From Urechidicola sp. (GTDB lineage: Bacteria; Bacteroidota; Bacteroidia; Flavobacteriales; Flavobacteriaceae): a stretch of DNA of 64,000 nt. The position numbers and the translations under genes are program-made. The notes beneath the pieces were generated by a model, which ran no database searches, had not been told where the DNA came from, and saw nothing but the letters and a program-made list of their open reading frames with translations. The DNA is taken from NCBI GenBank assembly GCA_028599075.1, contig JAQRMW010000041.1:1-64000 (forward strand), in the 5' to 3' direction. The number at the start of each line of letters is the position of its first letter. Position 1 is the stretch's first letter. Positions 1 to 64,000 of this stretch are shown in pieces.

Positions 1-177
1 GCACAAGTTCTTTTTACATTTAAAGGAATGTGAATATCGTTATAATTATAGAAATAAAAATTTGTATATTAGCACCCTAAAATTAATCAAAGATAACCCT
101 CTTAAGTTATCTTGAACCTTACTTTTAAATAAAATTTTAATAAAAAATTCTTCCCCATGAGGAAGATTAAGATGTAG

Positions 178-786
178 ATGAAGATTATTTGTATCGGTCG
201 TAATTACGCCAAACATATCGAAGAATTAGCCAATGAAAGACCTACAGAACCTGTGGTTTTTTTAAAACCTGATTCGGCAATATTACCTAAGAAAATGCCA
301 TTTTTTATTCCTCCATTTTCTGATGAGATTCATTATGAGGTTGAGGTGTTGGTGAAAATCAATAAAGTGGGGAAGTATATTGATTCAAAATTCGCTCATA
401 AATATTATGATGAAATCGGGTTGGGAATTGATTTTACTGATCGTGACCTGCAATCTAAATTAAAAGCAAAAGGATTGCCTTGGGAAAAAGCAAAAGGCTT
501 TGACGGTAGCGCTATAGTTGGAGAGTTTTATCCAAAAGAACAATTTGATTTAGAAAATATCAAGTTTCAACTGTTTAAAAATGAAGAACTGATGCAAGAT
601 GGAGAGTCAAAATCTATGCTTTGGAAAATTGATGAATTGATTGCTTATGTATCGCAGTATTTTACTCTAAAAAAAGGAGATTTAATTTTTACTGGGACAC
701 CAGCAGGAGTAGGTGCTGTTAAGCCAGAAGATGTGTTGGTAGGAACTCTAGAGGGTAAAGAGAATTTTAGAGTTAAGATAAAATAG
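178..786 (+). CDS. fumarylacetoacetate hydrolase (FAH) family protein
   Basis: ORF; MKIICIGRNYAKH...GDLIFTGTPAGVG motifs typical of FAH family. Confidence 0.9.
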   Translation: MKIICIGRNYAKHIEELANERPTEPVVFLKPDSAILPKKMPFFIPPFSDEIHYEVEVLVKINKVGKYIDSKFAHKYYDEIGLGIDFTDRDLQSKLKAKGLPWEKAKGFDGSAIVGEFYPKEQFDLENIKFQLFKNEELMQDGESKSMLWKIDELIAYVSQYFTLKKGDLIFTGTPAGVGAVKPEDVLVGTLEGKENFRVKIK

Positions 787-832
787 CTGTTGGTGATTGT
801 TTGTTAGTTGATAGGTTTGTATTTTGGTTATT

Positions 833-860
833 CAAACAACAAACAACAAACAACTAGAAA
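833..860. repeat. heptamer tandem repeat (CAAACAA)x3 + CTAGAAA
   Basis: direct reading caaacaa caaacaa caaacaa ctagaaa, abutting stop codon of the following minus-strand gene. Confidence 0.85.
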
Positions 861-1379
861 CTACTTCTTCAACTCAGTTTCAATCACATCAACCATTTTA
901 GCAAATTCTTTTTCATCATAAAGGCGTGTGAGCATAATAATTTTTCCGCTTTTGTCTAATACTATATTTCTAGTTACTCCAGCATTCGGTAGTGTAAAAG
1001 CTTCAAATAAAGAGCCATCTTCATCAATTGTAAAGGGGTAGGTAACTCCAACTGTTTGTATAAATTTTTCTACTTTTTTACGCTCTTCTTTTAGGTCAAT
1101 ACCTATTAAAATAAAATCATCGTTCTTAAAACGTTGCCAGACTTCTTTTTCTAGATGCGGCATTTCTTTAATACAAACGCTACACCAAGATGCAGTAAAT
1201 TGAAGTACTACAACTTTTCCTTTTAAGTTTTCATTGGTGATTTTTGTACCATCTAGTAATGAGAAATCTAATTTAGGAGGTTGTTCTCCTTCACTAACCC
1301 TATAACCACGATTGTCATTATTTTGAGAGTTACATGCTTGTAAAACAGCTATAAATGCAATTAAAATATATTTTTTCAT
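861..1379 (-). CDS. TlpA-like thioredoxin-fold lipoprotein
   Basis: ORF; lipobox LQAC, FTASWCSVCIKEMP redox motif. Confidence 0.88.
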   Translation of the reverse strand: MKKYILIAFIAVLQACNSQNNDNRGYRVSEGEQPPKLDFSLLDGTKITNENLKGKVVVLQFTASWCSVCIKEMPHLEKEVWQRFKNDDFILIGIDLKEERKKVEKFIQTVGVTYPFTIDEDGSLFEAFTLPNAGVTRNIVLDKSGKIIMLTRLYDEKEFAKMVDVIETELKK

Positions 1380-1417
1380 TCGATGTAATTTTATGGTTTG
1401 TTAATGGTGTAAAAAAA

Positions 1418-1452
1418 CAATCACTACATTAAAGACGTAAATGTAGTGATTG
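1418..1452 (-). terminator. intrinsic terminator of the GNAT gene
   Basis: perfect stem CAATCACTACATT/AATGTAGTGATTG with T-run on minus strand. Confidence 0.8.
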
Positions 1453-1551
1453 TAAATTCAAAACTAATGGAAAATTTTCAACTCAAAATTTTATTTTTCT
1501 AGGATGTTAATTTATTGTCGAAATTTAATTAGTTAGTTTACAGAGGGTTGC

Positions 1552-2052
1552 TTAATTTTTTAAAATCATTTTTTGTCGGTCCCAAATCTCACTTTCATAG
1601 CTCATAAAATCAGGGTCAATTTCAACGGTTTCAAATCCCAGTTTTTCATACAAAGCAATTGCAGGTTTGTTAAATGTAAAAACGGTTAAGAAGATAGAAG
1701 TATGGTTTAGGTTTTTATGAATATATTTTATAAGTAGTTTTACCATTTGCTCTCCATATCCTTTACCTCGTTGAGTTTTGTCAATTAAAAGCCGAGAAAT
1801 TTTTATATCATTTTCAAAAATATCCAACTCTGCATGACCTACAACTATAGCTTTGTTATTAATAACTTCAAGAACTTTAAAAATGAGTATGTTATTCTTT
1901 TTAGCATCATTTAAATAGCATACTAGCTGATCTTCATCCAATGGGAAAGTAAATTTATCTGAAGCCCATATAATATTTAATCTAGTAGAATCTACCCATT
2001 TAATTAACCGCAAGATATCTTCTTTAGATTCAAACTTTTCTAGTTGTATCAT
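1552..2052 (-). CDS. GNAT family N-acetyltransferase
   Basis: ORF; QRGKGYGEQMVKLLI acetyl-CoA loop. Confidence 0.85.
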   Translation of the reverse strand: MIQLEKFESKEDILRLIKWVDSTRLNIIWASDKFTFPLDEDQLVCYLNDAKKNNILIFKVLEVINNKAIVVGHAELDIFENDIKISRLLIDKTQRGKGYGEQMVKLLIKYIHKNLNHTSIFLTVFTFNKPAIALYEKLGFETVEIDPDFMSYESEIWDRQKMILKN

Positions 2053-2153
2053 TGTTGTATTTTATTTTGACAGTAAAAAACAAAGCTAAAAAACACTACA
2101 ATAAAAATAGAGAAATAACAACAGGATTTTTTTAAATTCGCAATTATTAATAA

Positions 2154-2633
2154 TTGGAAATCATGTCAAAAGAAATAGAACGAAAATTTTTAATAAAAGG
2201 AAATTTTAAGTCATTGGTAATTAAAAAAAATAGAATTGTACAAGGCTATTTGTCATTAGTTCCAGAAAGAGCAGTTAGGGTTAGGATTAAAGGTGATTTA
2301 GGCTTTATAACGATAAAAGGTATTAGTAATGAATCTGGAGTCTCTCGTTACGAATGGGAAAAAGAAATACCTTTAAATGAAGCTAAAGAATTATTGGCGA
2401 TTTGTGAACCTGGTGTTATTGACAAAACGCGTTTTATTGTAAAAGCTGATGGTAATTTAGTTTTTGAAGTAGATGAATTTTACGGAGATAATGAAGGATT
2501 GATTATTGCCGAAATAGAATTACCGACTGAAGATGCTATTTTTACTAAACCTTCCTGGTTAGGTGAAGAAGTTACAGGAAACGAAAAATATTACAATGCT
2601 AGTTTAATCAAAAAGCCATTTAAAAGCTGGTAA
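2154..2633 (+). CDS. CYTH domain protein (start probably 2163)
   Basis: ORF; EIERKFLIKG, VRVRIKG...FITIKG, EWEKEIP motifs. Confidence 0.9.
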   Translation: MEIMSKEIERKFLIKGNFKSLVIKKNRIVQGYLSLVPERAVRVRIKGDLGFITIKGISNESGVSRYEWEKEIPLNEAKELLAICEPGVIDKTRFIVKADGNLVFEVDEFYGDNEGLIIAEIELPTEDAIFTKPSWLGEEVTGNEKYYNASLIKKPFKSW

Positions 2634-2638
2634 TATTT

Positions 2639-3601
2639 TTACTCAGTATTCTTACTATATTTTAAAAACCAATCATAAATATCTTGTCCTGCATAAATAC
2701 GTTTCCAAGCGTCATGCCCCATATCTTCATGTATCGTAAATCGAATATCTTTATGCCCCAACTCTTCTAGCTTATTCATTCCGGCAAAGAAATATTGAGT
2801 TTCAACAGCGGTATCTCTTCCTCCAGCAAATGCCCAAACAGGTAGATTTTCATCAACAATAGCTTGCATTAAATCTGGATGTCCATATCCAACAATTGGA
2901 TTCATAGCTGCAAATCGATTGGCATGCTTGCTGCCAATAACCCAAGTTCCAAATCCACCATAACTCAAACCACTTAAATAAATCCGCTTTTCATCAGCAT
3001 TGAAATTTGCTAAAGTGTTGTCTAGCATGTTTAATAAATCTTGTTCTTGTCTGTCCCAACCGGCATCTGTAATTATCCAGTTAGGAATGGAGTTAGCAGG
3101 AGTTGCTCCTTTCATTTTTCCAGAAAGAGAAAAATAGCCAGGTCTTTCTGGAACGCCATTTTCTAATCTTACTGGTATATCATCAGGAGTTCTATCGGCA
3201 ATGTATTTAGCTATTTTATCACGTCCAAACATATGCATTTGTGGTACAATCATTATAAAGGGCAAATCTCTTTTTTGTACCCATACTTCATATAAAGGGC
3301 CATGAATCATCACATAATCTAATTCTGTAGTTCCATTTCCGCGCTCACCATCACCATGTAAAAATAAAAGTACAGGCCATTTTTTATCCCTTTGTTCTTC
3401 ATATCCTTTTGGCAGATACACAAAATATTCACGATCTGTTTGGTCAGTTTCACTATGATAAGGAATGCGGAGTAGTTGTTCTTCTGATTTTTGGGGCTCT
3501 TTATGGTTACATGAGCCTAAAATTATGAGGAGTAAAATTAACTGCAGAATATTTTTCATTTTTGATATGGTTTGATATAACCCAAATATACAATTATTCA
3601 T
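2639..3601 (-). CDS. alpha/beta hydrolase (predicted esterase/prolyl oligopeptidase-like lipoprotein)
   Basis: ORF; lipobox, WPVLLFLHGDGERG and LSYGGFGTW nucleophile elbow; start probably internal (MKNILQLILL). Confidence 0.85.
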   Translation of the reverse strand: MNNCIFGLYQTISKMKNILQLILLLIILGSCNHKEPQKSEEQLLRIPYHSETDQTDREYFVYLPKGYEEQRDKKWPVLLFLHGDGERGNGTTELDYVMIHGPLYEVWVQKRDLPFIMIVPQMHMFGRDKIAKYIADRTPDDIPVRLENGVPERPGYFSLSGKMKGATPANSIPNWIITDAGWDRQEQDLLNMLDNTLANFNADEKRIYLSGLSYGGFGTWVIGSKHANRFAAMNPIVGYGHPDLMQAIVDENLPVWAFAGGRDTAVETQYFFAGMNKLEELGHKDIRFTIHEDMGHDAWKRIYAGQDIYDWFLKYSKNTE

Positions 3602-3671
3602 TCTTCACTTTTAATTATTCACTTATAAAACTTTGTCCCTTTTAAACTTTGCACCTTTAATTAGCATACAG

Positions 3672-3679
3672 TATTTTTG
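3672..3679 (+). promoter_or_regulatory. candidate Bacteroidota -7 box (TATTTTTG) upstream of cinA
   Basis: match to TAnnTTTG about 43 nt upstream of ATG. Confidence 0.45.
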
Positions 3680-3689
3680 TATTTATGTA

Positions 3690-3720
3690 AAACCTGAAAC
3701 GGGAAACTAGAAACAAGAAC
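3690..3720. repeat. degenerate heptamer array (AAACNNG)x4 in cinA 5' leader
   Basis: aaacctg aaacggg aaactag aaacaag aac. Confidence 0.75.
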
Positions 3721-3721
3721 A

Positions 3722-4963
3722 ATGCACGCAGAAATCATCACTATTGGAGACGAAATTTTAATTGGTCAAATAACTGATACCAATTCTAAATGGGTTGCTG
3801 AACAATTGAATAAAATCGGAGTTTCTGTGTATCAAATCACCTCGATACAAGATGATAAGGTTCATATATTAAAAGCAGTCGAAGAAGCACAAGCAAATAC
3901 TGATATTGTGATTCTAACTGGTGGGCTAGGTCCAACTAAAGACGATATCACCAAACATACGTTGGCTACCTATTTTGGCTCAGAGTTGAAATTAAATGAA
4001 GAGGTAGAAGAACATATTAAGGAGTTGTTTGCAAAAATGAACTATCCTTTTACCGAAGTGAATCGCCATCAAGCGTTATTACCCATAAAGTGTACTCCGT
4101 TAAAAAATAATTATGGTACCGCCTCAGGAATGTGGTTTGAAGATAAAAACAAAGTAGTGGTTTCATTACCTGGAGTTCCTAATGAGATGAAAGGATTGAT
4201 GAGGGAACAAGTATTACCTAAACTCCAACAAAAATACACTTTGCCTTTTATTATACATAAAACAGTATTAACCTATGGGATGGGAGAAAGTATGGTGGCA
4301 GCAAAAATTGAAACTTGGGAAGATGCATTACCATCATTTATTAAATTAGCTTATTTACCATCTTATGGAAGGTTGCGTTTACGTTTGAGTGCAAAAGGAA
4401 ATGATAAATTGGTTTTGGAGAATTCATTAGAAGCAGAAATTTCAAAATTATATCCTTTAATAGGTAACATTATTATTGGGATGGATGAAACCGATAGTAT
4501 TGAAGCTTCTATTGGAAAACTATTGACCGAGAAAAAGCAAACCCTTGCAACAGCCGAGAGTTGTACAGGAGGTTCCATAGCAACTCGTATTACATCTGTA
4601 GCAGGAGCATCAGCCTATTTTGTGGGGTCAATTGTTTCTTATACAGCAACGATTAAAACGCAAGAGCTGAATGTACCTAAAGAGTTAATCGAAAAACATT
4701 CAGTAGTAAGTGGCGAAGTGGCTGAGGCTATGGCAGTTGGGATTCAACAAAAATATAAAACGGATTATGCTATTGCCACAACAGGTAATGCAGGACCAAC
4801 TACAGATGAAACAGATAAAACAGTTGGAGTCGTTTTTATTGCTATTGCAACTCCGAATGGAGTTTATTCTAAAGAATTTTTCTACGGTAAACCACGTCAA
4901 AAAGTTATAGAAAGAACTACAAATAAAGCCTTTGAAATGCTGCGAAAAGAGTTGTTGTACTAG
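3722..4963 (+). CDS. cinA: CinA family competence/damage-inducible protein
   Basis: ORF; MHAEIITIGDEILIGQ, GGLGPTKDD, TAESCTGG. Confidence 0.95.
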   Translation: MHAEIITIGDEILIGQITDTNSKWVAEQLNKIGVSVYQITSIQDDKVHILKAVEEAQANTDIVILTGGLGPTKDDITKHTLATYFGSELKLNEEVEEHIKELFAKMNYPFTEVNRHQALLPIKCTPLKNNYGTASGMWFEDKNKVVVSLPGVPNEMKGLMREQVLPKLQQKYTLPFIIHKTVLTYGMGESMVAAKIETWEDALPSFIKLAYLPSYGRLRLRLSAKGNDKLVLENSLEAEISKLYPLIGNIIIGMDETDSIEASIGKLLTEKKQTLATAESCTGGSIATRITSVAGASAYFVGSIVSYTATIKTQELNVPKELIEKHSVVSGEVAEAMAVGIQQKYKTDYAIATTGNAGPTTDETDKTVGVVFIAIATPNGVYSKEFFYGKPRQKVIERTTNKAFEMLRKELLY

Positions 4964-5025
4964 TTGTTTGTTAATAGTTGTTGGTTTCTAGTTTGATGTT
5001 TCTATTTGGAATTTGACATTTGTTT
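4963..5025. repeat. degenerate heptamer array (GTTTNNN/TTTGNNN)x9
   Basis: gttgttt gttaata gttgttg gtttcta gtttgat gtttcta tttggaa tttgaca tttgttt. Confidence 0.65.
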
Positions 5026-5099
5026 TTTGCAATTTTAGCTCCTTAAAAATCCTCAAAATCAGCAATCAAAAAAAATCATAAAAATTAGTAGAAATACAC

Positions 5100-5130
5100 T
5101 TGTATGTTTCTAAAAATGTTTCTATTTTTG
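5100..5130 (+). promoter_or_regulatory. candidate Bacteroidota promoter of rpmB operon (TTG-N20-TATTTTTG)
   Basis: TTG at 5100-5102, TATTTTTG at 5123-5130. Confidence 0.55.
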
Positions 5131-5166
5131 CACCTCGTTTTGAGATAACAATAAAACTGTAGAGAA

Positions 5167-5406
5167 ATGTCAAGAGTTTGTGAACTTACAGGTAAAAAAG
5201 CAATGGTTGGGAACAATGTTTCTCACGCATTGAATAGAACTAAAAGAAAATTTAACGCTAATTTAATTACAAAGCGTTTTTATATTCCTGAAGAAGATAA
5301 GTGGGTTACTTTAAAAGTATCAACTGCTGCTTTAAAGAATATTAACAAGTTAGGAATTTCTGCTGTACTTAAAGAGTCAAGAGAAAAAGGAATTTACACA
5401 AAATAA
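5167..5406 (+). CDS. rpmB: 50S ribosomal protein L28
   Basis: [23 protein letters not shown]. Confidence 0.97.
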
Positions 5407-5433
5407 ATTCTGAATCAATAAAAGAATAATAAG

Positions 5434-5619
5434 ATGGCAAAGAGCAAAGGAAATAGAATTCAGGTTATACTAGAATGTACTGAGCATAAAGCTTCAGGAC
5501 AAGCTGGAACTTCAAGATATATTACAACAAAAAATAAAAAGAACACTCCTGATAGATTAGAGGTTAAGAAATTTAACCCAATCTTAAAGAAAATGACTGT
5601 TCATAAAGAGATAAAATAA
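5434..5619 (+). CDS. rpmG: 50S ribosomal protein L33
   Basis: ORF; small basic protein following rpm[17 protein letters not shown]. Confidence 0.95.
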
Positions 5620-5626
5620 TTAGGTT

Positions 5627-5779
5627 ATGGCAAAGAAAGCAGTAGCATCGTTACAATCAGGTTCAAAGAGATTATCTAAAGCAATCAAAATGGTTAAGTC
5701 ACCTAAAACAGGAGCTTATATTTTTGTTGAAGCAATTATGGATCCTAAATCGGTAAATGACTTTTTTAGTAAAAAGTAA
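5627..5779 (+). CDS. DUF4295 family small basic protein (50 aa, not in ORF track)
   Basis: manual translation MAKKAVASLQSGSKRLSKAIKMVKSPKTGAYIFVEAIMDPKSVNDFFSKK; conserved position after L33 in Bacteroidota. Confidence 0.9.
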   Translation: MAKKAVASLQSGSKRLSKAIKMVKSPKTGAYIFVEAIMDPKSVNDFFSKK

Positions 5780-5803
5780 GCGTTAACCAATACAATATTT
5801 ACG

Positions 5804-5834
5804 AAGCTACTTTCAATTGAGAGTAGCTTTTTTA
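5804..5834 (+). terminator. intrinsic terminator of rpmB-rpmG operon
   Basis: GCTACT(TTC)AATT(GAG)AGTAGC stem followed by T6. Confidence 0.75.
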
Positions 5835-5859
5835 GTTTATATTTGTGTCTGATTTTTTT

Positions 5860-5953
5860 GGCGTTTCCCTAGGGGGTCGTGCTATTCGCTTTATCTTTCT
5901 CGTGCTGAATTAAGTTCAGCATCTCAAAAGGATATCGCTTCTATCACTAACGC
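5860..5953. repeat. structured interspersed element bounded by GCGTT...AACGC
   Basis: terminal complementary GCGTT/AACGC and internal perfect hairpin TGCTGAA-TTAAG-TTCAGCA. Confidence 0.55.
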
Positions 5954-5980
5954 AGATTTAATCAAAAGAATAGATAGTAA

Positions 5981-6050
5981 TGTCTTTCCCGAGAAATCGG
6001 GAATCCATTTTTGGGTAAGTATAGATTCCTGCCTTCGCAGGAATGACAAG
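5981..6050. repeat. REPIN-like inverted doublet (TGTCTTTCCCGA..TCGGGAATC / GATTCCTGCCTTCGCAGGAATGACA)
   Basis: two short palindromes in inverted orientation with about 17-nt spacer. Confidence 0.8.
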
Positions 6051-6062
6051 ACCAAAAACTAG

Positions 6063-6083
6063 CAACTATCAACTAACAACTAA
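6063..6083. repeat. heptamer array (CAACTAT/CAACTAA)x3 upstream of ftsY
   Basis: caactat caactaa caactaa. Confidence 0.65.
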
Positions 6084-6099
6084 TAACCATTTTTTATAA

Positions 6100-7053
6100 A
6101 TGAGCTTTTTTAAAAAAATATTCTCAAAAGAAAAAAAAGAAACCTTAGATAAAGGTCTCGAAAAAACAAACACTTCGTTTATTTCAAAACTGTCAAAAGC
6201 AATTGCAGGTAAATCTAAAGTTGATGATGATGTTTTAGATAACTTAGAAGAAGTATTAATTTCTTCTGATGTTGGTGTAGATACAACACTAAAAGTTATT
6301 GACCGAATCGAAGCACGTGTTGCAAAAGATAAATATCTTGGGACTGACGAATTAAACGGAATCCTTCGCAAAGAAATCGCAGGATTGTTGTCAGAAACCA
6401 ATGTAGGTAACGAAACTGAATTTACTATCCCTGATGGAAATAAACCACACGTTATAATGGTAGTTGGCGTAAACGGAGTTGGTAAAACTACAACCATTGG
6501 CAAGTTAGCAGCTCAGTTTAAAAAAGCGGGGAAGAAAGTGGTTTTAGGAGCAGCAGATACTTTTAGAGCTGCAGCAATAGACCAATTACAAGTATGGGCA
6601 GATAGAGTAGATGTACCAATGATTCGCCAAGAAATGGGTTCTGATCCAGCATCTGTGGCTTTTGACACATTACAAAGTGGAGTTACTCAAAACGCCGATG
6701 TTATTATTATTGACACTGCTGGTCGTTTGCACAACAAAGTAAATTTAATGAACGAGCTTACCAAAATAAAACGTGTAATGCAAAAAGTGGTGGGAGATGC
6801 TCCACACGATGTGTTATTAGTGTTGGATGGTAGCACCGGACAAAATGCATTTGAACAAGCGAAACAATTTACCAAAGCAACCGAAGTTACTTCGTTAGCT
6901 GTTACCAAATTAGATGGTACTGCAAAAGGTGGAGTGGTGATTGGTATTTCTGACCAATTTCAAATACCTGTAAAATATATTGGTGTTGGTGAAGGAATTG
7001 ATGACCTACAAGTATTTAATAAAGTAGAGTTTGTAGATTCGTTTTTTAAGTAA
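6100..7053 (+). CDS. ftsY: signal recognition particle receptor FtsY
   Basis: ORF; GVNGVGKTTTIGKLA, DTFRAAA, DTAGRLHNK. Confidence 0.97.
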   Translation: MSFFKKIFSKEKKETLDKGLEKTNTSFISKLSKAIAGKSKVDDDVLDNLEEVLISSDVGVDTTLKVIDRIEARVAKDKYLGTDELNGILRKEIAGLLSETNVGNETEFTIPDGNKPHVIMVVGVNGVGKTTTIGKLAAQFKKAGKKVVLGAADTFRAAAIDQLQVWADRVDVPMIRQEMGSDPASVAFDTLQSGVTQNADVIIIDTAGRLHNKVNLMNELTKIKRVMQKVVGDAPHDVLLVLDGSTGQNAFEQAKQFTKATEVTSLAVTKLDGTAKGGVVIGISDQFQIPVKYIGVGEGIDDLQVFNKVEFVDSFFK

Positions 7054-7070
7054 ACTCTTTTTTCAAGATG

Positions 7071-7940
7071 TTATTTTTTATTTAGATTACTCCAAATTTC
7101 AATTTGCACCTTATCGCCTAAATGAAGTTCTTCATATTTCTTTTTTACACCTTCAAACTCATTAGAAATTAGGTTACAAAGCGTTGAAGTCAAAATTGTA
7201 TTTATTGTTAAAACTGTCATTGATTCCTCTAGTGTAGTTTTTTTGTTTTTGTAAATATAATTATACTGTCTATCACTTATATGTTCTCCATGGGCATGAT
7301 TGGAGTATAAATTCCACATGTCATTTATTCTATTAGAATCAATTCCACTAGTTTTTAAAATGCTTTTAGTCGACTCTAATTTAGCACGTTTAGGTTTTAA
7401 AAATTCTCTTTGTATATTCTCTTTTGAGTTTTTGAATTTCGAAAATTCTTTAATCTTCTCAATGAGAATTTTAATATCATCCTCAATTTCTTTCTTTTTC
7501 CATTTGTTTTTTTTAAATTCTACTGGAAAATTATTTTGCTTTTGAAGTCCATGTAGTTTATATATATCATATCGAAAATCTTTTTCAATTACCTCAACTT
7601 TGTCAAAAAATAAATAATACATAATTGCAAATGATTCTATTTGCATTCGGGTTAAGGAGTATATTGAAAATAAGTCAGTTACCTGTATTTGCTTATTGAC
7701 GAGGAAAAATTTATTTCCTTCTAATAATTTTTGGATACTATGGTTTGCCATCCCATACCTGAAATATTTGTTTTCAATTTCAGCATGATGATGCTCAATT
7801 TTAACTTTGTTATCAAAAAGACTTTGTGTCAAAATGAATAGAGAATTTGTAAGAATATCAAAGTGCTTTAACCGAGTTTTAATATCGTCTGTTTTAAATG
7901 CATTGTAAATTTCTAATAAGTAAGGTTTTCTTTCTTCCAT
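7071..7940 (-). CDS. hypothetical protein (possibly DUF5677-like)
   Basis: long ORF; YSNHAHGEHISDRQY motif only. Confidence 0.65.
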   Translation of the reverse strand: MEERKPYLLEIYNAFKTDDIKTRLKHFDILTNSLFILTQSLFDNKVKIEHHHAEIENKYFRYGMANHSIQKLLEGNKFFLVNKQIQVTDLFSIYSLTRMQIESFAIMYYLFFDKVEVIEKDFRYDIYKLHGLQKQNNFPVEFKKNKWKKKEIEDDIKILIEKIKEFSKFKNSKENIQREFLKPKRAKLESTKSILKTSGIDSNRINDMWNLYSNHAHGEHISDRQYNYIYKNKKTTLEESMTVLTINTILTSTLCNLISNEFEGVKKKYEELHLGDKVQIEIWSNLNKK

Positions 7941-7957
7941 TTAATTTTTATTATTAA

Positions 7958-9031
7958 CTACAAAACAATCCCATATTCTCCAACAGGCTCCATAGGTTTT
8001 GGTAAATCTGTTTCGTCTAGCATTTGACGTATATCAATCTCTATAGATCTTGCCATAGAAGAAATAGGAACATCGTTATACAAACCTTCAAAAGGATTTT
8101 CAGAATATTCTCCAATCATTTCCATTAAAATAAAAACCCAAGAAACCAACATTGTAAAAGGCAACACCAGCCAACTAGAATACATGTGGCTCGAATCTTT
8201 AAATATATTCAACATACCAAAAGGGAGTAGTACTAAAAATATCCAAACAAAAATAAAATTGACTGTTGCATATTGTCTTGGGAATGGGAAGTTTTTTATA
8301 CGTTCCGATTTTCCTTGAAGGGTGTAAAATTCACCTAACATTTTTTCTAATTCCATATGCCTAAAATCTTCTATTTGTCCGCCTAGTTTTAACTTTAACA
8401 ATTCTTTAGATTGCAAGCTCAATAAATGAGATGCTTTGTTCCCTTTGGTCATTAAATAGGTATATTCCTCAGAAGAGATGTAAGGTTTCAATTTTATAAA
8501 ATGATCATCTTCATAATGAATATCACCTTGTTTTCTTAAGATATCATCTGCTTTAGAAGTATGTTCCCACGGTTTTGGCATTCTCAATTGGTAGGTTAAT
8601 GCTTTTAACCAAGCAACATGTCTATGAACAATAGATTTATGAATTGTACTCAACTCATTTTCTGATAACTTTTCGCTAGTATGCTCATTGGTAATAAAAT
8701 CACGAGCCATGATGGTAAAGGTTCTTGAAGCATTTACAATTCCACCCCAAATTTTACGAGCCTCCCACATTCTGTCGTAAGACGAATTGTTTTTAAAACC
8801 TAAATAAAAGGAAACTGCAATACCAATTAATGCAATTGGTTGCCAAGGGATAGCCAGCCATTGCCAATCTAAAAATTTATAGAGTAATATTGGGATAATA
8901 TCTAAAATTAAAAAGATGATAATATACTTTTTACTCCAAATTACTGTACCCCAAAAAGGAAATCGTTTGCCTATATACATTTGTTGTTGTTTTAAGTTTA
9001 GCGTTGTAGAAATTGATATAATTTTATACAA
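7958..9031 (-). CDS. bestrophin family (UPF0187) anion channel-like protein
   Basis: ORF; FKNNSSYDRMWEARKIWGGIVNASR and NPFEGLYNDVPISSMARSIEIDIRQML. Confidence 0.93.
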   Translation of the reverse strand: MYKIISISTTLNLKQQQMYIGKRFPFWGTVIWSKKYIIIFLILDIIPILLYKFLDWQWLAIPWQPIALIGIAVSFYLGFKNNSSYDRMWEARKIWGGIVNASRTFTIMARDFITNEHTSEKLSENELSTIHKSIVHRHVAWLKALTYQLRMPKPWEHTSKADDILRKQGDIHYEDDHFIKLKPYISSEEYTYLMTKGNKASHLLSLQSKELLKLKLGGQIEDFRHMELEKMLGEFYTLQGKSERIKNFPFPRQYATVNFIFVWIFLVLLPFGMLNIFKDSSHMYSSWLVLPFTMLVSWVFILMEMIGEYSENPFEGLYNDVPISSMARSIEIDIRQMLDETDLPKPMEPVGEYGIVL

Positions 9032-9160
9032 CTAATCCAATCAGCACGAATATACAAAGAAAGTATAAATCAGAATGGTTTGTACTTTCGCATCTATTTG
9101 GCATTTGTTCAATCACTTTTAAACCTTTTTTTGTAATTTTAGATTTCAAAATTTTTAATT

Positions 9161-10768
9161 ATGAAGACTAAACTTCTTATTGTAGTTGTACTCATGCTAT
9201 TTTCTTGTCAAAAAGAATGGAATAAAGAGTTATCAGATGACACTAGTGCTATTAGTGTTAAAGATGTAGAATATAAAGTTCTAGATTCTGAGTTTTTAAA
9301 TGTGGACGAACTATGGAAACCCTTCGAAAAATATTGGGAGGATTTTACCGAAGTAGATTATAATCGTTTAAAACCACTCATTTTAGAACAAAACATCCCA
9401 ACATTACAAATTAGAATTTCTAAAGGGAAACTAACGTATGAACAACTCACCCTATTTTATTTATATAGAATCAAAAAGTTTGATAGACTCAATGAATTGT
9501 CTTTAAACTCAGTCATAGCATTAAACCCAAATGTAGTTGAAGAAGCAAAAAAAGCAGATTTAACACAATTTGAAGTTGCGCCACATCCAATTTTCGGAAT
9601 GCCTATTTTATTAAAAGACAATATAAATGCTGCAGGAATGCCAACGACAGCTGGTGCTATTGCTCTGGTAAATAACAATACCGAAGATGCATTTATTGTC
9701 AAACAATTAAAAGCAAACGGTGCATTAATCCTTGGTAAAACAAACCTAAGTGAATGGGCATATTTTTTCTGTGGGGAATGCCCGAGTGGGTATAGTGCTG
9801 TGGGGGGACAAACATTAAATCCATATGGTAGAATGGTTATGGATACAGGAGGTTCTAGTTCTGGAAGTGGAGTAGCAGCAGCAGCTAACTTTGCTGTGGG
9901 TACTGTTGGTTCAGAAACATCAGGATCAATATTATCACCAGCTAGTCAAAATTCTGTTGTAGGCTTAAAACCAACAGTTGGTTTTTTAAGTAGAACTGGT
10001 ATTGTGCCCATTTCTAGCACGCTAGATACTCCAGGGCCAATTACAAGAAATGTTGTTGATAATGCCATACTATTTGATGCGATGAAAGGTTATGATGATC
10101 AAGATACTTTGAGTTTTAATACTGATGATTTTACACTTTTTAATGATGATTTTACAACAAATAAACTAGAGCGTGTAGGAGTTTTTAAAGAATTACTAAA
10201 AGACAGCCTTTATCGAAATGCAGTTGAAATATTAAAACAGAACGGTACAACGATTGTTGAAATCGATGAAGTTGAAGTGAAATTAAATGGGTTTATGACG
10301 TTGTTGAATCTAGATATGCGAAATGATTTACCAATTTATTTAAAAAATAATGCTGATAAAACAGTTGCTATTTCTTCGGTTCAAGAAGTGATTGAATTTA
10401 ATAAAAAAGATTCAGTGTTGACAATGCCCTATGGACAAGCGTTGTTTTATGGAATTGTAAATGATAAAACTTCAGATGCAGATTTTGAACAAATCAAAGA
10501 TTCATTGCATATAAAAGGAAAGCAATTTTTTGATATCCCAATGAATCAACAAAATCTAGATGCTATTCTTTCTATTAATAATTACCATGCGGGTAGAGCT
10601 GCTGTGGCAAAATACCCAGCAATAACTGTCCCAATGGGATATACTAAAGAAGGTAAACCAAAAGGGTTGACATTTATTTCTAATAAAGGTGAAAAAAACC
10701 TATTAAATTGGGCAGATGGTTATGAACATTTATCGAAGGAACGTAAAAGGCCGGAAAATTATAACTAA
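9161..10768 (+). CDS. amidase (amidase signature family) lipoprotein
   Basis: ORF; lipobox FSC, GGSSSGSGVAAAANFAVGTVGSETSGSI. Confidence 0.93.
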   Translation: MKTKLLIVVVLMLFSCQKEWNKELSDDTSAISVKDVEYKVLDSEFLNVDELWKPFEKYWEDFTEVDYNRLKPLILEQNIPTLQIRISKGKLTYEQLTLFYLYRIKKFDRLNELSLNSVIALNPNVVEEAKKADLTQFEVAPHPIFGMPILLKDNINAAGMPTTAGAIALVNNNTEDAFIVKQLKANGALILGKTNLSEWAYFFCGECPSGYSAVGGQTLNPYGRMVMDTGGSSSGSGVAAAANFAVGTVGSETSGSILSPASQNSVVGLKPTVGFLSRTGIVPISSTLDTPGPITRNVVDNAILFDAMKGYDDQDTLSFNTDDFTLFNDDFTTNKLERVGVFKELLKDSLYRNAVEILKQNGTTIVEIDEVEVKLNGFMTLLNLDMRNDLPIYLKNNADKTVAISSVQEVIEFNKKDSVLTMPYGQALFYGIVNDKTSDADFEQIKDSLHIKGKQFFDIPMNQQNLDAILSINNYHAGRAAVAKYPAITVPMGYTKEGKPKGLTFISNKGEKNLLNWADGYEHLSKERKRPENYN

Positions 10769-11847
10769 TTAATCACAGCATTAATCTTTTCCCAAAGCTC
10801 ATTATCAAATGTAATAGGTACGAGCGCATCATCGCTAGCAACATCACCCATTCTAATAATGACAAGATCTTGACTCGGAACTACATATAATTTTTGATCA
10901 TTCTTACCCAAACCTGCGATTAAATCAGAAGGAGCATTAGGTATCAATGTTCCATTAAAAACTTCCTGACTCCCTGGCAACATAAAACTTTGCTTTCCGT
11001 TGAGCCACCACAAATACCCATATGATTTATTAATACTTTGTGATGGATTAGTCATTGCCGAATAATAGGCTTGGTTTAATATTTCGTCACTTTCCCAAGT
11101 GCCTTTATTCATCATTAAGATACCAAAACGAGCCATTGATCTTGCTGTGCTAAAATATACATTGTTGTAATTGTTAGTGCCAAACCAAGCACCATCCATT
11201 CCAATTTTATCTCTTAAAACGGAATTGAAATAATTCTCAAAAGTTTCTCCAGTTCCATTTCCTATTACATCTTGTAGAAGAGTATAAGGTGCATTGTGAT
11301 ACGCCCATCGTGTAGAAGCATCAGCTTTGTAAAACAAGCAAATAGGGTCGGTACAATCAAAAATGAGATCATTTAAACCACTAGTCATTGATAACTGATT
11401 TAACACCGTAACCGCGTTTTCTCTTTCTTGAGTCATGTTCGTCCACCCATCACCTAAATAAGAATTTGTTCGATTGTTAAGTTCAAGATGACCTTCTTGT
11501 TCTGCTATGCCAACAGTAACCGATGTCAATGTTTTCCCTGCTGATGCCCAATACCAATTTTGAGTTTCCGAAAAGTCATCAGCATACCACTCTATTGCAA
11601 TGCGTCCATTTTTTAAAATAATAAATGCTTTTGAGTCTTTTTCTTCTACAAAATTAAGTAATGGTTGTAAACTGTTTTCATTCCACCCTAAATCAGTTAA
11701 AGAAATAGTTTCCCAAGTTGAATTGTCAATAGGCGGAAAATAAATTGTATCAGGATTTATTGGTGGTGTAGGATTTTCAATATCATCAGAAGATGCACAC
11801 GATATTAGCATCGTTAAAAATACGAAGAAGAATAGTTTTGTTTTCAT
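10765..11847 (-). CDS. serine hydrolase (class C beta-lactamase-like) lipoprotein
   Basis: ORF; lipobox ISC, SAGKTLTS (SxxK), YxN-like motif. Confidence 0.87.
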   Translation of the reverse strand: MKTKLFFFVFLTMLISCASSDDIENPTPPINPDTIYFPPIDNSTWETISLTDLGWNENSLQPLLNFVEEKDSKAFIILKNGRIAIEWYADDFSETQNWYWASAGKTLTSVTVGIAEQEGHLELNNRTNSYLGDGWTNMTQERENAVTVLNQLSMTSGLNDLIFDCTDPICLFYKADASTRWAYHNAPYTLLQDVIGNGTGETFENYFNSVLRDKIGMDGAWFGTNNYNNVYFSTARSMARFGILMMNKGTWESDEILNQAYYSAMTNPSQSINKSYGYLWWLNGKQSFMLPGSQEVFNGTLIPNAPSDLIAGLGKNDQKLYVVPSQDLVIIRMGDVASDDALVPITFDNELWEKINAVIN

Positions 11848-11893
11848 TGGTTGATTATTGCTATTAGACTAAACGAATCTTAAATGGTTTAAG

Positions 11894-11901
11894 TATTTTT
11901 G
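11894..11901 (+). promoter_or_regulatory. candidate -7 box (TATTTTTG) of rimO
   Basis: TAnnTTTG match about 18 nt upstream of ATG. Confidence 0.4.
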
Positions 11902-11918
11902 CACCCTAAATAAAAAAC

Positions 11919-13223
11919 ATGCGTACAAAGTCTATCAAAAAAAATAAAATCAATGTGGTAACTCTAGGATGTTCTAAAAACGTCTATGACTCTGAAGTGT
12001 TGATGGGGCAATTACAAGCCAACGGAAAAGAAGTTGTGCACGAAGATAAAGGCAATATTGTAGTGATTAATACCTGTGGATTTATTGACAATGCTAAAGA
12101 AGAGTCTGTAAATACCATTTTAGATTTTGTACAAAAAAAAGAAGAAGGAGCAGTTGATAAAGTTTTTGTTACAGGATGTTTAAGTGAACGCTATAAACCA
12201 GATTTACAAAAGGAAATTCCATCAGTAGATCAATATTTTGGTACTACCGAATTACCCGGTTTGCTTAAAGTATTGGGAGCAGATTACAAACACGAATTGA
12301 TAGGTGAGCGATTGACTACAACACCAAAAAATTATGCATACTTAAAAATTGCTGAAGGATGCGACAGACCTTGTAGTTTTTGTGCAATTCCTTTAATGCG
12401 AGGAAAACACAAAAGTACTCCAATTGAAGAAATTATTATTGAGGCTCAAAAATTAGCTGCGAAAGGGGTGAAAGAATTAATTCTTATTGCACAAGATTTA
12501 ACCTACTATGGACTGGATATCTATAAGAAAAGAAACTTAGCAGAATTGCTTAGGGCTTTGGTAAAAGTTGAAGGCGTAGAATGGATTCGTTTGCATTATG
12601 CCTTCCCAACAGGTTTCCCGATGGATGTATTAGAGGTGATGCGAAATGAGCCAAAGGTTTGTAATTATTTAGACATTCCTTTACAACATATTTCTGATTC
12701 CATTTTAAAAAGTATGAAGCGTGGTACTACACAGGTAAAAACCACCAAGTTGATTCACGATTTTAGAGCAGCAGTTCCTGATATGGCAATTAGAACTACG
12801 CTGATTGTTGGTTATCCTGGAGAGACTGAAGAAGATTATCAAAATTTAAAATCTTGGGTTGAGGAAATGCGTTTTGAACGCTTGGGTTGTTTTGCCTATT
12901 CACATGAAGAAAATACAACAGCGTACGAATTGGATGATGATGTGCCACAAGAGGTAAAGCAGCAACGTGCCAATGAAATTATGGAATTGCAATCTCAAAT
13001 TTCTTGGGAATTAAATCAAGAGAAAATAGGTAGAGAATATAAAGTAGTTATTGATAGAAAGGAAGGAGAACATTTTGTGGGGCGTACTGAGTTTGATTCG
13101 CCAGACGTTGATAATGAGGTATTGATTGATGCTTCAAAATTCTATTTAAAAACAGGAGATTTTACCAGGGTAAAAGTGATTTCTGCCGAAGATTATGATT
13201 TATATGCAGAGCCGATAAAATAG
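11919..13223 (+). CDS. rimO: ribosomal protein S12 methylthiotransferase RimO
   Basis: ORF; TLGCSKNVYDSE, CDRPCSFCAIP radical SAM motif, C-terminal TRAM. Confidence 0.97.
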   Translation: MRTKSIKKNKINVVTLGCSKNVYDSEVLMGQLQANGKEVVHEDKGNIVVINTCGFIDNAKEESVNTILDFVQKKEEGAVDKVFVTGCLSERYKPDLQKEIPSVDQYFGTTELPGLLKVLGADYKHELIGERLTTTPKNYAYLKIAEGCDRPCSFCAIPLMRGKHKSTPIEEIIIEAQKLAAKGVKELILIAQDLTYYGLDIYKKRNLAELLRALVKVEGVEWIRLHYAFPTGFPMDVLEVMRNEPKVCNYLDIPLQHISDSILKSMKRGTTQVKTTKLIHDFRAAVPDMAIRTTLIVGYPGETEEDYQNLKSWVEEMRFERLGCFAYSHEENTTAYELDDDVPQEVKQQRANEIMELQSQISWELNQEKIGREYKVVIDRKEGEHFVGRTEFDSPDVDNEVLIDASKFYLKTGDFTRVKVISAEDYDLYAEPIK

Positions 13224-13230
13224 AGTTGTA

Positions 13231-13257
13231 TTGTCTTTCCCGCGTACGCGGGAATCC
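13231..13257. repeat. REP-like palindrome TTGTCTTTCCCGCGTACGCGGGAATCC
   Basis: perfect CCCGCGTACGCGGG palindrome. Confidence 0.8.
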
Positions 13258-13290
13258 TGGTAAGAATAAATTAAATGAATTAACACGAAG

Positions 13291-13377
13291 GTATTTCCTG
13301 CAAGGTTTCAAAAACCTTGTAGGTATAAAAAGTTAAAGACAAATACCTACAAGGTCTACAAGACCTTGCAGGAGAAA
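13291..13377. repeat. inverted doublet of CCTGCAAGGTTT...ACCTTGTAGG palindromes
   Basis: two related palindromes facing each other just 5' of VF530 gene. Confidence 0.8.
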
Positions 13378-13387
13378 TAAACCAACT

Positions 13388-13603
13388 ATGAACCAAGACC
13401 AATCTAACAATCCACTTCACGGAGTTAAACTCGCTGATATGCTACAATTGTTAGTGTCAGAATATGGTTGGGAAGAATTGAGTTTACGAATTAATATCAA
13501 CTGCTTTAAGAGTAACCCTTCCATAAAATCTAGTTTAAAGTTTTTGCGTCGCACTCCATGGGCAAGAGCAAAAGTTGAGAAGTTGTATTTGAGAACTATT
13601 TGA
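13388..13603 (+). CDS. VF530 family (DUF2132) DNA-binding protein
   Basis: [28 protein letters not shown]...[22 protein letters not shown]. Confidence 0.92.
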
Positions 13604-14087
13604 TCAAATTCAGATTCTCGTCATACAATCCAACCAAAAGACTGTTGTCTTTAATGTCTATTTTGACACCACCATATTCGGCATTTTCAAATTTTTTTCC
13701 TTCACCTTCTTGAAAGAAATAAGACTCTGCACCAATATTGATATTCCAATCGCTTTGGGTGTAATTGATCAAAAATTCATCATCATTTAAAGGAGTAATA
13801 TTTTCTTGAAACCGAACTTTTTTGGCAATATTGATAGAATCAAATTTGACAACACAAAAGCCTCGCTTTGGGATACTATCTAGTTTTATATCATCAGTAA
13901 TCTCATAATTCAATCGCATATAATCGCCTTGCATTAATGATCTTGGATCTACAGGAGCTAATTTTAAAAGCACGAATTCCCCTTCTTCTAGTAAGGCTTC
14001 TTTTTTAAAAACTGACTTATTAAATAAGAAAAGTAAAATGACTAAGTTAATAAGAATGATTGTCCATTTATATTTTTTCATCAACAT
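13596..14087 (-). CDS. GDYXXLXY domain-containing protein
   Basis: [15 protein letters not shown]. Confidence 0.88.
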
Positions 14088-15168
14088 GTAATTTTTTTCG
14101 GGTGATTAAATAAAACAATAGAAATACGATTCCTGAGGAAAAGAGAATGATTGATTTTGTGAGTAAAGTAAAACTCAAATCATAATAAAACTGTGAAATA
14201 AAATAAGCTAAATAAACGATTCCGAGGGCAAATCCAGTTTTGTAATTGACCAGGTAACTAAGTAGTAAAATCATGATTGCTCCCGTAACTGCAGGAGAAA
14301 ATACGGTAGAAGCTAAAATGAGAATACTCAAAGAAAATGCATAAACCCGTTGATTTAAGGAATCAACATTTAGAACATCTAAAATTTTATTGACCAAATA
14401 GATTACGGCAATCATTTGAATAATAGAAGAAATCCAACGGTAGTCTTGTAACTCTGGGACGATATGTTTATTGCCAAGAATGATGAATCCGAATAATAGA
14501 GAAACCATCAAACCAATTCTGACCGGATTATATAGCTTCGAAACCTTCTTTCCCATAGTTATTATTTTTGCTTCATTCAACATCCAATACAACAGTAGAA
14601 ATGTGTTGAATGCAATATAAATGTGTGCTGTATTATAAATATCATTAAGGTTTATCAATGTCAATAACCCACCATTAATAACGAGTACAGAAATAAACGA
14701 AATAATATAATTTTGGGTGATAAAAAGCGTGGTAGCTGCAATCAAAATAAATAGTAGTGAGATGATGTTTTCATCAAAATCAAATCTGTTGAAAGCAATT
14801 CCTAGCATAACAAACCCAATTGCATACATAGAAATACTGAAGGTGTCTAAAATTAATTTGTCATATTCTTTGTTCATCCAAATAGATGAAATAATAAGGA
14901 GTAACCCTAGAATGAGTATTCCAATTTCAGAATCATATACTCCTAAAGTAAAAATGAAACCTGTAAAAAAGAGTGTTCCTAAAAAGCCTCCAAAAATAGA
15001 AAGAACTTTAATTACAAGACTCGATTGATTATCTTTTTTATGTGCATATTCTTCGAGAATAGCTTCTTTGTCAAAGCTAAAATCATTCTTTGAATTATTT
15101 TTTAACTGCTCTAAAAGCGCAGATATATTTTTTTCTTTATGCATTGTTCCACTTTTTTTGAAGGTCAA
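14068..15168 (-). CDS. DUF4401-type membrane protein
   Basis: ORF; multi-TM, gene order DUF2157-DUF4401-GDYXXLXY. Confidence 0.8.
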   Translation of the reverse strand: MTFKKSGTMHKEKNISALLEQLKNNSKNDFSFDKEAILEEYAHKKDNQSSLVIKVLSIFGGFLGTLFFTGFIFTLGVYDSEIGILILGLLLIISSIWMNKEYDKLILDTFSISMYAIGFVMLGIAFNRFDFDENIISLLFILIAATTLFITQNYIISFISVLVINGGLLTLINLNDIYNTAHIYIAFNTFLLLYWMLNEAKIITMGKKVSKLYNPVRIGLMVSLLFGFIILGNKHIVPELQDYRWISSIIQMIAVIYLVNKILDVLNVDSLNQRVYAFSLSILILASTVFSPAVTGAIMILLLSYLVNYKTGFALGIVYLAYFISQFYYDLSFTLLTKSIILFSSGIVFLLFYLITRKKLHVDEKI

Positions 15169-16087
15169 CTAAAAGCTTAATTGTTCCGGTAACACTTGTA
15201 ATAATAAACAGGCTGATTAAAAATATCATTGCTTCTTCAGATGAGACCTGAATCAATAATGAAGTAATCATTATGATACCGCTAAAAGCAATAATTGCAA
15301 AATAAAATATATTTTTTGATTGATGCCCATACCAAATCCCTAAAGAATAACTCAGCAATACAATTAATAATAAGGAAATAAATGATGCGTCGGTATCTTC
15401 AAAAATACCAGCACTTATTCCTATAGTTGCGATAAAACAAGCTGCCAGCGCAATCAGATTTGTAAACCAAGTTTGATGTGTAGTTTGTCTAATTTTTGAG
15501 ATATAAATTGACGAAATTAAAAATAATGTGTTCACAATAAAGAGGAGAAGTAAGGGAAATAAATCTTGCCAATCACTCGCAACTTGTTGCGAATATAATA
15601 TGATAGTCGTATTTATTAAGGTTAAAAAAAACAACCACAGCGGAGCAAAATTAGAAATGACTACCCAGAGTGTAATTGCCATTGTCCATCCTAAAAAGAA
15701 ATCATAGGCGTTGGCACCAGTTTGGTAAATTTGTCCAAAAACTGCAAATAAGACTCCAACCAAAATCGATGCCCCAGTTAGAATAATATTTTTAAATAGC
15801 TCTTTGATTTTGGAGAATAACACAATTAAAGTGGTAATTATTATAAGCCCTTCAATAATTCCTATTTTATAAAATTTGTGTAGTTTTTCCCAATTATAAG
15901 CAAAAAAGAAAAGGATTCCTGCAGTTGTAAAACAGATTCCAAGACTGATAAAAAAAAGTTGAAGAAATTTTTTCCATGAATTGACATCACTGTAGATATT
16001 GTTTTTTAAAACTTCTTGAATTTCAGTAGATGTACAATTGCTATGTCTGCTGATTATATGTATATCTTCTCGATTTATTTTCTGCAT
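15137..16087 (-). CDS. DUF2157-type membrane protein
   Basis: ORF; multi-TM, same three-gene context. Confidence 0.8.
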   Translation of the reverse strand: MQKINREDIHIISRHSNCTSTEIQEVLKNNIYSDVNSWKKFLQLFFISLGICFTTAGILFFFAYNWEKLHKFYKIGIIEGLIIITTLIVLFSKIKELFKNIILTGASILVGVLFAVFGQIYQTGANAYDFFLGWTMAITLWVVISNFAPLWLFFLTLINTTIILYSQQVASDWQDLFPLLLLFIVNTLFLISSIYISKIRQTTHQTWFTNLIALAACFIATIGISAGIFEDTDASFISLLLIVLLSYSLGIWYGHQSKNIFYFAIIAFSGIIMITSLLIQVSSEEAMIFLISLFIITSVTGTIKLLVDLQKKWNNA

Positions 16088-16235
16088 TTTGGTAGTTGTA
16101 GTTTCTTAATAACGAAAATAGTTAAATATATTGAAAAATGATCATCCTAATTATTAAGTTAAAAAATTGTTAGATGTTTAATCGAATCACGACAACAAAT
16201 ATTAATTTTAGTAACTTTATCAAAAATTATTATTT

Positions 16236-17831
16236 GTGTACAACGTATCAACTATTCCGTTTTCTAAAACAGGTTATTTCTCAAAAACTATTTGCGATTA
16301 TTTAAATCAAGTTGAAAAGCTATCCGCTTTTTATGGTGAGTATTCTGACTTAGAAGGATTTAAAAATCAAATAGAAACAAAGCGATTATCATTTAAAAGA
16401 GAGTCGAGAACTATCCTGATAAATGCCCTAAAGACGCAATACAAAAACACAAAACCTTCTGATAAAACCCTAGTAAATATTGATTCGCTTAAAAAAGAAA
16501 ATACATTTACAATTACTACTGGTCACCAATTAAACTTGTTTACGGGCCCTTTGTATTTCTTATATAAAATCATTTCTACTATCAATTTAACCGAGGAGTT
16601 AAAGAAAGAAAAACCAGATTCTAATTTTGTTCCAGTTTACTGGATGGCGACAGAAGATCACGATTTTGAAGAAATACAATATTTCAATTTTAAAGGGAAG
16701 AAGGTTAGCTGGAATAGAGAATCGAGTGGAGGTGTAGGTAGACTATCAACCGAAGGGTTGGAATTTGTCTTAGATGAATTTTCAAAACTGATTGGAGATT
16801 CAAACAGCGCAAAACAACTAAAGAAATTATTTTCTGATGCTTATTTAGGTCACACAAATTTAACCACTGCAACTCGTTATTTGGCAAATAAATTATTTTC
16901 AGAATATGGATTGGTAATTGTTGATGGTGATGATATTGAATTAAAAAGAATGTTCTTGCCATATGTTGAACAAGAGTTATTTAAACAAACGGCATTTACA
17001 GAAGTTTCTAAAACGATTAAAGATTTAGAAAAAAATTATAAGGTTCAAGTAAATCCTAGAGAAATAAATTTATTTTATTTGATTGATGGATTACGAGAGC
17101 GAATTATTTTAGAAAATGATTTGTATAAAATCAACAATACTGACATTGAATTTTCTTTAGATGAATTACAATATGAATTGAAATTACATCCAGAACGGTT
17201 TAGCCCAAATGTAATCATGCGTCCTTTGTATCAAGAAGTGATTTTACCTAATCTATGTTATATCGGTGGAGGTGGAGAACTTGCTTATTGGTTCGAACTA
17301 AAACCTTATTTTGAATCAGTTGATGTGCCATTTCCAATTTTATTATTGCGAAATTCAGCAGTAGTGATTACTGAAAAGCAATCGAAGACTTTGAAGAAAT
17401 TAAATATTTCACAAGATGAATTGTTTTTAAAACAACAAGATTTAGTCAATAAAAAAATAACAGAACATTCTGATTTAATCATCGATTTTTCTGAGCAACG
17501 ACAACAAATAGATTCGCATTTTGAAAAATTAGAAGAGATTGCAACTCAAACGGACAAGTCATTTATTGGTGCTGTAAAAGCCCAAAAACAAAAGCAATTG
17601 AACGGATTAGATAATCTAGAAAAGCGTTTGTTAAAAGCTGAGCGCAGAAAATACAAAGACTTAACTGCAAGAATTAAAGAAGTTCAAGATGCTATATTCC
17701 CAAAACAAAGTTTGCAAGAGAGAAATACAAATTTTTCTGAGCTGTATTTAGAATATGGAGAGGAATTAATTCCAAAATTAAAAGAAGCATTAAAACCATT
17801 GGATTTAGAATTTACAATAATTGAGATGTAA
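16236..17831 (+). CDS. bshC: bacillithiol biosynthesis cysteine-adding enzyme BshC (GTG start)
   Basis: ORF; TITTGHQLNLFTGPLYFLYKI, VYWMATEDHDFEEI. Confidence 0.95.
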   Translation: MYNVSTIPFSKTGYFSKTICDYLNQVEKLSAFYGEYSDLEGFKNQIETKRLSFKRESRTILINALKTQYKNTKPSDKTLVNIDSLKKENTFTITTGHQLNLFTGPLYFLYKIISTINLTEELKKEKPDSNFVPVYWMATEDHDFEEIQYFNFKGKKVSWNRESSGGVGRLSTEGLEFVLDEFSKLIGDSNSAKQLKKLFSDAYLGHTNLTTATRYLANKLFSEYGLVIVDGDDIELKRMFLPYVEQELFKQTAFTEVSKTIKDLEKNYKVQVNPREINLFYLIDGLRERIILENDLYKINNTDIEFSLDELQYELKLHPERFSPNVIMRPLYQEVILPNLCYIGGGGELAYWFELKPYFESVDVPFPILLLRNSAVVITEKQSKTLKKLNISQDELFLKQQDLVNKKITEHSDLIIDFSEQRQQIDSHFEKLEEIATQTDKSFIGAVKAQKQKQLNGLDNLEKRLLKAERRKYKDLTARIKEVQDAIFPKQSLQERNTNFSELYLEYGEELIPKLKEALKPLDLEFTIIEM

Positions 17832-17832
17832 T

Positions 17833-17958
17833 ATGAGAGGAGAATCAAACTTAGGAATATATATAGTTGCAGGAATAGTCGTCCTACATTTCATAGTTGG
17901 GTTTGCTTTCCTTATTTATAAAATGAATAAGAAACCAAAAAATAAGAAAGAAGAATAA
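17833..17958 (+). CDS. small single-TM protein (41 aa), not in ORF track
   Basis: manual translation MRGESNLGIYIVAGIVVLHFIVGFAFLIYKMNKKPKNKKEE, directly after bshC. Confidence 0.6.
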   Translation: MRGESNLGIYIVAGIVVLHFIVGFAFLIYKMNKKPKNKKEE

Positions 17959-17966
17959 CTTGTTTT

Positions 17967-17992
17967 AGATTCCCCCTACTCGGGAAAGATAA
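17967..17992. repeat. degenerate REP-like unit AGATTCCCCCTACTCGGGAAAGATAA
   Basis: resembles inverted copy of TTGTCTTTCCCG..GGGAATCT. Confidence 0.5.
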
Positions 17993-18010
17993 CATCAATA
18001 AACACCAACA

Positions 18011-18041
18011 AAAAAGCCAAATCAATTAAGATTCGGCTTTA
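18011..18041 (-). terminator. intrinsic terminator of lpd
   Basis: stem AAGCCGAATC/GATTTGGCTT, T-run on minus strand. Confidence 0.8.
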
Positions 18042-18073
18042 TCTATTGTTTTAAAGTCTAACGACTATTAATC

Positions 18074-19462
18074 TTATAAATGTATTACTTCATCATAAGC
18101 AGCAGCAACTGCTTCCATCACTGCCTCACTCATTGTTGGGTGTGGGTGAATTGATTTTAAAATTTCATGACCTGTAGTTTCTAATTTACGAGCAACAACT
18201 GCCTCGGCAATCATATCTGTAACTCCGGCACCAATCATATGGCATCCTAACCATTCACCATATTTAGCATCAAAAATTACTTTTACAAAACCATCTGGTG
18301 TTCCAGCTGTTTTTGCTTTTCCAGATGCTGAGAACGGAAATTTCCCAACCTTTAATTCGTAACCTGCTTCTTTAGCTTTTGCTTCTGTCATTCCTACACT
18401 TGCAATTTCTGGTGTTGCATACGTACAACCCGGAACGTTGCCATAATCAATAGAATCAACATGTAATCCAGCTAGTTTTTCTACACAAGTAATTCCTTCA
18501 GCAGAAGCAACATGTGCTAAAGCTTGACCTGGAACTACATCGCCAATAGCATAATATCCTGGTATATTTGTTTGGTAGAAATCGTTTACCAAAATTTTAT
18601 CACGGTCCACAACAATACCAACATCTTCCAATCCAATATTTTCGATATTCGATTTTATTCCAACAGCAGATAACAAAATATCTGCTTCTATTTTCTCTTC
18701 TCCTTTTTTGGTCTTTACAGTTGCAACAACTCCTTTTTTAGAAGTGTCAACTGACTCCACAGAAGAATTAGTCATCACTTTGATTCCAGATTTTTTTAAT
18801 GATCGTTGAAATTGTTTTGAGATATCAATATCTTCTACTGGAACCACATTAGGCATAAATTCAACAATAGTTACATCAGTTCCCATCGAATTGTAGAAAT
18901 GAGCAAACTCAACACCAATAGCTCCAGAACCAACAACAATCATCTTTTTTGGTTGCTCAGGAAGTGTCATTGCTTCACGATATCCAATTACTTTTTTACC
19001 ATCTTGTGGTAAACTTGGTAATTCTCTACTTCTAGCACCAGTTGCAATAATAATATTGTCTGCGCTGTATTCAGTTGTCTTTCCATCAGCATCCGTAACA
19101 TCAACTTTTTTACCAGTTTTAATTTTTCCGAAACCGTTAATCACATCAATTTTATTTTTTTTCATTAAAAATTGAACACCTTTACTCATACCATCTGCAA
19201 CACCACGACTTCGTTTTATGATAGCATCAAAATCTTTGTCAATAGCTTCTGCTTTTAATCCATACTCATCTACATGTTTTAAATAATCATATACCTGAGC
19301 ACTTTTAAGCAAAGCTTTAGTTGGGATACAACCCCAGTTTAAGCAGATGCCTCCAAGGTTTTCCTTTTCAACAATTGCAACTTTAAATCCGAGTTGTGAA
19401 GCTCTAATTCCGGTTACATATCCTCCAGGGCCAGATCCAATTATGATAATGTCGTAGTTCAT
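18074..19462 (-). CDS. lpdA: dihydrolipoyl dehydrogenase
   Basis: ORF; GGICLNWGCIPTKALL, AIGDVVPGQALAHVAS, HPHPTMSEAV. Confidence 0.97.
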   Translation of the reverse strand: MNYDIIIIGSGPGGYVTGIRASQLGFKVAIVEKENLGGICLNWGCIPTKALLKSAQVYDYLKHVDEYGLKAEAIDKDFDAIIKRSRGVADGMSKGVQFLMKKNKIDVINGFGKIKTGKKVDVTDADGKTTEYSADNIIIATGARSRELPSLPQDGKKVIGYREAMTLPEQPKKMIVVGSGAIGVEFAHFYNSMGTDVTIVEFMPNVVPVEDIDISKQFQRSLKKSGIKVMTNSSVESVDTSKKGVVATVKTKKGEEKIEADILLSAVGIKSNIENIGLEDVGIVVDRDKILVNDFYQTNIPGYYAIGDVVPGQALAHVASAEGITCVEKLAGLHVDSIDYGNVPGCTYATPEIASVGMTEAKAKEAGYELKVGKFPFSASGKAKTAGTPDGFVKVIFDAKYGEWLGCHMIGAGVTDMIAEAVVARKLETTGHEILKSIHPHPTMSEAVMEAVAAAYDEVIHL

Positions 19463-19540
19463 TTTGTGTATTTTTTGTTGATTGTAAATCTTATTTTTTC
19501 GATTGCAAATTTAGTGAATAAATCTGAAAATAATTTAAAA

Positions 19541-19582
19541 CATCTTTGCGAAGTAAATTTAAATTTACTGTGGCAATCTCAA
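19541..19582. repeat. interspersed repeat CATCTTTGCGAAG...GGCAATCTCAA
   Basis: related in sequence to 21561-21648. Confidence 0.55.
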
Positions 19583-19619
19583 GTTTTTATATTGATATGA
19601 CTATGTCTAATATTCCAAT

Positions 19620-19732
19620 GTCAGTTCGAGTGATTTTCGATTTAAGGAGAAAATAGTATTGAGAACTTTTCTATAACTTCTCGATACATTTTGATTTCGA
19701 TTTTCATCTCAATCAAAACACTCGAAGTGACG
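19620..19732. mobile_element. gene-less nested inverted repeat (MITE-like) related to the 61732-62140 element
   Basis: outer arms GTCAGTTCGAGTG/CACTCGAAGTGAC, inner arms TATTGAGAA/TTCTCGATA. Confidence 0.6.
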
Positions 19733-19741
19733 AAATTTGTG

Positions 19742-21541
19742 CTACATTCTTTCAGGAACCTCAATTCCTAATAAATTAAAAGCCGATTTAATAGTATCTC
19801 CTACTTTTTTAGACAAGCGTGTTCTAAACACTTTTTCTTCGAGATTTGTACTCCCTAGAATTGGCACTGATTGATAAAATGAATTGTATGCTTTTACCAA
19901 TTCATAAGTATAATTAGCTATTAATGCAGGACTGTGATTTTTAGCTCCAGCTTGAATCACTTCAGGAAACAACTGTAATTGTTTAATCACTTCTTTTTCC
20001 TTTGGATGAAGATTAACTCCTGAAGTTTCTTGATTAAAATCAAATTCAGCTTTTCTTAAGATTGACTGAATTCGAGCATAGGTGTATTGTATAAAAGGCC
20101 CTGTGTTTCCGTTAAAATCGATCGACTCTTTAGGATCGAATAAAATTCTCTTTTTAGGATCTACTTTTAATATATAATACTTTAATGCTCCTAAGCCGAT
20201 GGTTTTATATAGGCTTTCTTTCTCTTCGTTTGAATAGCCTTCTAGTTTTCCTAATTCTTCAGAAATATCTCTTGCGGTGTTTACCATTTCAATCATTAAA
20301 TCATCTGCATCTACTACTGTGCCTTCTCTTGATTTCATTTTACCTGAAGGTAAATCTACCATTCCATAAGACAAATGAAAAAGGTTGTCTGCCCAATCAA
20401 ACCCTAATTTTTTAAGAATTAGAAAGAGTACTTTAAAGTGATAATCTTGTTCGTTACCAACGGTATATGTCAATCCTTTTAAATCATAATCTTTAAAACG
20501 TTCAATCGCAGTTCCGATATCTTGGGTCATATAAACGGCTGTGCCGTCAGAACGTAAAACAATTTTTTCGTCCAAGCCTTCATCTGTCAAATCAATCCAA
20601 ACAGAACCATCGTCTTTTCTGTAAAATACTTCAGATGCTAATCCGTTTGTTACGACATCTTTCCCTAAAAGATAAGTGTTACTTTCGTAATAATTCTTGT
20701 CAAAATCAACGCCCAATTCTTTGTATGTTACATCAAAACCATCATATACCCATTGGTTCATCATTTTCCAGAGGTCAACAGTTTCTTTATCACCAGCTTC
20801 CCATTGAAGCAACATCTTTTGTGCTTCGAGTAGGAGTGGAGCTTGTTTTTTTGCTTCTTCCTCTGTAGCGCCAGAAGCAATTAAATCAGCTATTTCTTTT
20901 TTATATTCTTGATCAAATTTTACATAATAATTACCTACCAACTTATCACCTTTTAATCCGGTACTTTCTGGAGTTTCATTATTTCCGAAAAGTTTCCACG
21001 CCAACATGCTCTTACAAATATGGATTCCACGGTCATTGATAATCTGAGTTTTGTAAACGGTGTTACCTGCAGCAGCAATAATCTCAGCAACAGCATATCC
21101 TAAGAGGTTATTTCTAATATGCCCTAAATGCAGAGGTTTGTTTGTGTTGGGTGAAGAATACTCAACCATTACTGATTTATCTGAAGGGTTTGGGTTTGTA
21201 ATACCAAAATTATCAGAGGTAAATATTTTATTGAAATCATTGATAAAAGTAGTGTTAGCAATTACCAAATTAAGGAACCCTTTAACCACATTAAAGTCAG
21301 ATACTTCTATAACATTTTCTTTTAAATACTCACCAATCTTGGTTCCTATTTCAACAGGATTACCTTTTACAAAACGTAAAAAAGCAAATACAACAATAGT
21401 AATATCTCCTTCAAAATCTTTACGAGTTGCTTGGAACTCTACCGAATTAATTTCAGTATTATAAATAGATTTGAATGCTTCTTTTACGGCAGTTTCAATG
21501 GTATTTTGAATATTCATCTTGATAAAAAAATTGAAATGCAA
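19742..21541 (-). CDS. argS: arginyl-tRNA synthetase (start probably 21517)
   Basis: ORF; VEYSSPNTNKPLHLGHIRNNLLG. Confidence 0.97.
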   Translation of the reverse strand: MHFNFFIKMNIQNTIETAVKEAFKSIYNTEINSVEFQATRKDFEGDITIVVFAFLRFVKGNPVEIGTKIGEYLKENVIEVSDFNVVKGFLNLVIANTTFINDFNKIFTSDNFGITNPNPSDKSVMVEYSSPNTNKPLHLGHIRNNLLGYAVAEIIAAAGNTVYKTQIINDRGIHICKSMLAWKLFGNNETPESTGLKGDKLVGNYYVKFDQEYKKEIADLIASGATEEEAKKQAPLLLEAQKMLLQWEAGDKETVDLWKMMNQWVYDGFDVTYKELGVDFDKNYYESNTYLLGKDVVTNGLASEVFYRKDDGSVWIDLTDEGLDEKIVLRSDGTAVYMTQDIGTAIERFKDYDLKGLTYTVGNEQDYHFKVLFLILKKLGFDWADNLFHLSYGMVDLPSGKMKSREGTVVDADDLMIEMVNTARDISEELGKLEGYSNEEKESLYKTIGLGALKYYILKVDPKKRILFDPKESIDFNGNTGPFIQYTYARIQSILRKAEFDFNQETSGVNLHPKEKEVIKQLQLFPEVIQAGAKNHSPALIANYTYELVKAYNSFYQSVPILGSTNLEEKVFRTRLSKKVGDTIKSAFNLLGIEVPERM

Positions 21542-21560
21542 ATTTACAATAAAAAAAACA

Positions 21561-21648
21561 CGTCTTTGCGAGGCAATGTTATTATTTTTCAGGTTGAAAT
21601 ACCTTTTTAAATTGCCGAAGCAATCTCTTCATGAAATGAGACTGCCAC
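21561..21648. repeat. interspersed repeat CGTCTTTGCGAGGCAATG...GAAGCAATCTC...GAGACTGCC
   Basis: inverted-repeat-containing intergenic DNA; similar unit at 19541. Confidence 0.55.
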
Positions 21649-21693
21649 AAAAACTGCATTTAATTTTGTTTTTTCGCAGAGACCTAAGAGTAT

Positions 21694-21737
21694 TATCTTT
21701 CACGAGATTCCGATAGCTATCGTTTCGGGAACCCATC
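21694..21737. repeat. interrupted REP-like unit TATCTTTCACGAGATTCCGATAGCTATCGTTTCGGGAACCCATC
   Basis: internal perfect palindrome CGATAGCTATCG. Confidence 0.6.
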
Positions 21738-21766
21738 TTTTTATTAATTTAAATTTTTATAAAAAA

Positions 21767-21813
21767 TGTTCTCGATACAAAATTCTTTATCAAGAATTTC
21801 ACTCGAACTGACG
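21767..21813. repeat. half copy of the TGTTCTCGATACAA...CACTCGAACTGACG element
   Basis: matches right arm of 61732-62140 element. Confidence 0.65.
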
Positions 21814-21821
21814 CTTATAAG

Positions 21822-21829
21822 TATATTTG
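21822..21829 (+). promoter_or_regulatory. candidate -7 box TATATTTG of the YkgJ-like gene
   Basis: TAnnTTTG match 4 nt upstream of ATG. Confidence 0.45.
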
Positions 21830-21833
21830 CAGT

Positions 21834-22331
21834 ATGCTAAAACCGACACCAGAAGAATTATCGATACTCGCCAAAGAAACTTTTGTCGAAACAAAAAAAT
21901 ATTTTCAAAAGTTAAAAAAGCGTCAACAAAAAAGATTGGACCCTTTGATGCAAGATTTGCATGAAAAGGAATTTGAAAAAACAGATTGCTTGGAGTGTGG
22001 TAATTGTTGTAAGACTTCTAGTCCGATTGTGACAGAAAAAGATATTCAAAGGATTGCAAAACATTTGCGTATCAAAGAAGTAAAGTTTGTTGAGCAATAT
22101 TTAGAACGAGATGGGGACGATTATTACGTAATGCAAGAGGTGCCTTGTGTGTTTTTAGACACCGATAATTCTTGTTTTATTTATGACGTTCGCCCAAAGG
22201 CATGTAAAGAATATCCGCATACTAATCGACGTAAATTTATTCAACTAACAGATTTGACACTTAAAAATATTGAAATTTGTCCTGCGACTTATAATATTAT
22301 TGAGGAATTGAAAAAGAAATTGCCATTGTAG
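21834..22331 (+). CDS. YkgJ family cysteine cluster protein
   Basis: ORF; DCLECGNCCKTSSPIVTEKDI, FIYDVRPKACKEYPH. Confidence 0.93.
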   Translation: MLKPTPEELSILAKETFVETKKYFQKLKKRQQKRLDPLMQDLHEKEFEKTDCLECGNCCKTSSPIVTEKDIQRIAKHLRIKEVKFVEQYLERDGDDYYVMQEVPCVFLDTDNSCFIYDVRPKACKEYPHTNRRKFIQLTDLTLKNIEICPATYNIIEELKKKLPL

Positions 22332-22333
22332 AT

Positions 22334-23578
22334 TTATTTATAAAGAAGATATTTTTCTTTAATTTTTTTAAATTTCTCCAAATCTTTTTGCCAAGAGGCT
22401 CTAATTTCTTTTGAATTCAAACCAGATTCTAATTGCTGTTGTAGTTTTAAAGTACCTGCATGTACGGTAAACGTTTTTCCAAAAAAGGCTTTATCTTTTG
22501 GTGTCTTCTGATAAGCATCCACTAAAAATGAAATATCAACTTTACTTAGTTTTTTAGTTTGGGTTAAATCAACACCATAACATTTTTCTCCATCAAACTT
22601 TGGGTACTTAGAACCAAAATTTGGTTTTGGAGTATAGTAAAAATCACTCTCAGGAAAGAAAGGAGCACCGTATCGTTGGAATTGAAATTCTGTTCCGCGC
22701 CCTGCATTTATGATGGTGCCTTCAAAAAATCCTAAACTTGGGTATAGATTGATAGATGTATCATTTGGTAAATTCGGTGAAGGACGAATCGGTAAATGGT
22801 ATTCGCTTTGATGGTCATAATTCTCTAGGGTAATAATGTCAATTTCACATTGCATCCCATCTTTCAGCCATTTTTCTCCGTTCACCATTTGGGCATACTC
22901 ACCGATGGTCATTCCATAAACTAATGGAATAGGATATAAACCAACAAAAGAAGAATGTTCGGGCTCTAAAGTTGGTCCGTCAATATAATGCCCATTTGGG
23001 TTAGGTCTATCTAGAATCAGCATCGGAATCCCTTTTTCAGCACAAGCTTCCATCATATTACTCATGGTAGATATGTAGGTATAAAAACGAACACCCACGT
23101 CTTGAATATCAAAAATTACAATATCAATATCTTCTAGCAGCTCTAATTTTGGTTTTCTATTTTTTCCAAAAAGAGAAAAAACGGGTAAGTTGGTTTTAGT
23201 GTCAATTCCGTCAGCAACATGTTCGCCGGCATCTGCTTTACCTCTAAAACCATGTTCTGGAGCAAATACTTTTACGATGTTTATTTTTTGGCTGATTAGA
23301 GAGTCAACTAGATGTACGTAAGTTGCATCATCTTTAAAAATAACACTGGTTTGATTTGCAACTACAGCAACATTCTTCCCTTTTAGTAGGGCTAAGTATT
23401 TTGTTGTTTGATTCGCAGCAACTACAATTTTGTTTTGAGGAGCAATATCAGTACTTGAATTACAAGAATATCCATAAAAAATGAACAATGAAAGCATCAA
23501 AATAACTAAAAAGAAATATGTATTTTTGAAACGAAAACCTAGCATACCTAAAATTGAATTACGAATTATTTTTAGCAA
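22334..23578 (-). CDS. DUF1343 (NamZ-like exo-beta-N-acetylmuramidase) family lipoprotein
   Basis: ORF; NVAVVANQTSV, FAPEHGFRGKADAGE, DIQDVGVRFYTY. Confidence 0.92.
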   Translation of the reverse strand: MLKIIRNSILGMLGFRFKNTYFFLVILMLSLFIFYGYSCNSSTDIAPQNKIVVAANQTTKYLALLKGKNVAVVANQTSVIFKDDATYVHLVDSLISQKINIVKVFAPEHGFRGKADAGEHVADGIDTKTNLPVFSLFGKNRKPKLELLEDIDIVIFDIQDVGVRFYTYISTMSNMMEACAEKGIPMLILDRPNPNGHYIDGPTLEPEHSSFVGLYPIPLVYGMTIGEYAQMVNGEKWLKDGMQCEIDIITLENYDHQSEYHLPIRPSPNLPNDTSINLYPSLGFFEGTIINAGRGTEFQFQRYGAPFFPESDFYYTPKPNFGSKYPKFDGEKCYGVDLTQTKKLSKVDISFLVDAYQKTPKDKAFFGKTFTVHAGTLKLQQQLESGLNSKEIRASWQKDLEKFKKIKEKYLLYK

Positions 23579-24792
23579 AACGACTCATTGCCGCAAAGCA
23601 GCATAAAAGTAGTATATCGTCGCCAATAATAAAAATTGCCATCATAGCAATTTCATTGGGTATTGTAATTATGATGATTGCAATTGCTACTGGGGTTGGA
23701 CTTCAAGAAAAAATTAGAGAGAAAATTTCGGGGTTTAATGGCCATGTTCAAATCACAAATTTTGACAATAACAATTCACAAATTACGCTAATCCCAATAG
23801 ATAAGCAGCAAGATTTTTATCCTGAATTTAAATCAGTTAAAGATGTTGAAAGAGTTCAGGTGTATGCAACCAAAGCAGGAATCATAAGAACAAAAACTGA
23901 ATTTGAAGGTGTTGTTGTAAAAGGTGTTGGAGCAGATTATGACTGGAGCTTTTTTAAAGAATATTTGATAGACGGTGAGTTGCCTAATTATAAAGGAGAA
24001 AAAAGGTCTCAAGATGTTTTATTATCACAATATGTGGTAGATAGATTGGGTTTTAATGTAGGTGATGAATTCAATACTTTTTTTCTAAAAGAAGATACCA
24101 ATCGCCCACCAAGTGTGAGAGTTTACACTTTGGTTGGGATTTACAATTCGGGGTTTCAAGAGTTTGATGAAACCATTATGATGGCAGATATTAGACAAGT
24201 GCAGCACCTTAATAATTGGAAAGAAAATCAAGTTGGAGGCTTTGAAGTTTTTGTCGATAATTTTGATGATATCAGCAAAAAAGGAAATGAGATTTATAGA
24301 GAAATTCCACCCAATTTAAACACACAAACTATCACAAATAAATTTGCAGGGGTTTTTGAATGGATAAAACTTTTTGATAATAATATCATACTCATCATAA
24401 TTATTATGGTATTGGTTGCAGGTATCAATATGATTACAGCTTTACTAGTATTGATTTTAGAGAGGACTCAAATGATCGGTATTTTAAAAGCTTTGGGAAG
24501 TAATAATTGGAGCATTAGAAAAATATTTTTATACAATGCGTTTCACTTAATCATTAGAGGTTTGTTTTGGGGGAATCTCATCGGATTATCTATCTTATTA
24601 GCACAACACTATTTTGGGTTTGTGACTTTAGATCCAGAAACTTATTATGTAAAAGAAGCCCCTGTATATATCAATATTGGATATATTCTCCTGCTAAATG
24701 TAAGCACCTTGATTTTGTGTCTAGTGATGTTATTACTACCCTCATGGATTATCACTAAGATAAGTCCTGTAAAGGCAATAAAGTTTGATTAG
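23554..24792 (+). CDS. LolC/LolE-like ABC transporter permease
   Basis: ORF; FtsX/MacB-type permease, ILERTQMIGILKALGSNNWSIRKIF. Confidence 0.9.
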   Translation: MNYELFLAKRLIAAKQHKSSISSPIIKIAIIAISLGIVIMMIAIATGVGLQEKIREKISGFNGHVQITNFDNNNSQITLIPIDKQQDFYPEFKSVKDVERVQVYATKAGIIRTKTEFEGVVVKGVGADYDWSFFKEYLIDGELPNYKGEKRSQDVLLSQYVVDRLGFNVGDEFNTFFLKEDTNRPPSVRVYTLVGIYNSGFQEFDETIMMADIRQVQHLNNWKENQVGGFEVFVDNFDDISKKGNEIYREIPPNLNTQTITNKFAGVFEWIKLFDNNIILIIIIMVLVAGINMITALLVLILERTQMIGILKALGSNNWSIRKIFLYNAFHLIIRGLFWGNLIGLSILLAQHYFGFVTLDPETYYVKEAPVYINIGYILLLNVSTLILCLVMLLLPSWIITKISPVKAIKFD

Positions 24793-24794
24793 TA

Positions 24795-25439
24795 TTATTT
24801 TTTAAAACTATATTTCACTCCGATATTTATAAAATTATTGTCTGTAGAATTTGGGGCTATAAACGTAGGTGAGTCATTGCGGTCTTTTCCTAAGCCTTTG
24901 TATTCAAATTCACTATAAACAGCAATTTGAGGATTGAAATAATAGCTAAAACCAATTCCAAAATTATAATCAATAAAGAAAGTTGGATAATCTGTTCTTT
25001 CATCAGGTAGATAATAATATTCACTAACAGTTTCTTGATTGAAGGCTAAGCCAATTTTTAAATTCCCTCTAAAATTTTGAAAAATTCTGTATTCCCATTT
25101 TATATTTAATGGCAGTGATATTGCTTCTCCATTAAACCTTCGATAATAAGTAAGGTCAACTGTTGAGTTATATTCATTATAAATTATTCCGTGAGATTCT
25201 CCAATTTTAAAATATTTTAACCTTGCAGTAACACTCCATTTTTTTGCAAAATAGTATTCGGCTATAAATCCTCCTTGAAAAGATTTTTTGGATTCATTAT
25301 AATTATAGGAAGTAATTGTATTTAAGCCTAATTCTACACCAAACAACCATTTTTTATTTAGATCAATAATATTATTTTCCTGTGAAAATATTCCTATGGT
25401 CGAGAAAGTAAATAAAATTAAAGGTAGAACTTTTTTCAT
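24795..25439 (-). CDS. outer membrane beta-barrel protein
   Basis: ORF; signal peptide, alternating beta pattern, terminal KYSFKK. Confidence 0.75.
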   Translation of the reverse strand: MKKVLPLILFTFSTIGIFSQENNIIDLNKKWLFGVELGLNTITSYNYNESKKSFQGGFIAEYYFAKKWSVTARLKYFKIGESHGIIYNEYNSTVDLTYYRRFNGEAISLPLNIKWEYRIFQNFRGNLKIGLAFNQETVSEYYYLPDERTDYPTFFIDYNFGIGFSYYFNPQIAVYSEFEYKGLGKDRNDSPTFIAPNSTDNNFINIGVKYSFKK

Positions 25440-25577
25440 TTTTGTTTAGTTTGTAAAAAGAACAACGATTTTTTGAAAGACATAGTATTAGGTATAAGTA
25501 ACAAATTTAGAAAAGAGAACTGAATGGGAAACTGAAAGCATCTTATTAAATAGGCAGGTTTAAAAAGCTAATTATTT

Positions 25578-25931
25578 TCAATCTTCTTTTTTAATAACCT
25601 CAATTTCATTTGCCATATCTTTCAATTTTTGAAAAGCATACGGAATCGTTTCTTTCAAAATGGTATAGCCAATAAAATATTTTCTGATGACTTTGTTAGA
25701 AAGTAAATAGGTACTCAGCAAACTCCCGAGAGGACTTGTAATAATATCTTTAAATCCAACCGAAGTAAGTGTTTCAAAAACAGATCCTTTTAAAGATTCT
25801 CCTTTATCCAAAGAACTTGCAAATTTTATGAGTTTGTTGTTTTGAAAATCGGCTTCTTGTAAAGAAATTTCTTCTTTCAATTCTTTTTTCGCATTGAGCA
25901 AATCTTGGTATGTATTAATCTTATTGGTCAT
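25578..25931 (-). CDS. hypothetical protein
   Basis: ORF in cluster with phage-holin-like and YtxH proteins. Confidence 0.7.
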   Translation of the reverse strand: MTNKINTYQDLLNAKKELKEEISLQEADFQNNKLIKFASSLDKGESLKGSVFETLTSVGFKDIITSPLGSLLSTYLLSNKVIRKYFIGYTILKETIPYAFQKLKDMANEIEVIKKED

Positions 25932-25940
25932 AGCTAGCCT

Positions 25941-26276
25941 TTATTCGTTTTCTGTTTTTTCTTCTTGATTCAATGCGGATTGTACAATAGCATCTTTGAT
26001 GTTTTTATCGATTTTTGATTTTCCGAAGAAGAAATACAATAGAAACATAAGAAGGTATATGCCAGCTACTACAACAAACCCTAAGCTAAAACTATTGAGT
26101 ATTTCTGAAAACCAATAAGCCAGAGAAAAACTCAACATCATTAAAATAAAAAGTATAAAAACAAGGATGATAAATGAGCTAACTAAGCCAGAAGCCATAT
26201 TAGCAAATACGCCAACCAATTCTAGTTTTATCAATTGAAAACGTTTTTCGATATAATTTTTTAGTGAATCTATCAT
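25941..26276 (-). CDS. phage holin superfamily III-like membrane protein
   Basis: ORF; two TM segments, cluster context. Confidence 0.7.
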   Translation of the reverse strand: MIDSLKNYIEKRFQLIKLELVGVFANMASGLVSSFIILVFILFILMMLSFSLAYWFSEILNSFSLGFVVVAGIYLLMFLLYFFFGKSKIDKNIKDAIVQSALNQEEKTENE

Positions 26277-26284
26277 AACAATGT

Positions 26285-26632
26285 TTAGGTTTTTTCAGAA
26301 TTTAAATTTGCAGCTTGCTTTTTTAAGTCTTTGATCTTAGCTTCAATTTCATGTTCTAAATCTTTCACTTTTTTAGCAACAGCATCGTACTCTTCTTTTG
26401 CTTTTCCTTTTAAGTTTCGAAATTGATTTTTAATATCATCGATGGTTTCTTTATCTAACTTTGAGGAGAGTTTATTTAGCTTCTTATCTAAATCCTCTTT
26501 GAAATCTGTAGCAGTTTCTTTTATTTTTTCTCTAGTTTCTTTTCCTGATGTTGGTGCAATCATCAGTCCTGCAACAGCTCCAGCAGCAACTCCAACAATT
26601 AATCCCAGTAATAATTTTGAATCGTTCGACAT
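26285..26632 (-). CDS. YtxH domain-containing protein
   Basis: ORF; LLGLIVGVAAGAVAGLMIAPTSGKETREKI. Confidence 0.92.
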   Translation of the reverse strand: MSNDSKLLLGLIVGVAAGAVAGLMIAPTSGKETREKIKETATDFKEDLDKKLNKLSSKLDKETIDDIKNQFRNLKGKAKEEYDAVAKKVKDLEHEIEAKIKDLKKQAANLNSEKT

Positions 26633-26676
26633 TTCTTTTTCATTTTAAGATAAAGTAAAGATACTCATTTTAGCAT

Positions 26677-26707
26677 AAAAAAAGCATCCGCTAAAAAACG
26701 GATGCTT
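26677..26707 (-). terminator. intrinsic terminator downstream of lipA
   Basis: AAGCATCCG-loop-CGGATGCTT with T7 on minus strand. Confidence 0.85.
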
Positions 26708-26826
26708 CAACTAACTAAACTTATTCAAATTACTTTATTATGAAACAAGGTCTACTAACCCCTTGTCGAAATATAAATTGCAATTTATATGCCAAAGCAT
26801 ATTGTTAAAAGTTAATAATTTGTTAA

Positions 26827-27690
26827 TTACAAAATGTGTTTTTGAGCTTTGTATGATGATCTAACTAAAGCACCACTTTCTACGTGTCTAAAGCCCATTT
26901 TCTTTCCAATATCTTCGTATTTTTTAAACTGCTCTGGAGTAATATACTCCATCACTGGTAAGTGTTTTTTACTAGGTTGTAAGTATTGACCAATGGTAAT
27001 GATATCTACATTTACATCGGCTAAATCTTGCATAGACTGTATCACTTCTTCTTCAGTTTCTCCAAGTCCTAACATAATACCAGACTTTGTTCTTCTGATA
27101 CCTTGGTCTTTTAAGTATTTTAGTACGCCTAAACTACGATCGTATTTTGCTTGAATTCTAACTTCGCGAGTCAGCCTTCTAACTGTTTCAAGATTATGCG
27201 AAACTACTTCAGGAGCAACTTCAATAATTCTATCAATATTTTTATGGTCTAATTGAAAATCAGGAATCAACGTTTCTAAAGTCGTTTCAGGATTTGCTCT
27301 TCGAATAGCTTTCACTGTTTCTGCCCAAATAATCGACCCGCCATCTTTTAAATCGTCTCTATCTACTGATGTGATTACAGCATGCTTAATTTTCATCAAC
27401 TTAATAGAACGCGCTACTTTTTCTGGCTCTTCCCATTCAACCGTTTCTGGTCTTCCAGTTTTAACACCACAAAATCCACAAGAACGCGTACAAATATTTC
27501 CTAAAATCATAAAGGTTGCAGTGCCTTCTCCCCAGCATTCACCCATGTTTGGGCAGCTTCCGCTAGTGCAAATGGTATTTAACCCGTAGTTGCTTACAAT
27601 TTCTCTAAGCTCGGTATATTTTTTACCAGTAGGTAATTTTACCCGTAACCATTTGGGTTTTTGTTTTCTGATTGTTGTTGACTCAGCCAT
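26827..27690 (-). CDS. lipA: lipoyl synthase
   Basis: ORF; CTSGSCPNMGECWGEGTATFMILGNICTRSCGFC. Confidence 0.97.
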   Translation of the reverse strand: MAESTTIRKQKPKWLRVKLPTGKKYTELREIVSNYGLNTICTSGSCPNMGECWGEGTATFMILGNICTRSCGFCGVKTGRPETVEWEEPEKVARSIKLMKIKHAVITSVDRDDLKDGGSIIWAETVKAIRRANPETTLETLIPDFQLDHKNIDRIIEVAPEVVSHNLETVRRLTREVRIQAKYDRSLGVLKYLKDQGIRRTKSGIMLGLGETEEEVIQSMQDLADVNVDIITIGQYLQPSKKHLPVMEYITPEQFKKYEDIGKKMGFRHVESGALVRSSYKAQKHIL

Positions 27691-27712
27691 CTATTATTTA
27701 TTTAATGATAAG

Positions 27713-27737
27713 GTCTCGACTGCGCTCGACCAGACAA
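27713..27737. repeat. half repeat GTCTCGACTGCGCTCGACCAGACAA
   Basis: same family as 41455-41522. Confidence 0.65.
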
Positions 27738-27790
27738 ATAATTTTTTGTTTAAAGAATAAAATCAAAAAGAATTTATTCAGGCTGCAAAT

Positions 27791-29005
27791 TTACAAATTC
27801 ATAAGATACCACACACTAAATCCGATTAAGAATAAAATTCCAAAATAACTAAGTATTTTCATTGATAGTGAAGGTCGCCATTCTTTAGGCGTATGTTTTC
27901 CAGAAATCAAAACAAAATTACTGATAGCAAAGAATGGAGCTGATAAAAAGGATAGTATAGTTGCGATTTTAACGATTGTTCCCATTTCTGATTTTAAATA
28001 ATTAAGTATAAAAATAGTGCCAATTGATAAAAGAGAAATCCAAAACCAATACGATTTTTTTATGGTGTTTTTTGAAAGCAAAGATACCACAGAACTCAAG
28101 GCTCTTGGCGATGCGTCCATGGTTGTTAGGGTAGTGCTAAACATTGTTGTAAAAGCTGCAATAGCAATTATTAGATACATCCAATCTCCAATAGCATTTG
28201 TATATAAGGCAATGAGTTGTTGAGCAAATCCTCCTGCGCTTGAACTAAAACTTTCTCCTGTGCCATACATTACCAATACACCTAGTGATAAGAAACATAG
28301 TCCTAAAATTATTGTAAAGACATAACCAATATTAAAATCAGAAATACTTTTTTCTGTACTAAATTCTGGGCTGTCTTTCTTTTTTTCTAATGCCCAAAGA
28401 GAATGAATTACTGATAGATCTAGAGGTGAAGGCATCCAACCTAAAAAAGCAATTAAAAAACCAATTTCTAAACTTCCTTCTGGTAGTATCTGCATAAAAC
28501 TATAAGTAGTTTCACTTCCAAGCAACGCTGCTATGACAGATGTAATAGTCGTAATTGTTAAGATTACAATAATCACTTTCATTAAATTGTCTAATAATTT
28601 ATAACGCCCAATGAGTAATATAAGCACAATAACTATGGTGATGACTAAACTCCATGTTACCGGATTTTCAGTAAGACCAAAGAGGTTTATTGCCAATCCT
28701 GCTGTTACGATTGTTACTGCAGACTGAATTGTAAACATCGTGCAAATTGCCAATATAAAGTAAGTTATTAAAACACCTTTTCCGAGCTTTTTATATCCAT
28801 CAACTAGACTCTCACCTGTAGCCATTGCGTACCGTGGGCCATATTGAAAAAACGGGTATTTAAATAAATGTACTAAAAGTAATGCCCAAACTAATCCAAA
28901 GCCATATTCTGCACCTGCTCTTGTTGACATCACTAAATGAGAGACTCCAATAGAAGCTCCTGCAAACAGGAGTCCAGGACCAAGAGATTTTAATTTTTGA
29001 ATCAT
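27791..29005 (-). CDS. Nramp family divalent metal transporter
   Basis: ORF; GPGLLFAGASIGVSHLVMSTRAGAEYG, multi-TM. Confidence 0.88.
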   Translation of the reverse strand: MIQKLKSLGPGLLFAGASIGVSHLVMSTRAGAEYGFGLVWALLLVHLFKYPFFQYGPRYAMATGESLVDGYKKLGKGVLITYFILAICTMFTIQSAVTIVTAGLAINLFGLTENPVTWSLVITIVIVLILLIGRYKLLDNLMKVIIVILTITTITSVIAALLGSETTYSFMQILPEGSLEIGFLIAFLGWMPSPLDLSVIHSLWALEKKKDSPEFSTEKSISDFNIGYVFTIILGLCFLSLGVLVMYGTGESFSSSAGGFAQQLIALYTNAIGDWMYLIIAIAAFTTMFSTTLTTMDASPRALSSVVSLLSKNTIKKSYWFWISLLSIGTIFILNYLKSEMGTIVKIATILSFLSAPFFAISNFVLISGKHTPKEWRPSLSMKILSYFGILFLIGFSVWYLMNL

Positions 29006-29559
29006 TTCTTAGACTCGATGATTTCAGATAATAATTTTTTAGCACGCATCAAGTTTACTTTTACCGAACTCATAGATTCGTTTAAAGTTGCAGCAATTTC
29101 TTTATAACTCAACTCTTGAAAATAACGCAACTGAATAATTTTTTGCTGCTTGCTATTTAGTTTCTTAATGTGATTTAACAACTCCGCTAAATTCTGTTCA
29201 ATGATAATTTTATCTTCTGGTGATGGTGAGTTATCAGAGATATAAAATGCTTCAGAATTTTCTTTACTAATAGATAAAGTTTCTTTCTTTTGACCACGTA
29301 TCGAATCGATAAAAATATTTTTAGAAATGGTAATTAACCAAGATTTAAATGGATAATTGTCGCTATACAAATCAATTTTATCAAAGGCTTTAGAAAAAGT
29401 TTTGATGGTTATATCTTCAGCTTCATTTTCATTATTGGTTTTGGCAAACTGAAAACGATAGACATCACTCCAATAGGTATTCAACAATTTTTTAAAAGCA
29501 CTTTCTTTACCCAAGCGGGCATTCTCAACAATTTCTTGAATTTCGGGTGTGTTGGTCAT
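29002..29559 (-). CDS. RNA polymerase sigma factor (ECF-type sigma-70)
   Basis: ORF; KAFDKIDLY...FKSWLITISKNIFID, LSYKEIAATLNESMSSVKVNLMRAKKLL. Confidence 0.93.
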   Translation of the reverse strand: MTNTPEIQEIVENARLGKESAFKKLLNTYWSDVYRFQFAKTNNENEAEDITIKTFSKAFDKIDLYSDNYPFKSWLITISKNIFIDSIRGQKKETLSISKENSEAFYISDNSPSPEDKIIIEQNLAELLNHIKKLNSKQQKIIQLRYFQELSYKEIAATLNESMSSVKVNLMRAKKLLSEIIESKK

Positions 29560-29566
29560 AAAAAAC

Positions 29567-30670
29567 TTACCAATGTGTAGGTTTTGAAACTAGATTTTTG
29601 ATAAAGATAAACATTTGAGTCAGAACTAAAAATATTTCCAAAAATGGTGTCCAAAGGACAAGTCCTTTTTCGTTGAGTTTTTTTGATGTTTTTGAAAGAA
29701 TGATATATTGAATAGCAATTCTGACTAAAAATAATCCTAAAACAATTTTCCATTGAAATCCAAAAGAGACTAGGAGTAAGGCTAGAATCCAAAATAATAA
29801 TTGTGAACCATAATACAATCCCAATAAAAATTGATGAATCGGTTTGTAATAATTCGCAGTTGAGACATGCCTTCTTTTTTGATTGCCCCAATCTTTAAAA
29901 GTTGTTTTAGGCTTGGATATTGTAAAACTATTAGGATGTAAAGAAAGCGCACAATTTTCTTTTGTGGCATTTTGATTTACAAACAAATCATCATCACCAG
30001 ATTTTAAGTGTAGGTGATTTTCAAAACCATTGGTGTCAAAAAAAAGTGATTTGGTATAGGCTAAATTCCGACCGACTCCCATATAAGGTAATCCAATGTT
30101 TGCATACGAAAAGTATTGCAATGCAGTCATCAAGGTTTCAAAACGAATGAGTTTGTTGAGCCATGAATTTTTGATACTTCGGTAGGCACCATATCCCAAA
30201 ACAATAGATTTATTAGCTGTAAATTGTTGGCTCATTCCTCTAATCCAGTTATCAGAATTGGGTGTGCAATCAGCATCTGTAAAAAGCAAATGTTCTTGAG
30301 TTGAAGCTTTAATTCCTAAGGAAAGTGCGTATTTCTTAGAGCCTCCGCTTTTGGTTTCTACAACATTTACAATTTTAATTTTTGAAGGATATTTTTCTTT
30401 AAATGATTCCATCACTTCTAGACTATCATCATACGAACAATCATTGATTAATACAATTTCAAAATCAGGATAATTTTGTTGTATGATTTTAGGTAAAAAT
30501 TGTTTAAGATTTTCGGACTCATTACGAGCACAAATCAACACTGAAATAGGAATATCAGAATATTCTTTCTTTGTAGTTTTAAAAGAAGAGAATCGAGAAA
30601 AAATAAAAAGGTAATAGCAAAGTTGAATAATGGTACTTGCAATAAAGAAAGCAAAAACCAGCTGCATCAA
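29567..30670 (-). CDS. family 2 glycosyltransferase
   Basis: ORF; SVLICARNESENL, VLINDCSYDDS, FTDADCTP. Confidence 0.92.
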   Translation of the reverse strand: MMQLVFAFFIASTIIQLCYYLFIFSRFSSFKTTKKEYSDIPISVLICARNESENLKQFLPKIIQQNYPDFEIVLINDCSYDDSLEVMESFKEKYPSKIKIVNVVETKSGGSKKYALSLGIKASTQEHLLFTDADCTPNSDNWIRGMSQQFTANKSIVLGYGAYRSIKNSWLNKLIRFETLMTALQYFSYANIGLPYMGVGRNLAYTKSLFFDTNGFENHLHLKSGDDDLFVNQNATKENCALSLHPNSFTISKPKTTFKDWGNQKRRHVSTANYYKPIHQFLLGLYYGSQLLFWILALLLVSFGFQWKIVLGLFLVRIAIQYIILSKTSKKLNEKGLVLWTPFLEIFLVLTQMFIFIKNLVSKPTHW

Positions 30671-30856
30671 TTATCTGTTTTCACAAAGATCAGCAGCTTT
30701 ACCACAATAGCCACAAGACTCTCCTTCTTTGTTTAAGTGCGGGTTTTGACTTGCGCAAGTACCTGCAAATTTTCCATCCTTTTTAGTCCATAATTTAATG
30801 GCCAATCCTGCAACTCCTAAGAGTAATAATCCGATAGTGATAAATACTAATTTCAT
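30671..30856 (-). CDS. small membrane protein
   Basis: ORF; N-terminal TM plus GTCASQNPHLNKEGESCGYCGK; conserved-looking membrane-anchored Cys motif. Confidence 0.75.
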   Translation of the reverse strand: MKLVFITIGLLLLGVAGLAIKLWTKKDGKFAGTCASQNPHLNKEGESCGYCGKAADLCENR

Positions 30857-30923
30857 ACTTAAATATTAGAGTGCAAAGATACAGATTTATGAATATAAAA
30901 TAGTTAAAAGATGCTTTAATCTT

Positions 30924-31988
30924 TTAAACCACATTTACCTCAATAGCAAGCTCAATTCCGAAACTGTCTAAAACTGTTTGTTGAATTTTTTGTGCCAAAG
31001 CATAAATTTCTTGTCCTGTGGCATTGTCATAATTTACCAATACTAAGGCCTGTTTTTCATGGACTCCTGCATCACCAAAACGTTTGCCTTTAAAACCGCA
31101 TTGTTCTATTAACCAACCAGCAGGAATCTTAAAAGAGTTGTGAGTTGTGAGTTTTGAGTTTTGAGTTGCCTTTATTTCGTAAAATGGAATTTGTGGATTT
31201 TTTTTTTGTAACTGTAAAAACTGCTCTTTTGAAATAACAGGGTTTTTAAAAAAACTACCACTATTACCAATTTCTTTTGGATTTGGTAGTTTGCTATTTC
31301 TGATGTCGATTACAACATCTGAAATATCTTTGATGGTTGGCTCTTTAATTTCTCTTTTTTCTAATTCCGTTTGTATCGCACCATAAGTAGTATTGAGTTT
31401 GTGATGCTGTTTGGTCAGTTTAAAAATGACAGAAGTAATAATATATTTTCCTTTTAACTCATTTTTAAAAACAGAATTTCGATACCCAAACTCACATTCA
31501 TCTTTGGTAAAAACTCGTCTGTTTCCAGTTACAATTTCTATGGCTTTTAATTTGTAAAAACAGTCTTTTATTTCTACGCCATACGCCCCAATATTTTGAA
31601 TTGGACTCGTACCAACATTACCAGGAATAAGTGATAGGTTTTCTAAGCCTCCAAAATCATTTTCTATAGCCCATAGTACAAAGTCATGCCAATTTTCACC
31701 TGCTTGAACCTTGATAAAAACTTCATTTTCAGTTTCTTTAATGGTATCTATTCCCTTTAAATCAATGTGTAAAACAAGCTTGTTTAAGTCATTAGTCAAT
31801 AACAAATTGCTGCCTCCTCCCAAAATAAATATATTTTGTTCTACTGCAAGAATATCTATTAAATCATCAATTGAATTTACACTCACAAACCTAGATGCTA
31901 TGGCGTCAATGCCAAAAGTATTGTAGTTTTTTAGTGATATGTTTTGTTGAATTTTCAAATTAGAGATTCGTGTATTTTGAAAGTGCAA
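30924..31988 (-). CDS. murB: UDP-N-acetylmuramate dehydrogenase MurB (carrying a heptamer-repeat insertion)
   Basis: ORF; NTFGIDAIA, GNVGTSPIQNIGAYGVEI, SGSFFKNPV, IPAGWLIEQCGFKG. Confidence 0.96.
   Translation of the reverse strand: MHFQNTRISNLKIQQNISLKNYNTFGIDAIASRFVSVNSIDDLIDILAVEQNIFILGGGSNLLLTNDLNKLVLHIDLKGIDTIKETENEVFIKVQAGENWHDFVLWAIENDFGGLENLSLIPGNVGTSPIQNIGAYGVEIKDCFYKLKAIEIVTGNRRVFTKDECEFGYRNSVFKNELKGKYIITSVIFKLTKQHHKLNTTYGAIQTELEKREIKEPTIKDISDVVIDIRNSKLPNPKEIGNSGSFFKNPVISKEQFLQLQKKNPQIPFYEIKATQNSKLTTHNSFKIPAGWLIEQCGFKGKRFGDAGVHEKQALVLVNYDNATGQEIYALAQKIQQTVLDSFGIELAIEVNVV
31135..31169. repeat. heptamer array (GAGTTNT)x5 inside murB
   Basis: gagttgt gagttgt gagtttt gagtttt gagttgc. 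Confidence 0.85.
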
Positions 31989-33174
31989 TTTTTAATATCT
32001 CAACAGAGCGAATCAAATCTTCTTTTTTCAATACATATGCAATTCTAATTTGATTTTTACCTTGTCCCTTTGTAGAATAAAATCCACTTGCAGGTGCAAC
32101 CATCACTGTTTCATTATTATCTTCAAAACTCTCAAGTATCCATTGTGCAAAATCATCAGCGTCTTCTATCGGTAATTGTGCTACACAATAAAATGCCCCT
32201 TTTGGTTTCGATACAATAACGCCGTCAATTTTTTGCAATTCGGCAATCAAAGTATCACGTCTCTCTTTGTATTCAACAATCACTTCATCAAAATAGTTTT
32301 GTGTAGTTTCTAGTGCAGCCTCACTTGCAATTTGTGCATAGGTTGGTGGGCTCAATCTTGCTTGAGCAAATTTCATAGCAGTTTGTATTACTGCTGTGTT
32401 TTTAGAAACCATGCATCCAATTCTAGCTCCACACATACTATAACGCTTAGAAACCGAGTCTATGATAATTGCATAATCTTCTAATCCAAAATTGTTTAAA
32501 ACAGAATGATGTTTATCTGACTGATCATATACAAATTCACGATACACTTCATCAGCAATTAAAAACAAATCATGCTTTTTTACGATTACAGCCAGTTTTT
32601 CAATTTCTTCTTCTGAGTATAAATATCCAGTCGGATTCCCGGGATTACAAATTAATATAGCTTTAGTCTTAGGAGTAATCAGTTTTTCAAATTCCGAAAT
32701 ATCAGGTAAAGCAAATCCATCTTCAATACTAGAATTTACCGGAACTACTTTTACACCGCTCGCTGTTGAAAATCCATTGTAGTTTGCATAAAATGGTTCT
32801 GGAATAATAATTTCATCCCCATAATCTGCTATCGTTCCCATTGCAAAAAGTAAGGCTTCAGAACCACCAGTTGTAACAATGATGTCATCTTTAGTTACAG
32901 CAATATTATTTTGTTGGTAATAATTTGCAAGCTTAGTTCTGTATTCATCCGAACCCTCAGACCGACTATATGCCAATACTTCAACTGCATTATTTTTGAT
33001 AGCATCTAAAGCTACTTGTGGTGTTTTAATATCGGGTTGACCAATGTTGAGATGAAAGACTTTTACGCCATTTTTCTTTGCGTTTTCGGCATACGGAACT
33101 AACTTTCTAATTGGAGATGCTGGCATTGCATTTCCTTTGGATGATATTTTTGGCATCGTATTATTTTTAAGCAA
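31960..33174 (-). CDS. class I/II pyridoxal phosphate-dependent aminotransferase
   Basis: ORF; NIGQPDIKTP, NPGNPTGYLYS, DSVSKRYSMCGARIG. Confidence 0.94.
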   Translation of the reverse strand: MLKNNTMPKISSKGNAMPASPIRKLVPYAENAKKNGVKVFHLNIGQPDIKTPQVALDAIKNNAVEVLAYSRSEGSDEYRTKLANYYQQNNIAVTKDDIIVTTGGSEALLFAMGTIADYGDEIIIPEPFYANYNGFSTASGVKVVPVNSSIEDGFALPDISEFEKLITPKTKAILICNPGNPTGYLYSEEEIEKLAVIVKKHDLFLIADEVYREFVYDQSDKHHSVLNNFGLEDYAIIIDSVSKRYSMCGARIGCMVSKNTAVIQTAMKFAQARLSPPTYAQIASEAALETTQNYFDEVIVEYKERRDTLIAELQKIDGVIVSKPKGAFYCVAQLPIEDADDFAQWILESFEDNNETVMVAPASGFYSTKGQGKNQIRIAYVLKKEDLIRSVEILKIALSKYTNL

Positions 33175-33263
33175 AATTGCAAATAAATTCTGAATGATTC
33201 GTAATAATCAGCATGAATTTTTAAAGGTTAAATATTTCACAAAAATCATTATAATGCTGTGCG

Positions 33264-34631
33264 ATGTTGTATTTTTATTGTTTAAATCTGACTAATTTGA
33301 TGTTTGTAAAAAGACCCTATATTTTAATTCTTGTTTTCTTGTTTTGCACAAATTTAGCAAATGCGCAGGATTTTAGATTTATAGGAAAAAATACTGCACA
33401 AACATTTAGCTTTAAGCTTATCAATAATTTAATCATTATTCCTGTTGAGGTTAATGGTAGTAAATTATCATTTATTTTAGATTCTGGTGTAAGTGCACCT
33501 GTGGTGTTTAACTTAACTTCATCAGACACATTAGAACTTAAAAATGTTGAAAAAATTCAAATTCGTGGTTTAGGAACTGGAGACCCAATTGAGGCATTGC
33601 ACTCTAAGAATAATCGATTTAGGATTGGAAACTTGTTTGCGATGAATAAGAGTTTATTCATCATTTATAAAGAACAATTTGATTTATCTGCAAAACTTGG
33701 AATTACCGTTCATGGCATGATAGGATACGATTTGCTTAAAGATTTTGTAGTGACGATAAATTATGTAACTAAAAAAATCACCTTTACAAAACCAGAAGAT
33801 TATAGGTATCGAAGGTGCTCTAAATGCGAAACTTTTGATTTAGAATTTTATAAAAAGAAGCCCTATATAAATGGTGAGGTTGTTGTTATGAATTCATATC
33901 AAAAATTACCTGTAAAGCTGCTGATCGATTCTGGTGGTTCAGATGCTCTTTGGTTGTTTGAAGATGAAACTTTTACTGTTCCCGAAAAGGCTTTTGAAGA
34001 TTTTATTGGTGAAGGAATAACCGGTAGTATCCATGGCATGCGTAGTAAACTTAAGTCATTTTCTCTAAAAAGCTTTGTTTTTAAAAACCCAAACGTGGCT
34101 TATTTAGATTCTCTTTCAACATATCACGCAAAACGATTTAAAGAGCGTAATGGTAGTTTAGGTGGTGGAATATTAAAACGATTTAAAGTGGTGTTTGATT
34201 ATCCAAATAAAAAAATCACCTTAAAAAAGAACAGTATGTTCAATAATGAATTTGGGTATAATATGAGCGGGATAGAGTTGATGCATAATGGAAAGGAGCT
34301 TGTGAGAACAAAAGGAAAAGCAGCCTTTATTGTTTCTAGGGATGATGAAGCAAAAGCGACAAATACTGTATATTTAGATGTTAACTATGACTATGAATTT
34401 CAGCCAATATACAAAGTTGCCAATGTAAGAATAGATTCTCCAGCAGTAAATGTTGGAATTTTAAAAGGGGATGTTTTAGTTAAGGTTAACGGTACTTTTG
34501 CTTACAATTATAGTCTAGAAGGTATTTTAGAAAAATTTTATGGAGATAGTGGTAGAAGAGTGAGACTGAAAATTAATAGAAACGGAGAGGTGATTGATTT
34601 TGAATTCCATCTCAAAGATTTATTAGAATAA
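33264..34631 (+). CDS. retropepsin-like aspartyl protease with C-terminal PDZ domain (start probably 33300)
   Basis: ORF; FILDSGVSAPVVF, LLIDSGGSDALW, PDZ-like VGILKGDVLVKVNG. Confidence 0.88.
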   Translation: MLYFYCLNLTNLMFVKRPYILILVFLFCTNLANAQDFRFIGKNTAQTFSFKLINNLIIIPVEVNGSKLSFILDSGVSAPVVFNLTSSDTLELKNVEKIQIRGLGTGDPIEALHSKNNRFRIGNLFAMNKSLFIIYKEQFDLSAKLGITVHGMIGYDLLKDFVVTINYVTKKITFTKPEDYRYRRCSKCETFDLEFYKKKPYINGEVVVMNSYQKLPVKLLIDSGGSDALWLFEDETFTVPEKAFEDFIGEGITGSIHGMRSKLKSFSLKSFVFKNPNVAYLDSLSTYHAKRFKERNGSLGGGILKRFKVVFDYPNKKITLKKNSMFNNEFGYNMSGIELMHNGKELVRTKGKAAFIVSRDDEAKATNTVYLDVNYDYEFQPIYKVANVRIDSPAVNVGILKGDVLVKVNGTFAYNYSLEGILEKFYGDSGRRVRLKINRNGEVIDFEFHLKDLLE

Positions 34632-34655
34632 AAAAGGCTACCTGTGAAGGTAGCC
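34631..34655 (-). terminator. intrinsic terminator of the DUF1573 gene
   Basis: GGCTACCTTCACAGGTAGCC + T6 on minus strand. Confidence 0.85.
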
Positions 34656-34682
34656 TCAACTATTAATTATTTGAAAAGCAGT

Positions 34683-35129
34683 TTAGTTAGAAATCAAAGA
34701 TTTTTCTTTTTCTACTGCTGAACTTGTTTCTGGCTTTAAAACAATACCTTTTACTTTTAAACGCTTAACTGGTTCAGAAGCATTCGATGTAATGGTGATA
34801 GTTTTAGAAAAACCACCAACACGATTGGTATCATACTTAACTTTAATTTCTCCAGTTTCACCTGGCATAATTGGTGCTTCTGGCTTTGTTGGTACCGTAC
34901 AACCACAACTTCCTTTTACTTTTTCTACAATCAATGGAGAATTACCCGTATTTGTAAATGTAAATACGCGAAGTCCATCCGTTCCTTTTTCAATTTTACC
35001 ATAATCTATGGTTTCTACTTCAAACTTAAAAACCGGTGCATCTAAGTCAACTTTTTCTTCTGTTTTTTCTTGAGCATTCATCGAAATTGATAACACACTT
35101 AAAAATAAAATTGTTGCTAATTTTTTCAT
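34683..35129 (-). CDS. DUF1573 domain-containing protein
   Basis: ORF; DYGKIEKGTDGLRVFTFTNTGNSPLIVEKVKGSCGCT. Confidence 0.92.
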   Translation of the reverse strand: MKKLATILFLSVLSISMNAQEKTEEKVDLDAPVFKFEVETIDYGKIEKGTDGLRVFTFTNTGNSPLIVEKVKGSCGCTVPTKPEAPIMPGETGEIKVKYDTNRVGGFSKTITITSNASEPVKRLKVKGIVLKPETSSAVEKEKSLISN

Positions 35130-35243
35130 AATTTATATCCTTTGGGATTGTAAAATTACTACTTTTTTTTTGTTTTCAAAATGTTTTACAATCAATTGGT
35201 ATAATCGTACATTTGCCTACTGAAAAAAGAAAATTTGTAACTG

Positions 35244-37907
35244 ATGAATATTCCTGATAAATACAATCCTTTAGAGATAGAACAAAAGTGGTATGACTAC
35301 TGGATGGAACATAATTATTTCCATTCTGAGCCTAACGAAAAAGAAGCATATACCATTGTTATTCCACCTCCAAATGTTACAGGAGTGCTGCACATGGGGC
35401 ATATGTTAAATAACACTATTCAGGATGTGTTAATTCGTCGTGCACGTTTAAAAGGATACAACGCTTGTTGGGTTCCGGGGACTGATCACGCATCAATTGC
35501 TACTGAAGCGAAAGTGGTAGCTAAGTTAAAAGATGAAGGAATTGACAAGTCAGTTTTGTCTCGTAAAGAATTTTTAAACCACGCTTGGGATTGGACTCAT
35601 AAGCATGGAGGAATCATTTTAGAGCAACTCAAAAAGTTAGGTGCTTCTTGTGATTGGGAACGTACAAGTTTTACGATGGATGAAATGCGTTCAGAATCTG
35701 TAATTGAGGTGTTTTTAGATTTGTATAAAAAAGGATTGATTTACCGCGGATATCGTATGGTAAATTGGGATCCTGAGGCTCAAACAACCTTGTCTGATGA
35801 AGAAGTAATCTTTGAAGAAAAACCAGGAAACCTTTATTACGTTAATTACAAGATTGAAGGAAGTAATGATGTGCTAACAATAGCAACAACAAGACCAGAA
35901 ACAATCTTAGGGGATTCCGCAATTTGTATCAATCCTAATGATGAACGTTTTTCACATTTAAAAGGAAAGAAAGCAATTGTACCAATAGCCAATAGAGTTA
36001 TCCCAATAATTGAGGATGAATATGTAGATGTGGAGTTTGGTACGGGTTGTTTAAAAGTGACTCCAGCACATGATCAAAATGATAAAGTGTTGGGTGAGAA
36101 GCATCAATTAGAAGTTGTAGATATTTTTAATGATGATGCTACGTTGAATTCCTTCGGATTGCATTATCAAGGAAAAGATCGTTTTGTAGTTCGTAAAGAA
36201 ATTACGAAAGAGTTAGAAGAATTAGGTTGTTTGGTAAAAATTGAACAGCACATGCATAAAGTAGGGACATCAGAAAGAACCAAAGCTGTTATTGAACCAA
36301 AAATTTCAGCGCAGTGGTTTTTAAAGATGGAAGATATTGTTAAACCTGCATTAAAAGCAGTTTTAGAAGATGAAGAAATCAAGTTCTTCCCTAGGCATTA
36401 TAATAATACTTATAGACATTGGTTAGAGAATATCCGCGATTGGAATATCTCACGTCAATTGTGGTGGGGGCATCAAATTCCTGCATATTTCTACGGAGAT
36501 GGAGTAGAGGATTTTGTCGTAGCAAACTCTAAAGAAGAGGCTCTTGTATTGGCTAATGAAAAACGAAATGTCATTTCGACAGAGCGAGGAACGAGCGACG
36601 AGAAATCTCTAACTTTAGATGACCTAAAACAAGATGATGATGTTTTAGATACATGGTTCTCAGCTTGGTTATGGCCAATATCTTTGTTCGATGGCATCAA
36701 AAATCCAAACAACGAAGAAATTAATTATTACTATCCAACCAACGATTTGGTTACTGGACCTGATATTATTTTCTTTTGGGTAGCGCGTATGGTTTTTGCT
36801 GGATATGAATTCATGGATAAGAAACCGTTTAACAATGTTTACTTCACAGGAATTGTTCGTGATAAGCAACGAAGAAAAATGTCTAAGTCTCTAGGGAATT
36901 CTCCTGACCCAATTGAATTGATTGAGAAATATGGGGCTGATGGAGTGAGAGTAGGGATGCTCTTATGTTCTGCAGCAGGAAATGATTTATTGTTCGAAGA
37001 AGAATTATGTGAACAAGGACAAAAATTTTCTAATAAAATTTGGAACTCTTTCCGTTTGGTAAAAGGTTGGGAAGTATCTGAAGAAATTGAGCAACCACAA
37101 TCGTCTAAAATTGCAATTGAATGGTATCAATCTAAATTTAATCAAACCTTAAAAGAAATTGACAAGTCATTTGAGCAATACAGAATCAGTGAAGCATTGA
37201 TGAGTATTTATAGATTAGTTTGGGATGATTTTTCTTCATGGTTCTTAGAAATGGTGAAACCAGCATACCAACAACCAATTGATGCTGAAACTTATAAAAA
37301 TGTGATTTTATTTTTCGAAAATAACTTAAAAGTGCTGCATCCATACATGCCCTTTATTACTGAAGAGCTTTGGCATTATATTGCTGATAGAACTCCAGAG
37401 GAGGCGCTTATTGTTGCTGAATACCCAGAAATGGGAGAAGTAAATCAATCAATTATCGATGAGTTTAAAGTTGCTACAGAAGTTGTTTCTGGAATAAGAA
37501 CCATCAGAAAAGACAAGAATATCGCTTTTAAAAATAAGCTGGAATTTTCGATACTGAATAATGAGAAACTAAATTCTAATTTTGATTCAGTTATAGCCAA
37601 GTTGGGTAATTTGTCAAAAGTAAATTATGTTGATGCTAAGGTTGATGGAGCATTGAGCTTTAGAGTAAAATCGAATGAATATTTTATTCCGTTTGGTGAG
37701 GATATTGATGTTGAGGCTGAAAAAGAAAAACTTCAAGAAGAGTTAAATTACAATGAAGGATTTCTAAAATCAGTTCAGAAAAAATTGAGCAATGAACGAT
37801 TTGTAAACAATGCACCAGATAAAGTTATTGAAATTGAACGCAAAAAAGAAGCGGATGCTTTAGCTAAAATTGAAACACTAAAAGCTAGTTTAGCATCTTT
37901 AGGGTAG
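35244..37907 (+). CDS. valS: valyl-tRNA synthetase (carrying an in-frame repeat insertion)
   Basis: [47 protein letters not shown]. Confidence 0.97.
36569..36609. repeat. palindromic interspersed repeat unit TGTCATTTCGACAGAGCGAGGAACGAGCGACGAGAAATCTC within valS
   Basis: direct reading; resembles intergenic flavobacterial repeat consensus. Confidence 0.75.
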
Positions 37908-37956
37908 AATAAGTTGTGCGATTTGGCAACTCAAATATAAGGCTGAAATTTTTAAA

Positions 37957-38027
37957 TTGTCATTCCCGCGAAAGCGGGAATCTATTTTTCTGAGGGGTAT
38001 GGATTTCCGTTTTTACGGGAAAGACAA
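37957..38027. repeat. REPIN-like inverted doublet (TTGTCATTCCCGCGAAAGCGGGAATCT / GGATTTCCGTTTTTACGGGAAAGACAA)
   Basis: two palindromes in opposite orientation, TGTC/GACA ends. Confidence 0.85.
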
Positions 38028-38042
38028 ACAATAAAACGTTTC

Positions 38043-38198
38043 TTAAGCTACAAAAACTTCAAAAGAATTTTGAGTATCTGATTGTTGAATATGCAAAGAA
38101 TCTACAGACCCAGTCAATCCACAGCCTTTTTGCGTTTTACAAGAGCTAATAGAAGTTAGGGCAAATATAAAAAGTATTAGAATAGCTATTTTTTTCAT
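38043..38198 (-). CDS. small lipoprotein (51 aa), not in ORF track
   Basis: manual translation MKKIAILILFIFALTSISSCKTQKGCGLTGSVDSLHIQQSDTQNSFEVFVA; lipobox SISSC. Confidence 0.65.
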   Translation of the reverse strand: MKKIAILILFIFALTSISSCKTQKGCGLTGSVDSLHIQQSDTQNSFEVFVA

Positions 38199-38277
38199 AA
38201 TATGAGGGTTTTAAAAAATCAAAGATATATTAATTTATTTAAATTTTTGATTTAATATAATAATAACGTGCACTTAG

Positions 38278-39255
38278 CTATTTTAGTATAGGTAATGATT
38301 GTTTAGTATTATAAATTGTAATATTAAAGGTGTCAAGTATTAATTGACAATTTGAAAGCTGAGTACTACTAACTTCACTCTGCCAACGGTCTATTAAATA
38401 CACTTTGTTTTTTGAAAGAATTTGTTTTTGTGTTTCTTTAGAGCTATGAATAATCCCTTTAGAAGGTTTATCTACTATTTCAAATACAGCTTTATTAGGT
38501 TTTGTTTGTATAAAGCTATACAGTTCATTTATAGTCTTTTTGGTATTCACAATTATCTCTTCATAATAAACAGGAATTACATTAGTGCTTAATGTATTGT
38601 TTCCTTGCGCATTCAAAAAAATAAAATTTTCTAAACACCAACTTAAAACAAATTTTGAAAGAATGTCATTAGAATTAAGAGTATCCTTTATTAATTTATT
38701 TTGATTATCTGTAAGTTGGTCAATAATTTTATCTGAATTTGAGAATTCTTTAATGTAATGTGACCAATTATTTCTAATTCTTGATAAACTGTGAGAAATA
38801 GGATGCCTTAATAAATAAAGACCATAGTCTGAAGTAAAATGATTCATTATATCATCAAAATAATAACTTATTTTATGAATCTTAAAAATAGAATTTTTAG
38901 TTTTATAATTGTGATATGGCGTGTTAATATCAGACCATGAGTAAGCATTAAATAATTTCCCTGCAGATAAATCTTCGAGGTATATTTTTATATTATCTAA
39001 TTGATGATTGGTTAATTGAAAATAGCGTTCACTAATTGCCTTATCATCAATATATTTAGCAATTATAGGCCTAGTTTGTCTATTCATGTTAAAAGGTTCT
39101 AGAACAGACTTAGAATGTTTAGAGGTATTTAATATTTCTGCTAGAAGTGTAGAACCAGTTCTAGGTAAGGTAAAAATAAAAATATCAGGTTGCGTTTTTT
39201 TGTGAATATGAACATATTTTAAAAGTTGCTTTAATATAACCTTTAATGTATCCAT
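38278..39255 (-). CDS. sulfotransferase-like protein
   Basis: ORF; IFIFTLPRTGSTLLAEILNTS (5'-PSB-like loop), YLLRHPISHSLSRIRNNW (3'-PB-like). Confidence 0.8.
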   Translation of the reverse strand: MDTLKVILKQLLKYVHIHKKTQPDIFIFTLPRTGSTLLAEILNTSKHSKSVLEPFNMNRQTRPIIAKYIDDKAISERYFQLTNHQLDNIKIYLEDLSAGKLFNAYSWSDINTPYHNYKTKNSIFKIHKISYYFDDIMNHFTSDYGLYLLRHPISHSLSRIRNNWSHYIKEFSNSDKIIDQLTDNQNKLIKDTLNSNDILSKFVLSWCLENFIFLNAQGNNTLSTNVIPVYYEEIIVNTKKTINELYSFIQTKPNKAVFEIVDKPSKGIIHSSKETQKQILSKNKVYLIDRWQSEVSSTQLSNCQLILDTFNITIYNTKQSLPILK

Positions 39256-39256
39256 A

Positions 39257-40129
39257 TCAAGACAAGCGAATTTTATGAATTAATTGATTTGTATCTATCT
39301 TTTTTGATATTATATTTAAATTTAAAAGTTCATTTTGAACTTTGTCAATTAATGTTCTAGAAATTGATTTTCCTTGGTTCCATTCTGTTATTATCAACCA
39401 GTTTTTTACGTCTTCTTTTTCTAGGTTATATAGTTGTGCAAAAGTATCTATATAGCGTTCCTTTTTTGCAAGTGTCGAAAACTGACTCAACCTATTATTT
39501 ATAATTCGCAGTGTATTTTTAATTTCTTCTGGCTGGTTTGCTAAAACTTCATCACGAACAGCAATCACAAAACATGGCCATGGTGATGGTATATCTGCCA
39601 ACCTTCTAAAAGTACCATTATCAACCAAAGGTTTGGCAGTAAAATGCTCCCATAAAAAGTAATCTGCAGATTCGTTTGTTAAGGCATCAATGGCACCTAC
39701 CAAATTATTAACAACTTGATATTCTATTTTATCAATATCCCAACCATTATTTTTTGCATTGACAATAGAAAATAATTGAGAACCAGAACCTACGCGACTG
39801 ATTGCGGAAACTTTATTTTCCAATTCTTCAACCGAATTGTATTTTGATTCTGCCCCTACGTGCAATCCCCAAAGTAGGGGTGAATTAATGTATGTCTGCA
39901 CAATTTTTGAAGGATTACCATCTATAATATCTTTGATAATTCCCTCAGTTAATAATACAGCAATATCAAGTTCGCCATTTCGCAACGCTTTAGACATAGC
40001 ACCTGTGCCACCAGGAAAATCTTTCCAAACTAAATCAATATTCTCTTTTTTGAATTCGTTGTTTTCGATTGCTAAATGCCACGGCATATTAAAATGTTCT
40101 GCAACACCACCAATTTTTAAAGTTGTCAT
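39257..40129 (-). CDS. substrate-binding-domain protein without signal peptide (CA3427-like / NMT1-THI5-like PBP fold)
   Basis: ORF; GGVAEHFNMPWHLAIENNEFKKENIDLVW; no N-terminal signal. Confidence 0.75.
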   Translation of the reverse strand: MTTLKIGGVAEHFNMPWHLAIENNEFKKENIDLVWKDFPGGTGAMSKALRNGELDIAVLLTEGIIKDIIDGNPSKIVQTYINSPLLWGLHVGAESKYNSVEELENKVSAISRVGSGSQLFSIVNAKNNGWDIDKIEYQVVNNLVGAIDALTNESADYFLWEHFTAKPLVDNGTFRRLADIPSPWPCFVIAVRDEVLANQPEEIKNTLRIINNRLSQFSTLAKKERYIDTFAQLYNLEKEDVKNWLIITEWNQGKSISRTLIDKVQNELLNLNIISKKIDTNQLIHKIRLS

Positions 40130-40162
40130 ATTGTATTTGTTTGAATTAATATATTATTTTCA

Positions 40163-40210
40163 ATCAACCATCAACCATCAACCATCAACCATCAACCATC
40201 AACCATCAAC
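40163..40210. repeat. heptamer tandem repeat (ATCAACC)6.9
   Basis: six perfect units plus ATCAAC, abutting a TAG stop. Confidence 0.97.
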
Positions 40211-41082
40211 TAGCTCACCAACTTATCTAAAGTATATTTTATCAAAGCTTCAACTGGTTTGTATGGGTCTGCACTAAATGTACCATTTGCTCTGTTTGCG
40301 ATAATCGCATTCATTGATAGTGCATTGTGACCTAATAGTTGTGATAAACCATAAATTGCTGAGGTTTCCATTTCTAAGTTGGTAACGCTTGTCCCATTAA
40401 AATCAAAACTATCAATCTTATTGTTTAAGCTAGGGTCTTGAATTGCTAAACGCAACACGCGACCCTGTGGGCCATAAAACCCAGGAGCAGTAGCAGTAAA
40501 CCCTTGAAATACTTCAGGGCCACTTAATTTATCAATCAATACTTGGCTACCCTTAATAATATAGGGTCTCGCTTTATTGTTGCTCCAATTTGTTTGCTTG
40601 ATGAATGCATCTTCAATTTCGGTTTCAAAAATTGACTCAGCTACATAAGAATGTAGTAAACCATCCAATCCTAATCCGTATTTACCCATCACAAAACTAT
40701 CGACAGGAATATCATTTTGAAGCGAACCAGAAGTACCAATACGTACAATATTTAATTGGGTAAAATCTTTTTTGATTGTTCTAGTTTCTAAATCGATATT
40801 TACCAAAGCATCCAATTCGTTGATTACAATATCAATATTATCTGGGCCAATTCCGGTAGAAATTACCGTCAGTCTTTTTCCTTTATAGGTACCTGTAATC
40901 GTTCTAAATTCTCTTTTTTGTATATCGAATTCAACCGAATCAAAATGTTTGGTAATTTTTGGAACTCTATTTTGATCACCAACAAAAATGACGTCGTTAG
41001 CGATATGCTCTGGTTTTAAATTTAGGTGATAAATACTTCCATCGGGGTTCAGAATTAATTCTGATGCTGCTATTTTACTCAT
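40210..41082 (-). CDS. nucleoside phosphorylase
   Basis: ORF; FVGDQNRVPKI, STGIGPDNIDIVINEL, VTNLEMETSAIYGLSQ. Confidence 0.92.
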   Translation of the reverse strand: MSKIAASELILNPDGSIYHLNLKPEHIANDVIFVGDQNRVPKITKHFDSVEFDIQKREFRTITGTYKGKRLTVISTGIGPDNIDIVINELDALVNIDLETRTIKKDFTQLNIVRIGTSGSLQNDIPVDSFVMGKYGLGLDGLLHSYVAESIFETEIEDAFIKQTNWSNNKARPYIIKGSQVLIDKLSGPEVFQGFTATAPGFYGPQGRVLRLAIQDPSLNNKIDSFDFNGTSVTNLEMETSAIYGLSQLLGHNALSMNAIIANRANGTFSADPYKPVEALIKYTLDKLVS

Positions 41083-41098
41083 ATTCTATATATTTTAG

Positions 41099-41428
41099 TT
41101 ATCCTCCAACACGTTTTACTTTAAAACCCTTTTGTTGTAAGATTTCCATTATTTTATTTCTATAATCTCCTTGAATGATGATTTGCTCGTTTTTAAAACT
41201 ACCACCAACACTCAAAGTTGTTTTTATTTCTTTAGCTAATTTTTTAAAGTCTTCTGTTGCTCCTGTATAGCCTTCTAAAATTGTAATTGGTTTTCCTTTT
41301 CGCTTTTCGTATTTGCAAATTATGGGGTCATCTTGTATCCATAATTCATGCTCGTTGTCTACGGAATCAGTAATTTTTTCCTCGACATGATCAGGAAATA
41401 AATTTTTTAATTGATCTGATAAATCCAT
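41099..41428 (-). CDS. SUI1/eIF1-like translation initiation factor
   Basis: ORF; KRKGKPITILEGYTGATEDFKKLAKEIKTTLSVGGSFKNEQIIIQGDYRNKIMEILQQKGFKVKRVGG. Confidence 0.93.
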   Translation of the reverse strand: MDLSDQLKNLFPDHVEEKITDSVDNEHELWIQDDPIICKYEKRKGKPITILEGYTGATEDFKKLAKEIKTTLSVGGSFKNEQIIIQGDYRNKIMEILQQKGFKVKRVGG

Positions 41429-41454
41429 TTTGTTTTAGCGAATTACTTTTTTTA

Positions 41455-41522
41455 TGTCAGGGCGAGCTCAGTCGAGACCTTATTAATTTTTGTTTTGTTC
41501 TCGACTGCGCTCGAACAGACAA
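41455..41522. repeat. inverted repeat TGTCAGGGCGAGCTCAGTCGAGACC...TTCTCGACTGCGCTCGAACAGACAA
   Basis: facing arms with AT-rich spacer. Confidence 0.75.
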
Positions 41523-41559
41523 TATTATATTTTAGTTATGAATTATAAATGTTCAAAGC

Positions 41560-42600
41560 TTACTTTTTAATCAATCCCAATTCAACTAGCCTTTCATTCA
41601 AATAATCTCCAGCTGTAATATCATCAAATAATTTTGGATGCTCTTCATCAAAACAACTTTCAAGCACATCTAGTTTAGTATCGCTCTTAGGATGCATAAA
41701 AAACGGAATAGAATAACGAGATGTTTTCCATAATTCTTTCGGTGGATTTGTTACACGGTGAATGGTCGATTTTAATTTATTATTGGTATGCCTAGAAAGC
41801 ATATCGCCAACATTTATCATTAACTCATCGGGTTGTGCCACCGCATCAATCCAACTGCCTTCATGATTTTGAACTTGTAATCCTTTTCCTTGCGCCCCCA
41901 TTAATAAGGTGATTAAATTGATATCGCCATGGGCAGCAGCTCTTTCAGCATTTTTAGGTTCATTCTCGATAGGCGGATAATGGATAGGTCGTAAAATTGA
42001 GTTTCCGTTTTTGATAGGAAAATCAAAATAAGTTTCTTCTAAATCAAGGTATAATGCCAATGCACGCAGTACATATTTGGCAGTTTTTTCTAGCATTTTA
42101 AAAGTTTCTTTACCTATTTCGTTAAACTTTGCTAATTCTTCGACAATTACATTTGGAGGATATTCGGCTTCTAATATTGGATTATCTTCTACATATTGAC
42201 CAAAATGCCAAAATTCTTTTAGGTCTCCTTCTTTACGCCCTTTAGCGCGTTCTTTTCCAAATGATGTATATCCACGTTGCCCGCCTATGCCTTCAATTTC
42301 ATACTTGTTTTTGGTATCGATTGGTAGGTCAAAGAAGTTTTTTACTTCTGCGTATAAATTTTCAATCAACTCGTCACTTAAAAAATGTCCGCTCAAAGCA
42401 ACAAATCCAATTTCTTCATACGCAGCACCAATTTGATTAACGAATTGTTGCTTTCTGTCTGCATCTCCTGAAATAAAATCAGCGAGATTTACGCTTGGTA
42501 TTTTATCCATAATTTTATATATCCTTTTTAAAAATTGGGATGTTATATGTAAGTGTATAATTAAAACTAAAGCCAGTTTCGTTGAGGTAAACTCGCTCAA
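41560..42600 (-). CDS. isopenicillin N synthase family Fe(II)/2OG dioxygenase (start probably 42510)
   Basis: ORF; AAHGDINLITLLMG, RYSIPFFMHP. Confidence 0.93.
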   Translation of the reverse strand: MSEFTSTKLALVLIIHLHITSQFLKRIYKIMDKIPSVNLADFISGDADRKQQFVNQIGAAYEEIGFVALSGHFLSDELIENLYAEVKNFFDLPIDTKNKYEIEGIGGQRGYTSFGKERAKGRKEGDLKEFWHFGQYVEDNPILEAEYPPNVIVEELAKFNEIGKETFKMLEKTAKYVLRALALYLDLEETYFDFPIKNGNSILRPIHYPPIENEPKNAERAAAHGDINLITLLMGAQGKGLQVQNHEGSWIDAVAQPDELMINVGDMLSRHTNNKLKSTIHRVTNPPKELWKTSRYSIPFFMHPKSDTKLDVLESCFDEEHPKLFDDITAGDYLNERLVELGLIKK

Positions 42601-43246
42601 AGCCTGGAATATACATGTTTAAGAAATTATAGGGTTGAGTTTGACTTACCATTTTCTTTAGGCTAAAACTCATTCCCATATATAAATTTGTAAATATTTC
42701 GGCTTTTAATCCCATCACAAATTCGCCCCAATGTGCTGTTAATCCATCAAACTCTTCTTCTAAAATAACCGTTTCTTCTGGAAAGTAGGTTCCATAAAAA
42801 TTTGGATTGTATTCATGAATTGTTTGTGTAAAGCTGCTAAATCCATAGCGTACCCCAACAAAAATTTCATTTGTCATACCCAACCAGTTTTTATATAAAT
42901 TATAATTTGTCCCAATTTTAATATACGATCCGTTGGTGCTAAATTTTATATAATCTTCTTCCTCATAACGGTCATAGTAACCCAATTCGGCAGCAGCATA
43001 TATTCTTTTAGTAACTCTAAAATCAGCAACAGCTTCAAAACCTGTTAGGTCTGAATTAATCAAAGAACGGATAGGTAACGATAGGTCTAAACCAACACGT
43101 AAGCCATATTTATCTTTAAATTTAATACTATCACTAACCTCTTCACTAGTTTCAGAAGGAGATGTGTCTTGTGACATTGCCGATAATGAAACAGCAATGA
43201 GTAAGATGCTAATATAATATCTTAATATGCTCAGTTTCATCTTCAA
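42515..43246 (-). CDS. outer membrane protein, DUF6048-like
   Basis: ORF; signal peptide, beta-barrel pattern. Confidence 0.75.
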   Translation of the reverse strand: MKMKLSILRYYISILLIAVSLSAMSQDTSPSETSEEVSDSIKFKDKYGLRVGLDLSLPIRSLINSDLTGFEAVADFRVTKRIYAAAELGYYDRYEEEDYIKFSTNGSYIKIGTNYNLYKNWLGMTNEIFVGVRYGFSSFTQTIHEYNPNFYGTYFPEETVILEEEFDGLTAHWGEFVMGLKAEIFTNLYMGMSFSLKKMVSQTQPYNFLNMYIPGFERVYLNETGFSFNYTLTYNIPIFKKDI

Positions 43247-43658
43247 CAGTTTGATTGGTAATTTGGGTGTTTAAAATCCAGTTATTAGAATTATCAGGTA
43301 TTTCTAAATTTTCAAAATTATATTTATATCCACAAGATCTCGACACAAAAACTTCTTTTCTTGTGTAAGTGATGGTGATTTCATCTTCTACATCATCCAA
43401 TTTTAAGTGATAAACAGTTATGTCATTTCCTGGGTCTAAGGGAACTAAAATAGAATCTACATCGACATTGGTATATAACTCTTCTAATCCTTCTGCCCAA
43501 ACCGTTAGGTCGGTAGTGGTTTTTAAATTATCAGGATTGTCATTATCATAAAAGGAAATGACCAAATTTGGAGTAATAGGGTCAACACAAAAATCATCTT
43601 TTATGCAGCTTGTAAAAAGCGTAAAGATTATAAAAATTGCGAGAAAATATTTTTTCAT
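43209..43658 (-). CDS. DUF6452-like lipoprotein
   Basis: ORF; lipobox FTSC; paired with preceding gene. Confidence 0.72.
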   Translation of the reverse strand: MKKYFLAIFIIFTLFTSCIKDDFCVDPITPNLVISFYDNDNPDNLKTTTDLTVWAEGLEELYTNVDVDSILVPLDPGNDITVYHLKLDDVEDEITITYTRKEVFVSRSCGYKYNFENLEIPDNSNNWILNTQITNQTVEDETEHIKILY

Positions 43659-43660
43659 TA

Positions 43661-45085
43661 TTAAATTTTTTCTAAAAGCACAACGTTCTCTACATGATGT
43701 GTTTGCGGAAACATATCTACAGCTTGTGATTTTGTAATTTTATATTGATTTTTCATTAATGACAAATCTCGTGCTTGTGTAGCAGAATTGCAACTTACAT
43801 ACACAATTTTTTCAGGAGCGATTTCTAAAATTTTTGCGACTACATTTTTGTGCATACCATCTCTCGGTGGGTCAGTTATAATCACATCTGGTTGGCCATG
43901 TTTAGCAATAAAATTATTGTTGAAAACATCTTTCATATCTCCTGCTAAAAACTCAACGTTTTCAATTTGGTTTAATTGTGCATTGTAATTAGCGTCAGTA
44001 ATTGCATCAGGAACTGATTCAACACCAATTACTTTCTTTGCATTTTTAGCCACAAACTGGGCAATGGTTCCTGTACCTGTATATAAATCGAATACCAATT
44101 CATTTCCTGATAATCCCGCAAAATCTCTTGTGATTTTATACAATTCATATGCCTGTTCAGAGTTGGTTTGATAAAATGATTTAGGTCCGATTTTAAATTT
44201 CAACCCTTCCATTTCTTCAAAAATATGATCTCTCCCTTTGTACAAAATAATGTCTTGGTCATACAAGGTATCGTTTGCCTTTGAGTTGATGACGTATTGT
44301 AATGAAGTTATTTGAGGAAACTCTTTTGCCATGGCATTGAGCAATAATTCTCGTTTTTCTTTTTGCTCTTCGTAAAACTGAATTACCACCATAATTTCGC
44401 CAGTAGATGCTATCCTAAGCATTAAGGTACGCATCATACCACTTTGTTCTCTTGGGTTAAAAAAAGGCAATCCATTTTTGATAGAAAAATCTTTTACAAA
44501 ATTTCGGATGTCGTTAGATGGGTCTTCTTGTAAATGGCATTTATCAATATCTAATATTTTGTCCCACATACCAGCAATATGAAATCCACAGGCATCTTTG
44601 TTGTCAATTTCTTCTTTAGATTCTATTTCTTCATACGTTAACCAACGGCTACTAGAAAATGAAAACTCCATTTTATTGCGATAAAAATACTGTTGTTTGC
44701 ATCCTAAAATAGGAGTGACCTCAGGTAATTCTAAATGACCAATTCTTACTAGGTTATTTGTAACTTCTTTTTGCTTGTAAAACAATTGATGTTCATAGCC
44801 CATATCTTGCCATTTACAACCACCACAATGTTCAAAATAATCACAAACAGGTTCAACTCTTTTGTCAGACCTTTTATGAAATTTGATTGCAGTTCCTTCA
44901 AAATAGGCTTTCCTTTTCTTTCCGGTTCTTATATCTACAACATCACCAGGAACTGTATTTGTTAAAAATATAACACGTCCATCTGGAGCCTTTGCAACTG
45001 TTTTTCCTCTTGCACCTGCATCAATTACTTCAACATTTTCGAAAATGTAATTTTTCTTTTTTCTTGCCATGGCGCAAATGTACAT
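43661..45085 (-). CDS. rlmD: 23S rRNA (uracil(1939)-C(5))-methyltransferase RlmD
   Basis: ORF; CGGCKWQDMGYEHQL, DLYTGTGTIAQFVA, DPPRDGMH, YVSCNSATQARDL. Confidence 0.96.
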   Translation of the reverse strand: MYICAMARKKKNYIFENVEVIDAGARGKTVAKAPDGRVIFLTNTVPGDVVDIRTGKKRKAYFEGTAIKFHKRSDKRVEPVCDYFEHCGGCKWQDMGYEHQLFYKQKEVTNNLVRIGHLELPEVTPILGCKQQYFYRNKMEFSFSSSRWLTYEEIESKEEIDNKDACGFHIAGMWDKILDIDKCHLQEDPSNDIRNFVKDFSIKNGLPFFNPREQSGMMRTLMLRIASTGEIMVVIQFYEEQKEKRELLLNAMAKEFPQITSLQYVINSKANDTLYDQDIILYKGRDHIFEEMEGLKFKIGPKSFYQTNSEQAYELYKITRDFAGLSGNELVFDLYTGTGTIAQFVAKNAKKVIGVESVPDAITDANYNAQLNQIENVEFLAGDMKDVFNNNFIAKHGQPDVIITDPPRDGMHKNVVAKILEIAPEKIVYVSCNSATQARDLSLMKNQYKITKSQAVDMFPQTHHVENVVLLEKI

Positions 45086-45100
45086 CTTTAAATGAAAAAA

Positions 45101-45127
45101 ACATCTCGATTTTACGAGATGTCTTTT
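45101..45127. terminator. terminator-like hairpin between divergent genes
   Basis: perfect 8-bp stem ACATCTCG/CGAGATGT with T-rich tail. Confidence 0.5.
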
Positions 45128-45414
45128 AAGATTACTTATTTGAAAAACGGTTATTTTGAGCTTTTCATATCAGTAATATTAGTCTTGAGGTCTATGTTTA
45201 ATTTTCTATTATTAGAATTTGAATTCCTTAGTGAGGACGAATATACAAAAAAAGATAAATTAATCTTTTATTTTTTGTATTTATTTTTTTTCATTCAAAA
45301 ACAAATCAAAAGAAATAGCGTAAATTGCGAGCCCTATAGGGGTGATTTCTCTCCCACGCTGCTTTTTCCCCCCGATGATTATCGGGATTTCGAAAGAATA
45401 AAGGTACAGAAGGA

Positions 45415-46689
45415 ATGGATTTTTATTCATTATTAAACTTTATTACAATGGCTGTATTAGACCAATTAACATCATCTCAGGAAGCAATTGACTTAGAAAA
45501 TAAGTACGGTGCTCACAATTATCATCCACTACCAGTAGTATTAAACAAGGGCGAAGGTGTTTTTGTTTGGGATGTAGAAGGGAAAAAGTATTACGATTTT
45601 TTGTCGGCATATTCTGCCGTAAACCAAGGGCACTGTCATCCGAAAATTGTAAATGCTATGACAGAGCAAGCACAAACATTAGCATTAACATCACGTGCAT
45701 TTTATAATGATGTTTTAGGGAGATATGAAAAATATGTCACTCAGTATTTTGGTTTTGACAAAGTGTTGCCAATGAATACTGGAGCAGAAGCTGTAGAAAC
45801 TGCAATTAAATTATGTCGAAAATGGGCGTATGAAGTAAAAGGAATTGAAGAGAATAAAGCTAATATTATTGTATGCGAAAATAATTTCCATGGTAGAACT
45901 ACCACCATTATTTCATTTTCTAATGACGAAGTTGCTCGTAAAAACTTTGGACCATTCACTGCAGGATTTGTAAAAATAGAATATGACAATTTAGCAGCTT
46001 TAGAAGAAACTTTAGAAAACACTAAAAATGTTGCAGGATTTTTAGTTGAACCAATTCAAGGAGAAGCTGGAGTTTATGTGCCAAGTGAAGGGTATTTGAA
46101 AAAAGCAAAAGCGTTATGCGAAAAATACAAAGTGTTATTCATTGCCGACGAGGTTCAAACAGGTATAGCTAGAACAGGGCAGTTATTAGCAGTTAACCAT
46201 GAAAATGTACATCCGGATGTTTTGATTTTAGGAAAAGCAATTTCTGGAGGAGTTTATCCTGTGAGCGCTGTTTTAGCAAATGATGCTATTATGAATGTGA
46301 TTAAGCCAGGGCAACACGGATCGACTTTTGGAGGTAATCCAATTGCAGCTGCTGTGGCAATCGCTGCACTAGAAGTTGTAAAAGATGAAAAGCTTGCTGA
46401 GAATGCAGAATACTTAGGGCAATTATTTAGAAAAGAAATTTCAACTTTTGCTGAAACAAATGATTTGGTAAAATTGGTAAGAGGTAAAGGGTTGTTAAAT
46501 GCAATTTTGATTAACGATACTGAAGATAGCTCTACTGCTTGGGATATTTGTATTAAGTTAAGTGATAATGGATTACTTGCTAAACCAACACATGGTAATA
46601 TTATTCGTTTTGCACCACCATTGGTGATGAATGAAGAGCAATTGATGGATTGTGTTGCTATTATAAAAAAGACGATAAACGAATTTTAG
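45415..46689 (+). CDS. rocD: ornithine--oxo-acid transaminase (start probably 45448)
   Basis: [50 protein letters not shown]. Confidence 0.96.
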
Positions 46690-46706
46690 TACCGTTTGTA
46701 TTTATG

Positions 46707-46747
46707 TAAAAACTCCTGTTTTATAGACTTAAAACAGGAGTTTTTTA
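46707..46747. terminator. bidirectional terminator between rocD and DinB-like gene
   Basis: AAAACTCCTGTTTTA/TAAAACAGGAGTTTT. Confidence 0.85.
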
Positions 46748-46758
46748 TTGGATATAAT

Positions 46759-47319
46759 TTAAGAATTTTCTGTAAAATGTTTTGTTGATTTATCTTCAGA
46801 GAATTTTTGATTATTAAACGATGAAGATTTGTTTTTTGCAATTGATAGGGTTTTCCAATGATTGCTCTTAATCATTTTAGCAACATATACTAGTTGACCA
46901 ACATGATAAGCATAATGTGATAGTTGTCTATTGATAGCTTCTATATATGTATGTCCTTCATTTCTGATATAAGCCAATTCTAATAACTCATCTTCTTTAA
47001 TAGAATTGATTGCATCAAAAAGACATTTCCAACCCTTTTCCCAAGCAGTTATCATCGCGGTTTTAGAAGCATACTCACCTTCAAACTCAGTATCTCTATT
47101 TCTCCATTCTTTTTCGCCATCTTCTATTTTAAAGTTGGTCCATCTAGAGAGTTGATTACCAACAATATGTTTAACGATTATAGAAATGCTATTAGAATCT
47201 TCATTAAAATTCCAATGAATGTCTTGATTAGTTAATTGGACAAAAGTATCATCACCTAATTTTTTGTAATAGTGAAACTGACGTTTTATACTCTTTAAAT
47301 AGTTCTTATTCATTTCCAT
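46759..47319 (-). CDS. DinB-like / DUF1572 family protein
   Basis: ORF; NSISIIVKHIVGNQLSRWTNF, QLSHYAYHVGQLVYVAKMI. Confidence 0.88.
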   Translation of the reverse strand: MEMNKNYLKSIKRQFHYYKKLGDDTFVQLTNQDIHWNFNEDSNSISIIVKHIVGNQLSRWTNFKIEDGEKEWRNRDTEFEGEYASKTAMITAWEKGWKCLFDAINSIKEDELLELAYIRNEGHTYIEAINRQLSHYAYHVGQLVYVAKMIKSNHWKTLSIAKNKSSSFNNQKFSEDKSTKHFTENS

Positions 47320-47809
47320 TAGCTTCTTTATCTTTTACAAATTTTATAGATGTTGTATTAACGCAATAACGCTGACCAGTAGTTTCTCTTGGTCCATCAT
47401 CAAAGATATGACCTAGATGTCCGTCGCAGTTTTTACAGGTAATTTCTGTTCTTATCATTCCTGCAGATGTATCTCTGGTGAATTTAACTGTACCTTCAAT
47501 GGCATCATCAAATGAAGGCCATCCGCAGTGACTTTCATATTTACTGCCCGATTCAAATAATTGTGTGCCACATGCAGCACATTCGTAAGTTCCTTTTTCA
47601 AAATGTTGCGTGTAGCCTCCATTACTTGGGTGATCAGTACCCTTTTGTCTGAGTATGTAATATTGTCCTGGAGTCAGAATTTCTTTCCATTCTTTATCAG
47701 TTTTTTTCATAGTAGATTCTTTTGTAGTAGTGTTTGTTTTTTCTTGTTGAGCATTTGTAGTGCAACTTAATGTTGCTAAAGTTACGAATAGGAATATTAT
47801 TTTTTTCAT
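47306..47809 (-). CDS. msrB: peptide-methionine (R)-S-oxide reductase, lipoprotein-type
   Basis: ORF; YECAACGTQLFESGSKYESHCGWPSF, HLGHIFDDGP, RYCVN. Confidence 0.96.
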   Translation of the reverse strand: MKKIIFLFVTLATLSCTTNAQQEKTNTTTKESTMKKTDKEWKEILTPGQYYILRQKGTDHPSNGGYTQHFEKGTYECAACGTQLFESGSKYESHCGWPSFDDAIEGTVKFTRDTSAGMIRTEITCKNCDGHLGHIFDDGPRETTGQRYCVNTTSIKFVKDKEANGNE

Positions 47810-47834
47810 TTTCTAGTTTTTTGTCAGGTTAAAA

Positions 47835-47860
47835 TTGTCTGTTCGAGCGTAGTCGAGAAC
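47835..47860. repeat. half repeat TTGTCTGTTCGAGCGTAGTCGAGAAC
   Basis: same family as 41455-41522. Confidence 0.7.
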
Positions 47861-48016
47861 TTTTTAATGCTAACTGGATCTTGATTGCGTTCTGCCTGAT
47901 GTTGCTTTAATCAATTCTTATTTCGTTGACGTATTAGTTTATTAAATCTTACAATTGACATCTAAATATAATCTTAAAAATAACTATATTGAGCCTTCTT
48001 AAAATCAAACTTATTT

Positions 48017-49348
48017 ATGTTACAAAAAGGCAATAAAAAATTGATAGGTGCATGGGCATTTTATGATTGGGCAAATTCAGTTTATCCATTGGTTATTACT
48101 ACAGCAGTATTTCCATTATTTTATGGAATGATTACAGGAGGTAAAGATGCAACTGTACAGTTTTTAGGTACTGATTGGAATAATACGGTATTGTATTCAT
48201 ATACATTATCATTCTCTTTTCTAATCGTTGCGATTTTTTCTCCAATGCTTTCTAGTATAGCAGATTATATGGGGAATAAAAAGCGGTTTATGCAATTCTT
48301 CTGTTTTCTTGGTTCTTTTTCAGTGATGTCTCTTTACTTTTTTGATGGTATTGATAGACTTTGGGTTGGTATTGTATTTTCAATATTTGCAAGTATTGGT
48401 TTTTGGGGAAGTTTAGTTTTTTACAATGCATATTTGACTGAAGTTGCTCATCCAGAACAGCATGATAAAGTAAGTGCAAAAGGATTTATTCACGGATACA
48501 TCGGTTCAGTTTTTTTACTGCTATTTATTTTAACTATGATTATGAAACCAGAGTGGTATGGTTTTATAGACCATCCTCTTAAAAGCGATGAAAGACCACC
48601 TATAAAAGTATTTCAGTATGCATTCGTTTTGGTTGGTGTTTGGTGGATAGGGTTTGCACAGTACACATTTTATCATTTACCAAATAATACATTTAAAAGA
48701 AAACCAAAGAAGGATTACATATTTAAGGGTTTTAGAGAACTAAGGAAAGTATTTAATGAAGTTGTAAAAAAACCAGTTATTTTTATTTTCTTACTTACGT
48801 TCTTTTTGATTAGTGCAGGGATACAAACTATAATTGTTTTGGCTGCCAAGTTTGGTGACGAAGAGCTAGGACTTCCTACAACTAATTTAATTATCACAAT
48901 TTTATTGATACAACTTGTAGCAATTGTTGGTGCATATATGTTCGCAAGAATTTCCGGGAAATTAGGAAATATTATGACATTAAAAATAACAATATTCATT
49001 TGGGTGTTAGTGTGTTTTGCAGCGTATCTTCTTCCTGGAGAAAGCCCAAATGTAGACAACTATTTTTATGCTTTAGGCGGTGTTTTAGGTTTAGTACTTG
49101 GAGCTACACAAACACTAGCCCGCTCGACATATTCAAAATTAATACCTGAAGATACTTTTGATAATGCAACCTATTTTAGTTTTTTTGATGTTACAGAAAA
49201 AATAGCCATTGTTATTGGAACTCTTTCTTTTGGATTGGCATTGTCAATAACAGGTTCAATGCGAACCTCTGTATTAGTATTGATGTTTTTCTTTATTGCC
49301 GGATTTATCGTTTTAAGCTTTATGAAAAAGACTAAGCATGTCAAATAA
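48017..49348 (+). CDS. MFS transporter (UMF1/Atg22-like)
   Basis: ORF; AWAFYDWANSVYPLVITTAVFPLFYG. Confidence 0.92.
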   Translation: MLQKGNKKLIGAWAFYDWANSVYPLVITTAVFPLFYGMITGGKDATVQFLGTDWNNTVLYSYTLSFSFLIVAIFSPMLSSIADYMGNKKRFMQFFCFLGSFSVMSLYFFDGIDRLWVGIVFSIFASIGFWGSLVFYNAYLTEVAHPEQHDKVSAKGFIHGYIGSVFLLLFILTMIMKPEWYGFIDHPLKSDERPPIKVFQYAFVLVGVWWIGFAQYTFYHLPNNTFKRKPKKDYIFKGFRELRKVFNEVVKKPVIFIFLLTFFLISAGIQTIIVLAAKFGDEELGLPTTNLIITILLIQLVAIVGAYMFARISGKLGNIMTLKITIFIWVLVCFAAYLLPGESPNVDNYFYALGGVLGLVLGATQTLARSTYSKLIPEDTFDNATYFSFFDVTEKIAIVIGTLSFGLALSITGSMRTSVLVLMFFFIAGFIVLSFMKKTKHVK

Positions 49349-50522
49349 ATTTGATTTCATCATAGTTGGTGGTGGTATAGTAGGATTGGCGACAGCCTAT
49401 AAATTACAATTAAAACACCCCAACAAGTCAATTGCAATTCTCGAAAAAGAGGATGCCATTGGCAAACATCAAACAGGGAGGAATTCTGGTGTGATTCATT
49501 CTGGTATATACTATGCACCAAATTCTTACAAAGCTGAAAATTGTAGAAATGGAAGAGAACAATTGGTTGCTTTTGCCGAAAAACATCAAGTAAGATATGA
49601 TGCCTGTGGAAAAATTATAGTGGCAGTTACTAAAGATGATGTTACTGTATTAGAATCCATCTATCAAAAAGGAATTGAAAATAAAACTCCCGGAATTAAA
49701 TTCTTAACGGCAAAAGAAATCAAAGAGAAAGAACCTTTTATTGAAGGACTCAAAGCTATTTTTGTTCCATCAGCAGGAATTATAGATTATGTAGAAGTTG
49801 GGCAAAAGTTTGTTGAGTTGATAGAACAGATACAACCGAAAAGCAAGTTGATTACTTCGTGTAAAGTCACCAAAGTTTATGATGATGTATTGGAAACAAC
49901 AAAGGGTGAATTTACATCGAACCAATTTATTTTTTGTACAGGGCTATTTGCAGATAGAATAGCCAAAAAAGATGCTATTAAAGTTGATTTGCAAATTGTA
50001 GGCTTTAGAGGTGATTATTACAAACTGAAAGAAAATGCAAAACACAAGATTAACAATTTAGTATATCCAACTCCTGATATCAACTTTCCGTTTTTAGGAG
50101 TTCATTTTACCCCCATGATTAATGGCGATGTGGAATGCGGCCCAAATGCAGTATTTTCTTTTAAACGCGAAGGTTATAAAAATACAAGTTTTAGTTTAAG
50201 AGATACAATACAAGCATTGACATTTATAGGAACACTAAAATTATTTAGTAGGAATTGGCGCAAAGGTTTGGATGAGTACAAACGCGCTTTTTCAAAACAT
50301 TTGTTTGTAAAAGAGTTACAAAAAATGATGCCATCCATAACAAAAGACGATGTAGAATATGCAAGAGCAGGTGTTAGAGCACAAGCTTTAGACAGTCAAG
50401 GTAATTTAATTGATGATTTTAAAATTGAAACTCATAATGGGCATGTTCATGTGTTAAATGCGCCATCTCCAGCAGCCACATCTTGTATGGCAATTGCAGA
50501 TGAAATTGTCAGTACTATTTAA
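49338..50522 (+). CDS. lhgO: L-2-hydroxyglutarate oxidase
   Basis: ORF; DFIIVGGGIVGLATAYKLQ, GRNSGVIHSGIYYAPNSYKAE. Confidence 0.94.
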   Translation: MSNKFDFIIVGGGIVGLATAYKLQLKHPNKSIAILEKEDAIGKHQTGRNSGVIHSGIYYAPNSYKAENCRNGREQLVAFAEKHQVRYDACGKIIVAVTKDDVTVLESIYQKGIENKTPGIKFLTAKEIKEKEPFIEGLKAIFVPSAGIIDYVEVGQKFVELIEQIQPKSKLITSCKVTKVYDDVLETTKGEFTSNQFIFCTGLFADRIAKKDAIKVDLQIVGFRGDYYKLKENAKHKINNLVYPTPDINFPFLGVHFTPMINGDVECGPNAVFSFKREGYKNTSFSLRDTIQALTFIGTLKLFSRNWRKGLDEYKRAFSKHLFVKELQKMMPSITKDDVEYARAGVRAQALDSQGNLIDDFKIETHNGHVHVLNAPSPAATSCMAIADEIVSTI

Positions 50523-50555
50523 AAAAAACTTTATATTTATATCAAATTTTAAAAG

Positions 50556-51152
50556 ATGAAAAATTTAAAAATTACACTAGCAATTATATTATTTGGAGCT
50601 TGTATTAGTTTATCAGCTCAAACAGAAACATTGTATTTTGATGTTATACATAGCGGAGAATCTATTGGAACATTAAAGGCTGAAAAGACTGTTGAAGGAA
50701 ATAAAACACATTATAAAAGTTATACTGATATTGAGTTTCATATGTTCATGACAATTAAGATAGAATATACTTATAATGTTACTTATATTGATGATAATTT
50801 GAATCATGCTAAGGTGCACATCATGTTAAAAGGACATGAAAAAACCAATGTTAGAACAGAGAAAATGCCAAAAGGTTATGCTTATTTTTCTGATGAGAAG
50901 TTGGATAAAGAATTTGTTGAAGAGATAAAGCACAGCATTGAAAAAATGTTTTTTTATGAGCCTACGGATGTGACAAAAGTATACGCCGAAGAGCATGGAG
51001 AGTTTCATGAACTTAAAAAAAATGGTCCACATACTTATTTAAAAACTACACCGAATGGGCATAAAAGCACCTATTATTATAAAGATGGTAAATTACAAAA
51101 ATCTGATATTGATGCCGGTGTAATTAAGTTTTCGATCATTAGAAAAAATTAA
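50556..51152 (+). CDS. DUF6134-like secreted protein
   Basis: ORF; signal peptide, LYFDVIHSGESIGTLKAEK. Confidence 0.75.
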   Translation: MKNLKITLAIILFGACISLSAQTETLYFDVIHSGESIGTLKAEKTVEGNKTHYKSYTDIEFHMFMTIKIEYTYNVTYIDDNLNHAKVHIMLKGHEKTNVRTEKMPKGYAYFSDEKLDKEFVEEIKHSIEKMFFYEPTDVTKVYAEEHGEFHELKKNGPHTYLKTTPNGHKSTYYYKDGKLQKSDIDAGVIKFSIIRKN

Positions 51153-52213
51153 TCGTTTTTCAGTATTGGTATTCTCTCTTCTAAACCATCTATTGGTTTT
51201 GTAATCTGTTTAGGTGCTCTAAACCGGTAACCGAAAAACACAAAGAAAGAGTCTTTAGAAGAGTCAAATTGAATTTTATCTTCATTTGCTTTTTCATTGG
51301 TATTTCTTTTAGAGAGAGATACACCAAAAAAGAACTTTTCAGAATTGTATCCTATTCCAACTCCTCCATGTCCTGATAACACTAAATTTTGTGATTTAGA
51401 ATTTGTAGAGTTAGCATCAGAATATTGTGTAGAATTATTAAAATCCATTCCAATCCCTGGAATTATAAAGGCATTTGCATACCATTTTTTATAAACAAAA
51501 GTATAGTAATACCCTAAGTTTAAGGCAAGGGCAACTCCAGAAGATTTTAAATAATTTGATCTTGTAACTTCATCACCATCTTTATTAATGTACTTGTCTA
51601 AACCATCAAAACTATAATACCAATAGCTAATTTCTGGTATAAAACTTCCAGCACTTTTTAACTGTATTTCTGTTTGCGAAATGGTTGATCGCACAGAATA
51701 GTTATCGTTAAATTTGTAGGCAGAACTTCCTGAAAAAACATTGGTTGTTAAATCTGGAAACTGAATGTGATTTGAATTAGCCGCTATATCTTCACCAATA
51801 CTTTGATTACTTATATAATATCCTTTAATGCGATTGTACTCAAAACGATGTGACCATTTATCAAATAATAAATTAAATTTTATTCTAAATGATTTAGGGT
51901 CGCCTTTTTCTTCTTTACTTTTTCCACTAACCTTGGGTCTAATGCCTATTCTTACCGAAGCGAATTTATAACTCAAAACAACTCCGTATCTGAATCCTAA
52001 ATTGGGTTCAATTTCAACGGATTGAATGTTAAAGGGGATTTTAAAACTTTGAATATCATTACTAAACTCTGCCTTTACATTAAATTGATTGGTATAATCC
52101 TTTATATATAAATCACTTTTGCTTTTAGCGATTGTATCATTTTTTGATTTTTTTTCTTGGGTAAATACAATAGAAGGAATCAAAAATAGCAAAAGAAAAT
52201 AGCAACGATTCAT
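51149..52213 (-). CDS. DUF4421-like outer membrane protein
   Basis: ORF; signal peptide, FRYGVVLSYKFASVRIGIRPK beta-strand pattern. Confidence 0.65.
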   Translation of the reverse strand: MNRCYFLLLFLIPSIVFTQEKKSKNDTIAKSKSDLYIKDYTNQFNVKAEFSNDIQSFKIPFNIQSVEIEPNLGFRYGVVLSYKFASVRIGIRPKVSGKSKEEKGDPKSFRIKFNLLFDKWSHRFEYNRIKGYYISNQSIGEDIAANSNHIQFPDLTTNVFSGSSAYKFNDNYSVRSTISQTEIQLKSAGSFIPEISYWYYSFDGLDKYINKDGDEVTRSNYLKSSGVALALNLGYYYTFVYKKWYANAFIIPGIGMDFNNSTQYSDANSTNSKSQNLVLSGHGGVGIGYNSEKFFFGVSLSKRNTNEKANEDKIQFDSSKDSFFVFFGYRFRAPKQITKPIDGLEERIPILKND

Positions 52214-52309
52214 AAAATGTTTTTTGTAATGTAAAAATACACAATCAATTAAAATTTAAAGAATATTGTTAGCCTATAATTTAAATTTTTAATTGTTTGA
52301 AGAATTTGA

Positions 52310-52441
52310 TTTTAATCCATTTTTAAAACCTCACCATCCATTGGAATTTCAACTTTTTCTGACAAGTCATTTTTTTTTCTAACTCTTTTCGTAATTCAAT
52401 TCTAGTAGCTGGGCAATGATTAACAGCTTCTAAATGATTAG
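52310..52441 (-). pseudogene. degenerate coding fragment (ANHLEAVNHCPATRIELRKELEKK // DLSEKVEIPMDGEVLKMD)
   Basis: two protein-like frames joined across an A9 homopolymer frameshift; no start codon. Confidence 0.4.
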
Positions 52442-52458
52442 CTTAACCATTACTGATT

Positions 52459-53346
52459 TTAATTTAAACATCTCCCTTCGGTATATCTATCAGGGAATAT
52501 AGCTTTCAATGTTGCATTCAGTTTTTTCCAATCCATATGCATTCTTTCTGCCTGCTCTTCAGTCAAAATCTCACCGTCATTATCAATTTTTCTATCTTCT
52601 ATTACTTTGGTGTAGTGAAAAATTGTCATGTCAATCCCACTATTTTTAAACTGTTGCTCTAGATTATATACGTTCTTTTCTGAGTCGTCCACAAAAATAA
52701 TTGATTCAAAATTTTGACCTGTTTTTTGTAATATATGCTGCAACATTTCGCCTTTATTCATACCCGAAGTCATCATTATACCTTGCATATAACTCATTTC
52801 ATTTTTTAGATAATACCTATAGTTAGGAAGGTTTTCACCATCAGGTCTAAGTGCTGTTTTAGTAAAATCAATTTCTCTTCTGCTTAGTTCTCTTTCAGTT
52901 GCAGCTCTATATTTAGGGCTTCGAGATGTTAATGCAAAAACAGGAATTTCTTTTTCTTGCCAGTTATTAATTAAAGTTGGGAGAATACTATCAGTTAGTT
53001 CTGTTGTTCCCAACTCATAAAGTAGCCCAATAGAATCTTCAAATAGGCAATCAACTATTTGCTCATCGGTTGGTTTTACATTTAATTTTCCGCGTTGCCA
53101 CTGATACCAAATATCGCCACCTAAATCGGTTGAACTGGTTAAAATTGTATTGTCTATATCTAAAACGACAAGAATGTTTGAGCTGTTTTTTTGATTTAAT
53201 AATTCATTAACTAGACTATCAACTTTTTGAAAGTTGGTTGTCGTAACAACTTTAACTTCTCCATTATTACTATTAATGAAAGCAAAATTTAATGCAATTG
53301 CTAGAATTAAGATTGGGAGTAGTTTAATGATTTTATATTTTTTCAT
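52459..53346 (-). CDS. DUF2608 domain (HAD-like) secreted protein
   Basis: ORF; VVLDIDNTILTSSTDLGGDIWYQWQ, IIFVDDSEKN. Confidence 0.88.
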   Translation of the reverse strand: MKKYKIIKLLPILILAIALNFAFINSNNGEVKVVTTTNFQKVDSLVNELLNQKNSSNILVVLDIDNTILTSSTDLGGDIWYQWQRGKLNVKPTDEQIVDCLFEDSIGLLYELGTTELTDSILPTLINNWQEKEIPVFALTSRSPKYRAATERELSRREIDFTKTALRPDGENLPNYRYYLKNEMSYMQGIMMTSGMNKGEMLQHILQKTGQNFESIIFVDDSEKNVYNLEQQFKNSGIDMTIFHYTKVIEDRKIDNDGEILTEEQAERMHMDWKKLNATLKAIFPDRYTEGRCLN

Positions 53347-53423
53347 GCTTTTGGGTTTTGTACTTAAGTAATAATAATTGTTATTAATGCGTTGTGAATT
53401 TTGGAGTGAAATAAATTATTGTT

Positions 53424-53542
53424 CGTCAGTTCGAGTGATTTTTCTTAATAAAATAAAGAAAAATTGTATCGAGAGCAGATAAAACACGATTCTCGATATA
53501 AATTTCACTTACTATCGTCGTGAAATTCACTCAAATTAACGA
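53424..53542. mobile_element. gene-less nested inverted repeat (MITE-like) related to the 61732-62140 element
   Basis: outer CGTCAGTTCGAGTGA / TCACTCAAATTAACGA, inner TTGTATCGAGAGC / ATTCTCGATATAA. Confidence 0.6.
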
Positions 53543-53622
53543 TTTTTATCAGAATGCATAACGGGTGTATTTAGTTTTTGTTTATTGATTTTAACTTTTT
53601 CAAAATCCTCTTTTGTCAATTC

Positions 53623-54132
53623 CTATCTATTTACCTCTTGTTCAAAATTAAGCGAACCAGGAATTGTTTTGTGTTTTTTAATAAATTTAAATCCAACCTT
53701 TTCTAAGGTCTTGTTTGGAGCTGGGTTTAAAGCATAGGGTTCGCAAATTAATCGTTTAAGTTTTAAATTTTCAAAAAATAGTGGTAACGATTTCTTAACT
53801 AATTCGGTGCCGATTCCTTTTTTTCTGTTTACCGAGTTCCATAAATGTAAATGCATTGTAGCTTGTTTGCCGTATTCAATTCCGTTTACATTTGTATGCC
53901 CTATTTGCTTTTTGTTAAGCTCCCAAATAAGTGCATAAGATTTTTTATCAGTAATTGAATTGTTTATCTGTTGAGTTAGCATTTTTTTCAACTCATTTCT
54001 AGTAGGCAACTTATTTAAGTCAACACCCATTTGCACTAAAAAGTCAGGGTCAGACTTAAGCCAATAATCTGCAATTAAATCAACATCACATAATTGAGCC
54101 TCTCTAACTGATATGTCAAATTTATCTTTCAT
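53623..54132 (-). CDS. GNAT family N-acetyltransferase
   Basis: ORF; NRKKGIGTELVKKSLPLFFE. Confidence 0.88.
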   Translation of the reverse strand: MKDKFDISVREAQLCDVDLIADYWLKSDPDFLVQMGVDLNKLPTRNELKKMLTQQINNSITDKKSYALIWELNKKQIGHTNVNGIEYGKQATMHLHLWNSVNRKKGIGTELVKKSLPLFFENLKLKRLICEPYALNPAPNKTLEKVGFKFIKKHKTIPGSLNFEQEVNR

Positions 54133-54722
54133 TTATTTAGTGAATATAATTTTGCTAATTGTTTATCTTCTAGAATGTCTTTTTCATATTTAAAATTGAG
54201 TTTTTCTAGAACCCGAATCGAACTACTATTTTCTGGAAGTACCATGGCAATTATTTTAGTTAATTCTAAAGTATTAAACCCAAAATTTACACAAGCTCTT
54301 GCAGCTTCAGTTGCAATTCCTTTTCCCCAATGTTCTTTTATAAATCGGTATCCAAGGTCAACCTCACCCATATCCTCTAGGTATTTTAAACCCACAAACC
54401 CAATGAATTTATTTTCGCCTTTCAATTCAACCACAAGTCTTCCAAAACCATACTTTTTGTAACCTCCAAGTACATCTTGAGTTATTCTTCTTTCAATTTC
54501 TTTTTTAGATACAGCACCGCCATCACCAGTGTATTTACTTACTTCAGTATCTAAATTCATAGCATAAGCAGGTGCAATATCATTCATAGTAAATGGACGA
54601 ATTAAAAGTCTTTCGGTTTCTATGATTAAATTTGAGTTTTGCATCTGTCCCGCCAGTTCTGATTTTTTCTTTAGCTGTTGAAATACCGTTTTCCAATGAT
54701 AATTTAAAGTATCGACAAGCAT
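54129..54722 (-). CDS. RimJ/RimL-type GNAT N-acetyltransferase (start probably 54644)
   Basis: ORF; IIETERLLIRPFTMNDI, GKGIATEAARACVNFGF. Confidence 0.9.
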   Translation of the reverse strand: MLVDTLNYHWKTVFQQLKKKSELAGQMQNSNLIIETERLLIRPFTMNDIAPAYAMNLDTEVSKYTGDGGAVSKKEIERRITQDVLGGYKKYGFGRLVVELKGENKFIGFVGLKYLEDMGEVDLGYRFIKEHWGKGIATEAARACVNFGFNTLELTKIIAMVLPENSSSIRVLEKLNFKYEKDILEDKQLAKLYSLNK

Positions 54723-55326
54723 TCAAACTGTCATTCATTTTTAAGTAGGATTCACCAATATAAAAATATGCATCTCCAACCATTTGGCCTGTTTCAATTA
54801 ATTTTTTTAAATCTAAAATTGCTTTTTCAAATTCATTATTATGAATAAACGCTGTCCCTCTTTCAAATAACACTTCATATTCTTCAACACGATATTGGTA
54901 ATCTTTATCAAAATCTTCTATTAATTCTATTCTTGTATTAATTTTTCCAGATTTAATTAATTCTTTTGAATTAAGTGCTTTTGAATAGTATGAAATTGAT
55001 GAATTGAAATCATTTAAATTTTCATAATTATTTCCAATATTCATTAATGCTAGTAAATTATCAGAATCGAATTTTAAAATTTTTTTATAATCCTCAATTG
55101 CACCCTTAAAATCTCCAAGTGTTGATTTGTCAGCTCCTCGATTTATTAATGAAGGTCTAAAGTGAGGATTTCTAGCTAATATTTTGTTGTGTATTGCTAT
55201 TGCTTTCTTATATTCTCCTTTTTCTTCTAGTTCATATGCTTGAGAATATAGCTCTTCATAAGAATTGAAATTACAACTTACTAAAGCGAGAAAAAGAATT
55301 GATATGATTGTTTTAGTTTTTACCAA
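54580..55326 (-). CDS. tetratricopeptide repeat lipoprotein
   Basis: ORF; lipobox VSC, TPR repeats. Confidence 0.85.
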   Translation of the reverse strand: MVKTKTIISILFLALVSCNFNSYEELYSQAYELEEKGEYKKAIAIHNKILARNPHFRPSLINRGADKSTLGDFKGAIEDYKKILKFDSDNLLALMNIGNNYENLNDFNSSISYYSKALNSKELIKSGKINTRIELIEDFDKDYQYRVEEYEVLFERGTAFIHNNEFEKAILDLKKLIETGQMVGDAYFYIGESYLKMNDSLNACRYFKLSLENGISTAKEKIRTGGTDAKLKFNHRNRKTFNSSIYYE

Positions 55327-55369
55327 TATTAATTACATTTTAACGCATACAATTTACATCATTCTTAGT

Positions 55370-57625
55370 TTACAACTCAAAGTGCAAACCCAAAATAAAA
55401 TTACGTCCTATATTTGGGATACCCTCACTTTTTAAGCGAGATAGATGAGCAGTATAGCTTGTATCAAACGCATTGTTGAGGTTTGCAGATAAATCAAATT
55501 CTAAGTTACCAACCTGTAGTGACCCACCAAGACCTAAATTTACAATACTATATGCTTCGGTCGGAGTCTCAAACATACTCACATTATTCTGAGTAAAACT
55601 ACTTGCAACATTAACTGTTGCAAACCCCTTTTGCCACCAATCTTTAATTTCAAACTCCCCGCGTAGTGTATTGTTCCATTGGTTTGCTGGTATCAATGGT
55701 AAATAATCTCCATTGGTTTGTTTGCCAATTACGAGTTCAAAAGAGCTTTCTAAATGTAACCAATCAAATGGGTGTGGGTGAAAGTGAAATCCAGCTTCAC
55801 CACCATATAATTTGGCATCACCTTGTATATACTCATACACATCTGCGCCATCTTCTACAGTGCCAGTTGGTGATAAAAAGATATAATCTTGTAAGCCATT
55901 GAAAAATCCGTTTAAGAAAAATTCTAAGTGTTTATTATTATATTCAAGCGCTATATCGAGTTGAAAGTTTTGTTCGTTTAATAAATTAGGATTACCAATT
56001 TCGAACCTGTTGGTACCATGATGTACCCCATTAGAAGATAGTTCTGATAAGTTGGGGGCTCTATAGCCCGAAGCTAGATTAACGCGAGCAGTGATGCTTT
56101 CTATAAAATCTCTTTTTACTCCTAATGAACCTGTAAAATTGTTATAAGTTTTATCTAGTGCTTCAAATACGTGTATTTCACCTTCATGATTTACCTCATG
56201 ATATTCTGTAGTTAATTTACGATTATCAAAACGCAGCCCACCTTGTATTGCACCCCAATCAAAATCGGCAATGGCAGTAGCAAAAATTCCGATATCGTTT
56301 ATTTTAGCATTTGGAATGAGTAACTCTTCACCTAAATTTTCATTGGTTTGATACATACCTTGTAGCCCAGTAATTAACTGAACTGTCTTGATTTTTGGCA
56401 GATTGTATTGTACATCATAACTCAATGTTTTTAGTTTCATTCTTAGCGCAGCATCATCTTCGGCATGTGATTCTGTATGTGGCTCATGGTTATGTTCATC
56501 TTCAAACTCTGACCGGTCATTAAAAATATAACCGAAATTAAAATCTAATTTTGAAGTGTCAAAATACAAGTGATTGTGTAGACTTACGATATGGTTTTTT
56601 ATTTTTTGATACGGCAATTCTGTAGAACGATGTGTTGATTGATCTCCTATCCCTTCTGTCATACCTAATTCTGTACTGTTTAAATTGTAGCGTAATTCAC
56701 TTGCAAATCGTTCTCGGCTAATTGAAAGTCCTGTATTAAAATTAAACTCGTTATACCTAGTATTGGTAACCCTATTTCCATTCGGAATTTTATAATCGGC
56801 ATGCGTATTATAAGATCCTCTTACCAAAAATTTAAAGCTTTCGTGTGAATTTTTAAATCCAACAGAACTGTTAGAACCAATAGTATTGCTAAAATATTGC
56901 TGATTAAAATCGGCACTTGTAGAATTGTTTGGAGCAAATTTTTCTGGATTAAAATAAATGACACCTCCCAAAGCATCAGAACCGTAAAGCAAAGATGAGG
57001 GACCTTTGATAACTTCAACACTTTCAATACCCGCTTCATTTAACCCCAAACCATGTTCATCTCCAAATTGTTGATTTTCTAAACGCACCCCTTGTGCATA
57101 AACTAAAACACGGTTGCCGCTTAAACCTCTAATTACTGGTTTTCCGATGGATGTTCCGGTAGATATTTGTGAAACTCCGGGGATGGTTTCTATCCCTTCA
57201 ATTAAAGTAGCAGCTCCCATTTGTTTGAGTTTGCTAATTTTTGCTGCCTCAACTTTCATTACATTTTTTGATTGCAATCTGTTAAACGGAGTAGAGATGA
57301 TGACTTCGTCTATACTAAATACAGCCTTTTTTAAAATAACATTAAAATTTTTGTAGGATTTATGAATGTCAAGAGATTCGAAATAGGTTTCATATCCAAC
57401 ATGAGCAAACACGAGTGAAATATATCCGTGTGGAATGTTTTTGAGTTTGAATTTTCCGATGCTGTCAGTAACGGTTCCTACATGGAATTCTGGAGCATAC
57501 ACTTCTGCTCCAAATATTGGTTCTCCTTTCTCATCGGTAATTTTACCAGAAATACTGATTTGGCTATGAGCAATAAGATAAAGGCTACAGAAAATGAGGG
57601 TTAATAGGATTCTTTTTATTTTCAT
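55370..57625 (-). CDS. TonB-dependent receptor (paralog 1)
   Basis: ORF; carboxypeptidase-like N-domain, plug motif VIRGLSGNRVLVYAQGVRLENQQFGDEHG, C-terminal beta strand. Confidence 0.94.
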   Translation of the reverse strand: MKIKRILLTLIFCSLYLIAHSQISISGKITDEKGEPIFGAEVYAPEFHVGTVTDSIGKFKLKNIPHGYISLVFAHVGYETYFESLDIHKSYKNFNVILKKAVFSIDEVIISTPFNRLQSKNVMKVEAAKISKLKQMGAATLIEGIETIPGVSQISTGTSIGKPVIRGLSGNRVLVYAQGVRLENQQFGDEHGLGLNEAGIESVEVIKGPSSLLYGSDALGGVIYFNPEKFAPNNSTSADFNQQYFSNTIGSNSSVGFKNSHESFKFLVRGSYNTHADYKIPNGNRVTNTRYNEFNFNTGLSISRERFASELRYNLNSTELGMTEGIGDQSTHRSTELPYQKIKNHIVSLHNHLYFDTSKLDFNFGYIFNDRSEFEDEHNHEPHTESHAEDDAALRMKLKTLSYDVQYNLPKIKTVQLITGLQGMYQTNENLGEELLIPNAKINDIGIFATAIADFDWGAIQGGLRFDNRKLTTEYHEVNHEGEIHVFEALDKTYNNFTGSLGVKRDFIESITARVNLASGYRAPNLSELSSNGVHHGTNRFEIGNPNLLNEQNFQLDIALEYNNKHLEFFLNGFFNGLQDYIFLSPTGTVEDGADVYEYIQGDAKLYGGEAGFHFHPHPFDWLHLESSFELVIGKQTNGDYLPLIPANQWNNTLRGEFEIKDWWQKGFATVNVASSFTQNNVSMFETPTEAYSIVNLGLGGSLQVGNLEFDLSANLNNAFDTSYTAHLSRLKSEGIPNIGRNFILGLHFEL

Positions 57626-57860
57626 TTTAGAAAACGATTTAAATGACTAAGACTTTTTAATGATAACTTTTAAAAGCTTTATGTCAAGTTTAAATGATGT
57701 TGCAAAATACAAATAAATATACTTTTGGAAATGCATAAATATGTTGACTAAACAGGTCTGCCAAAATAAGCTTACTCCTTACAGATTTATCATTGACTTT
57801 TTGATTCGTCATATTTTTTAAGGTAATATCCAATAAACCTTTTCTATAAGTTTGTTTTAA

Positions 57861-57889
57861 AAAACAAGGCAGCTCATAGCTGCCTTGTT
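57861..57889 (-). terminator. intrinsic terminator of TonB-dependent receptor 2
   Basis: AACAAGGCAGCT/AGCTGCCTTGTT with T-run on minus strand. Confidence 0.85.
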
Positions 57890-57893
57890 AATC

Positions 57894-60185
57894 TTATATA
57901 TTAAAACTAAATCCAAGAACAAAGTTAGTACCTATATTTGGTATTCCATCGTTTTTAAATCTCGATAAATGAGAAATGTACTCTTGGTTAAAAGCGTTAT
58001 TTAAGCTAGCTTGAACATCGAATTTTAGATTTGCTAAGTCAAACGAACCGCCTAGTGCAAAATTTACAAGTGTATTTGCACCAGTAGCTGTTTCAAAACC
58101 ACTCACATTATTTTGTTCTAAATAACTCTGTGTTATTATACTTGCATAACCATTATTCCACCAATCTTTAATATCAAACTCTGCTCTAAATGTATTTGTC
58201 CATTTATTTGCAGGGATTAATGTTAAATAATCACCATTATCCTGTTTGCCGATTACCATTTCAAAACCTGACTCTATATGTAGCCAATGAAGTGGGTGTG
58301 GATGTAGATGTAAGCCAAATTCTCCACCATATAATTTTGAATCATCTTGTGTATATTCAAATACAGGCGCTCCATCTTCTTCTTCACCTGTAGGTGCTAA
58401 ATAGATATAGTTGCTAATTTGATTGTAAAACCCATTTATAAAAAATTCAAAATGCTTGCTTGTATATTCAAATGCTAAGTCTGCTTGAAAATTTTGCTCA
58501 TTTTCTAAATTTGGATTCCCAATTTCGAATCTATTTACACCGTGGTGTACTCCATTAGAGGTTAATTCTGCTAAATTTGGAGCTCTATAACCGGTTGCTA
58601 AATTTATTCTTGTAGTAATACTTTCAATAATATTGAATTTATATCCTATAGAACCATTAAAGCTATTAAAGGTTTTGTTTAGTGCTTCAATATGATGCTC
58701 TTCATCTTCTTCATGCTCGTTATGATCATGCTCTAATTCATGTTCTTCGGACTCTAAATTTCTATTGTCATAACGCATACCGATTAATAATGAGCTGTTT
58801 TCAAAATCAATAGTTGCTGTACTGTAAACTCCAAAATCATTAATAGTAGCATTAGGAATCAAAATCTCTTCACCATAATTAGCATTTGTTTGATGCATGC
58901 CTTGTGCGCCAAGAATTATTGAAGTGTTCCCAAACTTTGGAGCGTGATATTTAGCATTATAGCTAAATGTTTTTAGCTTCATTCTAAGTGCAGGCTCCAT
59001 CAATTCATGTTCATCTTCTTCGTGCTCATCCTCTTCGTGTTCGTCCTCTTCGTGACCATGTTCATCTTCAAATTCATTTCTGTCGTCATAGATATAGCCT
59101 AAATCGATATCTAATTTTGAATTATCAAAAAAGATATGATTGTGCCATCCAATAATATGATTATTAACCTTTTGATAAGGTAACTCTAGCGATCTGCTTT
59201 TAGTCTGTTCATGAATTTCTTCTGTAATACCAATATTATTTTGGTTATAGTTATAACGCAATTCACTCGATACATTGTCATCTACAAAAGCAATTCCGGC
59301 ATTAAAGTTTAATTCATTAAATCTTGAGTTTGTAACTCTATTTCCGTCAGGTGTTTTATAATCTATATGGCTATTATAAGCACCTCTTAATAGGTATTTC
59401 CATTGCTCTCCAGACTGTTTCATGCCAAAAGTAGTTTGCATACCTTGAGTGTTAGAATACATGGTTTCTCCTAGGTTTGCAACAAATTCATTTTTATGTG
59501 CAAATTTTTCTGGCGTAATATAAATAACACCACCCAATGCATCTGAACCATAGAGTAGAGAAGCAGGGCCTTTGATAACTTCTACACTTTCTACACCTGC
59601 TTGTGCAACTCCTAAACCATGTTCGCCACCAAACTGTTGATTTTCTAAACGTACACCTTGAGAGTACACTAAAACACGATTACCACTTAAACCTCTAATT
59701 ACAGGTTTTCCGATAGATACACCTGTAGAAATTTGCGATACGCCAGCAATACTAGTTATGCCTTCTATTAGATTTACACTTCCATTTTGTTTTATTTGCT
59801 TTGCTTTTAGTACTTCAATCTTCATTACATTTTCAGATTGCAAGCGATTAAATGGTGTAGAAACTATGACTTCGTCCATATTAAAAATAGACTCTACGAG
59901 AACTATATTTACATCAGTTTGATTTTGATGTAATTCTAATTCTTTTTGTATAGTTTTAAATCCTATATAAGAATATGTAACCGTAAAAGTTCCGTGTGGA
60001 ATTTTATTTAATATATAGTTTCCTTCTATATCTGTTGTGGTACCTGTGTGTAGTGTTTCGATATATATATCTACACCCAACAATGGATTGTTATTTTCAT
60101 CTGTAACAGATCCACTAATACTAACCTGACCATAGGTCATAAAAGCAATGCTCGTAAATACGAGACTGCATATAATTTTTTTCAT
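57894..60185 (-). CDS. TonB-dependent receptor (paralog 2, His/Asp/Glu-rich loops)
   Basis: ORF; close similarity to 55370-57625; EDEHGHEEDEHEEDEHEEDEHE loop. Confidence 0.94.
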   Translation of the reverse strand: MKKIICSLVFTSIAFMTYGQVSISGSVTDENNNPLLGVDIYIETLHTGTTTDIEGNYILNKIPHGTFTVTYSYIGFKTIQKELELHQNQTDVNIVLVESIFNMDEVIVSTPFNRLQSENVMKIEVLKAKQIKQNGSVNLIEGITSIAGVSQISTGVSIGKPVIRGLSGNRVLVYSQGVRLENQQFGGEHGLGVAQAGVESVEVIKGPASLLYGSDALGGVIYITPEKFAHKNEFVANLGETMYSNTQGMQTTFGMKQSGEQWKYLLRGAYNSHIDYKTPDGNRVTNSRFNELNFNAGIAFVDDNVSSELRYNYNQNNIGITEEIHEQTKSRSLELPYQKVNNHIIGWHNHIFFDNSKLDIDLGYIYDDRNEFEDEHGHEEDEHEEDEHEEDEHELMEPALRMKLKTFSYNAKYHAPKFGNTSIILGAQGMHQTNANYGEEILIPNATINDFGVYSTATIDFENSSLLIGMRYDNRNLESEEHELEHDHNEHEEDEEHHIEALNKTFNSFNGSIGYKFNIIESITTRINLATGYRAPNLAELTSNGVHHGVNRFEIGNPNLENEQNFQADLAFEYTSKHFEFFINGFYNQISNYIYLAPTGEEEDGAPVFEYTQDDSKLYGGEFGLHLHPHPLHWLHIESGFEMVIGKQDNGDYLTLIPANKWTNTFRAEFDIKDWWNNGYASIITQSYLEQNNVSGFETATGANTLVNFALGGSFDLANLKFDVQASLNNAFNQEYISHLSRFKNDGIPNIGTNFVLGFSFNI
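59010..59054 (-). repeat. in-frame 15-bp tandem repeat encoding (HEEDE)x3
   Basis: ttcatcttcttcgtg ctcatcctcttcgtg ttcgtcctcttcgtg. Confidence 0.9.
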
Positions 60186-60229
60186 GATAATAATTTAATT
60201 GTTAAAAGATAATCTAATTTGGTTGTTGA

Positions 60230-60559
60230 TTAACTTAAAACAATTGGAGGGCCTCTGCTAAGGTGTTGAAGTATTTGTTCGTAATACCATGTATCATTAA
60301 ATGATATTGGAGAACTATTTATTGATTTAGTTGGTGTAAAATCAAACGTAGATAAATTGAATGTTGTTATTACATGTTGTTGAAAATGATAAACAGAACA
60401 ATCTATTTCTACTTTATGTATATGTTGAATATTTTCTGATTCACAAACAATATGTTCATGCTCTTCTTCTAAGACATGCACAAACTGAACAGCAATCGGC
60501 AACAATAACATTACCGAAGTTAAAACTGAAATTATAGTATGTAAAACTTTTTTATTCAC
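60230..60559 (-). CDS. small His-rich membrane/secreted protein with C-terminal RGPP motif
   Basis: ORF; TM, EEEHEHIVCESENIQHIHK, ...LSRGPPIVLS; directly upstream of TonB receptor. Confidence 0.75.
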   Translation of the reverse strand: MNKKVLHTIISVLTSVMLLLPIAVQFVHVLEEEHEHIVCESENIQHIHKVEIDCSVYHFQQHVITTFNLSTFDFTPTKSINSSPISFNDTWYYEQILQHLSRGPPIVLS

Positions 60560-60561
60560 TA

Positions 60562-61335
60562 CTAATTTTTAACTTTTTTACGAAGGCGCATATTTAATGC
60601 TTCTACTCCAAGTGAAAAAGCGATCGCAAAATACAAATATCCTTTAGGAATTGCACCAACATGTTGCCCAAAAATTTCGGCCTTAGCTAAATGAGCACCT
60701 TCTGTAATTAGCATGAATCCAATTAATATTAAAAACGATAGTGCTAACATTTGTACTGTTGGGTGCTTGTTTACAAAATTACCGATAGGTGTTGCGAATA
60801 GCATCATTATTATAATTGAAATTACAACTGCAATAATCATAATAGTTAATGCGCCTTCAACTCCGTTTGTCATTCCAACTGCTGTTAAAACAGAATCAAA
60901 TGAAAAAACAATATCTATCAGCACAATTTGCAAAATTACAGCATTTAGAGATGATGCTAATTTTTTCTTAGTTGTTTTTTCTACAGGGATATCCTCAATT
61001 TTGTGATGTATTTCTTTGGTGCTTTTATACAAGAGAAAAATTCCACCTAACACCAAGATTAAACTTTGCCCCGTTATGCCAACATGAATCCAAGATAAGT
61101 GTATTGTATAAAATGGATCTTGCATTGCAATGAGTAATGTAACACCCAGTAACAATAATATTCTGAATAGCATTGCTAACAGTAAGCCTATTCTAGTAGC
61201 TTTTTTAATTTGATTTTTAGGTAACTTTCCTGCGGCAATAGAAATAAATACAATATTGTCTATCCCTAAAACAATTTCTAAAAGCGTTAATGTTAATAGT
61301 GCAACCCATGTTCCACCTTGTAAAAATATTTCCAT
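60562..61335 (-). CDS. TerC family membrane protein
   Basis: ORF; LEIVLGIDNIVFISI, VLIDIVFSFDSVLTAVGM. Confidence 0.94.
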   Translation of the reverse strand: MEIFLQGGTWVALLTLTLLEIVLGIDNIVFISIAAGKLPKNQIKKATRIGLLLAMLFRILLLLGVTLLIAMQDPFYTIHLSWIHVGITGQSLILVLGGIFLLYKSTKEIHHKIEDIPVEKTTKKKLASSLNAVILQIVLIDIVFSFDSVLTAVGMTNGVEGALTIMIIAVVISIIIMMLFATPIGNFVNKHPTVQMLALSFLILIGFMLITEGAHLAKAEIFGQHVGAIPKGYLYFAIAFSLGVEALNMRLRKKVKN

Positions 61336-61337
61336 AG

Positions 61338-61709
61338 TTAATCAGCAGTTTTAATAACGGTTCCTTTAATCACAAAATTAGAATGTCCAATAACCGCTTC
61401 AAAATCATAAGAATTTGCAGTCACACTTTTTAGCTTAACATTGATGGGTTCATTGTCTAGTTCCGTTTTCGGATGCAACATTTGTAAGGTGTAGTTAAAA
61501 TTATTTTTCCAATGAATAGATAAGGTATCTATTTTATCATCATAATATTCTATTTGCAAATCACAGATGCGTTTAAAAACTGTTTTATCATATTTTTCAT
61601 CAGCAAGAATTTCAAATGTACCTTGTTTAAAAGTATCAAGGTCTAGTTGCTCTCTTTTTTTACAAGAGAAAAGGGTTAAGAAACAGCAAAAAAGAAATAT
61701 GTTTTTCAT
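61338..61709 (-). CDS. hypothetical lipoprotein
   Basis: ORF; lipobox FSC. Confidence 0.75.
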   Translation of the reverse strand: MKNIFLFCCFLTLFSCKKREQLDLDTFKQGTFEILADEKYDKTVFKRICDLQIEYYDDKIDTLSIHWKNNFNYTLQMLHPKTELDNEPINVKLKSVTANSYDFEAVIGHSNFVIKGTVIKTAD

Positions 61710-61731
61710 TTAAATTATTTTTTTAGGTTTT

Positions 61732-62140
61732 CGTCACTTCGAGTATTTTGGCACACAAAGTGATGCCAAAATGTATCGAGAAGTTATTTGAACTTCTTCT
61801 TTGCTAAATTAGGTAATCGATTGAATTCATCATTTATCAATGTTTCCTTTTTGGATTTTGACCATTTTTTTAATTGCTTTTCTTTTTCGATTGCCATATT
61901 AATATCTGTAAATTCTGCATAGAATTTTAATTATATAGGTCTTCTATAATATGTATAACTTCCTTTATATGACCCGTTTTGATGTGAACGAACTCTACTT
62001 GTTAAATCTGATGTAACCCCTGTATAGTATGTTCCATCAGAACATAATAAGATATATACATAAGAAACTTTCATTTTTCATAGTTAACAATGTTCTCGAT
62101 ACAATTTTCTCCCTGTGTCGAAAACCACTCGAACTGACGA
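61732..62140. mobile_element. candidate GIY-YIG-containing mobile element bounded by nested inverted repeats
   Basis: outer CGTCACTTCGAGT...CACTCGAACTGACGA; inner ATGTATCGAGAAG...TTCTCGATACAAT; ORF fills interior. Confidence 0.6.
61784..62074 (-). pseudogene. GIY-YIG nuclease family protein with one in-frame stop codon
   Basis: manual translation MKVSYVYILLCSDGTYYTGVTSDLTSRVRSHQNGSYKGSYTYYRRPI*LKFYAEFTDINMAIEKEKQLKKWSKSKKETLINDEFNRLPNLAKKKFK; stop TAA at 61931-61933. Confidence 0.88.
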
Positions 62141-62148
62141 TACCGTAA

Positions 62149-63579
62149 TTAAATCCCCGTAAAATTACTAGGAGTTATTACTCTTAATTCTGATTTAATT
62201 GCCTCACTGACTTCTAAGGTATCAATAAAATTAGCAATAGATTGTTGTGTTATTTTTTCATTGGTACGTGTCAAGCCTTTCAAAGCTTCATACGGATTTG
62301 GATAGGCTTCGCGTCTTAAAATTGTTTGTATTGCTTCTGCAACTACTGCCCAATTATTTTCTAAATCTCTTTCAAAAGCTTCTTTGTTTAACAACAATTT
62401 ATTCAAGCCTTTTAAGGTAGATGAAAATGCAATGGTTGTATGTGCTAAAGGCACTCCAATATTTCTCAATACTGTTGAATCGGTTAAATCTCGTTGTAAT
62501 CTAGAGATTGGTAATTTAGCTGAAAGAAATTCAAAAATTGCATTAGCCATTCCTAAGTTCCCTTCAGAATTTTCAAAATCAATTGGGTTTACTTTATGTG
62601 GCATTGCCGAAGATCCTATTTCGCCAGCTTTTATTTTTTGTTTAAAATAATCATTAGAAACATAGGTCCAGATATCACGGTTTAAATCAATCAAAATAGT
62701 GTTGATTCTTTTTAATCCATCAAACAGAGACGCCATGTGGTCATAATGTTCAATCTGAGTTGTTGGAAAAGAATGGTGTAATCCCAAACTGTTTTCTACA
62801 AAATTGGTTCCGAATGCCTTCCAATCATTTTGTGGATATGCAACCTTGTGTGCATTGTAATTCCCAGTAGCACCACCAAATTTTGCGGCATGTGGAATCG
62901 CTTTTAATCCTATCAGTTGCTGATTGATACGCTCTACAAAAACATAAATTTCTTTTCCTAATCGGGTAGGAGAGGCAGGTTGCCCGTGAGTACGCGCTAA
63001 CATAGGAATGTCTTTCCAATCGTTAGATAAACTTTCTAGTTTTGCTTTTAACTCTTCTAACATTGGATAATACACATCTATCAATGCTTCTTTTAAAGAT
63101 AGTGGAATTGCAGTATTGTTGATGTCTTGTGAGGTCAATCCAAAATGGATAAACTCTTTAGATGCTTCTAAGCCACCAATCAAATCAAACTGTTCTTTTA
63201 TAAAATACTCAACAGCTTTTACATCGTGGTTGGTTACTTTTTCGATGTCTTTAATTTTTTGTGCATCGGCATCAGAAAAATCAGCATATATTTTCCGCAA
63301 TACTGGAAACAAGCTGTTGTCAAAATTTGCCAGTTGTGGAAGTGGTAATTCACAAAGCGAAATAAAATATTCTATCTCTACTTGTACTCGGTATTTGATC
63401 AATGCTTTTTCTGAAAAATAAGGAGCAAAATTTTCTACTTTATTGCGGTAACGTCCATCAATAGGAGAAATGGCGTTGAGAGTATTTAAGGTCATAGTGT
63501 GTTGTGTTGATGTGCAAAAATACGACAAGGAAATGAAATCCCAAATAGTAAATATCAAATAGTAAGCACCAAATGACAA
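62149..63579 (-). CDS. purB: adenylosuccinate lyase (start probably near 63495, MTLNTLNAISPIDGRY)
   Basis: ORF; GSSAMPHKVNPIDFENSEGNLG. Confidence 0.97.
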   Translation of the reverse strand: MSFGAYYLIFTIWDFISLSYFCTSTQHTMTLNTLNAISPIDGRYRNKVENFAPYFSEKALIKYRVQVEIEYFISLCELPLPQLANFDNSLFPVLRKIYADFSDADAQKIKDIEKVTNHDVKAVEYFIKEQFDLIGGLEASKEFIHFGLTSQDINNTAIPLSLKEALIDVYYPMLEELKAKLESLSNDWKDIPMLARTHGQPASPTRLGKEIYVFVERINQQLIGLKAIPHAAKFGGATGNYNAHKVAYPQNDWKAFGTNFVENSLGLHHSFPTTQIEHYDHMASLFDGLKRINTILIDLNRDIWTYVSNDYFKQKIKAGEIGSSAMPHKVNPIDFENSEGNLGMANAIFEFLSAKLPISRLQRDLTDSTVLRNIGVPLAHTTIAFSSTLKGLNKLLLNKEAFERDLENNWAVVAEAIQTILRREAYPNPYEALKGLTRTNEKITQQSIANFIDTLEVSEAIKSELRVITPSNFTGI

Positions 63580-63610
63580 ATAAGAAATTCCAAATAATTA
63601 AATTCTCAAA
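63540..63610. repeat. degenerate heptamer array (NNCAAAT)x~9
   Basis: cccaaat agtaaat atcaaat agtaagc accaaat gacaaat aagaaat tccaaat aattaaa. Confidence 0.6.
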
Positions 63611-63625
63611 TGCTAATTTATGAAT

Positions 63626-63653
63626 GGATTCCCGTTTGCACGGAAAAGACAGT
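63626..63653. repeat. REP-like unit TGGATTCCCGTTTGCACGGAAAAGACAG
   Basis: inverted copy of TGTCTTTCCCG..GGGAATCCA family. Confidence 0.7.
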
Positions 63654-63681
63654 TTTATTTAATTAGTTACTTTTTATTTAC

Positions 63682-63733
63682 ATCAACCATCAACCATCAA
63701 CCATCAACCATCAACCATCAACCATCAACCATC
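63682..63733. repeat. heptamer tandem repeat (ATCAACC)7.4
   Basis: seven perfect units plus ATC. Confidence 0.97.
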
Positions 63734-63750
63734 GGTCTTCTGTCTCCCGT

Positions 63751-63990
63751 CTATCGTCTCTTTTCATACTTCTCAATCCACTTCAAAATTTTTTTCCCTC
63801 TTGCTTTATAGGCAGGACTACCCCCTGAGGTTTCTTGTGCCAAAATCAATTTTAATTCCTTATGTACCCAATCCACATTTTTGCCAAAAAGAAAAAGTGT
63901 TTCCATGGTATACGCTTTTACTGCCACTTTTTGGTCGGATATCATCCAATCGAAACCAGTTTCTATTATTTTATCAATATGGTTTGGCAT
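63751..63990 (-). CDS. hypothetical protein, likely C-terminal part of a gene running off the window
   Basis: ORF; frame remains open upstream of the ATG at 63990 to the window edge. Confidence 0.65.
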   Translation of the reverse strand: MPNHIDKIIETGFDWMISDQKVAVKAYTMETLFLFGKNVDWVHKELKLILAQETSGGSPAYKARGKKILKWIEKYEKRR

Positions 63991-64000
63991 TAAAAAATTT

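Follow-up and report, generated by a model that had tools for sequence, protein, structure and literature searches.

The 64,000-nt stretch of a Urechidicola sp. contig analysed here (the window) carries a gene-less, intergenic element of 113 bp at positions 19620-19732. It consists of two inverted, hairpin-forming units separated by a 10-nt spacer, and its architecture is REPIN-type, i.e. two inverted REP-like hairpins. In order, the element is lettered GTCAGTTCGAGTG-(ATTTTC..GAAAAT)-AGTATTGAGAAC-TTTTCTATAA-CTTCTCGATACA-(TTTTGATT..AATCAAAA)-CACTCGAAGTGACG. It is bordered on one side by the end of an ORF at 19742-21541 (-) and on the other by the start of another, of 462 aa, at 18074-19462 (-); both were read by eye, and we take them to be argS and lpd, respectively.

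The same layout recurs on the other strand at 61733-62138, where a GIY-YIG nuclease gene occupies the spacer. A sequence-only reading had described the first element as a gene-less copy, of roughly 110 nt, of the second, with the same order of arms. This description is borne out by the 113 bases without a gene and by an own-genome search, in which the arms align beyond chance: arm 1 is 84% identical to the reverse strand of 62089-62138 along 50 nt (E 8e-9), and arm 2 matches 61732-61787 at 75% (E 1.7e-4). The features are listed below; X1-Y1 denotes a pair at the stem base of the unit, and bit scores refer to covariance model R1, built from 53 units.

19620..19732, no strand: gene-less dimer of inverted 47-nt and 55-nt units, trailing G of the GACG end included
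19620..19666, + strand: unit 1, X1-Y1 type G-C (57.9 bits; covariation), comprising the GTCA tag, GTTCGAGTG, the apical hairpin and AGTATTGAGAAC
19633..19654, + strand: apical hairpin of unit 1 (ATTTTC..GAAAAT), from covariation and fold calculation
19667..19676, no strand: spacer TTTTCTATAA, whose place is taken by the nuclease gene in gene-bearing copies
19677..19731, - strand: unit 2, X1-Y1 type C-G (64.1 bits), comprising the GTCA tag, CTTCGAGTG, the apical hairpin and TGTATCGAGAAG
19689..19718, - strand: apical hairpin of unit 2, from the inverted repeat 19689-19701/19706-19718 and fold calculation
21768..21812, - strand: single unit (59.3 bits), kept at the orthologous place in the related genome G006
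53425..53540, no strand: second gene-less dimer of the window, a G-C unit and a decayed A-T unit with a 12-nt spacer
61733..61783, + strand: C-G unit on the 3' side of the nuclease gene (59.9 bits)
61790..62074, - strand: GIY-YIG nuclease gene with one in-frame TAA, 78% identical to the intact protein of contig C272
62092..62138, - strand: G-C unit on the 5' side of the nuclease gene (63.0 bits)

Fold of the repeat unit

Each unit combines a (C)GTCA tag, which faces outward, with a bipartite hairpin. Its order is the GTCA tag, X1-X2-T-C-G-A-G-T-G, an apical hairpin of variable length and N-G-T-A-T-C-G-A-G-A-Y2-Y1. In the fold, X1-X2-T-C forms the stem base with G-A-Y2-Y1, where X1-Y1 can be G-C, C-G or A-T and X2-Y2 can be T-A or G-C. 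The stem base is followed by CGAG facing CGAG, an asymmetric TG/NGTAT loop and the variable apical stem, and the bipartite stem extends to the last base of the unit. The CGAG/CGAG motif between the two pairing blocks is nearly invariant; in unit 1 (19620-19666, +) the second CGAG carries one C-to-T change. From nucleic-acid chemistry, the facing CGAG motifs could form tandem G-A mismatches. The base just 5' of GTCA is a C in 54 of the 61 units of the own genome and a T in 88 of the 112 units found elsewhere. The sequence-only reading named the nested inverted repeats; the small hairpin inside each arm, which it left undescribed, is essential to the unit.

Pairing within the unit is strongly backed by compensatory change. 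Units were gathered by means of a regular expression that did not couple X1 to Y1. Over 53 units, 98.8% of the cells are paired and 95 double changes are counted, compared to 24 in shuffles, none of which (0/500) matched the real set. When the partners were slid, pairing dropped to 34-65%. The own-genome model alignment, which is itself fitted to the model, is 97.5% paired. Folded as single-stranded DNA, a 114-nt stretch containing the dimer reaches -24.6 kcal/mol (z = -5.3), and none of 200 shuffles was equally stable. Two separate unit hairpins were rejected as the thermodynamic minimum, since pairing in the best fold calculated for the dimer runs between the units instead.

The nuclease and its repeats

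Four small GIY-YIG genes and one long one (contig C142) are present in the genome. Two of the small genes, the intact C272 copy and C228:61847 with its one TAA, are flanked by R1-type units; the C4 gene is flanked by CGAGCGCAGTCGAG repeats and the C163 gene by GTCATTTCGACCGAAGGGAGAAATC repeats. The region 61732-62140 had been read as a GIY-YIG element from the sequence alone. The gene is indeed there, but with its single in-frame TAA this copy is a pseudogene, and the intact nuclease is encoded elsewhere in the same genome, on C272. In the gene of the full-length copies PF01541 scores 66.1 bits (cut-off 22.6, E 3.6e-18), and among 16 aligned intact proteins Y5, Y7, Y17, G19, R27 and E65 are invariant. 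These are catalytic-type residues of GIY-YIG enzymes. By sequence the nuclease matches UPF0213 GIY-YIG proteins of known structure (PDB 1zg2, E 2e-12; PDB 1ywl, E 2e-8). The partner nuclease belongs to one GIY-YIG subfamily, which ends in a C-terminal LPNLAKKKF.

One unit type is tightly linked to this one subfamily. A search with the C272 protein in 121 genomes of the family gave 30 loci that were surveyed for adjoining units: R1 units lie within about 150 bp of the gene at all 16 loci with at least 59% identity to the C272 protein, and at none of the 14 loci with at most 58% identity. Those 14 distant paralogues have other C-termini, e.g. LQILSECRNATHYKY, and most of them are accompanied by other TGTCA-tagged repeats. 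The link was also followed among GTDB relatives with 65-82% identity (80 loci from Flavobacterium, Tenacibaculum, Maribacter, Lutibacter, Winogradskyella, Aquimarina and others). At each of the 80 a unit lies no more than 160 bp away, and at 73 the gene has units on either side. The inward layout of unit, gene and unit is found at 41 of them, in many genera; the remainder show other orders, often within arrays. In the family survey, ten genomes with at least 10 units yielded no close nuclease, so the repeats can persist without it.

Throughout the phylum, up to 18 scored GIY-YIG matches occur per genome. Significant inverted repeats surround the gene at 19 of 31 sampled phylum loci, many of them TGTCA- or GTCA-tagged; at some loci (e.g. 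those adjacent to tRNA genes) the inverted repeats are unrelated. A diverged unit, GTTGCCCGAGTGG..TATCGAGGGCAAC, was seen at locus L202 (genome G413) around a GIY-YIG gene ending in LPQLSKKDF. It keeps the CGAG/CGAG motif, and its stem base is now GTTGCC/GGCAAC; it is possibly a link between repeat families.

Copies, sites and dimer types

The core GTCASTTCGAGTG occurs eight times in the window at up to 2 mismatches, against 0.67 expected, a count reached in none of 100 shuffles. In the genome as a whole (3.36 Mb, 291 contigs), further copies are plentiful, with 38 BLAST matches to the element and 62 units matched by R1. The 61 mapped units fall into 44 sites, none of which overlaps an ORF according to a simple ORF caller. 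These sites lie between co-oriented genes (27), between divergent genes (8) or between convergent genes (5), with 4 unclear. There are 13 inward dimers in the genome, with a central loop of 5-18 nt in gene-less copies versus 306-308 nt around the gene; 35 of the 61 units stand outside such dimers. Within the family, R1 units were found in 61 of the 121 sampled Flavobacteriaceae genomes (60 of 120 genera), at 1 to at least 49 units per genome. In G321 and G378 the units are arranged in tandem arrays. Long arrays in which successive unit dimers stand about 14-17 nt apart are seen at L114-L118 (G321) and L124 (G378), whereas the copies of the own genome are scattered.

The two partners of a dimer usually differ in X1-Y1 type. 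This is the case in 12 of the 13 own dimers and in 39 of 40 at other loci of the family, many of the latter being repeats within arrays and hence non-independent. Of the inward gene-bearing copies, 34 of 41 are mixed and 7 are of one type. The mixing of types is thus a tendency, and a rule by which single-type dimers would never occur was discarded. A mixed dimer has one mismatch in its unit-to-unit pairing. A similar preference for mixed dimers was described in other tagged repeats by Di Nocera et al., who suggested protection from hairpin-cutting enzymes (PMC3733652). A fixed left or right identity of the units relative to the gene was rejected as well, as the G-C unit is upstream in the own copies and the C-G unit in most other genomes.

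The distribution is patchy. The element is absent from the argS-lpd gap in nine congeners, i.e. all same-genus genomes in which the argS region was found; some of these contain other GTCA-tagged repeats in the gap. The 61733-62138 copy is absent from G006, where the flanks are 88-90% identical; G006 does retain the single unit at 21768, including an intact apical stem. The L004 dimer is retained by G004 and missing from G006. In general, dimers occupy unrelated intergenic sites that differ between congeners. With flanks of no more than 85-90% identity, exact junctions and empty sites are unreadable. At the place of the gene-copy insert G006 reads TTGACAG, which would fit a GTCA target but is a single case and no proof of one. 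Where a relative lacks a copy, the copy may also have been lost.

Other repeats share the window. A second family, GTTCTCGACTGCGCTCGA..CAGACA, is present at 41497-41527, 47830-47860 and 27698-27741, and its relatives flank the different GIY-YIG gene at C4 (L031) and related loci (L199-L209). Inverted copies of a CGTC/dRS3-like, TGTC-tagged repeat ending in GGAATCCATT lie at 5971-6009 and 63623-63661; similar repeats sit in the argS-lpd gap of G006 (L038) and G002 (L046). The copy at 5971-6009 adjoins a Flavo-1 RNA (RF01705, 5871-5961) that scores just over the gathering score and is the only Rfam match in the 64-kb window. Arrays of a 7-nt CAACCAT unit are found far apart, at 40144-40224 and 63663-63743.

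Probable mobilization of the dimer, and related systems

Directly observed are a structure of two units, a fold backed by compensatory change, a multicopy and patchy intergenic distribution, the close association of this unit type with one GIY-YIG subfamily, copies in which the nuclease gene lies between two units, and a related genome in which the gene-bearing copy is missing from the corresponding place. The data show a matched nuclease-repeat pair that behaves like a mobile element. From the sequences we infer transposition, and the 113-bp element is probably a non-autonomous, REPIN-like dimer that is mobilized in trans by its GIY-YIG nuclease. In the proposed mechanism, the nuclease would recognize the folded unit in single-stranded DNA (e.g. 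the lagging-strand template) and cut at or near the tag. The pair of units, with or without the gene between them, would then be copied or moved, and gene-less dimers would spread in trans via the intact nuclease of C272. Single-strand cutting of the folded unit is suggested by the selection on the unit fold and by the single-strand cutting reported for the related Ssn nucleases. The C-terminal LPNLAKKKF is a candidate recognition determinant, as the tail changes together with the repeat type. Several points count against such a mobile dimer: many units are single (the 35 of 61 above), ten unit-rich genomes show no close nuclease, a copy missing from a relative may have been lost there, and the calculated best fold pairs unit with unit and not within units.

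The Ssn nuclease of Neisseria and its NTS repeats reportedly provide chromosomal cutting or DNA-uptake control sites. A comparable recognition system without transposition, in which copies grow by recombination and slippage, would fit the enzyme superfamily and the kind of repeat partner, the conservation of the unit at 21768 between species and the tandem arrays of other genomes. We nevertheless consider it unlikely, given that many genera have the gene enclosed by two units (41 inward layouts) and that the dimers are scattered over unrelated intergenic sites that differ between congeners, which requires some way to reach new sites. An RNA element kept for host regulation, be it a terminator, an attenuator or an mRNA-stabilizing hairpin, is improbable. 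Its strong fold and the location of 32 of the 40 classifiable sites downstream of at least one gene would suit such a role, yet 8 sites lie between divergent genes, the argS-lpd gap of the congeners lacks the element, and the link to the nuclease would be left unexplained. A terminator or known RNA was rejected, with no G+C-rich hairpin plus T run (intrinsic terminator) at 19400-19850 and no Rfam match at 19620-19732.

The sequence-only reading had offered a MITE or an internal deletion derivative. What stands of this is a gene-less member of a multicopy family. A classical MITE, which arises by deletion from a DDE transposon that has terminal inverted repeats, is likewise short and AT-rich with inverted-repeat ends and many intergenic copies. 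However, no target-site duplication or direct repeat was found at the 13 own dimers, the full-length copies with the same ends carry a GIY-YIG nuclease and not a DDE enzyme, and units also occur singly, each with its own internal fold. It was rejected on the missing duplications and the GIY-YIG gene, and we give it very little credence. Internal deletion of a gene-bearing copy is possible, yet the spacers keep no clear gene remnant. Hardly any credence at all is left for a REPIN that is mobilized by a RAYT (Y1 tyrosine transposase). The general architecture is alike and the genome encodes one Y1_Tnp protein, but no unit lies within 1.5 kb of this sole Y1_Tnp gene, and the reading was rejected on that ground; no Y1 gene bounded by units was seen. 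Moreover, the tag is (C)GTCA and not GTAG, and it is the GIY-YIG gene that is flanked by units in the 80 relatives.

A broader and more tentative proposal is one that we hold to be rather doubtful as yet: small GIY-YIG nucleases may be stand-alone mobilizers of REP-like dimers, each subfamily being matched to its own folded unit via the C-terminal tail. If true, they would supply the enzyme reported as missing from CGTC-tagged repeats, and a transposition system based on a GIY-YIG nuclease would run parallel to RAYT/REPIN with unrelated chemistry. Bacterial genomes widely contain short GTC-tagged palindromes, and the question of what spreads them can be put to a direct test with one protein and one oligonucleotide. 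The present case offers an intact enzyme, gene-bearing copies, gene-less dimers, a fold backed by compensatory change and a unit next to the nuclease gene at 80 of 80 loci. New structure-specific DNA cutters might also come from such matched pairs of nuclease and repeat.

Among the nearest known systems is Ssn, small GIY-YIG single-strand nucleases that reportedly act with NTS/dRS3 repeats in Neisseria and other bacteria (Nature Communications 2025). The pairing of GIY-YIG enzymes and repeats as such is reportedly published for Ssn. Both systems combine a small GIY-YIG enzyme with a multicopy, GTC-tagged palindromic repeat, and in both the nuclease gene is accompanied by its own repeat family (here at 80/80 loci, and at 16/16 versus 0/14). 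The present unit differs in being bipartite, with a CGAG/CGAG stem base and a variable apical hairpin. In addition, the gene is enclosed in the dimer here, gene-less mixed dimers are common, and single-strand cutting is putative.

In CGTC-tagged REPs a stem of 8-9 bp carries a loop of 4-5 nt, a short unpaired tail mostly fits CCA, and a dedicated transposase gene is reported to be lacking (Di Nocera et al. 2013, PMC3733652). They share with the present units the CGTC/TGTC tag, inverted dimers, an intergenic location and, in several families, the preference for mixed dimers (PMC3733652). The present units differ in their bipartite stem, their linked nuclease and the lack of an unpaired CCA-type tail. 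REPIN/RAYT systems (background in PMC3116915 and PMC8266576) likewise have a non-autonomous form of two inverted REP-like hairpins and an autonomous form in which the gene is bounded by the same hairpins; there the enzyme is a Y1 HUH transposase and the tag GTAG, instead of GIY-YIG and GTCA. Among the papers searched, none was found that joins GIY-YIG with REPs. The UPF0213 proteins of known structure (PDB 1zg2, 1ywl) match the nuclease in sequence, and the LPNLAKKKF tail marks the present subfamily. Compared to these systems, the bipartite unit with its CGAG/CGAG base appears to be new, as do the enclosure of the gene within the dimer throughout a large family, repeat types that separate according to nuclease subfamily (marked by the C-terminal tail), and the common occurrence of gene-less mixed dimers.
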